A stretch of DNA of 64,000 bases from positions 62,001-126,000 of the forward strand of contig NZ_FQYQ01000008.1 of assembly GCF_900141825.1 (NCBI RefSeq). Direction: 5' to 3'. Of the stretch, positions 1 to 64,000 are shown in pieces. The translations under genes were made by a program, and so were the position numbers. The notes beneath the pieces are model-generated. The model saw only the letters and a program-made list of their open reading frames with translations, was not told the DNA's origin and searched no databases. The stretch is from Pseudobutyrivibrio xylanivorans DSM 14809. Its GTDB lineage: Bacteria; Bacillota; Clostridia; Lachnospirales; Lachnospiraceae. How positions within the stretch are numbered: position 1 is the first letter of the stretch; every line of letters starts with the position of its first letter.

Positions 1-167
1 GATTTATTAAAGCTTTTTTTATCAGTCTAGCAAGTGATGAAGTCTTATATGTAGCCAAAAGAACTGGTGTAAAACCAATTAATCCTGGAATCATTTTTTG
101 GTTTCCTATGATACTCCTCTTTGCATTCAATCTTGGTTTAAGCATATATTGTTGGAATTATTTTTAA
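1..167 (+). CDS. C-terminal end of a membrane protein (partial)
   Basis: An open frame without a start enters from the left edge in the third frame and stops at the TAA at 165-167. It encodes about 54 residues. The last 25 are strongly hydrophobic (around IIFWFPMILLFAFNLGLSIY) and look like a final membrane helix; a short polar stretch with KRTGVKP precedes them. The family cannot be named from this fragment. It is preferred over the 119-residue frame that begins at 98, which lacks a ribosome binding site and has protein-unlike composition. Confidence 0.5.
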   Translation, partial: FIKAFFISLASDEVLYVAKRTGVKPINPGIIFWFPMILLFAFNLGLSIYCWNYF

Positions 168-470
168 GTATTTTTACTAGTACATTTTTCAAGCTTTTTC
201 AGGCATTTTCCTGTTTATCACAAACAAACGAAGATATACCTATTCCTATGGTTCTTGCGATAAATAATACTAGAATTTTACACTATTACAATCTTCTGTT
301 GAATATCTTTATCGCGGCAAAACGAAAACCTAAGCTTTGTGTGGATTCCATTGATAAAATGCTCAAAAAACAACTGAATTTTTATCACAAGGCCTGCTGC
401 GAGCCTGCATATCTTCGTATTCCCGCGATAAAAGCAGCGCCAAGCTATGCCCAATAGCATTTTCACGCGA
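168..470. other. AT-rich intergenic stretch without a convincing gene
   Basis: Frames of 119 residues (+) and 62 residues (-) cross this stretch, but neither has a ribosome binding site or a recognisable domain. The word GCGATAAA recurs (near 256, 424 and 467, and inverted near 312), so it may be a decayed gene or repeat. No RNA gene was seen. Confidence 0.4.
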
Positions 471-501
471 TAAAAAGGCCTAAGCCGAAAGCTTAGACCT
501 T
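471..501 (-). terminator. Rho-independent terminator of the dehydratase operon
   Basis: Read leftwards, AAGGTCTAAGC pairs with GCTTAGGCCTT across a TTTCG loop with one mismatch, followed by TTTTTA. It lies about 25 nt beyond the stop codon of the 526-2067 gene. Confidence 0.8.
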
Positions 502-525
502 AGCAAACACCATATTTTATAAAAA

Positions 526-2067
526 CTACCAACAGAGTGAATCATCAAAGTCCTCTAGGCTTGGGTCCACAGGCTCTTCCTTGAGGATGGTGCGCATGTA
601 GCGATTTACCTCGGTGCGCATGTCACGTCGGGTGCCGTCATAAGGTACCATCAGATTGTGATTTACCCAAATCCAGTGAATACCGCGCTTTCTGGCCTCT
701 TCTTCAAAAAGGCCATGGTAGCCTGCCATGGACTTGCAACCAATGTGCACATACATAATGACCATATCTGCGTTCATTTGCTCACAGATTCTGAAAAGGT
801 CCTCCACACCAGTTTCGTAGCCACCATTAGAGCGGCTTCTCATAATCATGTTTTCATAGAGATAGCCCAAATCTAAAAGTGCCTGATGTTTGTCTGTGGT
901 GCTGACCATCTCTGTAGAAACACAGCAAAGCATGTCATTGATTGGCACGATTCCCCAGCAGTTCATAAGCCAATTCGGAAATGCGGTATAGTACGCAGCC
1001 TGCACACCCCAAAGGATTGCACGATGTCGATACTCTTTGCAAGCCATCTCCTTATTCCTATAAGCCTCAGTTGCAAGTTTTGTAATCTTCTTACTTGTCT
1101 CTAAAAAGAGCGGACTACGTCCACCGGCTGCCATATATTCACCATATCTATAGAAACCAAGTGTAGCTCCCAGCAGCTGTGGATAAGGAGTCTTGTTGAT
1201 TTCCAGCCACTCTAAAAATTCCTTTGTTTCATCATTGAAGCGAGCCATATTTTCAAAAAGATAATCCCAGTCGAATTTCTCCCCTGTCTGCTCCTCGATA
1301 AAGTGAATGGCATTTAAAATTTCCTCACCTGCATATTCCTGCACACTCTCCTGGCGATGACGGATTGGTGAAGCCAATTGGAATGTAGGTATACCCATAC
1401 TTCTGGCCATAAGGCCACCGCCCATAAGACTGCCGTCACAGGTAGTGTTACACTGAACTGCACATGCACCTATCTTTGGTAAATCATCATCAATGGCGGC
1501 TCCAAGCTCCGCAGCAGGCATTGGGCAAACATCTGTAGGAACTCCATATTCGTGAGTCTTGTCCACATAATGCATTACGCCTTCCTGACACATAAAGGAG
1601 CTGGCGTAGATGGCAGGAACCTCGTAGCTGACCCACTTGAGATTACGGAAGCCACCCATAATAGTGCTCATCATATTTTCATCGAAGATAACCATCTTCT
1701 TTGAAAGCTCTGTATCATTTCCAATTTCAGGGTCAGCCTTAAACATATCTGTAAGAGATAATGTCATATCGATAACAATCAGACCGATTCCTTCGTGTGC
1801 AAGACGAAGTGCTGTTCCACGAAGTCCTTCTGTGTGGCGGTCCATAAAATCTGGAACCGCAAGATAATTGCTCATCCAACGATATCTAAAGAAGCCCTTG
1901 AAATTGTTTGGCTTCATCATAAATCTGGCTAGTACAGATAAGTAGTAAAGCCAGCGAGTGTAATCGTACCAGGTATCTCTAAAACCACGCCATTCTCTGC
2001 GGCGGCGAGGGCGACGTCCTGAATAAAGCACTTTTCCAAGTGGCTCACTTCCATATTCTTTTCCCAT
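526..2067 (-). CDS. 2-hydroxyacyl-CoA dehydratase / benzoyl-CoA reductase family subunit
   Basis: A 513-residue protein of the HgdAB/BcrBC/FldBC family, whose members form oxygen-sensitive iron-sulfur enzymes that remove water from 2-hydroxyacyl-CoA or reduce aromatic CoA esters. Visible signs are the QCNTTCDGS segment near residue 205, likely cluster-binding cysteines, and the late GCKSMAGYHGLFEEEARKRG segment, where the family has a conserved Cys and a Rossmann-like fold. It is longer than the usual 380-430 residues because of an Arg-rich N-terminal extension. The start follows AAGGAGG and overlaps the stop of the upstream partner (TAATG), so the two are co-translated. No ATP-dependent activase or CoA-transferase gene lies nearby, so the substrate is unknown. 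Confidence 0.85.
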   Translation of the reverse strand: MGKEYGSEPLGKVLYSGRRPRRRREWRGFRDTWYDYTRWLYYLSVLARFMMKPNNFKGFFRYRWMSNYLAVPDFMDRHTEGLRGTALRLAHEGIGLIVIDMTLSLTDMFKADPEIGNDTELSKKMVIFDENMMSTIMGGFRNLKWVSYEVPAIYASSFMCQEGVMHYVDKTHEYGVPTDVCPMPAAELGAAIDDDLPKIGACAVQCNTTCDGSLMGGGLMARSMGIPTFQLASPIRHRQESVQEYAGEEILNAIHFIEEQTGEKFDWDYLFENMARFNDETKEFLEWLEINKTPYPQLLGATLGFYRYGEYMAAGGRSPLFLETSKKITKLATEAYRNKEMACKEYRHRAILWGVQAAYYTAFPNWLMNCWGIVPINDMLCCVSTEMVSTTDKHQALLDLGYLYENMIMRSRSNGGYETGVEDLFRICEQMNADMVIMYVHIGCKSMAGYHGLFEEEARKRGIHWIWVNHNLMVPYDGTRRDMRTEVNRYMRTILKEEPVDPSLEDFDDSLCW

Positions 2068-3272
2068 TAGTTCGCCCTCCTTTCAGCTTTTTTCTCTGCA
2101 ATCTTTTTCATTTCCACACGCTCTACAAAAGCCTGAATTCGTGTGCGAAGCTGACCGGAAGAACGGACTGAATATGGTCTGTCCACGGAAAGTACAGGCC
2201 AGCCATACTCCTCCTGCATAACGTGAAAAGCTGAAGCTCTTTCGTAGCCCCAGTAATCACAGAATTTTATCTGCTCATATATCAAACCATCAGCGTGATA
2301 TTCCTTTGCCAGCTGGTCCACATAATCACGTCTTTCAAAAATCTTGTCCTGATTGAAAAAGCGAGGGCACTTGCCCCACTGTAAATAGGTGCGACAAATC
2401 TGAGTAAGGATATCTTCTTCATCATTAAGCTCAATCACCTGTCTACCAGGCAAAGAACCGAAACAATATCTGTCTGCCACCACAAGCGCACCACATTCCT
2501 CTGCAAGCTTGATAAATTCTGGATCATCCACCTCAGAACCAACCACTACTACCCTGATACGATATTTATTAGGTGTATCTGACTTACGAGTCTTTAGCTC
2601 CTCTAGAGTCTCCTGTAGCTTTTCTTTTATCAAATACTTTGGACAGCAGTATGTAGCAAGACACAGCACAGCAAACTCATATCCTGTAATAACAGGATTA
2701 TCGCATTTACGATAATCACCAATTGCTGTAATCAATCGGCTAATCTCATTTTGCTCCTCTACTGCCTTGCGAAGTGCAGCATCAGAAATGTCGACGCCAA
2801 AATTTTTTTGAAGTGGCTCGAGCACGCGAATGCGCATCTGCTTTACATAGTGTTTTAGAGCCGTTTCATCAGATTTCATAGGAACATCTGCGTATGTAAC
2901 AAAGAATGTTTCCTTTGGATTAGTTCCAAGCTTTTCTATATTTTCCACGCAACGATTCATCTGAGCGCAAGCATCCGGCGCCAAAATGCAATCTAAGAAA
3001 TTAAATCCACCCTCAAGAGCACGTTCAAGATATGCACGACAAGCCTCACATAAAGTGGAGCTCATATAATATGTACCCATTTCAATTGAACCTGTGCGAG
3101 GTGCACGTAGACGTGTAGAAAAACAACCTGGCAGGTTTAAAAGTGGCTCTGGTATCTGAAAGCAAACATGACCGATAGCCTTTTTTCCTTCAGCCTGTGC
3201 CTGTCTGCACAAATCGTTGTAGGAATCCTCCAATAACTTTTCAAAATAATATAAATGCTTTAAGTCTTTCAC
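2067..3272 (-). CDS. 2-hydroxyacyl-CoA dehydratase family subunit (HgdB-like)
   Basis: A partner subunit of about 401 residues from the same family, first gene of the two-gene operon. Several cysteines (CEACRAYLERAL, DCILAPDACAQMNRC) match positions where the family binds a [4Fe-4S] cluster. The frame stays open to a TTG at 3317, but that start has no ribosome binding site and lies upstream of the predicted transcription start. The GTG at 3272 is preceded by GGAGAAGG and is preferred. The product should act in the cytoplasm as a heterodimer with the downstream protein. The specific reaction cannot be inferred. Confidence 0.85.
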   Translation of the reverse strand: MKDLKHLYYFEKLLEDSYNDLCRQAQAEGKKAIGHVCFQIPEPLLNLPGCFSTRLRAPRTGSIEMGTYYMSSTLCEACRAYLERALEGGFNFLDCILAPDACAQMNRCVENIEKLGTNPKETFFVTYADVPMKSDETALKHYVKQMRIRVLEPLQKNFGVDISDAALRKAVEEQNEISRLITAIGDYRKCDNPVITGYEFAVLCLATYCCPKYLIKEKLQETLEELKTRKSDTPNKYRIRVVVVGSEVDDPEFIKLAEECGALVVADRYCFGSLPGRQVIELNDEEDILTQICRTYLQWGKCPRFFNQDKIFERRDYVDQLAKEYHADGLIYEQIKFCDYWGYERASAFHVMQEEYGWPVLSVDRPYSVRSSGQLRTRIQAFVERVEMKKIAEKKAERRAN

Positions 3273-3282
3273 AACCTTCTCC

Positions 3283-3336
3283 AATACTATTTTTTCTGAT
3301 AAATAGTATTGTAACAATAAACTAATTTTCGCTCAA
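3283..3336 (-). promoter_or_regulatory. Promoter and inverted repeat of the dehydratase operon
   Basis: On the minus strand TTGAGC (3331-3336), a 17-nt spacer and TACAAT (3308-3313) form a good sigma-A promoter. A perfect 10-bp inverted repeat, AATACTATTT (3301-3310, minus sense) and AAATAGTATT (3283-3292), overlaps the -10 element and the start region and ends next to the ribosome binding site GGAGAAGG. It may be an operator or an RNA hairpin. Confidence 0.6.
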
Positions 3337-3356
3337 TCAGTTTCTCGCCTATAAAG

Positions 3357-3388
3357 AAAAATGCCACATCCGAAAATGGATGTGGCAC
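3357..3388 (-). terminator. Rho-independent terminator after the 113-residue gene
   Basis: Read leftwards, TGCCACATCCA pairs with the complementary GGATGTGGCA across a TTTTC loop, followed by a run of T. It closes the 3417-3758 gene and separates it from the dehydratase operon. Confidence 0.85.
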
Positions 3389-3416
3389 CAAATTTATATT
3401 TATTATAAATCTTCCC

Positions 3417-3758
3417 CTAAACCTCTACACAACGATATGCTGATGGAAGATACATGTTAGATCTGAGAATCTGAATGTTAACACAATCCATATAATCATT
3501 CTGCAAATCATTAATATCGGCAGCAATGTCTATATATTCCTTTGCCTTCTCAGTATCACCCTTAAGTAACATAACGTTGGCTATATTTAATAATGTGCGC
3601 CCACAGCTCTTTTCAAGTCTCAGGGTTTCATAGGCACCGAGAATCTCCTGATAAATAGTAACGGCTTCATCATATTCTTTATCTGCAACTGCTTTTGCAG
3701 CCTTCTGATCCAAATCATTAATCAAATTAGAAATACTCTGTATATCATCTTTATTCAT
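3417..3758 (-). CDS. Small tetratricopeptide-like protein
   Basis: A 113-residue soluble protein made of alpha helices. The stretch AVADKEYDEAVTIYQEIL followed by GRTLLNIANVMLLKGDTEKA has the spacing and the small/aromatic pattern of two tetratricopeptide repeats, which usually mediate protein contacts. The start has a strong AGGAGGT ribosome binding site 9 nt upstream. It is monocistronic, with its own terminator. Its partner and role are unknown. Confidence 0.65.
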   Translation of the reverse strand: MNKDDIQSISNLINDLDQKAAKAVADKEYDEAVTIYQEILGAYETLRLEKSCGRTLLNIANVMLLKGDTEKAKEYIDIAADINDLQNDYMDCVNIQILRSNMYLPSAYRCVEV

Positions 3759-3927
3759 GAAACCTTACCTCCTATCAATCAATCTCTACCATTATCAACA
3801 ACTTCGGGACCATCAATGTAGGCAATCATTATAATACACTATTCAGGCATATCTGTGTAGTTATTCACAGTTTTTTCACATTTCTGCATAACAATGCTCT
3901 TTCAATTTTAGTAGTTTTCAATAAATT

Positions 3928-3987
3928 ATCACTAAATATAGTGATTATTCTGTTAGTGTGCCACAAAATATGCTATTATTCTGTTAG
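3928..3987 (+). promoter_or_regulatory. Inverted repeat and two 13-bp direct repeats upstream of the 268-residue gene
   Basis: The inverted repeat ATCACTA-AATA-TAGTGAT (3928-3945) is followed by two identical copies of ATTATTCTGTTAG at 3944-3956 and 3975-3987. Their starts are 31 bp apart, close to three helical turns. They lie just before the ribosome binding site of the gene at 4006 and look like regulator sites. Confidence 0.4.
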
Positions 3988-4005
3988 AAGTGGAGGATAC
4001 TATAT

Positions 4006-4812
4006 ATGGTTATAAATGATATTATGTTTAAAACTCAGCTGAACTATCAAATACAAGCAGCAATAGACGAGCAGGATGATGACTCATTAAATATAGAAGA
4101 TGTAAAACATATTGATCTTCGCAGATGTCTTTTTGCAGACTTTAAAAAGGCAATGATATACATCAGGGAGAATAATCCAGACTACAATTACAGCGATTTC
4201 ACAATTGACGCTGTAAAGCCTGCCCCTGCTGACTTCTCTGAAAGCAAGAAATATGATTTCACTGAGCTTATAGATTATGCTAAACACACTGCAATCACCA
4301 TAGGCAATATGACTCTCTTTAGCGAACTTCAGAAAATTGCCAGTGCCGCAGAAAAATTTAATTTGAGTGTTGCTGAACATCATGAAAAAAAAGCAGGAAA
4401 TGTATTGTCCTTTCAGGACTATGACAACTATTTTGTAGCAGATACCCCTAACACTTTCCAGGAAATTGGAAGCTGTGTTGTCGGTGGTGGAAATGCTGAG
4501 GCAGTTAAGATTGCTGCCACCTTGCATGCCAGCAGCACCGAGGAAAGACCTATCATTTCTGTCAGAGCCTTTTCTCTGAACACAAACACCTATCTTCCTA
4601 ATATAGATATTATTGATTTAAGTACAATCTATAAGTCAAATGCTTCCATTATGGACGTTTTCGCATACATGAGTTACCACGACCACCTAGGTGGAAAGTT
4701 CAATCATTCCTTTGATAAGCTTTTATATAGCGGTGCTCTTCAGATTGAATCCTTGGAGGATATGTACTCAAAACACTATGATTTAGGGACATTCGATTAT
4801 CTGAATAAGTAG
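4006..4812 (+). CDS. Protein of unknown function, 268 residues
   Basis: An intact soluble protein with a strong GGAGG ribosome binding site and ordinary codon use. No signal peptide, membrane helix or known motif is visible. The N-terminal half is acidic and helical (DEQDDDSLNIEDVKHIDLRR), the middle has a GSCVVGGGNAEAVKIAA stretch, and the C-terminal half is rich in Asn and Tyr. It stands alone on the plus strand between two leftward gene groups. The repeats at 3928-3987 suggest dedicated regulation. The family is not recognised. Confidence 0.7.
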   Translation: MVINDIMFKTQLNYQIQAAIDEQDDDSLNIEDVKHIDLRRCLFADFKKAMIYIRENNPDYNYSDFTIDAVKPAPADFSESKKYDFTELIDYAKHTAITIGNMTLFSELQKIASAAEKFNLSVAEHHEKKAGNVLSFQDYDNYFVADTPNTFQEIGSCVVGGGNAEAVKIAATLHASSTEERPIISVRAFSLNTNTYLPNIDIIDLSTIYKSNASIMDVFAYMSYHDHLGGKFNHSFDKLLYSGALQIESLEDMYSKHYDLGTFDYLNK

Positions 4813-4969
4813 ATGATAAGAAGGCTTGTTGGCAATCTTGTACAAAAACGTTATATTGATTTGTGCATTTCGAATAATTTATGGTAATTATAACTATTGT
4901 GCAATCATCTCTGACCCTTTAAAATACCTTTCGGACTTAAGGAATTGTTTTTTATAGGAGATATCAGAA

Positions 4970-5176
4970 ATGTTAAACCTTATCGTATTAGTTATTTTTA
5001 CTGCAGTTACATTATTTTTCTTAAATTACATTGTATCAAGCGTAGCATATGCAAAAAGATCAGCTGAGCTTGAAGATTCTCATTGCCTTACAAGAGCAGT
5101 TGGTGCAATCATCTTAAGTGTTGCTGTTATCGTAGCACTTTGGGCACAGGCTTTTTACTTATTCTTTTTTGCATAA
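4970..5176 (+). CDS. Small membrane protein, 68 residues
   Basis: Two hydrophobic helices (about residues 3-25 and 45-66) flank a short charged loop with AKRSAELEDSHC. The ribosome binding site AGGAGA lies 8-12 nt before the ATG, and a terminator follows 18 nt after the stop, so this is a real single-gene unit. No family is recognised. The function is unknown. Confidence 0.65.
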   Translation: MLNLIVLVIFTAVTLFFLNYIVSSVAYAKRSAELEDSHCLTRAVGAIILSVAVIVALWAQAFYLFFFA

Positions 5177-5189
5177 TAATTTATAAAAT

Positions 5190-5222
5190 GAAATGGGCAT
5201 CCAGAAATCTGGATGCCCTTAT
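5190..5222. terminator. Bidirectional terminator between convergent genes
   Basis: A perfect 10-bp stem, GGGCATCCAG (5195-5204) with CTGGATGCCC (5209-5218), has T-rich sequence on both sides. It serves the 68-residue gene on the plus strand and hsp20 on the minus strand. Confidence 0.85.
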
Positions 5223-5254
5223 TATTTATTCAAATTTTGGGAAATGAATAGTTA

Positions 5255-5695
5255 TTATCCTTCAATAGCTATATACTTTGTCTCGTCTTTCTGTGGAAGT
5301 GCTTCTTTCTTAGGAATGCTAAGTGTAAGTACGCCATCCTTAAATGCTGCGTGGATATCTTCCTGAGTTACATTGTCTCCTACATAGAAGCTTCTTGAGC
5401 AAGAGCCTGTGTAACGCTCGCGGCGGATGTACTTGCCATCATCATCCTGCTCATCATTGTTCTGATTTGTCTCAGCCTTGATTGTAAGATAACCATCCTT
5501 CAACTCAGCCTTGATATCTTCTTTTGCAAATCCTGGAAGATTCATATCTACAGTGTAGTCATTCTCATTTTCTTTAACATCTGTGGTCATCATTCTTGCG
5601 AAATCATTGTCGTAGTGGTGACCAAATCCTGTCATACGTGGTACTCCGAAGAAATCATCCATAAAATCATTTGATAAAATACTAGGCATTAACAT
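5255..5695 (-). CDS. hsp20: Small heat shock protein, Hsp20/alpha-crystallin family
   Basis: A 146-residue ATP-independent holdase chaperone that binds unfolding proteins in the cytoplasm. The alpha-crystallin domain spans about residues 38-135: it opens at DVKENENDYTVDMNLPGF, contains GYLTIKAE, and ends with the family signature AAFKDGVLTLSIPK. A C-terminal extension follows. The ribosome binding site is AGGAGG. A CIRCE operator and a sigma-A promoter lie about 130-170 bp upstream, so the gene is probably repressed by HrcA. A leader of roughly 120 nt separates promoter and start. Confidence 0.93.
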   Translation of the reverse strand: MLMPSILSNDFMDDFFGVPRMTGFGHHYDNDFARMMTTDVKENENDYTVDMNLPGFAKEDIKAELKDGYLTIKAETNQNNDEQDDDGKYIRRERYTGSCSRSFYVGDNVTQEDIHAAFKDGVLTLSIPKKEALPQKDETKYIAIEG

Positions 5696-5824
5696 AATTA
5701 CTACCTCCTCTTATATATGAAATATAGTTTTAATCCCGGTTACGTTGCTGCCACAGGATTTTTATCTCCTGTTCAGCCAGGTTGGTTTGGGAAGCTTTTC
5801 TTTTCCTTCCCTTGTTGTAACTAT

Positions 5825-5866
5825 GTTATACACCCATTATTAGCACTCGTCAATAGAGAGTGCTAA
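5825..5866 (-). promoter_or_regulatory. CIRCE operator overlapping the hsp20 promoter
   Basis: A perfect TTAGCACTC-N9-GAGTGCTAA palindrome at 5840-5866 is the classical HrcA-binding CIRCE element. On the minus strand the -35 box TTGACG (5848-5853) lies inside it and TATAAC (5825-5830) follows after 17 nt. Bound HrcA would therefore block RNA polymerase directly. Confidence 0.92.
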
Positions 5867-5892
5867 TAATTTATAATTATTTAATATTTAGT

Positions 5893-6165
5893 TTATAAAT
5901 TGTCTGACTTATTCTTTTCTATCAGCTTCATTACATCACCAAGCTGTCCTGTAATCTCACTGTAGTTCTCACGAATATGAGGTCGCAGGCAATCTACACA
6001 GGATTTCACACCTGATTCTGTATATTTAAAATTCCCACCACATTTATCCCCAAGACAATAAAGAGGACAATAACAGAATAAACAGTTAAAGTCCTCTGGA
6101 TTATCAGTTTTATGACAAGGGAAATATTCACATTCCCTATTTTGAAAAAATTTGTAGTGTTCCAT
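5893..6165 (-). CDS. Cysteine-rich small domain protein
   Basis: A 90-residue protein with nine Cys, mostly in pairs: ECEYFPCHK, CLFCYCPLYC, DKCGG and CVDCLRPH. This fits the small 'cysteine-rich small domain' family, believed to bind metal and sometimes found near cofactor genes. It lies 49 bp after thiC in the same direction, with no promoter or terminator evident between, so it is probably the last gene of the thiamine operon. Its ribosome binding site AGAGG sits in the loop of an inverted repeat that includes the start codon. The biochemical role is unknown. Confidence 0.75.
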   Translation of the reverse strand: MEHYKFFQNRECEYFPCHKTDNPEDFNCLFCYCPLYCLGDKCGGNFKYTESGVKSCVDCLRPHIRENYSEITGQLGDVMKLIEKNKSDNL

Positions 6166-6199
6166 GAGTTCACCTCTAATTACTATTTATGAACTCATG
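6163..6199 (-). promoter_or_regulatory. Inverted repeat enclosing the ribosome binding site of the Cys-rich gene
   Basis: CATGAGTTCA (6190-6199, minus sense) and TGAACTCATG (6163-6172) form a perfect 10-bp stem. The 17-nt loop holds AGAGG and the second arm ends with the ATG start codon. In RNA this could limit translation of the gene after thiC. Confidence 0.5.
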
Positions 6200-6214
6200 A
6201 TACCACAAAATCCA

Positions 6215-7522
6215 CTATCCTAGAATATCAATGTATTCTCCAGACAATGCCTTATTCATGCTTCGCACTGCGCAAAACTTTCCACACATTGAGCATGTGT
6301 CATCAAACTCTGGTGAACGGTCTGCACGAATTGATTTTGCTGTTTCTGGATCCAGTGAGCACTCCCACTGCATATCCCAATCGAAGACCTGACGAGCCTC
6401 AGCCATCTTATTATCTATGTCCATTGCATGTGGAATATTCTTTGCGATATCAGCTGCATGTGCTGCAATCTTTGAAGCAATAATTCCCTGCTTTACATCC
6501 TCTACATTTGGAAGTGCAAGGTGTTCTGCTGGAGTAACATAGCAAAGGAATGCTGCACCGTTTTCAGCTGCGATGGCACCGCCAATGGCTGATGTGATGT
6601 GATCATAGCCTGGTGCAATGTCTGTGACAATTGGACCAAGTACATAGAAAGGAGCGCCCATACAAATCTTCTGCTGAATCTTCATATTTGCTGCGATTTC
6701 ATTCATTGGCATATGTCCTGGTCCTTCTACCATTACCTGAACATCCTTCTCCCAAGCACGCTTTGTAAGCTCACCAAGGCGAACAAGCTCCTCAATCTGA
6801 CAAACATCTGATGCATCTGCAAGACAGCCTGGGCGACAAGCATCTCCAAGAGAAATTGTCACGTCATGCTCACGGCAAATTTCAAGAATCTCGTCATAAT
6901 ATTCATAGAAAGGATTTTCCTCACCTGTCATTGTCATCCAGGCGAAAACAAGTGAACCTCCACGGCTGACAATATTCATCTTACGCTTATGCTTTTTGAT
7001 CTGCTCAATTGTCTTTCTTGTAATTCCGCAGTGAAGAGTAACAAAATCCACACCATCCTCAGCGTGAAGTCTTACCACATCGATGAAATCCTTTGCTGTA
7101 AGTGTGGCAAGGTCGCGCTGATAATGAATTACGCTGTCGTAGATTGGTACTGTTCCAAGCATGGCTGGACATTCTGCCACAAGCTTCTGTCTAAATGGCT
7201 GTGTGTTACCATGGCTTGATAAATCCATGATTGCCTCAGCACCCATGTCTACTGCTGCCATAACCTTTTCCATCTCTATATTGTAATCCTTGCAATCGCG
7301 AGAAACACCAAGGTTTACATTAATCTTTGTACGAAGCATGCTGCCTACGCCCTCTGGATTTAAACACTTATGATTTTTATTTGCAGGGATTGCCACCTGG
7401 CCCTTTGCTACTAAATCTCTTATCTCCTCAGGTGTGCGATATTCCTTCAAAGCCACCTGCTTCATCTCTGGTGTGATAATCCCCTGTCTTGCTGCATCCA
7501 TCTGTGTTGTGTAATTGCTCAT
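6215..7522 (-). CDS. thiC: Phosphomethylpyrimidine synthase ThiC
   Basis: This radical SAM enzyme rearranges 5-aminoimidazole ribotide into the pyrimidine phosphate (HMP-P) of thiamine. At 435 residues it is the short bacterial/archaeal form. The cluster-binding motif lies at the C-terminus, CSMCGKFC at residues 410-417, one residue tighter than in the longer enterobacterial type. Conserved stretches include [12 protein letters not shown] and [20 protein letters not shown] precedes the ATG. It is the seventh gene of the operon that begins with thiE, and so lies under the TPP riboswitch. Confidence 0.97.
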
Positions 7523-7550
7523 TATAATCTCCTTTATAAAAAATCTAATT

Positions 7551-8804
7551 TTATCCTACATATACGTAGTCATTAAATACTGGCTGAAGCCCCTCTGCTG
7601 TAATGTCTGTATACATGCTATCAAGGCTTCGTCCATCTGATATTTCAAACTGCTCATCACCTGACTCCTCTTCCTGAGAACCAGTATATTTTTCCTCGTG
7701 GTCTCCAATTCCTGTGGATACTCCTGCTGAGACCTTTGTTGCTGCGATTTTCACAATGCCATTTCTAAATTCTGCTGTCTCTCTGGATGAAACTGTGATT
7801 CCGCAGAATGGCAGGAAAATTCTGTATGCACAGATAATCTGGCAAAGTTGCTTTTCTCCTACATCAAGAGGATTGATTGTATCATTATTTATGATAGGAC
7901 GAAGTCTCGGACATGAAAGGGACATCTCAGCATGTGGATATTTTCTCTGTAGGAAATACACATGAAGAGCTGATGCAAGAGCATCCTTTCTAAAATCTGA
8001 AAGACCTAAAAGTGCAGAAAAAGCCACACCTCTCATGCCACCCATAATGGCTCTCTCCTGTGAGTCAAATCTGTAAGGCCAGATTCTCTTATTTCCCATG
8101 AGATGCAATGTCTCATATTTATCGCTGTCGTAGGTTTCCTGGAAAACTGTCACATAATCCACTCCGCACTCATGAAGATATTTGTAATCCTCCACATTTA
8201 CAGGGTAGATTTCGATGCCCACCATCTTGAAATATTTGCGGGCAATTTTGCATGCCTCACCAATATATTTCACATCGGATTTTGTATGACTCTCACCTGT
8301 TAGAATGAGAATTTCCTCCATACCGCTATCAGAAATGACCTTCATCTCATGCTCAATCTGCTCCATAGAAAGCTTTAATCTTTTTATTTTGTTGTAGCAA
8401 TTGAAGCCGCAGTACACGCAATAATTCTCACAATAATTTGCAATGTAAAGTGGTGTGAAAAGATATACCGTATTTCCGAAGTGCTTGCTTGTCTCCTTCT
8501 GAGCCTTCAGTGCCATCTGCTCCAAATAAGGTTCTGCTGCAGGTGAAAGAAGAGCTTTAAAATCTTCTATAGTACATCTGTCGCTCTCTAGGGCACGTCT
8601 TACATCTTTGGCTGTATATTTGCTGTAATCATAGGATTCAAAATGCTCCATTACGCATTTACGAACATCCGATTCTATTACATCCATCCCTGGAAGATAT
8701 TCCATGTGATTTATTCTGCTGGATGGGTCCGTCTCTATCTGATGCTTTCGCTCCAAGCCTGTCTTTGTGAGAAGGTCTGAGTCAATCAAAAAATTATTCT
8801 CCAT
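7551..8804 (-). CDS. thiH: 2-iminoacetate synthase ThiH
   Basis: A 417-residue radical SAM enzyme that cleaves tyrosine to dehydroglycine (2-iminoacetate) and p-cresol, feeding ThiG without oxygen. The CX3CX2C motif is visible as C125, C129 and C132 (CENYCVYC). The C-terminal BATS-type region ends the protein. The ribosome binding site is AGGAGG. Use of ThiH instead of the oxidase ThiO fits an anaerobe. It lies 9 bp after thiG. Confidence 0.96.
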
Positions 8805-8813
8805 GACAGCCTC

Positions 8814-9581
8814 CTAATGTAAAAATCCTGTAAGAGGATCAGATGCTGCTGCACCTCTTGTTAGAACACGTCCAAGACCTGCAAGATATGCCTTTCGTCC
8901 AGCCTCGATAGCATCCTTGAAGGCTGATGCCATCATTGTCAAATCTCCTGCTGTAGCAAGGGCTGTGTTTGCCATGATAGCAGCGGCTCCCATCTCCATT
9001 GCCTCGCATGCCTGTGATGGCTTTCCTATTCCGGCATCCACTATGATAGGAAGATCGATTTCATCTATCAAAATCTGGATAAACTCCTTTGTGGCAAGTC
9101 CCTTGTTTGAACCGATTGGAGAAGCAAGTGGCATGATTGTAGCTGCACCAACATTTTGAAGCTCTCGTGCCACATTTAAATCTGGGAACATATATGGCAT
9201 TACCACAAAGCCTTCCTTTGCAAGTATTTCTGTAGCCTTGATTGTTTCATAATTATCTGGAAGGAGATATTTGCTATCTCTCATAATTTCTATTTTTACA
9301 AAATCACCACAGCCAAGCTCTCTTGCAAGGCGGGCGATTCTAACAGCCTCCTTTGCATCTCTAGCTCCGCTTGTGTTTGGAAGAAGTGTTACACCATCTG
9401 GAATATAATCCAAAATGTTTTCTTCCTCCTTAGTGTTTGTACGTCTTACAGCAAGAGTAATAATCTGCGCTCCTGCATCCTTCACTGCAGCTTCGATAAG
9501 CTTCATTGAATATTTTCCTGAGCCAAGAATAAATCTTGAATCAAATTCTTTTCCACCGATTACCAGTTTGTCGTTTTCCAT
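8814..9581 (-). CDS. thiG: Thiazole synthase ThiG
   Basis: This TIM-barrel enzyme condenses dehydroglycine, deoxyxylulose phosphate and ThiS-thiocarboxylate into the thiazole phosphate. The 255-residue length is typical. Conserved parts are [16 protein letters not shown] at the N-terminus, [11 protein letters not shown], and [21 protein letters not shown]. The frame extends five codons upstream to a GTG at 9596, but AAAGGA is placed correctly for the ATG at 9581. It lies between thiF and thiH. Confidence 0.96.
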
Positions 9582-9608
9582 TTTTAATCCTTTCACATTA
9601 TGTATAAA

Positions 9609-10241
9609 CTAAGGCTGAGTCTCTCCCAGCAATATCCTAAGAGCCATATGGGCCTCATGAGCCGCACATGCCATCACTCTTGATGAGATAAGCCCAATGC
9701 CCGAATTCACATCACTTACCCCATCACCTGAGATGAAAAATCTGGATGTAATTTTCTTTGTCACTATCTCATTTGCACTTCCAAAGCCTGCCATCCCAGA
9801 GCTGGATACCAGATATTTATCTGGATAATTCGTAAATACGATATCCGCCAGCATTGCTTTGCATTCTGGCTTATCAAATGCTTCACAGATTACATCTGCA
9901 TCCTTAATGAGTGATGGAGTGTTTTCCTCTGTGAGCTTTACCTGATGAGTCTCTATTATGATAAAGGGATTTATCTCCAAAAGATTTTCCTTTAGTGCAT
10001 CAGTTTTTGGCGTTCCCACCTGATTAAATTTGTATTGCTGACGATGAAGATTAGTCACATCCACCACATCAAAATCTATTAATATCAGACGCCCTATGCC
10101 CACTCTAGCAAGGCATATTGCTATGTTTGAACCAAGTCCTCCCAGACCGCAGATTGCCACGGTAGCATCATCAAATTTCTTTTGATTTTCTATACCATGC
10201 CTATTAGTCAGAGCCTGATAGAATTCTTCCTTTGTAACCAA
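9609..10241 (-). CDS. thiF: Sulfur carrier protein adenylyltransferase ThiF
   Basis: A 210-residue E1-like enzyme that adenylates the ThiS C-terminus before sulfur transfer. The nucleotide-binding glycines (AICGLGGLGSNIA, near residue 30) and DFDVVDVTNLHRQQ are clear. It lacks the zinc-binding CXXC pairs of E. coli ThiF, as in the short ThiF family of Clostridia. The start appears to be a TTG 3 nt after the thiS stop; its ribosome binding site GGAGG is formed by the last thiS codons, which couples the two genes. Confidence 0.93.
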   Translation of the reverse strand: MVTKEEFYQALTNRHGIENQKKFDDATVAICGLGGLGSNIAICLARVGIGRLILIDFDVVDVTNLHRQQYKFNQVGTPKTDALKENLLEINPFIIIETHQVKLTEENTPSLIKDADVICEAFDKPECKAMLADIVFTNYPDKYLVSSSGMAGFGSANEIVTKKITSRFFISGDGVSDVNSGIGLISSRVMACAAHEAHMALRILLGETQP

Positions 10242-10244
10242 TTA

Positions 10245-10439
10245 TCAGCCCCCTCCAACAAAGCTAACAACCTCCAGCACATCTCCCTCCTTCAGTATCA
10301 CCTGATCAAGGGTTGCCTTAGGAATTATTTCCTCATTTAGCTCCACAGCTATAGTTCTAAAGTCATACTCCAATTCCAGCAGAAGACTCTCTACAGTCCT
10401 CCCTGCTACTTCGTATGCTTGTCCATTTACCTGAACCAT
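10245..10439 (-). CDS. thiS: Sulfur carrier protein ThiS
   Basis: A 64-residue ubiquitin-like sulfur carrier ending in VVSFVGGG, whose terminal Gly-Gly is adenylated by ThiF and thiocarboxylated. A longer frame from a GTG at 10457 exists, but AAGGAG fits the ATG at 10439 (MVQVNGQAYEV), which gives the usual length. The gene starts inside the 3' end of thiD in another frame. Confidence 0.94.
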   Translation of the reverse strand: MVQVNGQAYEVAGRTVESLLLELEYDFRTIAVELNEEIIPKATLDQVILKEGDVLEVVSFVGGG

Positions 10440-11238
10440 TTCTTTCTCCTTTTTCACTTTTTATTCCAACCATATGATTTAAAGGGCCAGAACCCTGTCC
10501 TAAATTCAAGCCTGCTGATATTGCAGCTGTAATATATTCCTTTGCACGCTCCACGGATTCCTTGAGGGTGTATCCTAAGGCAAGGTTTGATGCAATGGCA
10601 CTTGATAATGTACAGCCGGTTCCATGGGTGTTGTCATTATCAATTTTCTCTCCTTCAAACCAGGTGAATTCTCCATTTTCATAAAGCAGGTCGCAAGCAT
10701 CCTCCACGCTATGTCCACCTTTGATAAGTACGCTGCAGCCGTACTCATTTCCTAATTCTTTTGCAGCCTTTTCCATTCCTGCCTTATCGAAAATCTTGCG
10801 TTCTACCAGACATTCAGCCTCCGGAATATTCGGAGTGATTACAGTGGCTATGCTAAAAAGATTGTCCGCCATAACCTGGGATGTATTTTCTTCCATGAGT
10901 CTGCTTCCGCTTGTTGCCACCATTACAGGGTCTACAACGATATTTGAGACTCCGTACTCCTTTAGCTTTTTAGCTACCAGTCTCACCTGCTCTGGTGATG
11001 GAAGCATTCCGATTTTTACAGCATCCGCAGGGATATCTGTAAGGCAGGCATCGATCTGCTTTCCAAGGAATTCTGGGCTTGATTCCACAATGGCACTTAC
11101 CCCTGTAGTGTTCTGGGCAGTCATGGCTGTAATTGCCGTCATACCGAACACGCCGTGGGCTGTCATTGTTTTTAGATCCGCCTGAATTCCTGCTCCACCG
11201 CTGCTATCACTACCTGCGACAGATAAAACGACTTTCAT
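10363..11238 (-). CDS. thiD: Hydroxymethylpyrimidine/phosphomethylpyrimidine kinase ThiD
   Basis: This ribokinase-fold kinase phosphorylates HMP and HMP-P. Signs are VLSVAGSDSSGGAGIQADLKT at the N-terminus, VVDPVMVATSG and DNTHGTGCTLSSAIASNLALG with the catalytic Asp/Thr-Gly-Cys region. The start at 11238 follows AAGGAGA. At 291 residues it is about 25 longer than usual: the frame continues past the normal end (GPLNHMVG) into thiS for 77 nt with a Ser/Arg-rich tail. This may be a genuine overlap for coupling or the trace of a lost stop codon. Confidence 0.94.
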   Translation of the reverse strand: MKVVLSVAGSDSSGGAGIQADLKTMTAHGVFGMTAITAMTAQNTTGVSAIVESSPEFLGKQIDACLTDIPADAVKIGMLPSPEQVRLVAKKLKEYGVSNIVVDPVMVATSGSRLMEENTSQVMADNLFSIATVITPNIPEAECLVERKIFDKAGMEKAAKELGNEYGCSVLIKGGHSVEDACDLLYENGEFTWFEGEKIDNDNTHGTGCTLSSAIASNLALGYTLKESVERAKEYITAAISAGLNLGQGSGPLNHMVGIKSEKGERNGSGKWTSIRSSREDCRESSAGIGV

Positions 11239-11249
11239 TTTTCTTCTCC

Positions 11250-11879
11250 TTATGCTCTTAATTCCACAAATTTTTTCTTCATTTCTGTGGCAGCCACCAT
11301 AGGTGAATCTGCTTTCATTATTGCTGACACTGCGCACACACCGGCAATGTCGATTCCCTTAAGCACATCCATATTTGAAGGATTTAGTCCACCGATGGCA
11401 TTTACAGGAATTGGCACCGCCTGGCAAATCTTATCCAGTGTCTCTGTGGATGTGATGATGGTCTTTACCTTTGTGGTAGTCGGATAAATAGCACCCACCC
11501 CCAAATAATCTGCGCCAGCCTCATAGGCTGCCTTTGCCACCTCCACAGTCTTTGCAGTAGCTCCAAGTATCTTATTAGGGCCAATGATTTTTCTTGCCAG
11601 GGCAAGAGGCATATCCTCCGCACCTACATGGACGCCCTCTGCATCCACAGCCAGCATTACATCCACCCTGTCATCAATAATCAGAGGCACATTATATTTT
11701 TTTGAGATTTCATGAACTGCCTCAGCCAGCTCTATGTATTCTCTTGTGGTTCTGTTTTTCTCTCTCAGCTGCATGAGGGTCACTCCCCCCTTCAGCGCCT
11801 CCTCCACACGAAACAAAAACTCCTCCCTGTCGTATGGCGTACTATCTGTAATAAAGTACAATTCAGTATTAAATTCCAT
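11250..11879 (-). CDS. thiE: Thiamine phosphate synthase ThiE
   Basis: The 209-residue TIM-barrel enzyme joins HMP-PP and thiazole phosphate to thiamine phosphate. Typical motifs are GVTLMQLREKN, PLIIDDRVDVMLAVDAEGVHVGAEDM, DYLGVGAIYPTTTK and PVNAIGGLNPSN. The ATG at 11879 is used because GGAGG sits 5 nt upstream; a GTG four codons earlier is less likely. It is the first gene of the operon, just after the riboswitch. Confidence 0.96.
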   Translation of the reverse strand: MEFNTELYFITDSTPYDREEFLFRVEEALKGGVTLMQLREKNRTTREYIELAEAVHEISKKYNVPLIIDDRVDVMLAVDAEGVHVGAEDMPLALARKIIGPNKILGATAKTVEVAKAAYEAGADYLGVGAIYPTTTKVKTIITSTETLDKICQAVPIPVNAIGGLNPSNMDVLKGIDIAGVCAVSAIMKADSPMVAATEMKKKFVELRA

Positions 11880-11908
11880 TATTCCCTCCACTCCGGCTAG
11901 TTACGCAT

Positions 11909-11945
11909 TAAAAAAGGAGACCACCTGATTTCTCAAATGGTCTCC
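11909..11945 (-). terminator. Riboswitch-controlled terminator before thiE
   Basis: GGAGACCA and TGGTCTCC (minus sense) form an 8-bp stem followed by TTTTTT, between the TPP aptamer and the thiE ribosome binding site. It is the probable expression platform: termination when thiamine pyrophosphate is bound. Confidence 0.85.
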
Positions 11946-11965
11946 ATGTAATTTACGTTACGCAC

Positions 11966-12050
11966 GGCATCCCTACGTTGGCATTATCCAAATCAGGTTC
12001 TCGGTCGAAGGTCACACCTTCCTCTCAGCCTGTCTACAAGCTCCCGTCTA
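11966..12050 (-). ncRNA. TPP riboswitch (THI element)
   Basis: Read on the minus strand, the conserved THI-box words occur in order: CTGAGAGGA, ACCTGATTTGGATAATGCC and AACGTAGGGA, with a closing stem beginning at GGGAGC. Together with the downstream terminator hairpin and the thiamine genes the assignment is firm. It should switch off thiE-D-S-F-G-H-C when TPP is abundant. Confidence 0.96.
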
Positions 12051-12141
12051 TTTAGTTCTTCAATATAATGCCCTATCTCCGAAGAATTTGCAACATATAT
12101 TTTTAAAATGGAGAATTATCTTTACTTTAATAAACAATATA

Positions 12142-12224
12142 TTGACATCATCCTAAAATTTATTATAATTACTACCGCAATGCGGCAATTTATATTGACA
12201 CCATATATGACACCACTATATAAT
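12142..12224 (+). promoter_or_regulatory. Two tandem promoters and operator of hicAB
   Basis: P1 is TTGACA (12142-12147), 16 nt, TATAAT (12164-12169). P2 is TTGACA (12195-12200), 18 nt, TATAAT (12219-12224). Between them the palindrome CCGCA-A-TGCGG (12175-12185) and two TGACACCA repeats look like operator sites. P2 transcripts would start near 12231, inside the hicA ribosome binding site. Confidence 0.75.
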
Positions 12225-12238
12225 AAAGGAGAATTAAT

Positions 12239-12493
12239 ATGTCTAAGTGGGATAAGCTATTAAAGAAAATTCTTTCTTTAGATCCAGACATAAGATTTGA
12301 AGAATTACAAAAAGTATTAGAAAGCTATGGATATGAAATGAAGGCTCCTAAATCTGGAAGTAGTCATTTTACTTTCAGAAAGAAAGGCTATCCTATCATC
12401 ACTATTCCAAAGCATATTCCTATTAAGAAAGTTTATATTCAAATAGTTAAGGAACTAATAGAAAGTGAGGAATCCAAACATGAAAAAATTTGA
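12239..12493 (+). CDS. hicA: HicA-type mRNA interferase toxin
   Basis: An 84-residue toxin with a dsRNA-binding-like fold that cleaves mRNA when free of HicB. The catalytic His is H43 in the GSSHFTFRKKGYPIITIP motif, the hallmark of the family. AAAGGAG precedes the ATG at the right distance. The last codons overlap the start of hicB by 14 nt, giving the usual hicA-hicB order. The toxin appears intact. Confidence 0.93.
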   Translation: MSKWDKLLKKILSLDPDIRFEELQKVLESYGYEMKAPKSGSSHFTFRKKGYPIITIPKHIPIKKVYIQIVKELIESEESKHEKI

Positions 12494-12839
12494 TGAGTAC
12501 ATGAAACTTCCTTACAAAATGGAAATAATCCCAGACACTGACGAAGGGGGATTTGTTGTTTCTTTTCCTGAGCTTCCAGGCTGCCTCTCTATGGGGGAAA
12601 CTATGGATGAAGCTATAGCAAATGCCATGGATGCAAAAAAGGAATGGCTACATGCAAATCTTGAGGAAGGAAATGAAATCCCTTTACCAGACTCAATTAA
12701 CAATTACTCTGGTCAGTTTAAACTCAGAATTCCAAAAAGTTTGCACAAATCCCTTGCAGACCACTCTAAAGCTGAGGGCATAAGCATGAACCAATATTGC
12801 CTATACCTGCTTACTAAAAATGATGCTTTATATTCTTAA
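12480..12839 (+). CDS. hicB: HicB-type antitoxin
   Basis: A 119-residue antitoxin. Residues 8-60 form the degenerate RNase H-like domain (IPDTDEGGFVVSFPELPGC, then MDEAIANAMDAKKEW) that masks HicA. The C-terminal half (LRIPKSLHKSLADHSKAEGISMNQY) is a ribbon-helix-helix DNA-binding domain, so it can also repress its own operon. The start used is the ATG at 12480, which follows GAGG; the frame opens five codons earlier. Confidence 0.93.
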   Translation: MKKFDEYMKLPYKMEIIPDTDEGGFVVSFPELPGCLSMGETMDEAIANAMDAKKEWLHANLEEGNEIPLPDSINNYSGQFKLRIPKSLHKSLADHSKAEGISMNQYCLYLLTKNDALYS

Positions 12840-12854
12840 TATTAGGAAATTATT

Positions 12855-13109
12855 ATGGATGATAAATTAGAAAATCTTGATACACTTGCAATTGAAATCT
12901 TAAAAGCTCCATCTGACAAAGAAAAGTCAGCCCAGGCTTTTAGATTACTTAGATATTCTACTGGCATGAATAGAAAAGAATTATGTGAATATCTTCATAT
13001 CCCCTATAACACCATGAGAGATTGGGAGCAGGCCAAACGAGCTATGCCTCCCTATGTTTTTGAGCTAATTTTATACAAGCTTAAAAATGAAAATATATTT
13101 ATTAAATAA
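12855..13109 (+). CDS. Small helix-turn-helix protein following hicAB
   Basis: An 84-residue protein whose second half (MNRKELCEYLHIPYNTMRDWEQAKRA) is a clear helix-turn-helix of the XRE/Cro type, ending in PPYVFELILYKL, a tail shared with antitoxin-like regulators. It begins 15 nt after hicB and is probably the third gene of the operon. Such a protein may be an extra regulator of hicAB; this is inferred from position only. Confidence 0.75.
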   Translation: MDDKLENLDTLAIEILKAPSDKEKSAQAFRLLRYSTGMNRKELCEYLHIPYNTMRDWEQAKRAMPPYVFELILYKLKNENIFIK

Positions 13110-13144
13110 TTTTACGCCACACTTGTCCATTATTGCCAATTATC

Positions 13145-13220
13145 TTGACAACTCAACATTTTAGGTGTATTATCTCAAATATTTTAACTAAACAGTTTTA
13201 ACTAACAGTTTTCTAAACGG
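13145..13220 (+). promoter_or_regulatory. Promoter with tandem repeats before the flavin oxidoreductase gene
   Basis: TTGACA (13145-13150), a 17-nt spacer and TATTAT (13168-13173) form a strong promoter. Just after the predicted start come two near-identical units, TTTTAACTAAACAG (13182-13195) and TTTTAACTAACAG (13196-13208), and a partial third, TTTTCTAAACGG. They are placed as a repressor site. Confidence 0.6.
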
Positions 13221-13230
13221 AGAATATGTC

Positions 13231-14307
13231 ATGGAAATTAATGGAAAAAAATTAGCCCATGGGATAATACAAGGCGGAATGGGCGTAGGTGTATCTCTTT
13301 CGGAGCTTGCTGGAAATGTGGCAAAGCAGGGCTGCATGGGTGTCATCAGCTCAGTAAATATTGGTTTTAAGGAGCCAGATTTTTTACAAAATCCATTCGA
13401 AGCTAATATCAGAGCTTTGAAGGAGCATATTAGAAAAGCTAAGGAAATTGCTGGCGGCAATGGTCTTATTGGCGTAAATATAATGGTGGCTGTGAGCCAC
13501 TACGAAGAGACTGTAAAGGCTGCTATCTCAGCCGGGGCAGATGCCATCATTTCAGGTGCTGGTCTGCCACTTAATCTTGCAGAGCTTGTGAAGGGAAGTA
13601 ACACATTGTACGCTCCTATAGTTTCAAGCGCAAAAGCAGCCATGCTCCTTTGTAGAACCTTTGCAAAAAAGGCTCAGTCTATTCCTGATTTTATAGTTAT
13701 CGAAGGCCACAAGGCAGGAGGTCATTTAGGATTTTCTGCAGATGATTTAAAAGAAGATACCTGTCAGGAAAACTTAGATATTTTAAAAGAAGTACTAGAG
13801 GTTATTAAGCCATTCGAGGAACAGTTTAAAAAGAAAATTAAAGTCTTTTTAGGTGGAGGAATTTTCACTGGAAAGGACATTGCAGAGGCCATTAAAAACG
13901 GCGCAGATGGTGTTCAGATTGGTACAAGATTTATAGCCACAGAGGAATGCGATGCTTCCACTGCTTTCAAGGAAATTTTAGTAGATGCAAAGGAAGAAGA
14001 TATTAAGATTATCAAAAGTCCTGTAGGAATGCCTGCCAGAGCAGTATTTACCCCTATGCTTCAAAGCTTAGAGGAAGGCAAAAGCTTCTTTGCCAAAAGA
14101 TGTAACGGCTGCCTAAAGGCTTGTCCAAAGGGAGATAAAATCCCTTATTGTATCAGCCGAGCACTAATCGCTGCTGTAGAAGGCAATAAAGAAGAAGGCC
14201 TTTTCTTTTGTGGAGAAAACGCCTTCCGCATTAACAAAATTACAACTGTAAAAGATTTAATTGATGAACTAGTCGACGAATATAAACTCTGTATGAATGC
14301 AGTTTAA
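13231..14307 (+). CDS. NAD(P)H-dependent flavin oxidoreductase, nitronate monooxygenase / FabK family
   Basis: A 358-residue FMN-binding TIM barrel. Motifs are GIIQGGMGVGVS at the N-terminus, the central EGHKAGGHLG and the phosphate-binding GGGIFTGKDIAEAIKNGADGVQIGTRF. Relatives oxidise nitroalkanes or reduce enoyl-ACP (FabK). A C-terminal Cys cluster (CNGCLKACPKGDKIPYC, near residue 295) is extra to the classical enzyme and could bind metal or an Fe-S cluster. The physiological substrate cannot be decided from sequence. GGAG precedes the ATG. It converges with the aminotransferase gene, overlapping by 4 nt. Confidence 0.88.
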   Translation: MEINGKKLAHGIIQGGMGVGVSLSELAGNVAKQGCMGVISSVNIGFKEPDFLQNPFEANIRALKEHIRKAKEIAGGNGLIGVNIMVAVSHYEETVKAAISAGADAIISGAGLPLNLAELVKGSNTLYAPIVSSAKAAMLLCRTFAKKAQSIPDFIVIEGHKAGGHLGFSADDLKEDTCQENLDILKEVLEVIKPFEEQFKKKIKVFLGGGIFTGKDIAEAIKNGADGVQIGTRFIATEECDASTAFKEILVDAKEEDIKIIKSPVGMPARAVFTPMLQSLEEGKSFFAKRCNGCLKACPKGDKIPYCISRALIAAVEGNKEEGLFFCGENAFRINKITTVKDLIDELVDEYKLCMNAV

Positions 14308-15470
14308 ATCGATATTATTTCAATTCCAGTCTTTAAACGTTCAAGGCCATCCTCCAGGGTGGCCTTTGTGCATGCCACATTCATACGAAGGAAATCCTTT
14401 CCGCAATCGCCATAGGCTGTTCCTGCTGATAAATAAAGCCCAGTATCCTTTCGAAGCTTAGCTGCAAGCACATTGCTAGGAACACCAGTAGCACTAACAT
14501 CTATCCAAAGAAGATATGTAGCATCGCCTCTCACAACATGAAGTTCAGGGATATTTTCATCCACAAATGCCTCCACTCTTCTTCTGTTTTCAAATAGATA
14601 TTCTCTTAATTCATCAAGCCATTGGCCACCATGATTAAAAGCTGCAACAGCTGCATGGGCCGCAAATACATTTGGCTCAGCCACCTCATCGGTATTGATT
14701 CCGCGCCAAACCTTATGACGTAAAAATCTGTTAGGAACAAAAATAGCTGCTGTCTGAATACCTGGAATACTAAATGTCTTGGTAGGAGCAATACAAGTGA
14801 TGCTCACATCCTTACAAGTATCTGAGACACTGGCAAAAGGAACATATTCCTTGCCTGGCTCTACTAGGTCACAGTGAATTTCATCTGAAATAACTGTAAC
14901 GCCATATTTTGCAGCAAGCTCTCCAACCTTTGCCAAATCCTCCCTGCTCCAGATTTTACCAACTGGATTGTGAGGATTACAAAGAATCATAAGACTGGCC
15001 TGAGGATCTGACATTTTTTCTTCCAAATCCTCAAAATCCATTTTAAAGATTCCGTCCTCATAATGCAAAGGGTTCTCTAAAGGTCTGCATCCATTATTGA
15101 TAATGCTGTTAAAGAAAATATTATATACAGGTGTCTGAATAATCACCTTTTCATTTGGTGTAGTAAGCTTTCGAACGATGGATGAAATAGCAGGAATAAC
15201 ACCTGTACAAAACATCAACCACTGGCGGTCAATCTCAAAGCCGTGACGATTCTTCCACCAGTTAATATATGCCTCATACCAATCGTCGTTGACATCAGTA
15301 TATCCGAAGACACCCTCTGCCACACGTTTCTGAAGTGCCTCAATGATTTCTGGGGCAGTCTGAAAATCCATGTCTGCCACCCACATAGGAAGCTCATTTT
15401 CAGCCACATCCCACTTCATTGAATCAGTACCACGTCTGTTAACTATTGCATCAAAATTATATTTTCCCAT
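14304..15470 (-). CDS. PLP-dependent aminotransferase / C-S lyase, MalY/PatB family
   Basis: A 388-residue fold-type I pyridoxal phosphate enzyme. The N-terminus (RRGTDSMKWD, LPMWVADMDFQT) and the body (NPHNPVGKIWSREDL, ISDEIHCDLV, and the Lys in APTKTFSIPGIQTA) are those of PatB/MalY cystathionine beta-lyases. It probably cleaves cystathionine or cysteine-type substrates. The frame extends 32 codons further upstream, but that part overlaps the preceding gene; AGGAG lies 10 nt before the ATG at 15470. It follows the DUF3737 gene by 13 nt. Confidence 0.9.
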   Translation of the reverse strand: MGKYNFDAIVNRRGTDSMKWDVAENELPMWVADMDFQTAPEIIEALQKRVAEGVFGYTDVNDDWYEAYINWWKNRHGFEIDRQWLMFCTGVIPAISSIVRKLTTPNEKVIIQTPVYNIFFNSIINNGCRPLENPLHYEDGIFKMDFEDLEEKMSDPQASLMILCNPHNPVGKIWSREDLAKVGELAAKYGVTVISDEIHCDLVEPGKEYVPFASVSDTCKDVSITCIAPTKTFSIPGIQTAAIFVPNRFLRHKVWRGINTDEVAEPNVFAAHAAVAAFNHGGQWLDELREYLFENRRRVEAFVDENIPELHVVRGDATYLLWIDVSATGVPSNVLAAKLRKDTGLYLSAGTAYGDCGKDFLRMNVACTKATLEDGLERLKTGIEIISI

Positions 15471-15483
15471 TAATTCCAGTCTC

Positions 15484-16371
15484 CTATTTTCTGTCTCTAC
15501 GCCACTCGACGATTTCTTCTGTCTTTCCAATCTGTTTGCAGTTGATGACAGTCTTTGATGGATCAACTAAATCTGGCTCCACAATAAGATGCTCAATTTC
15601 AGGCGCTGTTATTGTGCCGCTAATTGGATTGAATACACTATCAATCTTTGTAGTAATATTCGCATTTACGTTATCAACATATTCGAAGGCAAGTGTTGTA
15701 TTTATCAACTTGCAGTTTTCCATTTCAAGATTATCAATGTAGCAAAAGCCTTGCAAGCTCTCGATTGTACAATTTACAAACTTAAGATTCTTAGAATTCC
15801 ATCCAAGGTACTCACCACAAATATATGAATCGTAAACTGTTACATTCTCTGTGTTCCAGAAGCTATCCTTTGAAAGCAACACAGAATTTCTTATAGTAAT
15901 ATTTTTTGCTCCATCAAAAGAGTAATTGCCATCAAGCTTGAATCCATCAATCTCGATATTTTCTGAGTTCATAGCAAAGTAGCTTCCCTTTGCATAAACA
16001 TTAGAAAGCTTGATATTCTTACAATTCCAGAATGTCTCTTCAGCATTTGTAAGCTGAACATTTTCAAGCGTAACTCCATCGCAGCGACGGAAATTCTTTG
16101 GTGCTGTGATAAATGAATCCTTCACGTAGATATCGTTTGTGTACCATACACCCGAACGGCCCATCTCAAGCCAATTACATCGCTCTACCTTGACATTGTT
16201 TGAATACCAGATAGGATACTTATATTTGAACTGAGAATCATAGACTTCGATATTCTTACTTTCCTTTAAAGGAGATTCTCCCTCATCAAATATCGAATCG
16301 TAGATACAAGCCCCATCCTCTGCATAAAGAGCACGTTCTCCCTTAAAAAACTGCTGTCTATATTCTTTCAT
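15484..16371 (-). CDS. DUF3737 family protein with right-handed beta-helix repeats
   Basis: A 295-residue protein built of short strands with recurring patterns such as SKNIEVYDS, SNNVKVERC, SENIEIDGF and TENVTVYDS, which predict a right-handed parallel beta-helix. The conserved N-terminus matches the DUF3737 family. No signal peptide is seen, so it is probably cytoplasmic. GGAGG precedes the ATG at 16371; the frame's earlier start lacks one. It is co-transcribed with the MalY-like enzyme. The function is unknown. Confidence 0.85.
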   Translation of the reverse strand: MKEYRQQFFKGERALYAEDGACIYDSIFDEGESPLKESKNIEVYDSQFKYKYPIWYSNNVKVERCNWLEMGRSGVWYTNDIYVKDSFITAPKNFRRCDGVTLENVQLTNAEETFWNCKNIKLSNVYAKGSYFAMNSENIEIDGFKLDGNYSFDGAKNITIRNSVLLSKDSFWNTENVTVYDSYICGEYLGWNSKNLKFVNCTIESLQGFCYIDNLEMENCKLINTTLAFEYVDNVNANITTKIDSVFNPISGTITAPEIEHLIVEPDLVDPSKTVINCKQIGKTEEIVEWRRDRK

Positions 16372-16495
16372 TTTTATTTCCTCCAAGATAAATATAACTC
16401 TTCTTGAGTATATCATCAAAATTTGGTTTTGTAAAATTAAATTGCCTTAAATATTTATTAACAAATTATTAAATACTAATCAAATTATTTACACC

Positions 16496-16526
16496 GAAAA
16501 AAAAGAGATGCCCTTTCAGGCATCTC
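16496..16526 (-). terminator. Rho-independent terminator of the 46-residue gene
   Basis: GAGATGCC and GGCATCTC form an 8-bp stem, followed in the minus direction by a run of T (16496-16504). It lies just after the stop of the small gene at 16537. Confidence 0.85.
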
Positions 16527-16536
16527 CCGAATAGCA

Positions 16537-16677
16537 TTATTTATTTGAACTAATACCAACAACCTTTAATGTATTTCTAGCAACAAACTCTGTCTTAATC
16601 CCCTTAAGCTGTAAGTCCTCAGCTCTTCTGTACAGATCTTCTGCACCAGTACATTTAATGATTTCACCAATTGCCAT
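16537..16677 (-). CDS. Small conserved-looking protein of 46 residues
   Basis: The reading frame runs from an ATG at 16677 with GGAGG 9 nt upstream, and has its own promoter and terminator. The sequence (MAIGEIIKCTGAEDLYRRAE, then IKTEFVARNTLKVVGIS) has an alpha/beta look with no membrane segment. An upstream ATG at 16722 lacks a ribosome binding site. No family is recognised. A catabolite-responsive element upstream suggests sugar control. Confidence 0.6.
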   Translation of the reverse strand: MAIGEIIKCTGAEDLYRRAEDLQLKGIKTEFVARNTLKVVGISSNK

Positions 16678-16751
16678 TCTCTTCTTCCTCCCCGGGTTAT
16701 ATTTTATATTTTGCTCGCCCATTCTATGTAAGTTGTCCCGCGAACATCCTT

Positions 16752-16825
16752 ATAATAGGCGCTAAATAGGGATTTGTCTATACAAATACTGTGAACAATT
16801 TGTGAATTCTGTGAAAACGTTTTCG
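16752..16825 (-). promoter_or_regulatory. Promoter and cre-like site of the 46-residue gene
   Basis: On the minus strand TAGACA (16775-16780), 17 nt and TATTAT (16752-16757) form a promoter. Upstream of it TGAAAACGTTTTCG (16812-16825) matches 13 of 14 positions of the CcpA cre consensus. Its place upstream of the -35 box suggests activation more than repression. Confidence 0.55.
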
Positions 16826-16914
16826 GAAACCGGTTGCGCCTGACAGTATGTCAAATGCTTGATATACTGGCATTCAATGGAAACTAATTTCAGGCAATTG
16901 TTTTTCTATAAATT

Positions 16915-16953
16915 AAAAAAGTACCTGTGTCATTTTGACACAAGTACTTTTTA
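16915..16953 (-). terminator. Terminator of the glucuronate operon
   Basis: AAGTAC-T-TGTGTCA and TGACACA-G-GTACTT pair across an AAA loop with one mismatch and are followed by TTTTTT on the minus strand, 30 bp past the kdgK stop. It is nearly symmetric and could work in both directions. Confidence 0.8.
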
Positions 16954-16983
16954 TATATGGAATAATTATATTAGTTGTCTATT

Positions 16984-18081
16984 TTATCGCTTAACTCTGG
17001 CGCCTGCTCCACCCATAATGGCCTCTACTTCAGCGCATGTTGCCATTGTAGTATCACCAGGTGTAGTCATGGCAAGTGCACCATGAGCAGTGCCGTATTC
17101 TACAGCTTTTGCTGCATCTCCTGTAGTCATAAGACCATAAACAAGACCTGAAGCAAATGAATCTCCACCACCAACACGGTCAAGAATCTCAAGACCCTTA
17201 TAATCCTTTGCCTTGAAAATTTGTCCATCTGCCCAGCAAAGTGCAGACCAGTCATTTACTGTTGCTGTCTTAACAGTACGAAGTGTTGTAGCTACTACCT
17301 TAAAGTTTGGATAAACCTTAGCAGCCTCATCAATCATCTTCTTGTAGCCTTCAATATTAAGCTCCTTAAGGTTTGCATCATTGCCCTCAATCTCAAAACC
17401 AAGACATGCAGTGAAATCCTCTTCGTTACCAATCATTACATCAACGTACTTTGCAATTTCTTTATTTACTTCCTGCGCCTTCTTCTGACCACCGATAGCT
17501 GACCACATAGAAGCACGATAGTTAAGATCATAAGATACAATTGTGCCATACTTCTTTGCAGTCTTAATTGCCTTTACAACAGTTTCAGCTGACTGCTCTG
17601 AAAGTGCTGCATAGATTCCACCTGTGTGGAACCATCTAACACCAAGCTCGCCAAAAACATAATCAAAATCGAAGTCCTTATCTGTAGCCTGAGAGATAGC
17701 TGTGTTTGCTCTATCAGAAACACTAAGTGCTCCACGGATACCAAATCCTCTTTCTACAAAGTTAAGTCCATTTCTGCACTCACGACCAATACCATCTGTC
17801 TTCTTCCAGTTGATAAGTGAAGTATCCACACCACCCTGGAGAATGAAATCCTCCACAAGATGACCAACCTCATTATCTGCAAAAGCAGTAATAACTGCTG
17901 TGTTCATACCAAAGCATCTGCGAAGTCCGCGAATAACATTGTATTCTCCGCCGCCTTCCCATACCTTAAATTCCCTGGCTGTGCGGATGCGTCCTTCGCC
18001 TGGGTCGAAGCGGAGCATAACCTCGCCTAACGATACTGCATCATACTTACAATCCTTTTTGTCTCTAAGCTTTAAGTCCAT
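16984..18081 (-). CDS. kdgK: 2-dehydro-3-deoxygluconokinase KdgK
   Basis: A 365-residue PfkB-family sugar kinase that makes KDPG from KDG. The N-terminal SLGEVMLRFDPGEGRI and GGGEYNVIRGLRR, and the C-terminal DRVGGGDSFASGLVYGL with the catalytic Asp, are the family signatures. AGGAGA lies 8 nt before the ATG. It is the last gene of the eda-uxuA-uxuB-uxaC-kdgK operon, 10 bp after uxaC, and is followed by a terminator. Confidence 0.93.
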   Translation of the reverse strand: MDLKLRDKKDCKYDAVSLGEVMLRFDPGEGRIRTAREFKVWEGGGEYNVIRGLRRCFGMNTAVITAFADNEVGHLVEDFILQGGVDTSLINWKKTDGIGRECRNGLNFVERGFGIRGALSVSDRANTAISQATDKDFDFDYVFGELGVRWFHTGGIYAALSEQSAETVVKAIKTAKKYGTIVSYDLNYRASMWSAIGGQKKAQEVNKEIAKYVDVMIGNEEDFTACLGFEIEGNDANLKELNIEGYKKMIDEAAKVYPNFKVVATTLRTVKTATVNDWSALCWADGQIFKAKDYKGLEILDRVGGGDSFASGLVYGLMTTGDAAKAVEYGTAHGALAMTTPGDTTMATCAEVEAIMGGAGARVKR

Positions 18082-18091
18082 TTTATATCTC

Positions 18092-19489
18092 CTAAAATCT
18101 AAAATAATCTATTGCATTTTTACCGCATATACGTATCGCCATGCTACGTAAATACGATAAGTCTGAAGGGTACTCGCCTGCTTCCACCCACGAACCAATC
18201 TTGTTACAAAGGATGCGACGGTAGAGCTCGTGGCGTGGGAATGACAGGAAACTACGTGAATCCGTAAGCATTCCGACAGAGTTTGCGATTAGACCTGCAT
18301 CGCTGACTGCCTCAATCTGACGCTCCATTCCATTTTTGTGGTCGCAGAACCACCAAGCAGCGCCAAGCTGTACCTTGCCCTTAATCCCCTTTTCATTGCT
18401 ACAGAATGTACCTGCCATTGCTGCAAGCATTTCTGTATCCTTAGGATTAAGGCAGTAAAGAATTGTCTTTGGCAATTCGTCATTTAAATCCATAGCTGAC
18501 AAAAGTGCTGCAAGCTGTGGAGCATAATTAAAATCGTTAAGTGCATCAAAGCCTGTGTCTGGACCAAGCTTCTTAAAGAAACGTTCAGAATTATTTCTGA
18601 TGGCACCGATATGAAGCTGCATAACAATGTCGTGTTTGGCATAAAGCTTAGCAAGCTCTGTATACATATATCCATGATACTTGCCGGCTGCCTCTTCTGA
18701 AACCTTCTTTCCGTTGATTCTGTCCATGAAGATTTCATTAACCTCTTCATAGGTAGCAGGAACATAAAATGTATTTTCCAGACTGTGATCAGAAACTCGG
18801 CATCCATTCTCAATAAAGAATTCAAGGCGCTCTCCAAGAATTTCAAGCAAAGTCTTCACATCATAGATTCTTCTGCCAGTAACCATAGAAAGCTTGAAAA
18901 TATAATCAGCGAAGCCTTCCTTTTCAATACCAACAGCCTTCTCTGGTCTGAAGGATGGAAGAACCTTAATTTCAAATCCATCCTCCCTAAGCTTTCTATG
19001 CCACTCTAAATCATCTGCGGGGTCATCTGTGGTGCAAAGGACAGATACATTTTGCATTCTTAGGAGGTTACGTACTGAGAACTCTGGAGTGTGCAACTTC
19101 TCATTGCACTTTTCCCAAATATCCTTAGCTGTTTCTGGGCTCAATGGTGTGGTTATATTAAAGTATCGTTGAAGTTCTAAATGAGTCCAGTGGTATAGAG
19201 GGTTACCAATCAAATTCTGCACAGTATCTGCCCATGCCACAAACTTATCAAACGGAGCCCCATCTCCAGTAATAAGCTCTTCTGAAATACCGTTGGCTCT
19301 CATGGCACGCCACTTGTAGTGGTCACCACCAAGCCAAACCTCAGTCATATTGTCAAAGCATTTGTCCTCATAAATTTCCTGAGGATTCAAATGGTTATGA
19401 AAATCAATTATTGGCTCTTCCTTAACAGCCTCAAAAAGTTCCTTGGCTGTAGGAGTTTGAAGAAGGAAATCTTCGTCCATAAATTTCAT
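18092..19489 (-). CDS. uxaC: Glucuronate isomerase UxaC
   Basis: A 465-residue enzyme that converts D-glucuronate to D-fructuronate (or galacturonate to tagaturonate). The N-terminus MKFMDEDFLLQTPTAKELFE and IDFHNHLNPQEI with metal-binding histidines are characteristic, as are RNNSERFF and the late DSRSFLSFPRHELYRRILC. Two ATG codons lie in tandem; the second is 7 nt from GGAGG. The start overlaps the uxuB stop, so the genes are coupled. Confidence 0.95.
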   Translation of the reverse strand: MKFMDEDFLLQTPTAKELFEAVKEEPIIDFHNHLNPQEIYEDKCFDNMTEVWLGGDHYKWRAMRANGISEELITGDGAPFDKFVAWADTVQNLIGNPLYHWTHLELQRYFNITTPLSPETAKDIWEKCNEKLHTPEFSVRNLLRMQNVSVLCTTDDPADDLEWHRKLREDGFEIKVLPSFRPEKAVGIEKEGFADYIFKLSMVTGRRIYDVKTLLEILGERLEFFIENGCRVSDHSLENTFYVPATYEEVNEIFMDRINGKKVSEEAAGKYHGYMYTELAKLYAKHDIVMQLHIGAIRNNSERFFKKLGPDTGFDALNDFNYAPQLAALLSAMDLNDELPKTILYCLNPKDTEMLAAMAGTFCSNEKGIKGKVQLGAAWWFCDHKNGMERQIEAVSDAGLIANSVGMLTDSRSFLSFPRHELYRRILCNKIGSWVEAGEYPSDLSYLRSMAIRICGKNAIDYFRF

Positions 19490-20985
19490 CATACTGCCTC
19501 CAATTCCTTTCTTACATTGCCAACACCCTTCATATTTGAGTAGATTTCAAGAACACGCTTTGCCATAGTGTCCTCATACAAATCAACACCGAATACGTCT
19601 TTACGTTTTAATACATCCTTAGCTGGAAGCTCTTTAAGCTCATTAAGAAGTGGATCAGGACTCTGCTCGAAAACATTTCCCTGATCATCAACGCCTTCCA
19701 AATATCTTAAGTAACCAGCCAATACAACTGGCACTACCTTAAGCGACTCTGTTGTAAGGGATGAATTTCCTCTGTAAGCCTTGATAGTCTCACCAAAACG
19801 GATTGGAAGCTTCTGTGATGTGTCGCAGGCAATTCGCTGTGGTGTATCTGGCATAAATGGGTTTGGAAGACGCTTTGTAAGAACAGCATCAAGGAATTTA
19901 TCTGGTGATAATACCTTAGGGTCTACCACTACCTTCATTCCCTCTTCCTTACCAAGCTTTGTAACAAGCTTCTTTAAATCTTCATCATCCATCTCATCAT
20001 GGATTGTCTTATATCCAAGAAGACATCCAAAAACAGCAAGTGCTGTATGAAGCGGATTAAGGCATGTGCACACCTTCATCTTCTCTGTCTTATCTACTGT
20101 CTCTCTATCTGTGAAAATGATTCCACCCTTTTCAAGAGCTGGGCGACCATTAGGGAATAAATCCTCGATAACCAAGTACTCTGTCTCCTCCGCATTTACG
20201 AAATTGGCAACATAGGTATTCTTTGTTGTAACGATAGGCTCAGCGTCCTCAACACCATCATCAATAAGCATCTGCTTAACAGTGTCATCTGGACGAGGAG
20301 TGATTTTATCAATCATAGAAAGTGGGAATGCTACCTTTGCTGAATCCTCAAGATAATCAACGAAATCCATCTCGCACTTTCCATCCTTGAACCATTCCTT
20401 TGCAATTTCAAGAACTGCTTCCTTAAGCTTGTCACCATTGTGTGAACAGTTATCCATACTTACAACTGCAAGTGGTAATTCGCCAGCCTTGAATCTCTCA
20501 AGAAGAAGTCCTACCACCTTATTCATGTAGGCACGTGTCTTATAGCCCTTCTCAGTGATTGTAAATGAAATCATCTGAAGAGATGGTGCACGGAAAATCT
20601 CACGAAGTCTTGAGATTTCCTTTTCGTTTTCCTCATCTAAAATGCAGGATTCTACAATTGAACCCACAACTTTTTTCTCAACAGTTCCATCAGCCTTAAG
20701 TGTTGCAAGAATGCTTAGATCATCACATGGTCTGTTGTACTTCTCTATAATCTCATAGTCATAGCCCTCAGCAACGATAAGCCCCTTGTCCATTACGCCT
20801 TGATTCAAAAGCTCTTCAACTACATTTGCCTGAAATGCTCTGAATATATTTCCTGCACCGAAGTGAAGCCATACTGGATTCTCCTTCGTATTTGCGATAA
20901 TTTTTTCTCTGTCGTACTCTGGGAGCTTGTAGCCTTTCTCCTCCCATGATTTTCTATCCTTCAATCCTTCATTTGAAAGCTTCAT
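19489..20985 (-). CDS. uxuB: Fructuronate reductase, mannitol dehydrogenase family (UxuB)
   Basis: A 498-residue NAD-dependent long-chain polyol dehydrogenase; in this operon it should reduce D-fructuronate to D-mannonate. Signs are LHFGAGNIFRAFQANVVEELL near residue 40, VVSMDNCSHNGDKL, and KVCTCLNPLHTALAVFGCLLGY. It follows uxuA after a 61-bp spacer that holds two palindromes. A tagaturonate reductase role is possible, but the presence of uxuA favours fructuronate. Confidence 0.92.
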   Translation of the reverse strand: MKLSNEGLKDRKSWEEKGYKLPEYDREKIIANTKENPVWLHFGAGNIFRAFQANVVEELLNQGVMDKGLIVAEGYDYEIIEKYNRPCDDLSILATLKADGTVEKKVVGSIVESCILDEENEKEISRLREIFRAPSLQMISFTITEKGYKTRAYMNKVVGLLLERFKAGELPLAVVSMDNCSHNGDKLKEAVLEIAKEWFKDGKCEMDFVDYLEDSAKVAFPLSMIDKITPRPDDTVKQMLIDDGVEDAEPIVTTKNTYVANFVNAEETEYLVIEDLFPNGRPALEKGGIIFTDRETVDKTEKMKVCTCLNPLHTALAVFGCLLGYKTIHDEMDDEDLKKLVTKLGKEEGMKVVVDPKVLSPDKFLDAVLTKRLPNPFMPDTPQRIACDTSQKLPIRFGETIKAYRGNSSLTTESLKVVPVVLAGYLRYLEGVDDQGNVFEQSPDPLLNELKELPAKDVLKRKDVFGVDLYEDTMAKRVLEIYSNMKGVGNVRKELEAV

Positions 20986-21011
20986 AATTCTTCTCCTTTA
21001 ACACCTCATCC

Positions 21012-21045
21012 GGTCCTTCGGACCACCTTCCCCTCAAGGGGAAGG
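21012..21045. repeat. Double palindrome between uxuA and uxuB
   Basis: GGTCC-TTC-GGACC (21012-21024) is followed directly by CCTTCCCC-TCAA-GGGGAAGG (21026-21045), introduced by CACCTCATCC. This resembles the short palindromic repeats scattered between genes in many gut Firmicutes. Within the transcript it would form two stable hairpins. Confidence 0.65.
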
Positions 21046-21046
21046 C

Positions 21047-22114
21047 TTATCTATTGCTCTTATCTATTGCTTCCCAAAGTCCGTTAATATATGTTGCACC
21101 AAGGGCTCTGTCATAAAGACCGTAACCTGGCATTGCCTTTTCACCCCAAATCATACGACCGTGGTCTGGTCTGATAGGACCTGTAAATCCAATATCATAT
21201 AAAGCCTTTACTATCTCGTACATATCGAAGCTTCCATCTGAAGAAAGATGAGCTGCCTCCTCGAAATCTGTTGGTGAATTAAACTTAAGATTACGAACAT
21301 GTGCAAAGTGTAGTCTTCCCTTAAGGCTTCTAATCATATCTGGTAAATCATTCTCTAAGTTTGTACCATATGAACCTGTACAGAAGGTGACGCCGTTGTG
21401 AGGATTGTCTACCATTTTCATCATGCGAAGAATGTTTTCTTTATTGATGATGATTCTAGGGAGCCCAAATACTGGCCAAGCTGGATCATCTGGATGAATA
21501 GCCATGTTGATGTCATACTGGTCACAAACTGGCATAATTCTCTCTAAGAAATACTTAAGATTCTCAAATAAATCCTCGTCTGTAATATTCTTATACTCGT
21601 CGAAAAGATCCTTTACATGAGCAAGTCTGTCTGGCTCCCAGCCTGGCATTACAGCGCCATTTGTATCACCAGCGATTGAATTAAACATCTCCTCTGGAAC
21701 AAGTGCATCAACAGCTGCCTGATTATATGCAAGTACAGTAGAACCATCTGCTCTTTTTCTGGCAAGCTCTGTACGAGTCCAGTCAAATACTGGCATGAAG
21801 TTGTAACAAACAAGGTGAATATCTTCTTCACCCAGATTCTTCAATGTCTCGATATAGTTATCAATAAGCTGCTCACGGGTTGGCTTTCCAAGCTTGATAT
21901 CCTCGTGTACATTTACGCTTTCGATACCTGCTACCTTAAGACCTGCTGCCTCAACCTCGTCCTTCATTGCCTTGATTCTCTCGCGGCTCCAAACCTCTCC
22001 TGGCTTTGTGTCGTAGAGTGTTGTGATTACCCCTGTTACACCAGGAATCTGTCTGATTTGCTCCAATGACACGGTGTCAAAATCTTTTCCGTACCATCTA
22101 AGTGTCATTTCCAT
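21047..22114 (-). CDS. uxuA: Mannonate dehydratase UxuA
   Basis: A 355-residue TIM-barrel enzyme that dehydrates D-mannonate to KDG. The N-terminus MTLRWYGKDFDTVSLEQIRQ and PGVTGVITTLYD, the central MAIHPDDPAWPVFGLPRI and FCTGSYG, and the late RPDHGRMIWGEKAMPGYGLYDRALG are diagnostic, with the His/Cys/Asp metal ligands. It begins where eda ends. Confidence 0.96.
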   Translation of the reverse strand: MEMTLRWYGKDFDTVSLEQIRQIPGVTGVITTLYDTKPGEVWSRERIKAMKDEVEAAGLKVAGIESVNVHEDIKLGKPTREQLIDNYIETLKNLGEEDIHLVCYNFMPVFDWTRTELARKRADGSTVLAYNQAAVDALVPEEMFNSIAGDTNGAVMPGWEPDRLAHVKDLFDEYKNITDEDLFENLKYFLERIMPVCDQYDINMAIHPDDPAWPVFGLPRIIINKENILRMMKMVDNPHNGVTFCTGSYGTNLENDLPDMIRSLKGRLHFAHVRNLKFNSPTDFEEAAHLSSDGSFDMYEIVKALYDIGFTGPIRPDHGRMIWGEKAMPGYGLYDRALGATYINGLWEAIDKSNR

Positions 22115-22755
22115 TATGCTCTAACCTCCTTAACGATTTCCGCTGCCTCGTGTGTCAATTCCTTTATTTTCTCGAAATCGCCATCAGATATAAGGTCTCC
22201 CTTAACCATCCAAGTGCCACCACAGGCTACGATCTTGTTATATGCTAAATAGTCTTTTACATTCTCCTTATTGATTCCGCCTGTTGGCATGAATTTTAAT
22301 TTTGTATATGGAGCAGCTACAGCCTTAATCATTGAAAGGCCACCTGCTGGCTCAGCTGGGAAGAACTTTACAAAGTCCAAACCAAGCTCCATTGCCTGCT
22401 CCATCTCACCTGGAGTCTGCACACCAGGTGTTACTGGATATCCCTTCTCAATGCAATGCTTAACCACATGTGGATTAAAGCCTGGTGCAACGATGAATTT
22501 TGCACCTGCTGCAATAGCCTTATCTGCCTGCTCACAGGTAAGAACTGTACCTGCACCCACAAGCATATCTGGGAAATCATGTGAAAGAATCCTAATGACT
22601 TCCTCTGCTGCATCTGTTCTAAATGTAACCTCTGCTGCTGGAAGACCACCGTCCATCAGAGCCTGGCCAAGTGCGTGAGCATCTTTTGCATCCTCTAAAA
22701 CAACAACAGGGATAATTCCTATTTCTTCAAACTTAGTTTTTAATTCCTCGTACAT
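22114..22755 (-). CDS. eda: KDPG aldolase (Entner-Doudoroff aldolase)
   Basis: A 213-residue class I aldolase that splits KDPG into pyruvate and glyceraldehyde 3-phosphate. The Schiff-base lysine lies in FVKFFPAEPAGG, and GIIPVVVLEDAKDA, AEVTFRT, VGAGTVLTCEQ and FMPTGGINKENVKDYL follow the family. The ATG at 22755 has AAGGAG upstream; the longer frame to 22800 runs into the promoter. It is the first gene of the glucuronate operon. Confidence 0.95.
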   Translation of the reverse strand: MYEELKTKFEEIGIIPVVVLEDAKDAHALGQALMDGGLPAAEVTFRTDAAEEVIRILSHDFPDMLVGAGTVLTCEQADKAIAAGAKFIVAPGFNPHVVKHCIEKGYPVTPGVQTPGEMEQAMELGLDFVKFFPAEPAGGLSMIKAVAAPYTKLKFMPTGGINKENVKDYLAYNKIVACGGTWMVKGDLISDGDFEKIKELTHEAAEIVKEVRA

Positions 22756-22775
22756 TACTATCTCCTTTTTACCCT

Positions 22776-22829
22776 GTAAATTCTGACAGCCTATATACAT
22801 TGCAAAGTAAATAGTCTGTCAGAATTTAC
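22776..22829 (-). promoter_or_regulatory. Paired operator around the glucuronate operon promoter
   Basis: GTAAATTCTGACAG (22776-22789) and CTGTCAGAATTTAC (22816-22829) form a perfect 14-bp inverted repeat with a 26-bp spacer. Each arm is also the core of an imperfect 23-bp palindrome around CTGWCAG. A minus-strand -10 box TATATA lies between the arms and a -35 like TGACAG within the upstream arm. A dimeric repressor is expected. Its identity is unknown. Confidence 0.7.
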
Positions 22830-22959
22830 TCAATCTAAATGCTTTAATATACATAGATAATAAAATAGTAATTTAACGATTAGTATTGTGAGGGTTGTCG
22901 TGCATATTGCAAAAGTTGCGGTTTTATGTTATACGTGAAATATAATTTATCGGGGGATT

Positions 22960-23844
22960 ATGATGAAAAAGAATTTAAAAACAGAATTTACCACAAGACA
23001 ATATATGCTTTCTCAGGACTTTGAGATTTACTATTACAGTGACAGAGTCCTTCCAAACGTTACTGCTCACACCCATGATTACTTCGAATTTTTCTTCTTC
23101 ATAGAAGGAAATATCATCATGTACATGGATGGAAAACAGTTTGTTCCCACACCCGGAACTATGATAGTTATTCCACCTAATCTGCCTCATTTTGCAAGGT
23201 TGATAGATGGTGATGTTCCTTACCGTAGATTTGTATTCTGGGTTACAGAAGATTTCTTAAAGACACTTGGAGATTTTTCAGAAGATTATCTTTATCTTAC
23301 AAACAAGGCCAAGTCATCTGGAAACTTTTCAATTAATAAATTTAATGAGATTGAATTCAACACCATTCAGGGAAAGGTGTTTTCTTTGATTGACGAAATC
23401 CACGCCAACAGATTTGGACGAGATGCCAAGATTATGCTTGCCGTCAGCGATTTCATTATCAGCATCAATAGAATGGTTTTTGAAAATCAGAATCCAAATG
23501 TGATTGCTCCAGACACAGATTCCCTTTATCAGAGTCTCATTCAGTACATCGAAACTCACATTGATGAAGATTTATCCTTAGATACTTTAGCGGAAAAACT
23601 CCATGTAAGTAAGTATCACATCTCACACGTATTTACGGATACAAATGGTCTTCCACTCCACAAATACATAACAAAAAAGCGCCTCGACATGTGCCGAGAC
23701 GCAATTCTTAGCGGTCAGGATATTTCTATTGTTGCCGCTGCTTATGGTTTTTCCGATTACTCTGTTTTTTATCGAGCATTCACTAAGGAGTATGGAAAGA
23801 GTCCTAAAAAATACAGAGACGAAAAAACTCGAATCAATGGTTAA
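22960..23844 (+). CDS. AraC-family transcriptional regulator with cupin sensor domain
   Basis: A 294-residue regulator. Residues 35-110 form an AraC-type cupin (HTHDYFEFFFFIEGNIIMYMDG, IPPNLPHF) that would bind a sugar. Residues 190-290 hold the two helix-turn-helix units (LSLDTLAEKLHVSKYHISHVF and ISIVAAAYGFSDYSVFYRAFTKEYGKSPKKY). Two ATG codons lie in tandem after GGGGG; the second is better spaced. It is divergent from the glucuronate operon, which makes that operon and the nearby hydrolase genes its likely targets. Confidence 0.92.
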   Translation: MMKKNLKTEFTTRQYMLSQDFEIYYYSDRVLPNVTAHTHDYFEFFFFIEGNIIMYMDGKQFVPTPGTMIVIPPNLPHFARLIDGDVPYRRFVFWVTEDFLKTLGDFSEDYLYLTNKAKSSGNFSINKFNEIEFNTIQGKVFSLIDEIHANRFGRDAKIMLAVSDFIISINRMVFENQNPNVIAPDTDSLYQSLIQYIETHIDEDLSLDTLAEKLHVSKYHISHVFTDTNGLPLHKYITKKRLDMCRDAILSGQDISIVAAAYGFSDYSVFYRAFTKEYGKSPKKYRDEKTRING

Positions 23845-23846
23845 TC

Positions 23847-25244
23847 TTATCTGCTTTGCTCAGCGAGCCAGTTCCAAAGATTTACACCATCCTCTTCGCA
23901 TTCATTGTTGAAGAAGTAAATCCATGACCAGTGACCCATGTACTGATATGCTTTGCCATCTTCGCCCTTGAAGCGACCAGAATTATCATGAACATCATCA
24001 AATACTGATGTGTGAACATTTGCTCCAATAGCCTGTAATCTCTTGATTGTTGGAATCTCAAACTGATCAGGAACTACAGTGTCATCATTTGCTGCATAGA
24101 TAAACCATACAGGTAAATCCTTGATTCCCTTAAGCTGTGAATCTGTGATACCAGAATCCTTGTAAGCTTCGCAAATTGGGAATGCTGCTGCAAAATAATC
24201 TGGATAGTTGAGAATCATATCCATTGTCATGAAACCACCATTTGAGCATCCGCCGATGTAAATTCTATTAGGGTCAACACCTTCGTTTTCTGCAACGTAC
24301 TGATCGATAAGTCCCTTTACGTCCTTAAGATAGATTGAATCTTTTCCTGGGTTACTTCCCCATTCTCCATCTTCCTTGTACTGAAGCCAGAATGTCTCTG
24401 TCTGAGGTGTGAGGACATATGCGCCTCCCATTACCTTCTGGAATTCCTCTCCATATAAAGCCGATACCTCATTACCTAAAACAGCTACTTCGTTTTTGTT
24501 TCCACCTTCACCTGCTCCATGTAACCAAATTACAAGTGGATGCTTCTTGCCATCCTCTGCTGGCTTGAAGGAACCATATGTGATTGTGTGACCAGTCTCA
24601 CCTGTGTATGTTCCGCTCAAATCTGCACCCTCAAGCTGTGGATAAATAGCAGCATCAAGTGAAAGATCAATCTTGTCATCTACAGTAATCTTTGTAATTT
24701 CAGAACCATCTGTTGTAGAGATAGTTTTTCCATCATTTAAAGAAACAGCAAGTGTGTATGGATCACATACTGTATTCTGTGATGTGAAAATATCATAGCA
24801 GAATGGGCTTCCATCATTAGGGCTGTAGTACATTTCAAGTGCTACATACTCTGAATCATCTGACTTATTTCCCTGTGCGTCGCATGTGTAAGCATCTGTA
24901 ACCTGTCTGTCTGCTGTTACCTCGATGTGCTTGCTTGGGTCCTCCTCTGAGTCCTCTGCTAATGCAGCAAAATTGAACTGCTCCTTAGTCTCCGCAACAC
25001 TAAAAGCGTCTGCTGCAACCGAATCAGACTCTACTTCTTTGTCTAAATGAAGAATAGTCTTTGTAACTGCAGGGCCCCAATCATCACCCATTACAACTAC
25101 TGTCTGTGTACCAGAAAGCTCTGTTACAGGTGCAACTGGCTCCTCCTTTGGATGCTCATCAGCCTTTGCAGAAGAGGCGCCACAGCCTACTGCACTCATG
25201 GCCATAATAGATGCCATTAGTAAAACAATACTTCTTTTCTTCAT
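23847..25244 (-). CDS. Lipoprotein esterase/peptidase of the alpha/beta-hydrolase fold
   Basis: A 465-residue protein with a lipoprotein signal peptide (lipobox SAVGC, Cys21), so it is anchored on the outer face of the membrane. The C-terminal half is an alpha/beta hydrolase: VIWLHGAGEGG for the oxyanion hole, nucleophile Ser about 334 in GCSNGG, Asp about 387 in AANDDTVVP, and His about 438 near GHWSW. It resembles feruloyl/acetyl xylan esterases and PHB depolymerase-like enzymes. The N-terminal 200 residues are unassigned. It lies 14 bp after the GH3 gene, which suggests joint action on plant cell-wall sugars. Confidence 0.82.
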   Translation of the reverse strand: MKKRSIVLLMASIMAMSAVGCGASSAKADEHPKEEPVAPVTELSGTQTVVVMGDDWGPAVTKTILHLDKEVESDSVAADAFSVAETKEQFNFAALAEDSEEDPSKHIEVTADRQVTDAYTCDAQGNKSDDSEYVALEMYYSPNDGSPFCYDIFTSQNTVCDPYTLAVSLNDGKTISTTDGSEITKITVDDKIDLSLDAAIYPQLEGADLSGTYTGETGHTITYGSFKPAEDGKKHPLVIWLHGAGEGGNKNEVAVLGNEVSALYGEEFQKVMGGAYVLTPQTETFWLQYKEDGEWGSNPGKDSIYLKDVKGLIDQYVAENEGVDPNRIYIGGCSNGGFMTMDMILNYPDYFAAAFPICEAYKDSGITDSQLKGIKDLPVWFIYAANDDTVVPDQFEIPTIKRLQAIGANVHTSVFDDVHDNSGRFKGEDGKAYQYMGHWSWIYFFNNECEEDGVNLWNWLAEQSR

Positions 25245-25258
25245 TAGTAAAATCCTCC

Positions 25259-28111
25259 CTATATTTCCTTGAATTTTTTCATTGTCTTAACCTCAAGAAG
25301 GATAAGTAATCCTGCAAGAAGAACATCAACAACTATAAATGCAATCTGCCATGGGTAGAGACCTGTGTGAAGGTTTTCTGGCTCGTATGCACGGCTGTTT
25401 ACAACAGTGTACATAATGTTCTTTGATGCCTGGCGGAGTGCCTTAATTCCTGTTGCACTTGTCTGGTCGTTAACTGTGTTATCTCCCATCTCATATGCTA
25501 CAAGCATAAGGTCGTTACCGTTTCTGATACATGCATCTGCATCCATAAAGTTTGCTCCAAGGAAGTAATCTGTGATAACCATTCCTCTGAAGCCCCACTC
25601 GTCGCGTAGTACTTTATTAAGAAGGCTGTCATTTGCACCTGACCAGTGTGGTCCGATGTAGCTGTATGAGCTCATGACTGCCTGTGCGCCGCCATCCTTG
25701 ATAGCGATTTCAAATGGCTTAAGGTAGATTTCTCTGATAGCCTGCTCTGGCGCCCAGATTGATACCATGTTCCATCTGTTTGTTTCCTGATCGTTCATTG
25801 CGAAATGCTTTACATAACTGTAAACACCAAATTCCTTAGCCGCAATTACTTCCTGAGCAATAAGTGTTCCTGAAAGTAATCCGTCCTCAGATACATACTC
25901 AAACTCACGTCCCCCTAGGGCTGCTCTGTGTGTGTTGATAGCTGGTGCATACCAACCTGAGGCGTCCATTTCATCACACATCTTACCCATGATATGGCCA
26001 TACTCGTAGCCAAGATTTTTGTCAAATGTACAAGCAAGTGTCACTGAAGAAGGCATACCAATTGAAAACTTTCCTGTAAAGTTGTTTGTAATAGAAGCTG
26101 GGCCATCGCAATCTGTTGTTCTAGCCTTTTCTACTGAAGGTACCTCCATTGTCTGGTATCCACCAAGACCTACAAGCGAAACCATCTCTGGTACTGTAAG
26201 CTGGTCTAAAAGTGTTTCCCATCTTTCATCATCGTAATCAGCGCCTCTTAAATCTTCCAGCTTCATACCATTTTTAGCGCCTGTTGTAGGCATTTCATCA
26301 GAAGCATCATTGTAATCCTCTGGATTGTAGTTGAGATTGCAAATGTAATTTGCCTTCATCTCGTCTGACATTGAATAATTTGTTGGTGCAGCTGTTGCTT
26401 CTGCATAGTTAGCGAAGTGATCTGCACGTGAAAGGTAAGTAGCTGTACCCTGTGAATCCTCAAAGTGATTTGTTGCTGCCACTTGGTCAGATGTACGCTT
26501 GTTAGCATCGTTAAATACTACTGTAGAGCCTACCTTATATGTCTTCTCATCGATAACTGTGTGCGCATCCTCTCTTAATGAGATTATGTAGTCGCCCTCC
26601 TCGAGGACATATGACTTCTCATTCTTGTCATCATAAGAAGCAAGTGACTCCTCTGTGAAAGAAAGAGTGATTGTCTGAGACTCTCCTGGCTGAAGTAAAT
26701 CTGTCTTATCAAATGCCACAAGATTTACAGCAGCTTTCTCGATTCCACCGTTTGTGTAAGGTGGTGTATCGTAAAGTTCAACAGCTGACTTGCCCGCAAC
26801 ATCGCCAGTGTTTGTAACAGTAACATCAACTGATAATGTACCATTGTTTATAGTTAAATCTCCCATTTTCTGCTCGAAAGTTGTGTAAGATAAGCCGTAA
26901 CCGAATGGGTACTGAACCTCTTTGTCATAATCAATCAAGCCTTCAACGGCTGCGGTTTCATAGAATCTGTAGCCAACATAAATGCCTTCTACGTAGTTTA
27001 CGAAGTGAGGCTGGCTTACACCGAGAATTGGATCACCTGAATCAAGTGTAAACTCTTCAACGTTGTCAAATGTGTAATCACCAAAGTTATTGAACCAAGG
27101 TGCGTTTGCAATATTTCTAGCGAATGTATCTGATGTCTTTCCTGATGGGTTTACCTCACCACTGAGGATGTCACCAAGTGCTGGGAAGCCGCCCTGACCT
27201 AAGCCCTGGCACCATAAAAGTCCCTTGATGCTTGGATACTCATCTACGAAGTTCATCTCGAATGTGTTTGCGCCTGTGTAAACAACGATTACGTTGCTGT
27301 AATCTGCACAAACCTTATCAAATAAGTCTCTCTCTGTCTGGCTAAGCTGTAAAATGTGCTGTCCCTTTGAGAAATCCTTATAATCCTCTGAGTTCTGTGT
27401 ATAAGTCAAGCTCTTGTCAGATGCATCCTTTGGAAGATCTGCACCCTCACCACCTGAACGCGCGATAACAATCATAGCTGTGTCAGAGTAGTTCTTTGCG
27501 TTCTCAAGCATATCTGCAGGATATGTTGAAAGTGCTGGCTCAGGAAGTGTCCAGTCCTGACCGAAAAGTCCGATTTCAGGTCTGTCTGTTCTATATGCTG
27601 TGTAGAACTCTGAAAGCTCATCGTTTGTTTCAAAGCCTGCTTCGTGAAGTCCATCAAGAAGTGATGTTGTCTCGAAATCAGCTGAGAAACCACCGGAACC
27701 TGTACCACCATAATATGGATTTGTTGAAGACCAACCAAATACATTTATCTTCTTTGTGTCTGTTAAAGGAAGAATTCCTTTGTTCTCAAGAAGAACAATT
27801 CCTTCTCCTGCAATCTTTTCTGAAAGCTCTCTTGCTTCATCGATTGTCTTGTCAGAAACCTCTCCATTTCCTGTTGCAAGTGTAATCATGTTTGACATAG
27901 GGCCAAAGCAGATTAGGTTTGCAATTACGATGACTGCAAGCAAAAATGCAATCCAAGACTGTCTGCGCATCATGAAGCGTGTAGTCTTTTCTTTCTTGCC
28001 TGCAACGATTGTAATAACAATTGCTGCCACAAGAATTACTGCAAGTGCAATCAAGTGCGGAGTAATCAGTTTTACAACGTTGATTACATCCGAAATGTTG
28101 ATACTTAACAT
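25259..28111 (-). CDS. Membrane-anchored family 3 glycoside hydrolase with reversed domain order
   Basis: A 950-residue beta-glucosidase-type enzyme. Two N-terminal helices (about 12-32 and 50-72) and one C-terminal helix (about 918-940) anchor it. The order is unusual: the GH3 C-terminal domain comes first (GIVLLENKGILPL, GGTGSGGFSA), then a fibronectin III-like domain, then the catalytic TIM barrel (GPASITNNF, YVKHFAMNDQETNR) with the nucleophile Asp about 848 in GMVITDYFLG. The same inversion is known from Butyrivibrio fibrisolvens and Ruminococcus albus beta-glucosidases. The ATG at 28111 follows GGAGGAG; the longer frame lacks a site. The substrate could be a beta-glucoside or xyloside. 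Confidence 0.93.
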   Translation of the reverse strand: MLSINISDVINVVKLITPHLIALAVILVAAIVITIVAGKKEKTTRFMMRRQSWIAFLLAVIVIANLICFGPMSNMITLATGNGEVSDKTIDEARELSEKIAGEGIVLLENKGILPLTDTKKINVFGWSSTNPYYGGTGSGGFSADFETTSLLDGLHEAGFETNDELSEFYTAYRTDRPEIGLFGQDWTLPEPALSTYPADMLENAKNYSDTAMIVIARSGGEGADLPKDASDKSLTYTQNSEDYKDFSKGQHILQLSQTERDLFDKVCADYSNVIVVYTGANTFEMNFVDEYPSIKGLLWCQGLGQGGFPALGDILSGEVNPSGKTSDTFARNIANAPWFNNFGDYTFDNVEEFTLDSGDPILGVSQPHFVNYVEGIYVGYRFYETAAVEGLIDYDKEVQYPFGYGLSYTTFEQKMGDLTINNGTLSVDVTVTNTGDVAGKSAVELYDTPPYTNGGIEKAAVNLVAFDKTDLLQPGESQTITLSFTEESLASYDDKNEKSYVLEEGDYIISLREDAHTVIDEKTYKVGSTVVFNDANKRTSDQVAATNHFEDSQGTATYLSRADHFANYAEATAAPTNYSMSDEMKANYICNLNYNPEDYNDASDEMPTTGAKNGMKLEDLRGADYDDERWETLLDQLTVPEMVSLVGLGGYQTMEVPSVEKARTTDCDGPASITNNFTGKFSIGMPSSVTLACTFDKNLGYEYGHIMGKMCDEMDASGWYAPAINTHRAALGGREFEYVSEDGLLSGTLIAQEVIAAKEFGVYSYVKHFAMNDQETNRWNMVSIWAPEQAIREIYLKPFEIAIKDGGAQAVMSSYSYIGPHWSGANDSLLNKVLRDEWGFRGMVITDYFLGANFMDADACIRNGNDLMLVAYEMGDNTVNDQTSATGIKALRQASKNIMYTVVNSRAYEPENLHTGLYPWQIAFIVVDVLLAGLLILLEVKTMKKFKEI

Positions 28112-28233
28112 ATCTTTCTCCTCCATTCCTTTGATGTTTTGCATTGTAGTCTCCGCAAAAATCCATTTCAATAAAATGTCCTATCCTGTCATTTAGAATC
28201 CCTGTTTTGTCAAAAATCGATTTTTCCATATGT

Positions 28234-28267
28234 TATAATTGGATTTAGAAAGTCACTAATGATTAGT
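28234..28267 (+). promoter_or_regulatory. Extended -10 box and palindrome before the LytTR regulator gene
   Basis: TATAAT (28234-28239) is preceded by TG one base upstream, an extended -10. After the predicted start lies the perfect palindrome ACTAAT-G-ATTAGT (28255-28267). No good -35 box is seen. The palindrome may be a regulatory site. Confidence 0.4.
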
Positions 28268-28295
28268 AGTAACTGCCATTTTTTCAGGAGGCGTG

Positions 28296-29003
28296 ATGCT
28301 GAATATTGCACTTGTAGAAAATGATAATACTGATGCTGAGCTTTTTACTGATATTGCCAGTTCATATTTCATTGATGCAAAAGTAGAATTTCATATAGAT
28401 ATTTTTGCAGCCGGTGAAGAATTCCTTGACGCTTATCAGGGACAGTACCAGATTGTGTTTATGGATATTGAGCTGGATGGCATAAATGGAATGAACACCG
28501 CTAGAAAGCTTAGAGAAATAGATAACAATGTCATCCTGATTTTTCTGACTAATCTAGCGCACTATGCTATAGCTGGTTATGAAGTAAATGCTACTGATTA
28601 TATTTTAAAACCACTTCAGGAAAATGCCTTTAGGCTTAAGATGCCAAAGGTTTTGGCTCAGATTCAACAGCAAGCAAAGAAAACAATCACTGTTCTGTCA
28701 AAGGGGCAGATGCACACCTTCTCTACCGATGAACTTTACTACGTAGAGGTTCTTTCCCACAGACTTTACTATCACACTTTGGATGGAGTATATGATGTTC
28801 GCGGTACAATGTCTGATGCCGAGACAAGCCTTTACAAATTTGATTTCAGACGCTGCAACAACAGCTATCTGGTAAATCTTAGATTTGTAACAGGTATTCA
28901 GGGAAATGATGTTAAAGTTGGTCCACATGTACTTTCCATCAGCAGACCTCGCAAGAAAGAATTTATCAATGAATTAACCAATTACCTAGGAGGACAACTA
29001 TGA
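28296..29003 (+). CDS. Response regulator with LytTR DNA-binding domain
   Basis: A 235-residue regulator of the AgrA/ComE type. The receiver domain covers residues 1-120 with phospho-acceptor D57 (VFMDIELDG) and conserved Lys in YILKPL. The LytTR domain follows (FSTDELYYVEVLSHRLYYHT, FRRCNNSYLVNLRFV). The ATG at 28296 is 4 nt from AGGAGG; a GTG just before it is too close. The stop overlaps the kinase start (ATGA). Its targets are unknown. Confidence 0.92.
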   Translation: MLNIALVENDNTDAELFTDIASSYFIDAKVEFHIDIFAAGEEFLDAYQGQYQIVFMDIELDGINGMNTARKLREIDNNVILIFLTNLAHYAIAGYEVNATDYILKPLQENAFRLKMPKVLAQIQQQAKKTITVLSKGQMHTFSTDELYYVEVLSHRLYYHTLDGVYDVRGTMSDAETSLYKFDFRRCNNSYLVNLRFVTGIQGNDVKVGPHVLSISRPRKKEFINELTNYLGGQL

Positions 29004-30259
29004 TAGCTTTTCATCTATCACCTTTCATAGTTTTAATACAGCTTTTTGCCACCACAGGCATACTTCTGTTTTATCAGGAACGCAGAAGCTACTTTTGGCC
29101 AAGACTCCTTGTCACCTTGACATGTGTCATAGGACTTAATTTTCTGTGGGGATTTTTCCCTCCAGAGCTTGATACCGTTGCATACGCTCTTCAGTTTTTA
29201 TTAATCGTTATTGGAATCGCAGCATGCTTCAAGCTAAATTTTCTGTCTGCACTTTTTTGGGGCGCAGCTGGACTTACAATACAGCATTTAGGATATTCAG
29301 TAATGACTCTTGTAGGTGGTGTAGTTCCAAAACTATCTTATTCACTTATAATTATGATTATCGTATTTACGATAGTATTTATTAGTGAATACTTTTTACT
29401 TACAAGAAAGCTAGGAAGAGACTTTGAATTAAAAGAGAACTATGTGTATCTGACAATCATTTCTCTTGTTGCAATGTTCACCACCACATTTTTAAATTCC
29501 TACAGAATGAACTTTGCAGAAGATAAGGCACTGATTACCATCACATCAATCTACTCCATTATTTGCTCAGCCCTTTCTCTGGCACTTCAGCTTGGTCTTT
29601 TTGAAAAGACAAAGATGGAGCAGGAAGTTCTGGTTCTTGAACAGATTATTGCAAACGACAGACAGCACTATGACGACTCTATGCAGAACATGGAAATGCT
29701 CAACATGTACTGCCATGACCTTAAATATTTCCTTAGAAGAAATGCAGATGAGGTAGGCTCTTTCCAGCAACAGGCAGAAAAATTTCTTTCTACCTTTGAT
29801 GCTGAAATCGCCACCTACAACCACGCTTTGGATACAATTCTTACAGAGAAATCATTATACTGTGCAAACAATGATATCCAGTTTACCTGCATGGCGGATG
29901 GGCAGCTTTTGGAGCACATGGACACCGTTGATATTTATTCCCTCTTTGGAAATCTTTTATCAAATGCAATCGAGGCAGTATCGTCATTAGAAAACAAAGA
30001 GCGCCGCATGATTTCCTTAACCCTGCGACGCCGTAACGACTTTGTTCATATTTTGATTGAAAATTATTATGACAGCCAGCTGGATTTCCACAACGGACTT
30101 CCTGCCTCTACAAAAGAAGAAGCGCACCTCCACGGCTACGGCCTAAAGAGTGTACGCTATCTTGTAGAAAAATATCACGGTAATATCACCATCTCTGCTG
30201 ATGATGACATCTTCCGTGTAAATATCATGATGCCGATATTCTGCCATATTAATACCTGA
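29000..30259 (+). CDS. GHKL-type sensor histidine kinase (AgrC-like)
   Basis: A 419-residue kinase with six probable membrane helices in residues 5-200, a dimerisation/phosphorylation region with CHDLKYFLRR (His near 237), and a GHKL ATPase domain with the N-box NLLSNAIEAV and the G-box HGYGLKSVRYLVEKYHG. This design is typical of peptide pheromone sensors, yet no agrB/agrD-like genes are next to it. It is coupled to the LytTR regulator and divergent from the GH3 gene. Confidence 0.92.
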   Translation: MIAFHLSPFIVLIQLFATTGILLFYQERRSYFWPRLLVTLTCVIGLNFLWGFFPPELDTVAYALQFLLIVIGIAACFKLNFLSALFWGAAGLTIQHLGYSVMTLVGGVVPKLSYSLIIMIIVFTIVFISEYFLLTRKLGRDFELKENYVYLTIISLVAMFTTTFLNSYRMNFAEDKALITITSIYSIICSALSLALQLGLFEKTKMEQEVLVLEQIIANDRQHYDDSMQNMEMLNMYCHDLKYFLRRNADEVGSFQQQAEKFLSTFDAEIATYNHALDTILTEKSLYCANNDIQFTCMADGQLLEHMDTVDIYSLFGNLLSNAIEAVSSLENKERRMISLTLRRRNDFVHILIENYYDSQLDFHNGLPASTKEEAHLHGYGLKSVRYLVEKYHGNITISADDDIFRVNIMMPIFCHINT

Positions 30260-30289
30260 ATCTATATTATCGAAACTGAATTAAAAACC

Positions 30290-30802
30290 TTATTTTTTAG
30301 GAACAATTGGAATGTAATTCCAGTTATCATTTAAATCTGCAGGTAGAGTTTGGATGATATTATCAAGCCCAACATATTCTTCTCCATCATTATCAGGACT
30401 AACTGGTGTCCCTCTTAAATACACATTATCTGCTTCAGGATAACTAGAAGATATGTGTTCCTGTATGGAATCCTCCAACGAGGCAACATCTTCTATTGTT
30501 TCTGGGTCATAAAAATACATTACTGTTACAGATTTTTCTGAATCTTTTTCGCCATCTAAATTCACATCCAACTTACATCCCAGTACACCTGGCATTGTCG
30601 TAATATCTTTGGCAAACATATTCTTCATATATTCATCCAAAATCTGCTTTTTGTCTTCTTCTGTTATCCCCTTTGAAGGTTGTATTTCCTCTTCGCTAAG
30701 GGCGCCTTTAGGTACTTCTTCGGTAGAGATATTTTGAGTACTACAGGCTACACAGAATGCAAAAACAATTACCATAAATGCCATCAGAATCCTAAGCTTC
30801 AT
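30290..30802 (-). CDS. Small lipoprotein of unknown function
   Basis: A 170-residue protein with a lipoprotein signal (MKLRILMAFMVIVFAFCVAC, lipobox Cys20) and an acidic mature part. The segment NMFAKDITTMPGVLGCKLDVNLD followed by SVTVMYFYDPE suggests a small alpha/beta domain, perhaps of the spore cortex YhcN-like kind, but this is uncertain. The ATG at 30802 has AAGGAGGAG upstream; an earlier start at 30847 is not supported. It is a single gene, convergent with the kinase. Confidence 0.65.
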   Translation of the reverse strand: MKLRILMAFMVIVFAFCVACSTQNISTEEVPKGALSEEEIQPSKGITEEDKKQILDEYMKNMFAKDITTMPGVLGCKLDVNLDGEKDSEKSVTVMYFYDPETIEDVASLEDSIQEHISSSYPEADNVYLRGTPVSPDNDGEEYVGLDNIIQTLPADLNDNWNYIPIVPKK

Positions 30803-31042
30803 TGGCTCCTCCTTATGACAAACAACCTCAACATTTTCAAGTCTCATATTCCTACCACTATTATCATTTTAACACATTTCCTACACATTACTGTACAAAT
30901 TGTGGCGTATTTTATTGTACATACTTACTCAAAGCAATTTTTTAACTTGTTTTAGTTAATTATTTGGAAGAAGAAATCGCCCCTGGGAAGGTATAATTTT
31001 ATCATTGAAAATCGTATAACGATTAAAGAGGAGGTTAATGTA

Positions 31043-31687
31043 ATGAAAATTTTAAAGGTAACAGATCCTGAATTTACCAACTACGGTAGAATCATTGAGG
31101 GATATGAAGCTGAAAAGAAGGAAATTGTGGAGGCACTTAAGAATAGCACTCCTATTCCTGAGGGAACAGAATATGTATCTGAGGAGAAGGCTCTTCAGAG
31201 CTTAGCTGCTGCAGATAAGATTACAAATTCTTTATTTGGTGGCTCACCAATGCAGTTCGGATGGTGCAATGGTCACAACACAAAGCTTAACTGCCTTGAG
31301 TATCACCGTTCAAGCGAAATCAACCTTGGTTCTACAGATTTCATCCTTCTTCTTGCTAAGAGAGAAGAAATCGTTGATTTCAAGCTTGATTCAAGCAAGG
31401 TTAAGGCATTCCTTTGCCCAGCAGGTACAATGATTGAAGTTTACGCTACAGCACTTCACTATGCTCCATGCCAGGCTAGCAAGGATGCTGGTTTCCAGGT
31501 ACTTGTTGGACTTCCAAAGGGTACAAATGTAGGCTGCCCAGATTTCGTTCGTGCCAACACAGAGGACAAGCTTCTCACAGCAACAAACAAGTGGTTACTT
31601 GCTCACGCTGAGTCAGCAGAAGCTAAGGATGGCGCTTGGGTTGGTATCACAGGCGAAAATATCGATATCGCAGCTGATTTAAAATAG
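31043..31687 (+). CDS. DUF4867-like cupin protein
   Basis: A 214-residue soluble protein that resembles the DUF4867 family, thought to share the cupin fold of ureidoglycolate lyase. The segments MQFGWCNGHNTKLNCLEYHRSSEINLGSTD and AFLCPAGTMIEVYATALHYAPC contain the His/Glu pattern expected for a metal site. GAGGAGG lies before the ATG. The codon choice looks highly optimised, suggesting strong expression. Its substrate is unknown. Confidence 0.7.
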   Translation: MKILKVTDPEFTNYGRIIEGYEAEKKEIVEALKNSTPIPEGTEYVSEEKALQSLAAADKITNSLFGGSPMQFGWCNGHNTKLNCLEYHRSSEINLGSTDFILLLAKREEIVDFKLDSSKVKAFLCPAGTMIEVYATALHYAPCQASKDAGFQVLVGLPKGTNVGCPDFVRANTEDKLLTATNKWLLAHAESAEAKDGAWVGITGENIDIAADLK

Positions 31688-31790
31688 CATCCCATATCAA
31701 GACTTTTTCTTTTAGGGATGCATAAAACTTAATATAAAAAATCTTTATGCATCCCATTTTGTTATTTAACAATTATGGGATGCATATTTT
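31687..31790 (+). terminator. Terminator region with four alternating GCATCCC/GGGATGC words
   Basis: The words GCATCCC (31687), GGGATGCATAAA (31715-31726), TTTATGCATCCCA (31744-31756) and TATGGGATGCAT (31774-31785) alternate in direction, so each can pair with either neighbour. The last two are each followed by T-rich sequence. They act as terminators for the DUF4867 gene and could switch between forms. Confidence 0.6.
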
Positions 31791-31887
31791 TACTAATTTC
31801 ATCTAATTTTTGACTTAAAATCACTTTAACAATCAAAAAATCTGTTACCAATGAGTCTTATGCTCATCAATTACAGTCTTTTCCATA

Positions 31888-33159
31888 TTAGTTCTCTGGC
31901 TCTATTGGATTTGTCTTGTAATAGAAAACCATTCCGTCATATAAATCCGCTGGAACCTTGTCAATTCTGTATGCCCAATGCATTAGACAATAAACATCTG
32001 CGAATCCTTCGCCAATACTTCCCATAGTAACATCTGAGTGAACCATATCATAAACTGATTTCTGTTCTGTTTCAGATAAAGTTGTAAAATCAAGGCAGTA
32101 ACGCTTGTCATCAAAATACTTTGCCTGATATGCAAGAGGATCTGCTGATGTTAAAGAATAATTTTTACGCTGAGATTCGCTATTTTCATCTTCACGGGTT
32201 ACTGCAATGTTATCAGTAGTTTTGAAGAAATCTGTACCAAGGGAATAGTATTTATCTCCATACTTTTCCTTCAGTTCACCTCCCATTGATGTCTTCTGAT
32301 ATCCTAACTGGGAAATCTTTCCGATATGACCGTCGTGTGCACCTAACATAACCTTTCCGCCACCGATTTGCTTTTCCAAATCTAAAATCCATGTTACATT
32401 TTCAGCCATACATTTATCTCTGTAATCTAACATTTCAATCTGGTCAGGTTTCTCATAATCCATATACTGAGAAATTGTAGTAGTCATATGAAGAGCTGAT
32501 TCTAAGTCGTAATCCAAATATTCTTTTGACTTCTTGTTAAGCTCTGTTCTGATATCAGCCAGCTCTTTCTTGACATTTTCTCCTTTAGCTACCGCTTCAT
32601 AATCTGTCAACTTCTCAAGCTCAGAAGTTTCTACATCAATATTATTCTTTTTTAAGTAATCAAGAAGATATGGCACTGTCACATCTGGATTTTGCATATC
32701 AAATCCATAGAATCTTAACTTCTGATTCTCATTTACAGCCATGTTATAGTCACGCATCCACTCTAAGGTATCTGCCATCTCGTCTGTGTGATATAGGGTG
32801 AACATCATATTGTTTACAATTTCTCTGGCATCACCTTCACCACCCTGAATATATTCATTGGCAGCCAGGCAATCACCATAATCTGCTTCAATAGCAAATG
32901 CTGTAAAACCATTATCCTTTACAAGCTTTTTGAATATTTCCAGCTTGATTTCCTGAAACTCTTTATTTCCGTGGGTGGCTTCTCCCACACCTACAATTTC
33001 TACATCAGAAGGGATTGTAAATTCCTCTACTGTTGTTCCCGCTTCAACTACATCCTTAATTTTGTGACTGGCTAATACTGTCTTATAATTAAACCCAATC
33101 ACACTGAGAATAATTACTGTTATTATTATAATTGCGATTACCTTTAATACTTTTTTCAT
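31888..33159 (-). CDS. Erythromycin esterase family protein, membrane anchored
   Basis: A 423-residue protein with one N-terminal helix (about residues 5-25) and an outside EreA/EreB-like domain: VGVGEATHGNKEFQEIK with the catalytic His, FAIEADYGDC, LRFYGFDMQNP and MLGAHDGHIGK. Family members hydrolyse macrolide lactones, but many close relatives have other, unknown ester substrates. GGAG and GAGG lie before the ATG. The first 71 nt overlap the end of the permease gene, so it belongs to the Bce-type operon. A role in resistance is possible but not shown. Confidence 0.85.
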   Translation of the reverse strand: MKKVLKVIAIIIITVIILSVIGFNYKTVLASHKIKDVVEAGTTVEEFTIPSDVEIVGVGEATHGNKEFQEIKLEIFKKLVKDNGFTAFAIEADYGDCLAANEYIQGGEGDAREIVNNMMFTLYHTDEMADTLEWMRDYNMAVNENQKLRFYGFDMQNPDVTVPYLLDYLKKNNIDVETSELEKLTDYEAVAKGENVKKELADIRTELNKKSKEYLDYDLESALHMTTTISQYMDYEKPDQIEMLDYRDKCMAENVTWILDLEKQIGGGKVMLGAHDGHIGKISQLGYQKTSMGGELKEKYGDKYYSLGTDFFKTTDNIAVTREDENSESQRKNYSLTSADPLAYQAKYFDDKRYCLDFTTLSETEQKSVYDMVHSDVTMGSIGEGFADVYCLMHWAYRIDKVPADLYDGMVFYYKTNPIEPEN

Positions 33160-35170
33160 CTGCCTCTGCTCCGTAAACTATATTGTAATATTGCTTTGAT
33201 GTAAGCTTGTAAACCAAGGTGTAAACTCCTACAAATATTAAACATACAACAAGTGTTGCAAGGAAAAATGTAGGAGTATCCACAATTACTAGCATGTTCA
33301 TGAATAATCGTAAAATCTTGCTGGCTACCAACATGTGTACAATTGCTGTTATTACCGGAAGGAAGAATATGATTCTTACCTGATTTCTGATTGCCTGTTT
33401 TACTTCTTTTTCTGTTAAGCCTGCATTGCTTAAAATCTTGAATCTCTTCTGATCCTCAAAGCCCTCTGACATCTGCTTGTAATAAATAATCATTACTGTC
33501 TCTATAAGGAAAAGGATTGCAAGGAAGATTCCTACGAAGAAGGCACCACCCAAGATGCCATAGAAATAACTTCTCTGTTGTTCCTTATACATTACATCAG
33601 TATAAATACCAAAATCTGTATTAATTACATTAGAAAAAACTTCCAGCTGTGAATCAGTTATCTTTTCATCAGTATCAAATCCCATATAAATTGATTTGCC
33701 TTCTTCTCCATAGAATCCACTGTCTTCAGACATTTGTTTCATTACGTCTTCATTGGACACAACGATTACTTCTTTGCTAAACAATGTCATTGTTGGGTCG
33801 AAAATATTTTCTATAGAATCTTTATCAATCTTATTCTTCTCTACATAATCTTTTCCAAAGATAGATACTACATCATCACATTCGAACTTATCTATTGAAC
33901 TATATCTCAGCACTTCTCCAGCATTAAGCTTTTCATTTGTTCCAACATAATGGTTGTAATTATCAAGTGTCATGAAATATACAACTCTCATATGTTCAAA
34001 GTCGTACATATCACTTTTATTTTCAACTGGTAAAAGTTTATTAGTCTCTGCTGGACATGATGTAGTGACATACTCTCTATATGAAATGTCATCAGTTTCG
34101 ATGCCTGTGGCGTTAAATGCCTTTTCAATTACATTCATGCAGTAATCTTCTGAAAGTGAATCAGAATCACCGTATGTACGAATCATAATATCCTGCTTGA
34201 ACATTGAATTGATATTCTGCTCTCCAAGTGCCATAAGTGCGCCAGAGCATACCATAAGAAGAATAACTCCTGTTGAAAGGATGCAAATAGATGCAAGACC
34301 TACTGCATTGTGCTTCATACGGAAAAGTAAATTTGAAATACTGATGAAGTTTTTTGTCTTAAAATAATACTTCTTATTCTTCTTTAAAAGCTTTAATACA
34401 AAGATGCTACCTGCTACAAATAAAGCATATGTTGCTATCATAACAAGTGCGATGCTCTTCATAAGATTTCCCATAGCTTCAAAGGTACCTTCTGTAGAAA
34501 GTGCTATGTAATATCCAAGAACAAGACAAACAATTCCCACAACAAGTAATACACCTTTTACCTTTGGCTCCTTCTCACCTGTGTTCTCACTTTTAAGTAA
34601 TTCAATTGGTTTGCCTACTCTGACAGTGAAAAGGTTGTAAATCAAACATAAGGCAAACATTGCCATAAAAAATACGAATGTCTCTACAAATGCTGCTACA
34701 GGAAATTCAAATCCCTTAGCTGGCTGCTGATGTGTCAGTCTGTATAAAAACATCACCATCAGCTTATTTAAAAATGCTCCGCCAATAATTCCAAGCCCAA
34801 TACTTGCCAGAGCCTCGATAAGCGACTCAATTAAAAGTACAACTGTGACATGCTTTTTGCTAAGTCCTAAGATTCCGTATAAACCAATCTCTTTTTTTCG
34901 TGACTTCATTACAAACTGGTTGCCGTAGAATAAAAAGATTGCTGAAAAGAAAGCTACTGCAGCGCTTCCAATCATAAGGAAGATTACGATATAGTTGGCA
35001 CCGTAAAAAGCTGGCACTCCATCGTTAATAATATATCTGCTGTGAATCATTGCTCGTAAGATTTCAAAGAGCATTACTGTTATTGCGCTAACTCCGATAT
35101 AAGGAAATACAGTCTTCTTATTATTCTGAATTCCGCTAACGGCGAGCTTAGACAAAAGATGATTATTCAT
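33089..35170 (-). CDS. ABC transporter permease, BceB/FtsX family
   Basis: A 693-residue permease with ten probable membrane helices and a large extracellular domain (about residues 310-520) between helices VII and VIII, the layout of BceB proteins that remove peptide antibiotics from lipid II intermediates. Signs are RSRYIINDGVPAFYGANYIVIF, QFVMKSRKKEIGLYGILGLSKK and the C-terminal DQKRFKILSNAGLTEKE. It overlaps the ATPase gene by 8 nt and the esterase-like gene by 71 nt. Confidence 0.9.
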   Translation of the reverse strand: MNNHLLSKLAVSGIQNNKKTVFPYIGVSAITVMLFEILRAMIHSRYIINDGVPAFYGANYIVIFLMIGSAAVAFFSAIFLFYGNQFVMKSRKKEIGLYGILGLSKKHVTVVLLIESLIEALASIGLGIIGGAFLNKLMVMFLYRLTHQQPAKGFEFPVAAFVETFVFFMAMFALCLIYNLFTVRVGKPIELLKSENTGEKEPKVKGVLLVVGIVCLVLGYYIALSTEGTFEAMGNLMKSIALVMIATYALFVAGSIFVLKLLKKNKKYYFKTKNFISISNLLFRMKHNAVGLASICILSTGVILLMVCSGALMALGEQNINSMFKQDIMIRTYGDSDSLSEDYCMNVIEKAFNATGIETDDISYREYVTTSCPAETNKLLPVENKSDMYDFEHMRVVYFMTLDNYNHYVGTNEKLNAGEVLRYSSIDKFECDDVVSIFGKDYVEKNKIDKDSIENIFDPTMTLFSKEVIVVSNEDVMKQMSEDSGFYGEEGKSIYMGFDTDEKITDSQLEVFSNVINTDFGIYTDVMYKEQQRSYFYGILGGAFFVGIFLAILFLIETVMIIYYKQMSEGFEDQKRFKILSNAGLTEKEVKQAIRNQVRIIFFLPVITAIVHMLVASKILRLFMNMLVIVDTPTFFLATLVVCLIFVGVYTLVYKLTSKQYYNIVYGAEADEKSIKGNRNYNNNSNYSQCDWV

Positions 35171-35930
35171 TGTCTTCTCCTCCCCTCATTATTACGGTTA
35201 CAGTATCGCAAATCTTATCAAGCATTTCGTTTCTCTTAAGATCTCCTCTGTAAATCTGGTGAAATACCTCGCCATCTCTGATGAACATTACTCTGTCTGC
35301 ATAGCTTGCTGCCACATTACTGTGAGTTACCATAAGGATTGTCTGGCCACTCTTATGGATATCTCTAAGCTGATGCATAAGGTTTGTTGCTGCCTTTGAA
35401 TCAAGGGCACCTGTTGGCTCATCTGCAAGTAAGATATGTGGATTTGTGATAAGAGCTCTTGCAACTGCTGTTCTCTGTTTCTGTCCACCTGACACCTCGT
35501 ATGGATACTTCTTAAGAAGTGATTCGATTCCAAGCTCCTTAGCAAGTGGAAGAACCTTTTCATCCATTGTCTCGTAATCCTCTCCCGCAAGAACTAAAGG
35601 AAGCTTAATATTATCTTCGATAGTAAAATTATCAAGTAAGTTGAAATCCTGGAAAATGAATCCAAGGTTATTGCGGCGGAAAATAGCACGCTCGCCATCT
35701 TTAAGAGCTGAATAATCTTTACCATTTATCAATACCTTTCCTGCTGTTGGTGTATCCAGGCTGGCAAGAATATTTAAAAGAGTTGTCTTTCCACTTCCTG
35801 ACTCACCCATGATTGCTACGAACTCGCCTGGCTCCACGCTGAAATGTACATCCTTAAGAGCTGTTACCCCTTCACCACCAAGTCTTGTTTTATATACTTT
35901 CTTAACATGATTTGCTTCTAATACTGACAT
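35163..35930 (-). CDS. ABC transporter ATPase, BceA family
   Basis: A 255-residue ATPase with Walker A GESGSGKTT (about residue 38), Q-loop FQDFNLL, signature VSGGQKQR, Walker B ILLADEPTG and H-loop VTHS. It pairs with the downstream permease. GGAGGG precedes the ATG. A terminator separates it from the kinase gene, so it is probably transcribed from its own promoter controlled by the response regulator, as in known Bce systems. Confidence 0.94.
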   Translation of the reverse strand: MSVLEANHVKKVYKTRLGGEGVTALKDVHFSVEPGEFVAIMGESGSGKTTLLNILASLDTPTAGKVLINGKDYSALKDGERAIFRRNNLGFIFQDFNLLDNFTIEDNIKLPLVLAGEDYETMDEKVLPLAKELGIESLLKKYPYEVSGGQKQRTAVARALITNPHILLADEPTGALDSKAATNLMHQLRDIHKSGQTILMVTHSNVAASYADRVMFIRDGEVFHQIYRGDLKRNEMLDKICDTVTVIMRGGEDNE

Positions 35931-35983
35931 TATTTTCCCTCCGTAAATACGTTATTTGTCTCATCTGATGGTATAAGAATAAC

Positions 35984-36024
35984 AAAAAAGGAAATGCGTT
36001 ACCTTTTGATTGGCTTACATTTCC
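35984..36024 (-). terminator. Terminator between the kinase and transporter genes
   Basis: GGAAATG (36018-36024, minus sense) pairs with CATTTCC (35990-35996) and is followed by TTTTTTG, about 12 bp after the kinase stop. The inner part of the stem is imperfect. Confidence 0.65.
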
Positions 36025-36035
36025 TCACTCTAATC

Positions 36036-36956
36036 TTACATTTTTGTAAGGTCCGAATTTTTAAGTCCATCCTGGTAAATTGTAATAATTACATCCGTAC
36101 CTTTATTTTCTTGTGACTGTATGCTAATTTTATGCCCCAGCTTGTCACATACTCCCTTGCATAGATACAAGCCAAGACCACTAGCTTTTTTATCAATTCT
36201 ACCATTGTAGCCTGTATATCCCTTTTCAAATACACGTGGCAAATCTTCACTTCTAATTCCCATGCCAGTGTCACGAATGACTATCTCTCTGGCATCACTT
36301 AAATCTCTGGCAAAAATCTTAACTCCACCCTTTTTAGTATACTTAAGTGCATTGGATAAAATCTGCTCTAGTACAAAGCAGAACCATTTCTCATCTGTAA
36401 GAATTGTACCATCCAGATTTTCCAGCTCTACAGATAAATGCTGATGAATAAAAATTGTGGAATACTTTTTCACCACCTGCTTTACCATGCTTTCAAGCTG
36501 ACAGTTTTCCAAAAGCAAATCTCCTGACATTTCTTCAAAGCGAAGATAATTAAGAGCCACCTCTACATAGGATTCAATTCTGAATAGCTCCTGACGACAA
36601 TCTGCTGCATCAATCTCCTCACTCTGAAGCAGCAGTCTCAAAGCTGCTATTGGGGTCTTGATTTGATGAGCCCAAAGAGCAAAGAAATCTTCCTTTTCTC
36701 TGAGTTCTTCCCACTTCTCATCCGTATCTTCGGCTGTTGGTTGCCATGAATTCTGTATGGTTCTTATTATTTTCCTATGATTAAGAACACAGATAACTAC
36801 TCCTAATAAAAATACAAAACCAATCTCGTAGAAGAGAAATTCACTATCTATGTTGTAGAGAACACCTATTATCCACAATAATATAATTAATATCGTATTT
36901 GCGATAATTATTGTCTTGTTATTCTTCCAAAAACTATTCTCCAACAATATATCCAA
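36036..36956 (-). CDS. Intramembrane-sensing histidine kinase, BceS type
   Basis: A 306-residue kinase with only two helices (about 15-34 and 41-59) and almost no outside loop, so it probably senses through the BceAB transporter. The phosphorylated His97 is in ALWAHQIKTPIAALRLLL; the N-box is QILSNALKYT and the G-boxes DTGMGI and ASGLGLYLCKGV. The start overlaps the response regulator gene by 23 nt. Confidence 0.93.
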   Translation of the reverse strand: MDILLENSFWKNNKTIIIANTILIILLWIIGVLYNIDSEFLFYEIGFVFLLGVVICVLNHRKIIRTIQNSWQPTAEDTDEKWEELREKEDFFALWAHQIKTPIAALRLLLQSEEIDAADCRQELFRIESYVEVALNYLRFEEMSGDLLLENCQLESMVKQVVKKYSTIFIHQHLSVELENLDGTILTDEKWFCFVLEQILSNALKYTKKGGVKIFARDLSDAREIVIRDTGMGIRSEDLPRVFEKGYTGYNGRIDKKASGLGLYLCKGVCDKLGHKISIQSQENKGTDVIITIYQDGLKNSDLTKM

Positions 36957-37608
36957 GTCCTCTCTTAGTAGTAATAAAATCAGGAACTCCTGCGGCCTCT
37001 ATCTTCTTTCTGATTCTGGTGACATTAACAGTCAGTGTGTTGTCATCTACAAATTCATCTGCTCCCCAAAGGCGCTCCATGATACTCTCGCGGGATACCA
37101 CCTTTCCTGGGCGCTCCATAAGGGCTTTAAGGATTAGATACTCATTCTTTGTTAAATCCAGCTTGTCTCCATCAATGGTGGCTGTAGTGTCATCAAGATT
37201 TAAGGAAATATTTCCCACCTCCAGCTTATGAACACTGATGCTCTCTCCGTAGCTTCTTCTAAGGATTGCCTGAAGCTTTGCTGTCAGCACCTGCAAATCA
37301 AAAGGCTTTGCTATAAAATCATCTGCTCCCATATTCATAGCCATAACAATATTCATATTGTCATCAGCAGATGATAAAAATACTACTGGTACCTGAGAAA
37401 TTTTTCTTATCTCTCCACACCAATAAAAGCCGTTATAGCACGGCAGGTGAAGATCCATAAGTACGATATCAGGGGCACACTCATTAAAGGTCTCGATGAC
37501 CTTTCCGAAATCCTCCACCACTGTACATTTCATCTGCCAGAGGGATAAATGCTTTGCCACCTCCCCTGCAATTATTTCATCATCCTCTACAATCAATACA
37601 TTTTTCAT
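36934..37608 (-). CDS. OmpR-family response regulator, BceR type
   Basis: A 224-residue regulator. The receiver domain has D52 (VLMDLHLP) and Lys in FIAKPFDLQVL; residues 130-222 form a winged helix (LTKNEYLILKALMERPGKVVSRE, DDNTLTVNVTRIRKKIEAAG). It should activate the downstream transporter genes when the peptide is present. It begins 19 nt after the MerR-like gene with only a weak GGGTG ribosome binding site. Confidence 0.94.
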   Translation of the reverse strand: MKNVLIVEDDEIIAGEVAKHLSLWQMKCTVVEDFGKVIETFNECAPDIVLMDLHLPCYNGFYWCGEIRKISQVPVVFLSSADDNMNIVMAMNMGADDFIAKPFDLQVLTAKLQAILRRSYGESISVHKLEVGNISLNLDDTTATIDGDKLDLTKNEYLILKALMERPGKVVSRESIMERLWGADEFVDDNTLTVNVTRIRKKIEAAGVPDFITTKRGLGYIVGE

Positions 37609-37627
37609 TTATTACACCCAATCAAAA

Positions 37628-38302
37628 CTAGTCTCTTTTTGTTTTAAAGTTCTTAAACATCTGGTAGCATACCATCAACAGCCATACCACCATAATTCCC
37701 GCTTTAACCATGCCATTAGAACTATCTGGCTTTGCAATAATGAAAGATATTATCACCAAAAGTGGAACAAGCACTAAATATGCAGACCATATAATCTTTC
37801 CTATTTTATTTAAAACAGGATTGGTATAAATCATAAAGCCCCATGGTAATGTGGTGACAATATTGTCGTAGTTTAATGCCGAAGCAAGATTATCAATAAA
37901 TTCCTCCGCTGGAGAGAACTGTACGCCCTGCTTCTCCTCATCAGCTACATAATCAAAGAGACTAACCATTTCCTCCATGGATTTATTTCCATCACTTATT
38001 GCTTTCTGGCAAAGGCTTTTAGACGCATAGATTTTTGCTTCTTCCTCATCAAGTGTTTCCAATTGTTTTGTCAAAGCCTGTGCAACAGTGATGTCTCCAT
38101 TTTGAATATCCGTAATTGTCTCGATGGACATGCCCATCTTTCTTAAAACAATTATCTGCTTTATCTCATCTAAATCTGCTTCAGTATAATCTCTATATTT
38201 ACTTTCTTTATCTCTAACTGGATCAATAAGCCCCTTCTTTTCGTAAAAACGAATATTGCTTATTGATATCCCAAGTCTTTCAGACGCTTCTCCTATTTTC
38301 AT
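37628..38302 (-). CDS. MerR-type regulator with a C-terminal membrane domain
   Basis: A 224-residue protein. Residues 1-70 are a MerR winged helix (MKIGEASERLGISISNIRFYEKKGLI). A helical linker follows, and residues 165-215 contain two membrane helices (SAYLVLVPLLVIISFIIA and KAGIMVVWLLMVCYQMF). A DNA-binding domain tethered to the membrane is uncommon; it could respond to envelope stress directly. The gene overlaps the MutS-like gene by 23 nt and precedes the Bce regulator by 19 nt. Confidence 0.85.
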   Translation of the reverse strand: MKIGEASERLGISISNIRFYEKKGLIDPVRDKESKYRDYTEADLDEIKQIIVLRKMGMSIETITDIQNGDITVAQALTKQLETLDEEEAKIYASKSLCQKAISDGNKSMEEMVSLFDYVADEEKQGVQFSPAEEFIDNLASALNYDNIVTTLPWGFMIYTNPVLNKIGKIIWSAYLVLVPLLVIISFIIAKPDSSNGMVKAGIMVVWLLMVCYQMFKNFKTKRD

Positions 38303-39800
38303 CTACGTAACTCCTTGCTGTCTGTACTATTTCCGTAGGATACTTTAAATATTCTAACAGTGCTATGGCATTTTTGCTACTAGAAATACCCAAATGTATC
38401 TTATAGTCGAAAAATCTCTCATCAGACTCTATTTTGCTATCAAAATGATAATTGTCATATCCCTCTATTTCTGTCAGCTCCACATCATGAGTTGCAAGAA
38501 GAAGATGCACCTTCTTATCTGACAAGAATTTCAAAATAGCTTTTGATGCGGCGATTCTTTCCTTGGTGTTTGTACCCTTTAATATTTCATCTATGACTAT
38601 AAGAAGTGGTTCCTCACAATCCCTGACTTCATCTATGATTCTCTTTATGTAATTTGCCTCACGGTAATAATAGCTCTCCCCAGACTGCACATCATCCCTG
38701 AGAGCCATGCAGGTCATAATCTTCATTTTGGGCATAGCAAACTCCGTGGCGATACAGGTTCTGATAGCCTGTCCAAGAATAGCGTTAATTGCTACTGCCT
38801 TCATAAATGTAGATTTTCCTGCTGCATTTGGGCCTGTAATTATTACCTTGTTTTCCAACGATAAATCATTTCCAACAGGTGCGTCCAAAAGTGGATGTGC
38901 CATGTTTTTCATTTCAGGGTAATCAGATGCTGATGGCTTGCACCAGTACTTACGTCCTTCTCTGTACTCTGCAACAGATAAAGCAATATCAAACCTTCCA
39001 ATCATCCCCATCAATGTGGATATCTCTTCCTTCTTCATAGCCAGTTTCTTAATAACTATGTTGTAAATAGCTATGTCATAAAGCAATACACCATATAGGT
39101 AATCCATCAGAAGAGAACTTACATCTCCCGCTATGCTTGCGCGACGTCTTGAAATAACACCTACTAAAATTCTGTTTATACCACCAAGTGCTTTTATAGT
39201 TTCACGTTCTTTATCAGTAACGTACTTACGAATTTCCTGATTCTTATTTAACTGAGTTGAAACAGTGTAAATGTCTTTAAAGGATGTAAGAGTATTTAAA
39301 TAGATTTCGTATTTCTGCTTCACCATAAAATAAAAGGCAAAATTCACTGCTATATTTACACCTAGTGCCGCAATGAAATAACTACTTCCTGTGATTAAAG
39401 AGAGCAATCCAAATATTAAAAGCGTTACTTGCAAAAGGTAAATCACATATCCATGTTCAATAAGCATCAGCTCACTGTCCTGTAATATTTCATAAAGATA
39501 ATAGCTCTCACGACATTTTCCTATTCTATGAATTTTATCAGTAAGACTCTTTTTGAATTTGGTGTTCTGAGAGATTTCCACTGCCACATCATCTGCAAAT
39601 TCATTCTGTCCACAATGTAGACTGTGATATAAAAGCTGTTCACCGATAAAACTTTTTGTATGATTCACTTCAAGGAACACTTCATCCATTTCAAGATCGT
39701 TCCAGGTAATCTCATCTACCATGCCAGAATTCATTCTGTCATGCATTCTTCTAATATCTTTTAATCTGCTTTCTGCTTCATAATATTTTCTTTCTGACAT
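38280..39800 (-). CDS. Membrane-associated MutS-like ATPase
   Basis: A 506-residue protein. Residues 300-500 are a MutS family ATPase domain: Walker A GPNAAGKSTFMKAVAINAIL, ALRDDVQSGESYYYREANYIK, Walker B LLIVIDEILKGTNTKER and ATHD. Two membrane helices (about 120-160) replace the mismatch-recognition domains, so it is unlikely to act in classical mismatch repair. Such MutS-like membrane proteins have no established role. The ribosome binding site is inside a hairpin that also looks like a terminator. Confidence 0.85.
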   Translation of the reverse strand: MSERKYYEAESRLKDIRRMHDRMNSGMVDEITWNDLEMDEVFLEVNHTKSFIGEQLLYHSLHCGQNEFADDVAVEISQNTKFKKSLTDKIHRIGKCRESYYLYEILQDSELMLIEHGYVIYLLQVTLLIFGLLSLITGSSYFIAALGVNIAVNFAFYFMVKQKYEIYLNTLTSFKDIYTVSTQLNKNQEIRKYVTDKERETIKALGGINRILVGVISRRRASIAGDVSSLLMDYLYGVLLYDIAIYNIVIKKLAMKKEEISTLMGMIGRFDIALSVAEYREGRKYWCKPSASDYPEMKNMAHPLLDAPVGNDLSLENKVIITGPNAAGKSTFMKAVAINAILGQAIRTCIATEFAMPKMKIMTCMALRDDVQSGESYYYREANYIKRIIDEVRDCEEPLLIVIDEILKGTNTKERIAASKAILKFLSDKKVHLLLATHDVELTEIEGYDNYHFDSKIESDERFFDYKIHLGISSSKNAIALLEYLKYPTEIVQTARSYVDENRRSV

Positions 39801-39803
39801 AAA

Positions 39804-39830
39804 AAAATCCTCCTATTTGAGGAGGATTTT
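39804..39830 (-). terminator. Hairpin combining a terminator and the ribosome binding site of the MutS-like gene
   Basis: A perfect 11-bp stem, AAAATCCTCCT and AGGAGGATTTT (minus sense, loop CAAAT), is followed by more T residues and 1-3 nt later by the start codon. It could end transcripts of the preceding ECF operon, and in read-through RNA hide AGGAGG. Confidence 0.65.
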
Positions 39831-39852
39831 AAAGTATGAACCTGGTTTAGAG

Positions 39853-40101
39853 TCAAGTATTTTCTTCATTTTCTGTGTTAATTCCATAAGCTTTTCTCAT
39901 CCAAGGTGCTACAACGTACAGTATGATCAATATCACAAACATTTGTAAACAAGAAATCACTATATCATTCAATGAAAACTTATGCTGTGTAATAAGATCC
40001 ATTACCACAGTAAATAAACTTATACCAACTGAAACTGTAGCTGCTTTGATTATTATCTGTTTAAAAATTTTTTTATTTAGTTTAAATTTCTCAAGCTTCA
40101 T
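39853..40101 (-). CDS. Small membrane protein in an ECF sigma operon
   Basis: An 82-residue protein with a basic start (MKLEKFKLNKKIFKQIIIKA) and two helices (about 20-38 and 47-67). The ATG at 40101 has GGAG upstream and lies 2 nt after the anti-sigma gene, so it is the third gene of that operon. The family is not recognised; it may belong to the envelope-stress response by position. Confidence 0.65.
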   Translation of the reverse strand: MKLEKFKLNKKIFKQIIIKAATVSVGISLFTVVMDLITQHKFSLNDIVISCLQMFVILIILYVVAPWMRKAYGINTENEENT

Positions 40102-40103
40102 AA

Positions 40104-41522
40104 TTATTCTCCACCATAAATTGATAATCCATCTTCTCCTGGAAACTGATGAGCGTAAATTGAAAAATATTCCCATGTATTAGTTCCACTGTCATCATAT
40201 GATTTTCTATCTTTTTTCAGATAATCTTTGTATCGTCTTAATATCTCATCATCAGGATATTTTACTAATACATAGGTAATCATGTGATTCTCTTCATCCA
40301 GAAGTGCATATTCATATGTTCCACAGTTACCATCTGCTGCAATATATGCAGGATAGTTATACATGGAATCATCATACATGATTTCCTGAGTAAATTCATC
40401 CTCTTTTTTAGAAATTTGAGTTTTTATTGTACAGCTTATCTTGGAAAGTCTCTCCACCTCAGCCTCGTAATCACTCTCACTATATGTAGCATTTAAGAAC
40501 ACAATGCCAGATGTGCTGGCAATATCCGTATGAAGTCTTTCAGTATATGAGCCTTCCTGAACCTTTTTTACATCCTTTGGAAATACCATGAAATAAGAAT
40601 GTAAATCAGAATGATTTTCATCGATTAGCTTCTGCTTGTCGTAGGCACTAAGACCATGCACACCTGACGTTCCCACTGGCTCAAATGTCTTATTCTTCAT
40701 CTTCTCGTGATATGGATTTGTAGCTGAGGCATCAAAGCCCTCCAGCAGGTACTCCTCTGGAATGTATTTTTCATATTTCAAATCCATGAAATAATTACAG
40801 AAGACCTGTTCAGCATAAATTATGCGCCCCTTGCCATCTGTCATGGCATAAATAAATCCGTGATAATCATCAGCATCCATGGCAAGAATCTGATAATCCT
40901 TCTCTCCTGTCACACCATAGATTCCAAAGTAATCATCATGTTCCTTTGACTCCAGGCGTGTAAGCTCTTTTTCATAAGCCTCTGAATCATAATCTACTAC
41001 AAGGTATCCTACATACTGAGCATCCCATGGATTGTAATAAACCAGCTTATAGTCTGCCACATTCATCTCATCAGTGATTTTTCCTGGCCAGATATCTTCA
41101 TCCATACCCCAGCGAGTCCTATATTCCTCTTCTGCATTAGGGCCTGAACGATACTTTTCATAATCCTCAATATCTGTATGCGTTCGTACTCTACCGTCCA
41201 CTAAAAATAGCACAAGCAAAAAGATAACCAGCCCAGTGGATGGGATTGCAAGTATAGCTCCTAAAATAATCAAAATTACCTTTATAGCTTTTTTTACAAG
41301 TCCCTTCCAGGAAGCCTCCATGGCCTCCGCCATTTTCTTTTCCTGCTTTTCATCAAATGCTGCTAGCTCTACAACATCCGATGAACACATCTTCTTATAA
41401 TAGTCTCTGCAGGCCTCACATTCATTTAAATGTTCGTTAACAACTTTCTTTGTATCATCACTACACACATCATCATGAAATAGAGGCAACAAATCTTTTA
41501 TTACATCACATGAATATTTCAT
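40104..41522 (-). CDS. Anti-sigma factor with zinc-finger domain and large outside domain
   Basis: A 472-residue membrane protein. The N-terminus contains the anti-sigma zinc motif (HLNECEACRDYY, with Cys5 and His nearby), which holds the ECF sigma factor. A helix at about residues 80-107 crosses the membrane. The remaining 360 residues, rich in Tyr and Asp, are unassigned and would sense the outside. It overlaps the sigma gene by 4 nt. Confidence 0.85.
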   Translation of the reverse strand: MKYSCDVIKDLLPLFHDDVCSDDTKKVVNEHLNECEACRDYYKKMCSSDVVELAAFDEKQEKKMAEAMEASWKGLVKKAIKVILIILGAILAIPSTGLVIFLLVLFLVDGRVRTHTDIEDYEKYRSGPNAEEEYRTRWGMDEDIWPGKITDEMNVADYKLVYYNPWDAQYVGYLVVDYDSEAYEKELTRLESKEHDDYFGIYGVTGEKDYQILAMDADDYHGFIYAMTDGKGRIIYAEQVFCNYFMDLKYEKYIPEEYLLEGFDASATNPYHEKMKNKTFEPVGTSGVHGLSAYDKQKLIDENHSDLHSYFMVFPKDVKKVQEGSYTERLHTDIASTSGIVFLNATYSESDYEAEVERLSKISCTIKTQISKKEDEFTQEIMYDDSMYNYPAYIAADGNCGTYEYALLDEENHMITYVLVKYPDDEILRRYKDYLKKDRKSYDDSGTNTWEYFSIYAHQFPGEDGLSIYGGE

Positions 41523-42001
41523 TGTATTTCCTCCTGAATCTTAAGCTTAGCTCTGTGGAAGGTAACTCTGGCCCAACTTTCTGTCTTGCCATGTATCTTT
41601 CCAATCTCCGCAAAGGATAATTCTCCAAATGCTCTCATCCAAAACACCTCTTTATAAGGCTCCGGAATAAGATGTAAAACCTCGTGAATTTTTAGAGCTA
41701 ATTGTTTGTTTTCAATTATCTCTTCAACATTCAATACATCGGGAGTATTACTAAGTTCCGTTTCGTTTTCAGAGCTGAACCTTTCCTCCTTTTTTCTTTG
41801 AGTAAAATATAGATTCTTTGCAATCTGGAATAGCCAAACACTCAGCTTGCAGTCGCCTCTATATCCATCAATACCCTTTAGGGCTCGGAAGAAGGTTTCC
41901 TGTGTAATCTCTTCCGCCAGGTCTGAGTTACTACAAAGACTCATTACAAAGCGATAGACTTGCGGATAATACAATTTATATATTTCCTCAAATTCCTTCA
42001 C
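41519..42001 (-). CDS. ECF-family RNA polymerase sigma factor
   Basis: A 160-residue sigma factor: region 2 with YPQVYRFVMSLCSNSDLAEEITQETFFRAL and region 4 with EVFWMRAFGELSFAEIGKIHGKTESWARVTFHRAK. The start is a GTG, 7 nt from AAAGGAG. An ECF-type promoter just upstream suggests autoregulation. The partner anti-sigma follows immediately. Confidence 0.94.
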   Translation of the reverse strand: MKEFEEIYKLYYPQVYRFVMSLCSNSDLAEEITQETFFRALKGIDGYRGDCKLSVWLFQIAKNLYFTQRKKEERFSSENETELSNTPDVLNVEEIIENKQLALKIHEVLHLIPEPYKEVFWMRAFGELSFAEIGKIHGKTESWARVTFHRAKLKIQEEIQ

Positions 42002-42035
42002 ACATTTCTTCTCCTTTGTTTGTTTTATATCTATA

Positions 42036-42062
42036 AGACTCAGTCATGTGACTTTCGTTACA
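42036..42062 (-). promoter_or_regulatory. ECF-type promoter of the first sigma operon
   Basis: On the minus strand TGTAAC (42057-42062), 16 nt and AGTCT (42036-42040) match the -35/-10 pattern used by ECF sigma factors such as SigM/SigX of Bacillus. It lies about 35 bp before the sigma gene. The same pattern occurs at the second ECF operon. Confidence 0.6.
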
Positions 42063-42097
42063 AAAATTTCAAAAAATTTTTAAATTCTTTTTTGAAC

Positions 42098-43393
42098 CTA
42101 TTCTACCATCTGTCCATAGAACAAAATCTCATTCTCAGAATTTTCAAGTTCCGTATATACGATAAACTTAAATGGCTCGTCAGCGTGAAACTCTTTTATC
42201 TCTGGTTCTTCCTGTTCCATAGCTGATTCCACCATCATGATAGCTGTTACCGCGGCTGCCTCGAGGCCTTCTTCATCAGTCTTAATCTTTGTCTTCTGAA
42301 TAATTTCATCAATCATAACATCATCATCTGTCATCTCTGAAAAATCCGCGCTTCCATCAAAGGCCGATGTAGCTCCTCGGCTATTGAGATATCCAATCAT
42401 AATATCTTTTCCAAATTCGCTATCAATATCCATCTTTGGAAGCTTTACATCTACATCCCATACTTCAGCATTTGCAATAGCCTTGTCTATATCTTTGATT
42501 TCGCCTAGTACAAATGCAGCATTTACTCCATACTTAAGTGGCAGGATTATAAGCTTTCCACCATCCTCTTCATAATATCTGAACCTATCAACCTGATTCA
42601 TGAAATCCTTTGTCACTTTATTTCCAGAGAAGGTTTTGAAATCATCCTTCATAGTCTGATATTCTTCAAATTCATTTATCCAAGGAGCTCTAAGATATAG
42701 GGCGTTTGTCAGAATTAATTTATAATCTGTCAAATCATCAGCAAGCTTTGGAATCTGACCATTTGTGGAATCATTTACCCATGTATTAACGGCATCTGTG
42801 AGCTTTTCACCTGACAAAGATGCCGCGGTGGCATCGTACTCCTTTTCAACCTTTTCTATATACTCTTTTCTAAACTTTCCGCCTCGGGATTCATTAGCCC
42901 AGATAGAATTTACAATTTTAAAGGCTCCATCTGGAGTTCCTTCTCCATCTATATAATAATCATCATTTCCTTTTGCTTTTTCCACATTCTTCTGATCCCC
43001 GGCTAGCCAATCATTGAAATCTACAGTTGAATTATAAACAAGAGAATACCAGGTATTCATCTGCTCCTCATTTTCAAATCCTGCCGCCTTTAGAAGCTCT
43101 TCTTTTGTTTCTCCATTTGCTCCAGCTATAGCAAGACATAGAGCTGCCTTATATGAGGTTGGCGAAATCATGTAATTCTGATTTACATAATCCTTTGTCT
43201 CTAGGAACTTAATTAACTCCGAATCAAAATCACCCATTCCACCAATTACTTCTACATCCGTATTTACGTTTTTATGCTCTGTAGGGTCTTTTACAGGAGT
43301 TGTATTTCCTCCTGCACCAGAGCTGCCACAGCCTACAAACATTCCTGCCATAAGCATTCCTATTAATAAAGTACTAATTATTCTCTTTTTCAT
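42098..43393 (-). CDS. Serpin-family protease inhibitor, lipoprotein
   Basis: A 431-residue serpin with a lipoprotein signal (lipobox MFVGC, Cys22), so it is displayed on the cell surface. Serpin signatures include NYMISPTSYKAALCLAIAGANGETKEELL, LILTNALYLRAPW and the hinge EEGLEAAAVTA, whose small residues indicate a true inhibitor that can insert its loop. Counting from the hinge, the cleaved bond falls near VESAM, suggesting attack by elastase- or subtilisin-like proteases. It is the third gene of an ECF sigma operon, 22 bp after the anti-sigma-like gene. Confidence 0.93.
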   Translation of the reverse strand: MKKRIISTLLIGMLMAGMFVGCGSSGAGGNTTPVKDPTEHKNVNTDVEVIGGMGDFDSELIKFLETKDYVNQNYMISPTSYKAALCLAIAGANGETKEELLKAAGFENEEQMNTWYSLVYNSTVDFNDWLAGDQKNVEKAKGNDDYYIDGEGTPDGAFKIVNSIWANESRGGKFRKEYIEKVEKEYDATAASLSGEKLTDAVNTWVNDSTNGQIPKLADDLTDYKLILTNALYLRAPWINEFEEYQTMKDDFKTFSGNKVTKDFMNQVDRFRYYEEDGGKLIILPLKYGVNAAFVLGEIKDIDKAIANAEVWDVDVKLPKMDIDSEFGKDIMIGYLNSRGATSAFDGSADFSEMTDDDVMIDEIIQKTKIKTDEEGLEAAAVTAIMMVESAMEQEEPEIKEFHADEPFKFIVYTELENSENEILFYGQMVE

Positions 43394-43415
43394 AGCGGTT
43401 ACCTCCGTTATATTC

Positions 43416-43814
43416 TTAGTTGTCGTTTTCCAATCCCAATAATGTCTTTATTTTATCTATCAATGATTCTATCAACTCCATAAATTTAGTGGTAAAACTT
43501 TCTTCGGGTGGTTCACTCTCTACAAACTCATCCATATCATCACCCTTTTCATCTGGGCTTGATTCTAATGTATATGTTTCCGCTGCAGTCTCTGGCATAG
43601 CTTCTTCTATCGCCTCAGTTGCACCATCTTCAACTGTCATATTGCCTGCCATTCTTATGACACTTCCAGCAACAACTATCAGGCAAATACTTGCAGCAAT
43701 AACTGCAGCTTTCCTGAAATTTATAATCTTACTTGCAGGTTTATATTCGTAGTATTTCTGGAGAATTTCGTCATCAATTCCATCCATGCTTTTATATAAT
43801 TCTTCTTTATTCAT
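43416..43814 (-). CDS. Probable anti-sigma factor, 132 residues
   Basis: A small single-pass membrane protein: about 30 cytoplasmic residues (MNKEELYKSMDGIDDEILQKYY), one helix at about 33-52, then an acidic outside region rich in Glu and ending in an amphipathic helix. The overlap with the sigma gene (ATGA) and the layout suggest that it holds the sigma factor at the membrane. No zinc motif is present. Confidence 0.7.
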   Translation of the reverse strand: MNKEELYKSMDGIDDEILQKYYEYKPASKIINFRKAAVIAASICLIVVAGSVIRMAGNMTVEDGATEAIEEAMPETAAETYTLESSPDEKGDDMDEFVESEPPEESFTTKFMELIESLIDKIKTLLGLENDN

Positions 43815-44374
43815 GATGCTAAATACCCCTCCTTCAAAAGTCTTTTTTGTAGCTTTGCTCTGATGCGATTTAAAGTAACTGACACATTGTTGTTAGTCAT
43901 TCCAAGTCGCTTACCAATAGCACTTATGTCTTCAGTATAAAAATATCTGCCTACAAAAATGAGGGCCTCTTTCTCTGGAAGATTTTTAACGAAATCGTTG
44001 ATGATAGAAGACAGTTCATTTGCTAAAATTGACTGCTCCACGTTGTGATTCGCTGGAATACATTCCTGTAATTCATCCAAAACCTCTTCGATATTTCCGC
44101 CGCCACGCTTTTTGGCATGAAATTTCTCATATCTGTCAAAGGCAAGATTTCTAGTTATCTTACCAATAAATATGCGGAAAATTTCTGGTCTTGTTGGTGG
44201 AATAACATTCCAAACTCTTAGATATGTATCATCCAGACATTCTTCTACATCCAACTCATTCTTCAAAATCTTATCGGCGATTGAAGCGCAATAATCCCCG
44301 TATTTGTTGTCGGTCTCCTCAATTGCACGCTCATCTCTTTTGAAATAGAGCTCAATGATTTCTTCGTCTCTCAT
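43811..44374 (-). CDS. ECF-family RNA polymerase sigma factor
   Basis: A 187-residue sigma factor with region 2 (YFKRDERAIEETDNKYGDYC, DVEECLDDTYLRVWNVIPP) and region 4 (KEALIFVGRYFYTEDISAIGKRLGMTNNNVSVTLNRIRAKL). GGGGGA precedes the ATG. An ECF-type promoter lies about 40-70 bp upstream. It heads the operon with a small anti-sigma and the serpin. Confidence 0.93.
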   Translation of the reverse strand: MRDEEIIELYFKRDERAIEETDNKYGDYCASIADKILKNELDVEECLDDTYLRVWNVIPPTRPEIFRIFIGKITRNLAFDRYEKFHAKKRGGGNIEEVLDELQECIPANHNVEQSILANELSSIINDFVKNLPEKEALIFVGRYFYTEDISAIGKRLGMTNNNVSVTLNRIRAKLQKRLLKEGYLAS

Positions 44375-44414
44375 AGATTCCCCCTTTGTTGAATTTGTAA
44401 GCCTTACATCTATA

Positions 44415-44442
44415 TAGACGGAAAAACATCTGGTATATTACA
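44415..44442 (-). promoter_or_regulatory. ECF-type promoter of the serpin operon
   Basis: On the minus strand TGTAAT (44437-44442), exactly 16 nt and CGTCTA (44415-44420) form an ECF promoter before the sigma gene at 44374. The sequence fits autoregulation and would place the serpin under the same control. Confidence 0.65.
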
Positions 44443-44463
44443 AAAATTATAAAGAAAAATATA

Positions 44464-44498
44464 AAAAAAATCGACCATCTCATAGACAGTCGATTTTT
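44464..44498. terminator. Terminator after the 469-residue gene
   Basis: AAATCGAC and GTCGATTT (44468-44496) form a stem with A/T runs on both sides. It lies directly downstream of the stop at 44503 in the minus direction. Confidence 0.8.
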
Positions 44499-44502
44499 GC
44501 TA

Positions 44503-45912
44503 TTATTCGCTATCAAGAATTACCATAAATTCTTCGCCTGTATACTGGCCTTTTAAATCTACAAACAAATTCTTCTCTACTTCTTCCTCTCCATCACCCC
44601 AATAATCCCATTCCCAAACTCTATTTTTTGCCTTGCCATCCTTATAGCTGTAGATATATAAATACTCGCACATTTCATCATCTACAATTAATTCAGGTAT
44701 ATCATCTTCATCAATTAATGCAAGTGAATATGTTTTTTCTGAATAACAACTATCTATCTTAACAAATTGTTTATAGGCAGCTTGCCATGTATCATATTTT
44801 CCATCATCTGATACCTTCAATGCTTTCTTTATATTTTGAACACCGATATCACCATCAAGGATATCCATTACCCATGCTGAAGCTTTTCCATATGTAAAGA
44901 ATACATAGTCATCGTTAATGTCCTTCTCACATATAGCTATAATAGCCTGAAGATTGTTATCCTTATCAGGACCTACAACGACAATATCTTCCAAGCCATC
45001 AGCATTTACATCAACAGCTTCAACAGCATTTGCCTCTATAAGACTAATTGAATCATCATTGTAAGAATAACCAAGACCAAAAACATCATATTTATCATTT
45101 CCTTTTACCAGAACAACAGATGCTTCTGTATCTTCATCATTCTTATCCCACTTTTTATATGCATAAGCCTTTATATCATCGCCTATAAGTGGTAAAGCAA
45201 TATCAAATTCTTTCGAAGAGTGATCTGATGTCTCCCAGACATTTCTGCTGGATTTCACCATGTATCCACTAAGAGTTTTAATTAATACAATTTCCTTGTT
45301 AGGATGCCTATAGTAATAAGTGAAGTTGCTATATACACTCTCCATTTCAAGGATGTAAATGTTTCCGTTTTTTATAGCATTGATACAATTATAGGATTCA
45401 AAGTCATAGTCATCTTCCCTTAAGTATATGCCAGTAGGTTTATAGTAGGACCAATCTAAGTTATCTTTAATATCCTTTAAATGCTTGCCTGACTTTTGAT
45501 AAACAAATTTTTCCAGCTCTTCTTTATCTATAGACAGAACTCTATAACCCTCAAAGTCTTCATCATAAACATGCTCATACAGACTCCTTGTTTCTCTGTC
45601 TGATTCATATTCACAAATTCCAGCTCCACCAGCCAAAACAGTATTCCAATCTATATCCTCAGCACTTTCAAATGTGGTTCTGCAAAAGCCATTGTATTCT
45701 ACCGAATCAAAAATATCTGCCACTTTCAAGCGCTCTCTGTATTTAAGCTTTACAGTCTTTGGATCATTCTTTATAGCTTCAACATCCACAACTGTTTTTG
45801 CTGCATCCTCCAACTGTTTCTCACAGATATAATCATAACCATGCTTTCCGCCAACTCCTGCTAAAGCCAGTATAGCCAAAGTATATACACCAATAATATA
45901 TTTCTTTTTCAT
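44503..45912 (-). CDS. Secreted or anchored protein with FG-GAP-like segment
   Basis: A 469-residue protein with an N-terminal hydrophobic segment (about 5-21, signal or anchor) and an acidic, Tyr-rich body. Around residue 305 the stretch DVNADGLEDIVVVGPD resembles the calcium-binding loop of FG-GAP/VCBS repeats, and a similar acidic segment (LIDEDDIPELIVDDEM) appears later. It is a single gene with its own terminator and a 660-bp upstream region full of repeats. The function is unknown. Confidence 0.7.
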   Translation of the reverse strand: MKKKYIIGVYTLAILALAGVGGKHGYDYICEKQLEDAAKTVVDVEAIKNDPKTVKLKYRERLKVADIFDSVEYNGFCRTTFESAEDIDWNTVLAGGAGICEYESDRETRSLYEHVYDEDFEGYRVLSIDKEELEKFVYQKSGKHLKDIKDNLDWSYYKPTGIYLREDDYDFESYNCINAIKNGNIYILEMESVYSNFTYYYRHPNKEIVLIKTLSGYMVKSSRNVWETSDHSSKEFDIALPLIGDDIKAYAYKKWDKNDEDTEASVVLVKGNDKYDVFGLGYSYNDDSISLIEANAVEAVDVNADGLEDIVVVGPDKDNNLQAIIAICEKDINDDYVFFTYGKASAWVMDILDGDIGVQNIKKALKVSDDGKYDTWQAAYKQFVKIDSCYSEKTYSLALIDEDDIPELIVDDEMCEYLYIYSYKDGKAKNRVWEWDYWGDGEEEVEKNLFVDLKGQYTGEEFMVILDSE

Positions 45913-46059
45913 TTAATTATTTCCCTTAAAAAATCGTGCCCGTCTATGATAGCACTAAAGAATATGTGAGTCTATTGAATTAAAGACTAGCTTAACCCAG
46001 AGGTTTGGTCAGTGAAGGCTAGGCCTCTTTTGGCAGATACTAGGCAAACAAGCTCAAAA
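45913..46059. other. Intergenic DNA upstream of the 469-residue gene
   Basis: This should hold the leftward promoter; a possible pair is TAGACT, 17 nt, TATCAT on the minus strand. No gene or RNA is recognised. Confidence 0.35.
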
Positions 46060-46408
46060 AAAATAGGGTGTGGCAAAGCCCATTGCATTTACTACCTGTG
46101 ACCTACTAATTTGATAAGGTAGTAATTTTTTTTAGATATTCTACTACCTATATAAAAGAAAAGAACACAGGTAGTAACTTTTTACTACCTCAAGGGAAAT
46201 TATCAACACAGGTAGTAGTTTATGAAGCAAAAACTACTATCTCTAAAAGCAAAATCTTTTCAGGTAGTAAAACTCTCATTTTTTCCTACTACCTATATCA
46301 ATATATTTACCAATAGGTAGTAAAATTAAAAATCTATCTGTATTTTTTTTATATAAATAACTGTCCCAGTTCCAAATATGTAGTGTGGCTCTGCCACAAT
46401 CCCATTTT
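46060..46408. repeat. Array of ten alternating 7-bp motifs inside flanking inverted repeats
   Basis: ACTACCT occurs at 46091, 46143, 46184 and 46288 (variant ACTATCT at 46236), and its complement AGGTAGT at 46117, 46169, 46210, 46262 and 46315. Orientation alternates strictly. Start-to-start distances are 26, 26, 26, 15, 26, 26, 26, 26 and 27 bp; the intervening DNA is not conserved. The array is enclosed by related arms at 46060-46080 and 46387-46408 in opposite direction. No open frame covers it. Its nature is unknown: a multi-site regulator target, a centromere-like site or a small mobile element are options. Confidence 0.8.
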
Positions 46409-46526
46409 CACCCCTGCTTGATTACCCCATATCAGCTAAAAGTCGAGAAGTCAATGCCGCGAAGCGCCGAAGGGGAGCATTGACTTTGAGACTGGGCTGA
46501 TATGCTATATCAAGCAGGGTGAAAAT
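46404..46526. repeat. 123-bp imperfect hairpin element
   Basis: Four pairs of arms are nested in order: ATTTTCACCC/GGGTGAAAAT, TGCTTGAT/ATCAAGCA, ATATCAGC/GCTGATAT and TCAATGC/GCATTGA, around a short GC-rich centre. The stem is about 50 bp with bulges. It lies beside the motif array and before the PqqD-like terminator. It may be a structured RNA or a miniature transposable element. Confidence 0.7.
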
Positions 46527-46529
46527 AAA

Positions 46530-46560
46530 AAAGAGGTTTAGCCATAGACTAAACCTCTGA
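46530..46560 (-). terminator. Terminator of the OPT transporter operon
   Basis: AGAGGTTTAG and CTAAACCTCT form a 10-bp stem followed on the minus strand by TTTTTT, 16 bp after the stop of the PqqD-like gene. Confidence 0.88.
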
Positions 46561-46573
46561 GTTAAACTCATCT

Positions 46574-46912
46574 TTATTTTACTCTCTTCACAAACCCAAC
46601 CTGCTCAAGGTGCTTCATGTAGACACTGAGGCGCTCGTAGAGGGGCTCGGCTTCATCACCATATTTGTCATGGACAAGCCCACCGATATCATACACATTA
46701 CGCTTTCCATCGATGCAGGTCCAGATAAAGGAACCCATGCCCTCCAGGGTAATTTTGCTGACTGCAGGTTTCTTGAAGAACTTCTGAGCCACGCGGTTTG
46801 TGAATCCTTTATTTTCCATTTCAACAATGACCTCTCCGGACTCGGAAAGAGTCCAGATGAGGTCAGAATTTATCGCATATACGAAATCTAAATAGTTTTC
46901 TTTATTTGTCAT
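46574..46912 (-). CDS. PqqD-like (RiPP recognition element) protein
   Basis: A 112-residue protein of the PqqD type: after a short N-terminus (VYAINSDLIWTLSESGEVIVEM) the winged-helix core follows (TLEGMGSFIWTCIDGKRNVYDIGGLVHDKYG, then MKHLEQVGFVKRV). In peptide-modification pathways this fold binds the precursor peptide. Here no radical SAM enzyme or precursor is adjacent; instead the gene overlaps the end of the OPT transporter gene by 11 nt. A role in peptide handling with that transporter is an inference. Confidence 0.8.
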   Translation of the reverse strand: MTNKENYLDFVYAINSDLIWTLSESGEVIVEMENKGFTNRVAQKFFKKPAVSKITLEGMGSFIWTCIDGKRNVYDIGGLVHDKYGDEAEPLYERLSVYMKHLEQVGFVKRVK

Positions 46913-48791
46913 TCTTCTTTCCCATGGCTGCCTTATATACTGCAGCTGTAATTAACACGATAAGAATAAGTGCTGGTGCATTTCCTGTAGGAATTACTGA
47001 GCTAAGATCCATCTTATCAGTAATACCAGCTACTTTAAGAATAGCGAGAAGTACACCTATGATACCTTCACCAGCGATAAGTCCTGAGCAGAAGAGGATA
47101 CCCTTTCCTGACTCGTCTTCCTTGTTGCCAAATTTTGCATCTGCAAACTTTCTAATAAGACCACCAATCATAATTGTAGCAGAAAGCTCAAGTGGAAGGT
47201 AAAGACCAATAGAAACTGGAAGCGCTGCAATACCAAGGATCTCGATTGTGATAGAGATGAAAGCACCGATGAAAATAAGTGTCCAAGGAAGATTTCCATC
47301 CATAACGCCTTCGATAACCATCTTCATCATTGTAGCCTGTGGAGCTGCAAGCTTGTCTGAACCAAATCCGTATGCTGAATCAAGAAGTACCATAACGCCA
47401 CCAATTGCAAGAGCTGCTGCAACAGTACCGATGATTTCACCAATCTGCTGCTTCACTGGTGTAGCACCAAGAATGTAACCTGTCTTTAAATCCTGTGATG
47501 TATCACCAGCCATACAAGCTGCGATACAAATAACTGAACCAATTGCGATAGCACCTGTCATTCCATGTACGCCTGTATCACCCATAGCCTTAAGGCAGAT
47601 TGTTGCGATAAGGATAGTAGCGATTGTCATACCTGAAACAGGGTTGTTTGAGCTACCTACAAGACCAACCATACGTGAAGAAACGGCACTAAAGAAGAAA
47701 CCGAATACAACGATGATGATTGCGCCAAGAAGTGTAACAGGTACTGCTGGTACAAGCCAAATTGCAAGAATAAGAACTACGATAGAGCCAAGTACAAAAC
47801 GAATGTCCATATCACGTGCTGTACGCTCTGTAGATGTAGAACCTGCAGTCTTGATGCTCTTGATTGAATCCACAAATGTTCTAACGATAAGTGGAAGTGT
47901 CTTAATAAGTGAAATGATACCAGCTGAAGCTACGGCACCTGCACCAATGTACTTGATGTAGTTTGACCAGATAGCTGATGCACCATGTGCTGCATAAAGC
48001 TCTGCAACAGAAGCGCTAGCTGGGTACATAACGATATCGCCACCAAAAGCAACAATAGCTGGAATAAGTACGAACCATCCAAGCACACCACCTGCAAACA
48101 TATATGCAGAAATACGTGGGCCACAGATGTAACCAACAGAAACGAGTGCTGGATATACCTGAGCAGAAAACTCTGTCTTAAGAGACTGAAGCTTAATTGT
48201 GAATACGCCCTGGATTGCGCAAAGACCATCAACGATGAACTTTACAGCTGCACCAATACCCATACCAACAAATACAGACTTAGCAGATGAACCACCTTCC
48301 TCACCTGCAAGAAGAACCTCTGCACAAGCTGTTCCCTCTGGATATGGAAGCACGCCGTGCTCCTGAACGATAAGTGCACTACGAAGTGGAACCATGAAAA
48401 ATACACCAAGAAGTCCACCGAAAAGTGCAATTACAGTGATAGTGATAAGTGAAGGCTTGTCCATAACGCCTTCCTTAGCCCAGATAAAAAGTGCTGGCAT
48501 TGTAAAGATAGCACCTGCTGCAAGGCTTTCACCTGCAGAACCGATTGTCTGAACCATATTGCTTTCAAGGATAGAATCCTTTTTCATAATAACGCGAATA
48601 ACAGCCATTGAAATAACTGCGGCTGGAATAGATGCAGATACTGTCATACCAACTCTAAGACCAAGATATGCGTTAGCAGCGCCAAAGATTACCGCAAGAA
48701 GAAGACCCATAATAATAGATGTAGGAGTCATCTCTGGAGTAACCTTATCCGCTGGAATGTAAGGTTTGAATTGTTCTTTCATAATATACAT
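46902..48791 (-). CDS. OPT-family oligopeptide/metal-chelate transporter
   Basis: A 629-residue membrane protein with about 15 helices. Family signatures include EMTPTSIIMGLLLAVIFGAANAYLGLRVGMTVSASIPAAV at the N-terminus, YPEGTACAEVL, and AGDTSQDLKTGYILGATPVKQQ. OPT proteins import oligopeptides or metal-peptide complexes with protons. AAGGAG is close to the first ATG at 48791; a second ATG is three codons on. It is co-translated with the PqqD-like gene. Confidence 0.93.
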   Translation of the reverse strand: MYIMKEQFKPYIPADKVTPEMTPTSIIMGLLLAVIFGAANAYLGLRVGMTVSASIPAAVISMAVIRVIMKKDSILESNMVQTIGSAGESLAAGAIFTMPALFIWAKEGVMDKPSLITITVIALFGGLLGVFFMVPLRSALIVQEHGVLPYPEGTACAEVLLAGEEGGSSAKSVFVGMGIGAAVKFIVDGLCAIQGVFTIKLQSLKTEFSAQVYPALVSVGYICGPRISAYMFAGGVLGWFVLIPAIVAFGGDIVMYPASASVAELYAAHGASAIWSNYIKYIGAGAVASAGIISLIKTLPLIVRTFVDSIKSIKTAGSTSTERTARDMDIRFVLGSIVVLILAIWLVPAVPVTLLGAIIIVVFGFFFSAVSSRMVGLVGSSNNPVSGMTIATILIATICLKAMGDTGVHGMTGAIAIGSVICIAACMAGDTSQDLKTGYILGATPVKQQIGEIIGTVAAALAIGGVMVLLDSAYGFGSDKLAAPQATMMKMVIEGVMDGNLPWTLIFIGAFISITIEILGIAALPVSIGLYLPLELSATIMIGGLIRKFADAKFGNKEDESGKGILFCSGLIAGEGIIGVLLAILKVAGITDKMDLSSVIPTGNAPALILIVLITAAVYKAAMGKKNDK

Positions 48792-48905
48792 TACTCTCCT
48801 TATAAATATACAACTTGGTCTATTATATATTCACTTTAAAGTGGATGCAAATCGAAGTACTAAAGTGATAAAGCATTAAAGTATAATCTACATTAAATAA
48901 GCTTC

Positions 48906-49045
48906 TGTGCAGCCTTTAAGCTTTACATGCTCCCGCAAGCCATCTCCCATTGGTCACAACAGAAACTCCCCGCCGGCGTGGGTCCCCTCTGTTGTGTTCA
49001 TGGGGCCCTCTTGCTCGCGCTTTCCTAGTTTTTTGAGGCTGCACA
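48906..49045. repeat. 140-bp palindromic element downstream of the rubrerythrin gene
   Basis: Nested arms are TGTGCAGCCT/AGGCTGCACA (48906-48915, 49036-49045), GCAAG/CTTGC, CCCAT/ATGGG and CACAACAGA/TCTGTTGTG (48955-48963, 48988-48996) around a GC-rich loop. It is much richer in GC than its surroundings. It may be a mobile palindromic repeat or a structured RNA. The rest of 48792-48905 shows nothing beyond the likely OPT promoter. Confidence 0.65.
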
Positions 49046-49076
49046 AAAAAGGACACCTAATATTTTAGGTGTCCTA
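49046..49076 (-). terminator. Terminator of the rubrerythrin gene
   Basis: GGACACCTAA (49051-49060) and TTAGGTGTCC (49065-49074) form a perfect 10-bp stem followed on the minus strand by TTTTTTG. Confidence 0.9.
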
Positions 49077-49090
49077 GAAATTAATATTTA

Positions 49091-49678
49091 TTACTTAAAG
49101 TAACGGTTGAGGAAGCCTTCCAATGCCTTACCGTGGCGGGCTTCGTCGCGAGCCATCTCGTGTACTGTGTCGTGGATGGCATCAAGGTTATTCTTCTTAG
49201 CGCAGGTTGCCAAATCAACCTTTCCCTGTGTAGCGCCATACTCACAATCAACTCGCCATGCCAGATTCTTCTTTGTAGAATCAGTCATGTTTGTCTCTAA
49301 GTCAGAACCAAGGAGCTCTGCAAACTTGCAAGCATGCTCAGCCTCTTCCCAGGCTGCCTTTTCCCAATAGAGACCAATCTCTGGATAGCCCTCTCTGTGC
49401 GCCACGCGAGCCATACAAAGATACATTCCAACTTCTGAGCACTCACCTTCAAAATTAGCCTTGAGCTGCTCGAAGATGTACTTTTTATCTTCGTCAGTAA
49501 TATCAGGATTGTTCTTTACTGTAGCGCCATAAACGCCAAATACATGCTCAGCCGCAAGGGCAATTTCACCCTCAACCTTTTTGAACTTATCACCACTCAC
49601 ATGACATACTGGACACTCATCAGGTGGATTATCACCTTCATGAATGTAACCACAAACAGGACATACATACTTTGCCAT
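49091..49678 (-). CDS. Reverse rubrerythrin (rubredoxin domain first)
   Basis: A 195-residue peroxide-reducing non-haem iron protein. The rubredoxin-like domain is at the N-terminus (C6, C9, C22 and C25 in CPVCGY and ECPVC), followed by a four-helix diiron domain with the carboxylates in [31 protein letters not shown] and [10 protein letters not shown]. This order is typical of Clostridia reverse rubrerythrins, which protect anaerobes against H2O2 and O2. AAGGAG precedes the ATG at 49678. An inverted repeat TAATTG-TTCT-CAATTA (49764-49779) lies upstream. Confidence 0.94.
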
Positions 49679-49787
49679 AACTAGACTCCTTTCTTTTTCT
49701 TCCCACACAGGAAGGCTATGAAGTCATCTTAGCACATATTATTCACTATCCATGGAAATACACTAATTGTTCTCAATTAATTCACAC

Positions 49788-51311
49788 TTAATTAAGATTA
49801 AGATTATTAATAAAGAGCTCTTCGAACTTTGGGTCCGTTGCAAGTATTACAATTTGCGAATTTTCCTTTATTTCTTTCAAAGCATCTTCATCTGGATTCA
49901 TGATAAATGCGATATCACCATGAAGAGAAGCATTGCCTACTGATTCAAATTTCGGAATCAGTTCCTTTGGAAAAAGACCTATTCCCGCTGCCGCCCAAAT
50001 ACTTACTGATGAGCCAAGACCACCTGCTACAAATAAATGGTCAATCTGCTCCAAGCTAAGCTTTGCTGCGTTAAGAAGCATCTCGATACCAGAACGAATT
50101 GCCGCCTTTGCAAGAATCACCTGTTGAATATCTTCTCCGGTAACAACAATATCCTCTGTCACAGGAAAACCTGTCTCAGAATACTCATCAATTAAAAGTC
50201 CACCTTCATCTATAATATTATTTCGACGAAGCTCATGGATGATATCTATAACACCACTTCCACAGAGACCAATTGGCTTCTCTCCGCCGATAGTTGTATA
50301 TTTCACCTCACGACCATGTATTGAAAGATGGTTGATGGCACCGCGTACAGATGCCACTCCACATTTCAGACTGGCTCCCTCTAAGGCTGGGCCTGCAGAT
50401 GCTGATGAGCACCAATATTTCTCCCCATCAAACAATACAATTTCTGCATTTGTTCCCATGTCCACCATGATAAATATATCATCTTCCTCTTTTCTCGCCT
50501 TGGCCTGCTGCTTTAAATAAAACAGACCTGACACTATATCACCACCAACAAACGCACTTATGGCTGGCATAAAAAAGATATCTCGATGTTCTTCTCTAAA
50601 TTTAACTACATCTAATGTGTAAGGATGAAACGGATATTGAGCCATACCATCAACTGGGTACTTCAAAAGCAAATGAGTCATTACCGTATTTCCAGACATA
50701 ACCACTTTATGGGTAAGAAAATCTTCACCAATGATTTTTACACCCATTTTCATTAAATCACCAACAACTAACTGCTGAAGCTCCTCACCATGACCATCTA
50801 TAGCAGCCTTGATTCGGCTCATAACATCCATTCCATATTTAGTCTGGCCGTTTGTCCAAGTATGCTGCCGCAAAACTTTTCCAGTATTAAGATCTATTGC
50901 CGTAGCGGCAAGTGTAGTGGTACCAACATCCACAGCGATAGCTATGTTGGTCTTATCAAGAGGAAGCTCCTCCGTAGTTTGAGGAACTCCTATAGAATTT
51001 ATTTCAGATACAAGTCTCTTTGGCACCTGGATTTTGCAATCATGGGAGATAACACATTTGCAGCCTAATCTCCAACCATTTCGCATTTCCCAAAATTCAA
51101 GTGCTCGTTCATCGTCGGCGGTCATTTCTGGCGCGCCATACACAAACCTTACAGCACAGCTAAGGCACTTACCAAAGCCTCCGCAAGGTCTGTAATATTT
51201 GAATCCCAAACGGTCCATCACCTCTACAAAGGTAATGGACTCATCTGGCTTAGTCATCAATATATATTCCTTCTCAGGAACAACATCTTCAATTACAACT
51301 TTAATTTCCAT
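49788..51311 (-). CDS. ASKHA-domain [2Fe-2S] protein, activator of corrinoid enzymes (RACE-like, DUF4445)
   Basis: A 507-residue protein. The N-terminal ferredoxin-like domain has C43, C49, C52 and C84 (CGGFGKCLSC, GCKC). The large C-terminal part is an actin-like ATPase fold (IAIAVDVGTTTLAATAIDL, MVDMGTNAEIVLF, GLCGSGVIDII, LFVAGGLGSS). Such proteins reactivate Co(II) corrinoid proteins by ATP-dependent reduction. No corrinoid protein or methyltransferase gene is in the window. The start at 51311 follows AGGA; it overlaps the phosphoesterase gene by 11 nt. Confidence 0.88.
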   Translation of the reverse strand: MEIKVVIEDVVPEKEYILMTKPDESITFVEVMDRLGFKYYRPCGGFGKCLSCAVRFVYGAPEMTADDERALEFWEMRNGWRLGCKCVISHDCKIQVPKRLVSEINSIGVPQTTEELPLDKTNIAIAVDVGTTTLAATAIDLNTGKVLRQHTWTNGQTKYGMDVMSRIKAAIDGHGEELQQLVVGDLMKMGVKIIGEDFLTHKVVMSGNTVMTHLLLKYPVDGMAQYPFHPYTLDVVKFREEHRDIFFMPAISAFVGGDIVSGLFYLKQQAKARKEEDDIFIMVDMGTNAEIVLFDGEKYWCSSASAGPALEGASLKCGVASVRGAINHLSIHGREVKYTTIGGEKPIGLCGSGVIDIIHELRRNNIIDEGGLLIDEYSETGFPVTEDIVVTGEDIQQVILAKAAIRSGIEMLLNAAKLSLEQIDHLFVAGGLGSSVSIWAAAGIGLFPKELIPKFESVGNASLHGDIAFIMNPDEDALKEIKENSQIVILATDPKFEELFINNLNLN

Positions 51312-51804
51312 GTGTCCTATCGTATTCCTCAAGTGAATGCAGTTCCATTGTCAGCTCACCACTATTATCTACTAAAATTGTCATATAAGTGTGTTCACGA
51401 GAATTTTGCCTTGGAAATGAAATACTTCCTGGATTTGCGATAATCAAATCCTGATAATGGTCAATTGTTGGAACATGTGTGTGACCATATAAAACAATGT
51501 CACAGCCCTTGGCTTTTGCAACCTCTGCAATCTTTTCGTAGCCATAGCTTACTCCATAGTAATGACCATGAGTAATGAGAATCACATGCTTTCCAACTTC
51601 AAGGACAAGCTCATTTGGTAGATTTCCGCCCCAATCACAGTTTCCACAGACACATTCTGCAGGAGCTTCTGACATCATCCAAAGATTGTCTTCCACGCCC
51701 TGTCCATCGCCAAGATGGTAAATTCTATCTGGCTTTTCTATTTCTATTGCATCCCTGAGATTTTCAGAGCGTCCATGTGTATCACTAACAACTAATATTT
51801 TCAT
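51301..51804 (-). CDS. YfcE/MJ0936-type metallophosphoesterase
   Basis: A 167-residue calcineurin-like phosphoesterase. The metal ligands are seen in VVSDTHG, YHLGDGQG, GNCDW, ITHGHYYGV and YGHTHVP. Substrates of this family are uncertain (phosphodiesters, cyclic nucleotides). It overlaps the rdgB-like gene by 20 nt and the ASKHA gene by 11 nt. Confidence 0.9.
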   Translation of the reverse strand: MKILVVSDTHGRSENLRDAIEIEKPDRIYHLGDGQGVEDNLWMMSEAPAECVCGNCDWGGNLPNELVLEVGKHVILITHGHYYGVSYGYEKIAEVAKAKGCDIVLYGHTHVPTIDHYQDLIIANPGSISFPRQNSREHTYMTILVDNSGELTMELHSLEEYDRTHGN

Positions 51805-52396
51805 GCTTAATTATTTCTTCCTTTATCATTCTAAGGGCCTGGCCTCTGTGGCTGATGGCATTCTTCTCTTCTGGGCTGATGCTTGCTGTGCTCACATCCT
51901 TATCCCAAAGATAGAAAATTGGATCATATCCAAATCCATTTTCACCCATTGGCTCCCAGCCAATATACCCCTCGATTGTACCACGGACTACCGCTTCTTT
52001 TCCATCAGGGAATACTGCTGAAACAGCGCATACGAATCTTGCGCTTCTATCCTGCTTTTCAACTCCATCAAGTCTCTCGATGAGATTTGCATTTTTTATA
52101 TCATAAGAAGTATCCTCCCCCATATATCTGGCTGAATAGATACCTGGCTCTTTGTTTAAAGCATCAATCTCTAATCCGCTATCATCTGCAAGGACTATTG
52201 CATCCTTGGCAACTGCTGCGATTGCACGAGACTTAATCAAGGAATTCTCCTCGAAAGTCTTGCCGTCCTCAACAATATCAATGTCGATTCCTGCTTCCTT
52301 CATGGTGACGATATCATATTTTTCTTCGCCGAGAATTTCTTTAATCTCTCTTAATTTGTTTTTGTTTCCTGTGGCAAAAATAATTTTAGTTTTCAT
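51785..52396 (-). CDS. rdgB: XTP/dITP pyrophosphatase (RdgB/HAM1 family)
   Basis: A 203-residue enzyme that removes non-canonical purine nucleotides. The N-terminal FATGNKNKLREIKEIL, central VLADDSGLEIDAL and GIYSARYMG, and GFGYDPIFY are signatures. It lies 7 bp after the amidase gene and overlaps the phosphoesterase gene, the frequent rdgB-yfcE pairing of Clostridia. Confidence 0.95.
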   Translation of the reverse strand: MKTKIIFATGNKNKLREIKEILGEEKYDIVTMKEAGIDIDIVEDGKTFEENSLIKSRAIAAVAKDAIVLADDSGLEIDALNKEPGIYSARYMGEDTSYDIKNANLIERLDGVEKQDRSARFVCAVSAVFPDGKEAVVRGTIEGYIGWEPMGENGFGYDPIFYLWDKDVSTASISPEEKNAISHRGQALRMIKEEIIKHENISC

Positions 52397-52403
52397 GTGT
52401 ACC

Positions 52404-53468
52404 TCAATTATATAAATATTCTACGACCGCATCATATAACGCACCCGCAGTCTTTTTCTGATATTCATTGTCCTGAAGCTTTTCAAGCTCCTTGGCATTG
52501 GTCATGAATCCTACCTCAACCAAGGCTACTGGGGCATTGGACATTCTAATAATGTAAACTTCGTCGCCCACGATTGTTCCTTTTGCTTTTGAGCCTAAAG
52601 CATTAATAAGCTTATCCAGGCACAATGCCGCAAAGCGCCTTGACTCACCAGTGGTGTCAGCGCCCTTGTACATAACCTCTGTTCCATTAATGGAAGACAT
52701 TCTACCAGACGCGGTAGAATTGTTGTGTATTGATAGGAATAGATCCGCTTCAGAATCATTTGCCAAACCAACTCTTGCTTCAAAGGATGGATTACTGTCA
52801 TCAGTCCTGGTGTAATACACACCAATATTTTTACCACTCTGTTCGAATATTCGCTTCAGCTGAAGAACAAACTGTAAATCCAAATCCTTTTCATTTACAC
52901 CCATCTTTGTGGCACCAGGCACATTTCCTCCATGACCTGCATCCACAACTACTACATAATCATATACATCATGTGGGTCAAGAAAATCTAAATAAATATA
53001 CTCGCCCTCAGATGTCATCTGCACTTCTTTAACATCATCCAGGGCAATCTCTATAACACCTATCAGGTTTTCACTGTCGTAAATAACATCAACAATATTA
53101 TCTGCGTTTCCACGCATCGGATATTTGGAAAAATAATCTTTTCCAATTCCATTTATCGTAATTGCGATATTTCGATTTACATAGTCATTAATTATTGAAA
53201 CCCCTTTACTGGTAACATTCTGAGGAAGTGTTAGTCTAATCTGATGTCCCTTTAAAATATCCTGTACTATTTCCTCTGAATCATCCTGCAATTCTTCATC
53301 TGAATTGCGAAGCATATCCATAACAGATACCCTTCCGCCAGAAAGCTTACTGTCCTGTACCTTAAGAGCAATAATGTGCATATTTGGCACATAAATAAGA
53401 AGACAGCTCATGGCAATTACCACCGCCAGGATGATAGCCGTAAAGGCCCCCAAAACCTTATTTTCCAT
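52404..53468 (-). CDS. N-acetylmuramoyl-L-alanine amidase (Amidase_3), membrane anchored
   Basis: A 354-residue zinc amidase that cuts peptide stems off peptidoglycan. An N-terminal helix (about 6-28) anchors it outside. The catalytic domain starts near residue 170 with VVVDAGHGG, then the Glu in NEKDLDL, SIHNN and the late Glu in VALVEVGFMTN. The region between (about 30-165) is unassigned and may position the enzyme in the wall. Confidence 0.92.
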   Translation of the reverse strand: MENKVLGAFTAIILAVVIAMSCLLIYVPNMHIIALKVQDSKLSGGRVSVMDMLRNSDEELQDDSEEIVQDILKGHQIRLTLPQNVTSKGVSIINDYVNRNIAITINGIGKDYFSKYPMRGNADNIVDVIYDSENLIGVIEIALDDVKEVQMTSEGEYIYLDFLDPHDVYDYVVVVDAGHGGNVPGATKMGVNEKDLDLQFVLQLKRIFEQSGKNIGVYYTRTDDSNPSFEARVGLANDSEADLFLSIHNNSTASGRMSSINGTEVMYKGADTTGESRRFAALCLDKLINALGSKAKGTIVGDEVYIIRMSNAPVALVEVGFMTNAKELEKLQDNEYQKKTAGALYDAVVEYLYN

Positions 53469-53500
53469 TACATTATCTCTCCGCTCCCTTATAGGGAAAT

Positions 53501-55234
53501 TTATTTGTCGTCCTCAAATACCTCAACGACATCATTTGCGTAGGCCTTAATACAAAGATTTGCCTTTGCAACATCCTCTACATTTTCCCAATCCAATCCA
53601 TTGTTACTGATAAAGCCCTTACCGTCTGTGATATCAACTGCCGCTGTCATTGAATCACTAACATATTCCACTGCAAGTGGGCGCTTGGTATCAGGTGTGT
53701 TGATGTAGAGAATAATGGCGAAGTTCTCTCCCTTTTCTACTGTTTTCGCCTGATTAAATTTTACAGTATAATAGCCTGCTTGGTCTACTGTTCCAGATGC
53801 AACAATTTCTTTTGATGAAAGTGTGCTTGTGTTTTTATAATCTGGAACAAAGTATATCTGATAACTTGTGTTTTTTCCCAATGCATAGAAACCAGCTGCT
53901 TCTATCTGCTGATTTGCCTCAGCTGTAAATGTATTGCAGCCGTATGCCCATTCCTTGCTATAACCAATCTGTCCAACCCAGCCGCACAAATCGCTTTGAT
54001 AAATATAATTATATGTGTTATTAGTGTCAGCCTTAACATATGAAACAGCCTGATTACCAATATTTGAATCATAGTAAGAAATGTAAAATACACCATCATC
54101 ACCAAATCCACTACCCCAACTGTTTTGACAGATGAAAGCTCCTCCGCGAGGAACTTCGGTGCTAAAATTTTCTGCTGGATATGTATCATCCCAGCCAATT
54201 ATTACTACGTCATGATTAGGCTTTTCATTTCCTGTATAGCAATATGAATTTGTATTGCGATTATAACAGCTGGATCCGTTCAGATTCGCTGTGTTAACAC
54301 TGGCGTAAATTGATGTGGAAACGCCGCCATATTTGTAAACAGCCCACTTTATATCATCAAGTTTTTCTGAATCATAAAAATGAGCTTCCTGTAAATGCAC
54401 TGAAGGTGGTGTAGTCTCTCCCGTAAGCTCCTGAATAAGACCTCCATCCTTCTCATCCTCAACAGGTCCCTGCCATGATAACAGATATGCCAATGCCATA
54501 GTGTATTCACCACCGGCAGCCTCATCCAATTGGAAGCTGTTGTTATTAATCATGGAATCAACAGAAAACTTATAATGGGATGCAGGTAAAAGTGACGACT
54601 CTAATGCCTCTAGAGATGCACACGCCCAACAGGTAGCAGTAGAGCCCTGATTTCTTATAAAGCTGACTCTGTCCACATCTCGCAAATCATAGACAAGTGG
54701 AAGCTTTGGCAGCTTGTTGATTTTGATATTAGCCGTATATGTTGAACGATCATATGAATAATCGTAGCCGAAAATATCACATAAGTCCTTTAGTCCTACG
54801 TACATCCTGCCGGTATGCATTGATGGTTTGATAGCCAAATCCATATCATTGCCATTTGCAGTGGCTGTCTTATTATCCACAAGAAACTCATAGATATTAT
54901 TAGAAACTTGAACCACAGCACAATTCTCGTCTTCCATAAAGGCAGAACCACCTAATGTGCTGCGAATGAACTCCAGTGAGCCAACAGGATTCAACCTGTC
55001 ATCCAAAATAGCCTCCTGCTCATAACTAGAGTAGAGATTATCATTAATGTAGAGTCTCAGTTTACCTGAGTCATTAAGATTTTTAGACATTAAAGGATAC
55101 AGCACGTCTTCATTTAAAGTTGCTCCTCTAAATGAATCGACGGCTGCATACCTGTCATTCCAATTATTCATTTTTCCAAACACGGTGATTGCAATAATTA
55201 AGAGAAACACCGTAAATCTTTTGGAAAGTTTCAT
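53501..55234 (-). CDS. Secreted papain-like (C1 family) peptidase with stalk domain
   Basis: A 577-residue secreted protein: signal peptide (about 1-20), a copper-amine-oxidase-N-like stalk domain (about 60-172), a C1 peptidase domain (about 178-420) and a C-terminal lectin-like beta domain. The catalytic residues are C202 in STATCWACAS, His in NHDVVIIGWDD and Asn in CQNSWGSGFGDDG. It starts 3 bp after the methyltransferase gene and precedes the amidase by 32 bp. It probably degrades or remodels surface or food proteins. Confidence 0.9.
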   Translation of the reverse strand: MKLSKRFTVFLLIIAITVFGKMNNWNDRYAAVDSFRGATLNEDVLYPLMSKNLNDSGKLRLYINDNLYSSYEQEAILDDRLNPVGSLEFIRSTLGGSAFMEDENCAVVQVSNNIYEFLVDNKTATANGNDMDLAIKPSMHTGRMYVGLKDLCDIFGYDYSYDRSTYTANIKINKLPKLPLVYDLRDVDRVSFIRNQGSTATCWACASLEALESSLLPASHYKFSVDSMINNNSFQLDEAAGGEYTMALAYLLSWQGPVEDEKDGGLIQELTGETTPPSVHLQEAHFYDSEKLDDIKWAVYKYGGVSTSIYASVNTANLNGSSCYNRNTNSYCYTGNEKPNHDVVIIGWDDTYPAENFSTEVPRGGAFICQNSWGSGFGDDGVFYISYYDSNIGNQAVSYVKADTNNTYNYIYQSDLCGWVGQIGYSKEWAYGCNTFTAEANQQIEAAGFYALGKNTSYQIYFVPDYKNTSTLSSKEIVASGTVDQAGYYTVKFNQAKTVEKGENFAIILYINTPDTKRPLAVEYVSDSMTAAVDITDGKGFISNNGLDWENVEDVAKANLCIKAYANDVVEVFEDDK

Positions 55235-55237
55235 CTT

Positions 55238-56386
55238 CTAGTCCTTTTTCTTAGGCTTTGGTCCAAGGAACTGATAAAAATATGTCTTTATCATTCCGTT
55301 ATATATCTTGCGATTCTTGTCTGCTTTTCTTCCAATTGACTTTGGCGCATCTTCGTAGCTGGTAATTACATACATTGACCAACTATCAAGGCCTGCATAG
55401 GCTTTTCCAAGCTTGCCATAAATCTCCGGCAAATTTTTTTTATCTTCAAGACGCTCTCCATAAGGAGGATTGGTCAAAATAAATCCATATTTCTTAGGGT
55501 GACTTAATGCACCAACATCTCTAACCTGGAAGTGAATCATATGGTCAACTCCAGCCTGCTTAGCATTAAGGCGTGCGATTTTAACCATATCAGGATCAAT
55601 ATCAAATCCCTGAAGGTCGCACTCTACTGATGTATCAACTTCTTCTCTTGCTTCATCCAAAAGCTCATTCCAAAGCTTTGGCGAAATAAGATTTGTCCAA
55701 TCCATAGAGGTAAAATCTCTATTAAGACCAGGTGCGATATTTGCAGCAATCATGGCTGCTTCAATCAAAAATGTACCTGAGCCACAGAATGGATCCACCA
55801 AAATTCTGTCAGCACGCCATGGTGTTAGCTGAATAAGTGCTGCAGCCATAGTCTCAGAAAGTGGCGCCTTGCTGGTGTATGTACGATAGCCTCTCTTGTG
55901 AAGCGGTGTTCCTGTGGAATCAAGTGTAACAACAACATCATCCTTTAATAAGAAGATTCGAACAGGATAATCTGCCCCATCTTCCTTAAACCACTGAACG
56001 TCATAATATGTCTTCATGCGCTCAACCATTGCCTTTTTTGCAATGGACTGAATATCTGTAAGGGAAAAAAGCTTACTCTTTACAGATGTAGCCTTTGTAA
56101 CCCAGAATTTACCATTCTCAGGAATATACTCCTCCCATGGCAGAGCCTTAATTCCCTGGAAAAGCTCCTCAAATGTGGTAGCGTGAAAACGGCCCACTTC
56201 TACAAGGACTCTTTCCGCTGTACGCAAATGGATATTTGCGCGACAAACAGCCTCGGCATCACCTGTGAAAGTCACTCTTCCATCTGTAACCTCTGTAATG
56301 TCGTAGCCCAAATCATAAATTTCTCTTTTTAATGGTGCCTCAAGTCCAAAGTGACATGGGCAACTAATGGTAAATGTTTTTGGCAA
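55238..56386 (-). CDS. THUMP-domain 23S rRNA (guanine-N2) methyltransferase, RlmL type
   Basis: A 382-residue methyltransferase. A ferredoxin-like and THUMP region (about 1-155: CPCHFGLEAPLKREIYDLGY) precedes the Rossmann-fold domain with DPFCGSGTFLIEAAMIAANIAPG, the SAM site FDIDPDMVKIARLNAKQAG and the catalytic TNPPYGERL. This matches the YpsC/RlmL N-terminal family, which makes m2G2445. It is the first gene of a six-gene leftward operon. Confidence 0.93.
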   Translation of the reverse strand: MPKTFTISCPCHFGLEAPLKREIYDLGYDITEVTDGRVTFTGDAEAVCRANIHLRTAERVLVEVGRFHATTFEELFQGIKALPWEEYIPENGKFWVTKATSVKSKLFSLTDIQSIAKKAMVERMKTYYDVQWFKEDGADYPVRIFLLKDDVVVTLDSTGTPLHKRGYRTYTSKAPLSETMAAALIQLTPWRADRILVDPFCGSGTFLIEAAMIAANIAPGLNRDFTSMDWTNLISPKLWNELLDEAREEVDTSVECDLQGFDIDPDMVKIARLNAKQAGVDHMIHFQVRDVGALSHPKKYGFILTNPPYGERLEDKKNLPEIYGKLGKAYAGLDSWSMYVITSYEDAPKSIGRKADKNRKIYNGMIKTYFYQFLGPKPKKKD

Positions 56387-56456
56387 TTCTAAATCTCCTA
56401 TTACTTAACTAACTAAAAATATCTTAGACTAGATGATATCTTTTTTCAACTTTTCC

Positions 56457-56485
56457 TTGCATTAGTCGATTAACTATATTATAAT
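56457..56485 (+). promoter_or_regulatory. Strong promoter of a putative small RNA
   Basis: TTGCAT (56457-56462), exactly 17 nt and TATAAT (56480-56485) on the plus strand, in a region where both neighbours are on the minus strand. The start would be near 56492. Confidence 0.7.
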
Positions 56486-56491
56486 CACAAC

Positions 56492-56575
56492 CATGATAAG
56501 GAGTTTCCTTATCATACCCTTATTAATTATTTATACTCCCCTCAAAAAGACCGAAAACTCGGTCTTTTTCTTTTA
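56492..56575 (+). ncRNA. Candidate small regulatory RNA of about 84 nt
   Basis: The predicted transcript begins with a perfect hairpin, ATGATAAGGA-GTT-TCCTTATCAT (56493-56515), continues with a single-stranded AU-rich linker containing CTCCCCTC, and ends in a strong terminator, AAAAAGACCG and CGGTCTTTTT with a U tail (56544-56574). No ORF with a start fits. The C-rich patch could pair with ribosome binding sites of target mRNAs, as UCCC motifs do in other Firmicute sRNAs. The terminator may also serve in the reverse direction. Confidence 0.65.
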
Positions 56576-56642
56576 CCCCTCTGAGTTAATACTCAGGTGT
56601 CTTATACACACCAGGTTTTCCAGTTTCCGTTGCATACAATTA

Positions 56643-56668
56643 AAAAGGGCTACACTACGTAACCCTTA
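56643..56668 (-). terminator. Terminator of the CheY-like gene
   Basis: AAGGGTTAC and GTAGCCCTT (minus sense) pair with one mismatch and are followed by TTTTTA, about 20 bp after the stop at 56687. Confidence 0.75.
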
Positions 56669-56686
56669 TAAATCCATATTTAATAA

Positions 56687-57070
56687 TTACATAAAATGCG
56701 ATAACGCTTCTGCAAATCTAGCCTCATCAAAAGGTTTAATAACAAAATCTTTGGCGCCAGCTTCAATGGCTTCAATAACGTAACACTTCTGGCCCATAGC
56801 ACTTACCACAAGAATCTTTGCATCTGGGTCATATTCCTTAATCTGCTTAATAGCATCAATACCATTAGAACTACGACCAACTGTATGTCCATCAACAGTC
56901 ATCGTGATGTCCATAGTTACTATATCAGGCTTAAACTCTTTGTATTTCTCCACTGCCCCATCACTACAGTCAGCTTCAGCTACAACAGTACAGCCATTTC
57001 TTTCCACTTCGTTTCGGACTACCGCTCGCATAAATCGGGAGTCGTCCACTATCAAAACTGTTTTGCCCAA
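56687..57070 (-). CDS. CheY-like single-domain response regulator
   Basis: A 127-residue receiver domain: acidic pair D9-D10 in VLIVDDSRFMR, phospho-acceptor D54 (IVTMDITM), Ser in LVVSAMGQ and Lys in FVIKPFDEARF. An insertion of about eight residues (VDGHTVGRSSN) follows D54. No output domain is present. An ATG at 57079 touches GGAGG directly, so the TTG at 57070, 9 nt from it, is the better start. No chemotaxis genes are next to it. Confidence 0.85.
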   Translation of the reverse strand: MGKTVLIVDDSRFMRAVVRNEVERNGCTVVAEADCSDGAVEKYKEFKPDIVTMDITMTVDGHTVGRSSNGIDAIKQIKEYDPDAKILVVSAMGQKCYVIEAIEAGAKDFVIKPFDEARFAEALSHFM

Positions 57071-57218
57071 AGCAAGCATCCTCCTTATTCCTATTGTTAA
57101 TTAGGATGTGTGGTTATATTATAGCATACTAACCGCCGAACTAGTTATGAACTTTATGTTAACTATTGGTGTATATGGGGATTATTACGTCCATTGTAAC
57201 AAGATTTAGCGGCAATTT

Positions 57219-58220
57219 TTAGCAGATACGTGGCAATCCTTCTCCTTGAAGAATATCAAGGAAGCGTCTTCCACCTATCTCTGTTTTCATTATAAGAGCT
57301 CCTATTTCTGACTGGTCATCAGGTGCATTGACAGAACCTATCATGCATGCATTCTCTCCATATTTACTGCTTTTTATAATCTGCACCGCCTGTGGGCCAT
57401 ATTCCTTTGGAACAATAGCTACAAGCTTTCCTTCATTTCCCATATACAGCGGATCTAAACCTAAGAGTCCACAGAAGGATTTCACCTGGGGATTCACTGG
57501 AAGCTTTTCCTGTAAAATATCAAATCTTAGACCACTGGCAAGTGCTAATTCCTTTAATACTGTGGCAAGCCCTCCTCTGGTCACATCTCTTAGAACATGA
57601 ACTGGGATGTGATTCTCTATCAATTTTCCAACCATCTCCTGAAGAGGTGCGTTATCACTTTGGATTGTATTTTTTATACCCATGCGCTGACTTAGAACTG
57701 TGGCATGATGATCTCCCACATTTCCAGAAACGATAATAACATCATCTGGGCTGGCATTCTTAGCCTTAATATCCACATCGTTTGGGACAAATCCAACTCC
57801 TGCTGTATTAATGTAAATTCCACCGTCGCCTTCAATAACCTTTGTGTCTCCGGCAACAATTTTTACACCTGCTTCATTGGCGGTATCAGCCATTGATTTT
57901 ACTATACGGCGAAGGAGCTCCACATCTGCTCCTTCTTCAAGGATGAAACCACAGGTAATGTATTTGGGAACAGCACCTCTCATGCAGAGGTCATTCACTG
58001 TACCGCAGATACACAGACGTCCAATATCTCCCCCTGGAAATTCCAGCGGTGTGACCACAAAACTGTCTGTTGTCATGGCAATTGTGCCGTTACCTGGAAC
58101 AACTGCTGCATCCTCCATCTCTGAAAGAACATCACTATTAAACTGCGATTCAAAAATTTCTCTTATCAATTCCCCAGTAGCACGACCACCAGAGCCATGC
58201 TCCATAATTATCTTCTCCAT
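57219..58220 (-). CDS. hypE: Hydrogenase maturation protein HypE
   Basis: A 333-residue PurM-like protein that, with HypF, makes the cyanide ligands of the NiFe site. The C-terminal PRIC with the thiocyanate-carrying Cys is intact. Other signs are EHGSGGRATGELI, MTTDSFVVTPLEFPGGDIG and DVTRGGLATVLKEL. It overlaps hypD by 13 nt. Confidence 0.97.
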   Translation of the reverse strand: MEKIIMEHGSGGRATGELIREIFESQFNSDVLSEMEDAAVVPGNGTIAMTTDSFVVTPLEFPGGDIGRLCICGTVNDLCMRGAVPKYITCGFILEEGADVELLRRIVKSMADTANEAGVKIVAGDTKVIEGDGGIYINTAGVGFVPNDVDIKAKNASPDDVIIVSGNVGDHHATVLSQRMGIKNTIQSDNAPLQEMVGKLIENHIPVHVLRDVTRGGLATVLKELALASGLRFDILQEKLPVNPQVKSFCGLLGLDPLYMGNEGKLVAIVPKEYGPQAVQIIKSSKYGENACMIGSVNAPDDQSEIGALIMKTEIGGRRFLDILQGEGLPRIC

Positions 58221-59245
58221 GCGTTAAAACAACTTCCTTCCTCTGACACCATACATGCCCCCTGTGGTGACATTGGTGTGCAGATTTTTCCAAAAAGTGG
58301 GCAGTCGACAGGCTTTGCCTTGCCCATAAGAATTTCTCCACACTTGCAGGCTTTATTCTTTTTGTTATCCACATCAAGCCCCTTACTTCCTGCATCAAAA
58401 TGTTTATATTCTTCCCTGAGTAGTAAGCCTGATTTTGGGATGATACCCATACCGCGCCACGCCACATCTGCCGGCTCAAAATATTTTTCTAACTGGCTTT
58501 CAATAATAGGATTTTTATCCTGGGCCACAACTGAGGTGTAGAAATTCTTTACTATATTTTCTTTATTTAATACCATCTGGGTCAGTCCATAAATGGCAAT
58601 AACAAGCTCTTTTGCCCCGAAGCCAGAAACCGCAAACGGAATCTGATATTTTTCTGCAAGCTCATTAAAATAATCTGCTCCTGTCACTGCACACACATGT
58701 CCCGGGGCAATAAATCCATCAATCTCTGCTCCATTATCACAGAGATACGAGATAGCTCCTGGCATGGTTTTCAGTGCGGTAAGAAGCTGGATGTTCGTGA
58801 TCCCCTGGGCTATGGCATTATCCAAAAGTAGTGTATAAACCGGCGCTGTAGTCTCAAATCCCACAGCAGCGAATACGTATTTACGATATGGATTATTCTT
58901 TGCAAGAGCAAGCACATCCATTGGAGAATATACCATCTCAACACTTCCGCCGCGGCCCTTTGCCTCGTTCAGGCTCTCTCGTGAGCCCGGCACTCTAAGT
59001 AAGTCTCCAAATGTAGCTACTGTAGTGTCTGACTGAAGGCTAAGCTCTATCAATTTATCAATGTATGCTGTAGGAGTGACGCACACGGGGCATCCAGGCC
59101 CTGACAGCAATTCAATCTTTGGTGATAATACATCTCTTATTCCGTGAGTGGCGATAGCGTGAGTGTGACTACCGCAGACTTCCATGAGGCGGATTTTTTC
59201 GCCGTCGTAGTCTCTCAAAAAATCTATAAGCTGTGGTAATTCCAT
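58208..59245 (-). CDS. hypD: Hydrogenase maturation protein HypD
   Basis: A 345-residue iron-sulfur protein forming the Fe(CN)2CO unit with HypC. Conserved motifs are LMEVCGSHTHAIATHGI, LSGPGCPVC, AVGFETTAP, PGHVCAV and the C-terminal cluster cysteines (CKCGEILMG, CPLFGKICTPMSPQGACMVSEEGSC). The ATG overlaps the hypC stop. Confidence 0.97.
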   Translation of the reverse strand: MELPQLIDFLRDYDGEKIRLMEVCGSHTHAIATHGIRDVLSPKIELLSGPGCPVCVTPTAYIDKLIELSLQSDTTVATFGDLLRVPGSRESLNEAKGRGGSVEMVYSPMDVLALAKNNPYRKYVFAAVGFETTAPVYTLLLDNAIAQGITNIQLLTALKTMPGAISYLCDNGAEIDGFIAPGHVCAVTGADYFNELAEKYQIPFAVSGFGAKELVIAIYGLTQMVLNKENIVKNFYTSVVAQDKNPIIESQLEKYFEPADVAWRGMGIIPKSGLLLREEYKHFDAGSKGLDVDNKKNKACKCGEILMGKAKPVDCPLFGKICTPMSPQGACMVSEEGSCFNAWRR

Positions 59246-59454
59246 TAGGCTTCCAAGCCTCCCATCAGCTCCATGATTTCTTCTGCTTCGTCCTTTTTCA
59301 AAGTCTGAATCACACAGCCTGCGTGAACCAAAGCGTAATCCCCCTCTTTTACATTAACAAGTCCGGCGTAGGCTTCCACTTCATTTCCATTGAAATCCAC
59401 GGTAACCTTCCCGTCCTTTAATTTCTTAACTAAACCTGGTATTGCAACACACAT
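59245..59454 (-). CDS. hypC: Hydrogenase maturation chaperone HypC
   Basis: A 69-residue chaperone with the essential N-terminal Cys (MCVAIPG). It binds the iron ligand complex on HypD and the hydrogenase large subunit. It is the first gene of a hypC-D-E operon. The 300-bp region upstream contains a strongly structured element. Confidence 0.95.
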   Translation of the reverse strand: MCVAIPGLVKKLKDGKVTVDFNGNEVEAYAGLVNVKEGDYALVHAGCVIQTLKKDEAEEIMELMGGLEA

Positions 59455-59468
59455 TATGATTACATCAT

Positions 59469-59660
59469 GTTACTATTCACAGTTATAAATATTTAATGAG
59501 AGTTATTGTCAAGCTTGCTTGTAAGATAACACTCATTAAATATTTTTATACTGGAATCAGTGACTCCCCCTACATGAATAATGTTAGGTGCCCTAGCACC
59601 GAGAAAGAAGTCTGAAAGACTTTCATTATGAATGTAGGTGGAGTTACTGTGAATAGTAAC
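59469..59660. repeat. Multibranched palindromic element before hypC
   Basis: The outer arms GTTACTATTCACAGT (59469-59483) and ACTGTGAATAGTAAC (59646-59660) are a perfect 15-bp inverted repeat. Inside are a hairpin of AAATATTTAATGAG/CTCATTAAATATTT (14 bp, plus GTTAT/ATAAC) and a second with 17-nt arms at 59559-59575 and 59632-59648 (15 of 17 paired) carrying further small hairpins. The second overlaps the outer arm by 3 nt, so the two may exclude each other. It could be a leader RNA of hypCDE or an inserted mobile palindrome. Confidence 0.75.
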
Positions 59661-59708
59661 TACCCCCTTTTCTATTACTCGTGCCTTTTATTTTATCACT
59701 GTGAATGC

Positions 59709-59742
59709 AGAAAAAAAAGGCTCTTGGCAACGCCAAGAGCCC
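59709..59742 (-). terminator. Terminator of the secreted-protein gene
   Basis: GGCTCTTGGC and GCCAAGAGCC form a 10-bp stem with an AAC loop and a run of eight T on the minus strand, 30 bp after the stop at 59771. Confidence 0.92.
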
Positions 59743-59770
59743 TTGTTTCTAAATACCTTAATTGATTATA

Positions 59771-61267
59771 TTAATATGATAAACCACTTATAGGTGTGTA
59801 TGTATAAGAGTCTTCATAAACATAACCAAACTGAGTGTCATCATTATAAACACCAATTGATACACCTGTTATTTTTCCTTCATTATCCTGCTGAATATCA
59901 AATCCATAAGTATATGTTGTGTCTGGCTGTCCCTTGTTGTCTAAGCCGTAATCTTCCTCGTATCCATCCATAGCTGGGTACTCTCTTGCATCCTGCCATT
60001 CTTGCTTTTCTGCATCGTCTGCAAACACATGAACTTCTGTACCTTCAGAATTTGTATAGTATCCCTTAAGTTCCTCGCTCCAGCCTCTCATGTTTGTACC
60101 TTCTTCTGTTGTTTCACAACTTACACTTTCAGTAGATGATAAATTGTATACAATTCCACCCTGTTTTTGTACCCTAATCCAGTTATCTCCATCATCTCTA
60201 TCTTCTGTGGAAGCCCAATATGTGCACTGATATAGTGGATCATCTTTATAGTCAATAGATACTGATGATTCTGAACCTGAATCAGTTCCTGTCCAAGGAA
60301 TAGATAATGACAGCTCATATTTTGCTACTACTGAACTATATGTTATCTCAGATGCACTAATGTATCCTTCTGTATGATATACAGGTGTTGAATTTAACAT
60401 ATCATTTTCAAACTGCTCATGGTTATAGGAGCCATCAGAATGATTAGGCGAAGCTGATACAATAGCATAACCAGTAGAACCTTTGATAATCGCAAAATCA
60501 ATATACTTATTAAACTTACCTTCATCCACAGCAATAGTACCAGTCTTCTCTGCTGCACTTACTACAGTTTTGGCGTCCGCATATGCCGTTGCTGTTGCTC
60601 TTTCAGGTCTCACTTCTGTCTTTGAATATGCCATTTGAACCGATATATGGGTTACTGTGTTTTCTGGAATATCGGCAGAATGCTTCTCAGCAAAAGCAAC
60701 AACTGCATTTACAGCTGCCTGTACTGCTGTGTAATCTGTAATTCCAAGCTGCTCTGAAAGCTTAAATACCTGTGGAGTAATTACTACTGGAGCACTTGAA
60801 AGCGTCTGAACTGAAATACCTGCATCTGCGCAAGCCTTTACTGTTGTAAGTGTTCTGTTTTCCTTAGAACCGAATGCTGCATAATGCTGGTAATACTTTA
60901 CGATATCAGTTCCATATAAATCCTTTAAATCTCCATAAGCTGATGCGTATGCTGCTGGGTCAAAATTAGGATTACAAGTACGGCCTTCAAAAACACCACA
61001 CTTGCAGAAATGCTTGAAAAGCATGTCATAATCGTTACCAAGAATTTCTACTAAATCTGGATTCTGAGATTTATAATATTCAAAATCAAACAGTGACTTC
61101 ATAAGCTCAACTTCTGAGTTCTCTAAAGCGCCATACTTTACTAACTCTGCATTTGCTGCCTGTGTAAGTCCCTGTGCGTTGGCTGTCTGAACTGGGATTA
61201 ATGCTACAGCTGATGAAAATACTGTTGCAGCTGCCACCATACATGCTAAAAACTGATTCTTTCTCAT
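59771..61267 (-). CDS. Secreted protein with FDxxYY-type repeat domain
   Basis: A 498-residue exported protein: signal peptide (about 1-30, ending in QTANA), then two copies of a 30-40-residue repeat (FDFEYYKSQNPDLVEILGNDYDMLFKHFCKCGVFEGR and FDPAAYASAYGDLKDLY...HYAAFGSKENR), common in secreted proteins of Butyrivibrio relatives and thought to bind the cell surface. The remaining 330 residues are unassigned, rich in Thr, Ser and acidic residues. GGAGG precedes the ATG at 61267; the longer frame is unsupported. It interrupts the hyp genes. Confidence 0.8.
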   Translation of the reverse strand: MRKNQFLACMVAAATVFSSAVALIPVQTANAQGLTQAANAELVKYGALENSEVELMKSLFDFEYYKSQNPDLVEILGNDYDMLFKHFCKCGVFEGRTCNPNFDPAAYASAYGDLKDLYGTDIVKYYQHYAAFGSKENRTLTTVKACADAGISVQTLSSAPVVITPQVFKLSEQLGITDYTAVQAAVNAVVAFAEKHSADIPENTVTHISVQMAYSKTEVRPERATATAYADAKTVVSAAEKTGTIAVDEGKFNKYIDFAIIKGSTGYAIVSASPNHSDGSYNHEQFENDMLNSTPVYHTEGYISASEITYSSVVAKYELSLSIPWTGTDSGSESSVSIDYKDDPLYQCTYWASTEDRDDGDNWIRVQKQGGIVYNLSSTESVSCETTEEGTNMRGWSEELKGYYTNSEGTEVHVFADDAEKQEWQDAREYPAMDGYEEDYGLDNKGQPDTTYTYGFDIQQDNEGKITGVSIGVYNDDTQFGYVYEDSYTYTPISGLSY

Positions 61268-61472
61268 GGATATCTTCCTCCTCAAAACCTCATCTTGCTT
61301 CCCTAATCTATTTGGAAGCCTCAATGGCTGTATAATACCCCCCCGAAACGTTATGTAAATAGAGTTCACTGAAAATTCATATTTAATTTATAACGTTACT
61401 TTTAGTATCCTTTTTCCCCTGTTGGGGCTAAATTTGATATAATTGTTTTACTGTGTATTAGGAGGGAATAAC

Positions 61473-61814
61473 ATGCACGAGCTTGCAGTTACAGAATATG
61501 TTTTTAATTTAATAAAAAAACAGGCTGACGCGAACAACGTCAGCCATGTAGATAAAATTCATTTATTGATTGGTGATCAGTGCGATTATGTACCCGAGAT
61601 AATAGAAGAATATCTTCAGGTAATGAGTGAAGGCACATCACTTGCGGGCGTAAAGGTCGATGCCACTGTAAAGGAATCTATGGTTCTGTGTAAAGACTGC
61701 GGCAGCGAATTCACCCGCCATGAGTTCAAGAATGTCTGTCCTAAATGTGGCAGTGATAATTTAAAGCTTAATAGGTGCACTGATTTTATTGTAAAAAATA
61801 TCGAAGTATCCTAG
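61473..61814 (+). CDS. hypA: Hydrogenase nickel incorporation protein HypA
   Basis: A 113-residue nickel chaperone. The N-terminal MHELAVTEY provides the Ni-binding His2; the zinc site is CKDCGSEF and CPKCGSDNL. GGAGGG lies upstream of the ATG at 61473; a start ten codons earlier is not supported. It is divergent from the secreted-protein gene and ends 3 bp from the convergent hypF. HypB is not in the window. Confidence 0.95.
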   Translation: MHELAVTEYVFNLIKKQADANNVSHVDKIHLLIGDQCDYVPEIIEEYLQVMSEGTSLAGVKVDATVKESMVLCKDCGSEFTRHEFKNVCPKCGSDNLKLNRCTDFIVKNIEVS

Positions 61815-61817
61815 GCT

Positions 61818-64000
61818 TTAGCATCTCTCCAATAGGCGGGATGCCATAGCCTGACCTAAGCATATTCCACCATCTCCTGGTGGAAGCTGCTCTGAGATAT
61901 ATACTTTAAAACCATCAGCTTCAAGCAACTCTATTGTACGTTCTAACAGTATCCTGTTCAGGAATGTACCTCCTGACAGAACTATCTGTTTTTCTTTTCC
62001 AAGTCTTTCTGAATAAATTGTCGCTATCTCCAAAATGTAATCTGCTACAGCGTAAATAAATCCTCTTGCTATGGATTCTTTTGGCACGTCATGAGTTATT
62101 GCATTTGCAATCTCTAAGAAAATTTCTTCAGTTGAACCATTTTCTCCAAAACACAATGGATAAACTTCTTCTGTTCGGGCTGCCATATTTTCTAGTTCAA
62201 TAGGTGCCTGACCTTCGTAAGTATTGTAGTGACATATATCAAGCATGGCTGCTACCGCATCAAAAAGACGTCCCATGGATGTGGATGTCACTACATTTAT
62301 ATCACTGTCGATAGCAGTTCTAATGAGCTTGGCATTTTCGTTTTCAATCAATTCATCAAGACCATTCTCATGAAGAATTCCCACCAAAATGGTGTCGCAG
62401 TTCTTTGCCCCCTCGTCACCTCCGATTAATCTGGATGGGCGTAAATCAGCAACTCTGTCTATGCCACACTTTCCGTCACAAAGAAACACTTCACTGCCCC
62501 AGACAGTTCCATCCTCACCATAACCTGTACCATCAAATGCAAAGCCAAGAACTGGTCCTTTTAGATTGTGTTCTGCGATTACAGATAAAACATGAGCTTT
62601 GTGATGCTGCACTTTGTGAATTGGCAAATTCTTTTTCTGGGCATATTCAAGGCCTACCTGGCCACTAAAGTATCCAGGATGCAGATCAGTTACTACTTCC
62701 TTCGGTTTAAAACCAAAGATTTTTTCCATAGCAGCCATTTCATTTCTATAAAACTTTTGGCAGCTTACTGATTCCAAATCTCCAAGATACTGACTTACAT
62801 ATGCCAGTCCATTTTTTACATAACAGAAGCTGGATTTTAAATCTCCACCTGCTGCAAATATTTCACCATCAATATCCACAGGTATAGGATTTGGAACGTG
62901 TCCTCGTCCACGGCGAATAAACTGTTGTCTGCCTTTTACGACCTTCATAACTGAATCATCCATTGGACGAAGAATCTTCCTATCATGACTCAGCATGACA
63001 ATAGGTGTGCCATCCACTTCTCCTGATGCCACCCTCTCCTTCAGCCACTGAAGCATTTTCTTATTATCTATCTCAAGCACATCACCGCTAGCGTTTCCAC
63101 TGGTCATGATAAGTGGACCACATTCCTTCACCAGCATCATCTGCACTGGATTACATGGAAGCATTGCTCCTATGTCAGGACTGCTTAGATATACATTACC
63201 AGCGATATGCTTACTTCCAGCCTTAATATGTTTTTTTCTTCTTACTAATACTATCGGTCTGGCCGGTGATTCCAGCAATTCTGCCTCATGCTGATTTACC
63301 TTGCAGAACTCTTTTACCTGTTCCACATCTTCAAACATGACAGCAAATGCTTTTTCCTCACGATGCTTCAATGTCCTGAGTGCAGCCACTGCTTTTTCAT
63401 TGAAAGGGCTGCAGGCCAAATGATATCCACCAATATCCTTGATTGCCAGAATTCCACCATGACTTATCAACGAAAGAGATGCCGCAATTGCGCTATCTAA
63501 ATCGTTTTCGTTATAGTTTTCCACATACTTATCAACAATACTTTTTGACGTAATATTGTCAGCATTCTTATACTTTAAATCAGTAAATTTCAGACGAGGA
63601 CCGCACACCTTACAAGCTATAGTCTGAGCATGTCTTCTCCTGTCATTTTTTCCTATGTATTCAGCCTGACACTCAGGGCACATTTCAAAATCCTTCATTG
63701 TAATAGTGTCCCTGTCATATGGAAGCTTCTCGATAATGGAGTACCTTGGCCCGCAAGTAGTGCAGCTGATAAAAGGATGCAGGTAACGGCGATTTTTCTT
63801 ATCAAAAAGCTCCTCTTTACACTTATCACAGGTGGCAATATCTGCAGGAATCAGCGGAAGATTCTTCTTGGCATCCTTATCTGATTCTATGATTCTAAAA
63901 CCTGATTCAAGTTTTTGTTCTACTAATATTTCCTCATCTATTGAAGTGATAAATCCCCCTGTGGGCACATCAGAAGAAAGCTTCTGGCGAAAAAGATTTA
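61818..64000 (-). CDS. hypF: Carbamoyltransferase HypF (N-terminus beyond window)
   Basis: This enzyme makes the thiocarbamate on HypE from carbamoyl phosphate. The frame is open through the right edge, so the first part (most of the acylphosphatase domain) lies outside. Present are the zinc fingers (CDKCKEELFDKKNRRYLHPFISCTTCGPRYS, CPECQAEY...CKVCGPRL), the YrdC-like domain (GGILAIKDIGGYHLACSPF, MTSGNASGD) and the Kae1-like domain with HHKAHVLSVIAEH and FDGTGYGEDGTVWGSE. It is intact as far as visible. Confidence 0.96.
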   Translation of the reverse strand, partial: NLFRQKLSSDVPTGGFITSIDEEILVEQKLESGFRIIESDKDAKKNLPLIPADIATCDKCKEELFDKKNRRYLHPFISCTTCGPRYSIIEKLPYDRDTITMKDFEMCPECQAEYIGKNDRRRHAQTIACKVCGPRLKFTDLKYKNADNITSKSIVDKYVENYNENDLDSAIAASLSLISHGGILAIKDIGGYHLACSPFNEKAVAALRTLKHREEKAFAVMFEDVEQVKEFCKVNQHEAELLESPARPIVLVRRKKHIKAGSKHIAGNVYLSSPDIGAMLPCNPVQMMLVKECGPLIMTSGNASGDVLEIDNKKMLQWLKERVASGEVDGTPIVMLSHDRKILRPMDDSVMKVVKGRQQFIRRGRGHVPNPIPVDIDGEIFAAGGDLKSSFCYVKNGLAYVSQYLGDLESVSCQKFYRNEMAAMEKIFGFKPKEVVTDLHPGYFSGQVGLEYAQKKNLPIHKVQHHKAHVLSVIAEHNLKGPVLGFAFDGTGYGEDGTVWGSEVFLCDGKCGIDRVADLRPSRLIGGDEGAKNCDTILVGILHENGLDELIENENAKLIRTAIDSDINVVTSTSMGRLFDAVAAMLDICHYNTYEGQAPIELENMAARTEEVYPLCFGENGSTEEIFLEIANAITHDVPKESIARGFIYAVADYILEIATIYSERLGKEKQIVLSGGTFLNRILLERTIELLEADGFKVYISEQLPPGDGGICLGQAMASRLLERC

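Follow-up and report, generated by a model that had tools for sequence, protein, structure and literature searches.

The window, that is, the whole stretch of 64,000 nucleotides that was analyzed, corresponds to C19:62001-126000 in the 3.42-Mb draft genome of Pseudobutyrivibrio xylanivorans DSM 14809 (G000). Two minus-strand genes (44503-45912 and 46574-46912) flank an array in which ACTACCT alternates with its reverse complement, AGGTAGT (Table 1). No open reading frame of at least 60 aa was listed inside 45913-46573, and no known Rfam family matched between 44000 and 48000. The original prediction had described ten alternating heptamers, and these were confirmed by a motif scan: nine are exact, starting at 46091(+), 46117(-), 46143(+), 46169(-), 46184(+), 46210(-), 46262(-), 46288(+), and 46315(-), and the tenth is the variant ACTATCT at 46236-46242. 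The start-to-start distances were measured as 26, 26, 26, 15, 26, 26, 26, 26, and 27 bp, in agreement with the earlier reading that eight of the nine are 26 or 27 bp and the remaining one is 15 bp. This short step is about one helical turn below 26 bp.

Table 1. Positions (in the window) of the array and of the element that surrounds it
Feature	Position	Strand	Basis
MITE-like dispersed element with array (ends approximate)	45965..46592	.	Inverted-arm comparison; copies in the source genome by eye
Left-end hairpin AGAGGTTTGG..CTAGGCCTCT, then T-run; terminator-like	45999..46028	+	By eye; intact in other copies in the source genome
Array of ten alternating heptamers, five pairs ACTACCT..AGGTAGT	46091..46321	.	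Exact-match scan; geometry in 68 arrays
Pair 1, ACTACCT-N19-AGGTAGT	46091..46123	+	Motif and pair scans
Pair 2, ACTACCT-N19-AGGTAGT	46143..46175	+	Motif and pair scans
Pair 3, ACTACCT-N19-AGGTAGT, preceded by 8-nt linker (15-bp step)	46184..46216	+	Motif and pair scans
Pair 4, ACTATCT-N19-AGGTAGT, variant arm	46236..46268	+	Sequence read and motif scan
Pair 5, ACTACCT-N20-AGGTAGT	46288..46321	+	Motif and pair scans
Right-end hairpin AGAGGTTTAG..CTAAACCTCT, terminator-like on the minus strand, 3' of gene 46574-46912	46532..46558	-	Hairpin scan

The window contains 15 exact copies of ACTACCT or AGGTAGT against 4.73 expected, a count that was reached in 0 of 100 shuffles. In 20 Markov-1 simulations of the window (half-period, 20 to 34 bp; chains of at least 4 counted), alternating 7-mer chains reached a length of 4 in two runs and stayed below 4 in the other 18. 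Chance in shuffled sequence, which had been raised as a possible source of such spacing, reproduced neither the count nor a chain longer than 4. The array was also the sole one found in the window with 7-mers and a chain of at least 5, as had been claimed. With looser 6-mers, a chain of five ACAAAT copies at 25-bp spacing was seen at 53986-54091, inside a coding region; it is probably due to chance.

The array is enclosed by the outer inverted arms of a short element (45965-46010 and 46547-46592; 46 nt, 74% complementary). As in MITEs, the window copy has terminal inverted repeats, occurs in several dispersed copies, and is without a transposase of its own. The left-end hairpin was missed by a 3-mismatch scan, its sequence being too diverged. 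Exact copies of the 31-base form of the right-end hairpin were present at 24 loci out of 344, many being overlapping views of the same places. In the source genome, ACTACCT-N17-21-AGGTAGT gave 40 pair matches at 12 listed places, one of which was counted twice because contigs C19 (at its end) and C21 (at its start) overlap by 343 bp at 100% identity. By eye, 8 of these 12 places (L011, L013, L015, L016, L017, L019, L021, and L022) lie within one dispersed element of ~600 bp whose copies have hairpin ends (AGAGGTTTAG..CTAAACCTCT) and palindromic arms, some of them being shortened. The array on contig C41 (L020), upstream of a comEC-adjacent gene, has no surrounding element, and its spacers are unrelated. 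Since the array also occurs outside the element (L020, L183, and other species), it was deduced to be MITE cargo rather than the element itself. A MITE-like element may have captured one array and brought the window copy to its locus.

TACTRYCT arrays in other genomes

The wider motif of the arrays is the degenerate octamer TACTRYCT. A search of related genomes, as had been recommended, located both the array and its periodicity in relatives: of the 29 genus genomes, 15, the source genome among them, contained the degenerate triple ACTRYCT..AGRYAGT..ACTRYCT, and none contained its reversed control. Of the 378 genomes in a sample across the family, 2 had a close variant of the triple, and both belong to this genus. 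The arrays collected numbered at least 68, with 894 heptamers and up to 42 heptamers in the longest; L017 overlaps L016, which leaves 67 distinct arrays and 890 distinct heptamers, and the arrays of G028, G012:C26, G025:C78, G021:C25, and G005:C7 stand outside the set.

Across the 68 arrays, 807 of 826 steps were 25 to 27 bp, and the spacers had diverged. Inner steps were 26 bp in 362 of 438 cases and 27 bp in 70, and outer steps were 26 bp in 338 of 388, 25 bp in 32, and 15 to 16 bp in 13. A complete pair stood at both ends of 52 of the 68 arrays. The units of one array were often near-identical. In a set of 258 unique units spaced exactly 26/26, conservation was seen in a central A-run and in the octamers TACTRYCT/AGRYAGTA, with weaker preferences at the adjoining bases. 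The arrays are intergenic, some of them directly past stop codons; 54 of the 68 lie off the comEC locus, and by eye eight clearly have convergent genes on their two sides and three have divergent ones.

When one genome per species was searched with the strict triple, 37 stretches were obtained, 17 from Pseudobutyrivibrio and 20 from the actinomycete Antribacter. The latter (A. gilvus and A. soli; L056-L090, e.g., L061:359-443) hold short AGGTAGT/ACTACCT alternations at 25 to 27 bp in GC-rich DNA, with CGTCCGACG-like palindromes between them and CGGC/GCCG extensions. No members of the nuclease-like family described below were found in the Antribacter array loci, and a loose detector applied to this GC-rich DNA gave 19 chance-like chains in 154 kb besides AGGTAGT, with scattered spacings. 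The motif match in Antribacter may reflect coincidence or convergence. A phage origin was considered and rejected: the relaxed triple had no match in viral_contigs, the four strict matches there were near-identical GC-rich contigs of different build, and the nuclease-like protein had no close relative in viral_contigs and one distant relative (L343).

A nuclease-like gene family and its private arrays

The gene context and copy number of the arrays had been put forward as points to check. An array was found between comEC and the same gene, encoding a protein of ~263 aa, in 10 species, directly upstream of that gene; in three cases (L152, L157, and L168) arrays lie on both sides of it. The identity of comEC was supported by matches to Pfam Competence in the two proteins tested (1.8e-41 and 2.6e-49). 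This survey of adjacency covered the arrays outside G012 and G028, and in G006, G014, and G025 none of the collected arrays adjoined the ~263-aa gene. The comEC-adjacent gene of the source genome, G000:C41:141699-142487, lies on another contig than the window, has its own ACTACCT array directly upstream, and is taken as the cognate gene.

The C terminus of the ~263-aa protein is deduced to be PD-(D/E)XK-like from profile similarity and acidic residues. The padloc profile PDC-S68 matched it in 3 of 3 proteins scanned (2e-24 to 1.5e-26), HEAT_CxxC_PDDEXK matched 2 of the 3, and the phrogs matches to endonucleases and Holliday junction resolvases were weak (best, 1.7e-5). E159, D190, E205, and H206 were invariant in 22 of 22 sequences, and no PD-(D/E)XK lysine was evident. 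Nothing exceeded the Pfam cutoffs for two proteins (stray matches had E values of 0.0095 or weaker), NCBIfam gave nothing for three, and no PDB sequence matched. The structure model, built from two sequences, was poor (pLDDT 46.7); at this low confidence it contains three strands (residues 34-39, 42-48, and 54-57) and a long helix (59-97). A weak match to the integrase profile phrog_1 (E value of 0.09) was seen in 1 of 3 proteins.

The family was present in 28 of 29 genus genomes, 26 of which have two or more copies. In a sample of 200 Lachnospiraceae genomes, it was found in 61 of 199 genera, a count that takes in the source genus and some proteins of ~1100 to 1260 aa sharing the C-terminal part only. 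The idea of a single special partner at comEC was dropped on account of this multicopy distribution, which led to the question of whether paralogues have arrays of their own. A detector that makes no assumption about the motif was used to scan the flanks of 139 family genes for alternating inverted words (half-periods of 14 to 42 bp). Paralogues were found to carry arrays of equal geometry with other motifs, including GACACG, ATGCATCC, TGTATGGG, TACAGT, GCAGTACT, CAGCCGTAA, and GTGACCGCA. Chains of at least 4 occurred upstream of 59 of 67 genus members and downstream of 15 of 68, compared with 7 of 70 simulated upstream flanks; for the family set, the numbers were 32 of 64 upstream and 16 of 69 downstream. 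Chains of at least 5 were found upstream of 71 of the 139 genes (43 of 70 in the genus set, 28 of 69 in the family set), downstream of 11, on either side of 77, and in the gene body of 1, as against 1 of 139 simulated upstream flanks and none of 139 simulated downstream ones; on neither side was such a chain seen for 62 genes (26 in the genus set, 36 in the family set). Among 70 control genes from 16 sources, mostly the source genome and its genus, 2 had a chain of at least 5, one being the window array itself (Fisher p of 4e-14, kinship ignored). The 139 genes represent 137 distinct proteins (L168/L208 and L188/L275 are the same places) with many orthologues, and the p values overstate independence. 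Taken together, the arrays beside one nuclease-like family of these gut bacteria suggest an undescribed pairing of protein and array.

These positions bear on an autoregulatory explanation, in which the array would serve only as an operator for self-repression by the nuclease-like protein, the scattered copies would be MITE passengers or old duplications, and the enzyme would have no role in spreading. It would account for the predominance of upstream over downstream arrays and for the distance from the start of the nuclease-like gene, which is often 25 to 300 bp. We consider it unlikely, as the number of sites in an array reaches 19 to 24, which exceeds what an operator would require, some genes have arrays downstream or on both flanks, and most TACTRYCT arrays lie off the comEC locus, including those between convergent and divergent genes.

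The spacing of the arrays fell into clusters. Of 89 arrays, 58 had half-periods of 25 to 27 bp, 26 of 30.5 to 32 bp, 2 of 37.5 bp, and 3 elsewhere (18, 24, and 36 bp); none had half-periods of 27.5 to 30 or 32.5 to 35.5 bp. In other genera, the 31 arrays were distributed similarly: 12 at 25.8 to 27 bp, 16 at 30.4 to 32.1 bp, 2 at ~37.5 bp, and 1 at 24.2 bp. The helical repeat of DNA is 10.5 bp per turn, and the clusters at ~26, ~31.5, and ~37.5 bp are near 2.5, 3, and 3.5 turns. L214 (31.6 bp) and L256 (26.5 bp) have a shared motif at spacings half a turn apart.

The similarity of the motifs was compared with the identity of different regions of the adjacent proteins (71 proteins; L208, L275, L020, proteins of at least 340 aa, arrays with half-periods below 24 bp, and the chains found downstream at L207 and L260 were set aside). 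For residues 31-60, the observed correlation was reached by 0 of 300 permutations; the p values were 0.01 for residues 61-100 and a borderline 0.06 for residues 1-30, and no correlation was found for residues 101-140 (p of 0.77) or the nuclease part (p of 0.83). When the C-terminal part was controlled for, the N-terminal correlation was reached by 0 of 500 permutations, while the converse gave a p of 0.77. The correlations were small (rho, 0.05 to 0.13), and L333 is a counterexample: its TGCATCC-like motifs are in common with L212, L215, L217, L218, L239, L242, and L243, yet residues 31-60 are only 16 to 24% identical. On these sequence comparisons, motif similarity appears to follow residues 31-100, weakly but significantly, and not the nuclease domain. 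This has a bearing on whether the arrays might be BIME-2-like nucleoid or topology sites bound by gyrase or a nucleoid protein, with the nuclease-like neighbor present for another reason. The intergenic placement, sometimes just past stop codons, would suit such sites, and gyrase binds BIME-2 according to the available part of PMC2817692. A general protein would, however, need one motif, whereas here the motif varies by paralogue and follows residues 31-100, and we regard this explanation as quite unlikely.

In seventeen 8-kb Pseudobutyrivibrio stretches picked for TACTRYCT arrays, one other chain was detected, a CATCCC array at L071:4401-4538 (six copies, 26.4 bp), and no nuclease-like gene was found in that 8-kb locus; it is possibly a dispersed array of another motif, of which it would be a single example. 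Just right of the window end, L342 (G000:C19:126381-127052) encodes another paralogue of the nuclease-like protein, and downstream of it TCAATA alternates in an array of 14 copies, spaced at 25 bp.

RNA hairpins or DNA sites

Among the possibilities first named for the array was a hairpin-array RNA, and another was a cooperative DNA-binding protein. In type III toxin-antitoxin systems (toxIN), a nuclease gene is preceded by an array of tandem repeats, and a tandem hairpin RNA could in like manner neutralize the downstream nuclease. The position of the arrays upstream of a nuclease-like gene recalls toxI-toxN, the inner spacers are purine-rich, mostly along the co-directional flanking genes (by eye; exceptions include L161, L164, and L186), and the RNA folding z-scores of the two strands were -7.27 and -7.72. 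These z-scores are a consequence of the inverted heptamers as such. If stems were formed in RNA, variants should match within pairs more than between pairs, but the agreement (kappa) was equal, with inner and outer values of 0.79 and 0.78 at heptamer position 4 and of 0.46 and 0.47 at position 5. Mixed pairs comprised 46 C.A versus 41 G.U at position 5 and 4 A.C versus 9 G.U at position 4, a total of 50 versus 50, and neither stem-specific covariation nor a G.U bias was seen in the collected arrays. The half-turn spacing clusters are a property of DNA, and arrays also stand alone. Further differences from type III systems are that the repeats alternate rather than being direct and that the protein has a DNA-nuclease-like domain. 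A check for a ToxN-fold endoribonuclease gave no Pfam match over the cutoff (two proteins) and no NCBIfam match (three proteins), with PD-(D/E)XK-type matches instead. The hairpin RNA was dropped on the equal concordance and the absence of wobble bias, and it is scarcely probable in our judgment.

Compared with permutation within arrays, the concordance of neighbors was slightly raised, at 295 of 438 inner pairs (mean, 276.7) and 262 of 388 outer pairs (mean, 245.2), which is what local duplication would give. This slightly greater likeness of neighboring copies, together with the near-identical units within one array, would also be expected of a functionless minisatellite by-product, in which tandem repeats with inverted ends expand by slippage. 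Such an origin is considered very unlikely, as the octamers and A-run stay conserved when the spacers diverge, and as arrays of a single geometry, with many unrelated motifs, are found next to members of one gene family.

The evidence favors a DNA-binding protein and helical phasing, which had been part of the original prediction: the steps are locked across diverged arrays, the spacings cluster at half-turns, and a region of the neighboring protein tracks the motif.

Proposed pairing and comparison with known systems

It is rather probable, judging from sequence, that the array consists of double-stranded DNA sites, TACTRYCT, alternating every 2.5 helical turns and read by the N-terminal domain of the ~263-aa PD-(D/E)XK-like protein. 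Residues 31-60 may form a motif-reading beta-sheet like that of AP2 domains or integrase arms, and adjacent dimers of the protein would occupy the DNA in a row. By nicking or cutting DNA, the protein might promote local duplication and array spread, by analogy with what has been proposed for RAYTs and BIMEs. In a wider form, to which we assign an even balance of likelihood, the pairs would constitute an undescribed, Lachnospiraceae-wide class of genes and arrays, in which the N-terminal domain of a PD-(D/E)XK protein reads a private motif of 7 to 9 bp that alternates in orientation next to its gene at 2.5, 3, or 3.5 turns and the enzyme maintains, amplifies, and spreads its arrays. Such a class would be an analogue of REP/BIME-RAYT assembled from unrelated parts, with several orthogonal specificities per genome.

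In iteron- and parC-type arrays, several phased sites for a protein adjoin the gene that encodes it. The present arrays share this arrangement, with a presumed binder, and differ in strict alternation, the many loci per genome, and the nuclease-like neighbor. The earlier statement that known arrays do not alternate stands for CRISPR, whose direct repeats of ~20 to 50 bp with unique spacers contrast with the alternating 7- to 8-bp sites seen here, but is incomplete, since BIMEs alternate, as described in the available part of PMC2817692.

A literature search yielded nothing on point besides this RAYT paper, available in part (PMC2817692). In that part, the RAYT is proposed to promote BIME duplication and spread, each RAYT-type enzyme has a private repeat, and REP/BIME sequences are intergenic, lying beside the enzyme gene and dispersed elsewhere (PMC2817692). 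The arrays described here share with them, as far as that part of the paper goes, the alternating orientation, regular spacing, intergenic position beside a presumed enzyme gene, dispersal, and a repeat private to each enzyme. They differ in that the sites are nonpalindromic TACTRYCT copies of 7 to 8 bp with free spacers, whereas REPs are palindromic, and in the half-turn spacing clusters and the PD-(D/E)XK-like nature of the adjacent protein. A RAYT was rejected, as a search for the Y1 (IS200/IS605-like) transposase (PF01797) had no match in 10 of the 15 genomes with arrays (G000, G002-G006, G011, G012, G023, and G024), the source genome included; it was present in the other 5 (G007, G014, G021, G025, and G028) and in 5 of 14 genomes without arrays. 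Since the same logic in the available part of the RAYT paper uses a transposase, the nuclease-array pair is called an analogue, not a member, of REP/BIME-RAYT.

If the proposal is true, it would represent a second, independent origin of BIME-like alternating repeats in bacteria and a protein family in which the neighboring array could reveal the DNA specificity. It would also supply numerous natural pairs of protein and site in which the architecture is helically phased. A curious repeat would thereby become a directly testable question, namely, whether the neighboring protein binds the array.

At the comEC locus of G025 (L178), a single array lies between comEC and a 356-aa gene, without a nuclease-like gene, where L168 (G024) and L152 (G004) have the order array, gene, array. 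L178 looks like a case in which the gene was lost via recombination between flanking arrays. Finally, the contigs of several family members, such as G037:C103, G086:C46, G049:C4, and G194:C45, were observed to begin no more than a few hundred bases upstream of the nuclease-like gene, as repeats at that place would cause.
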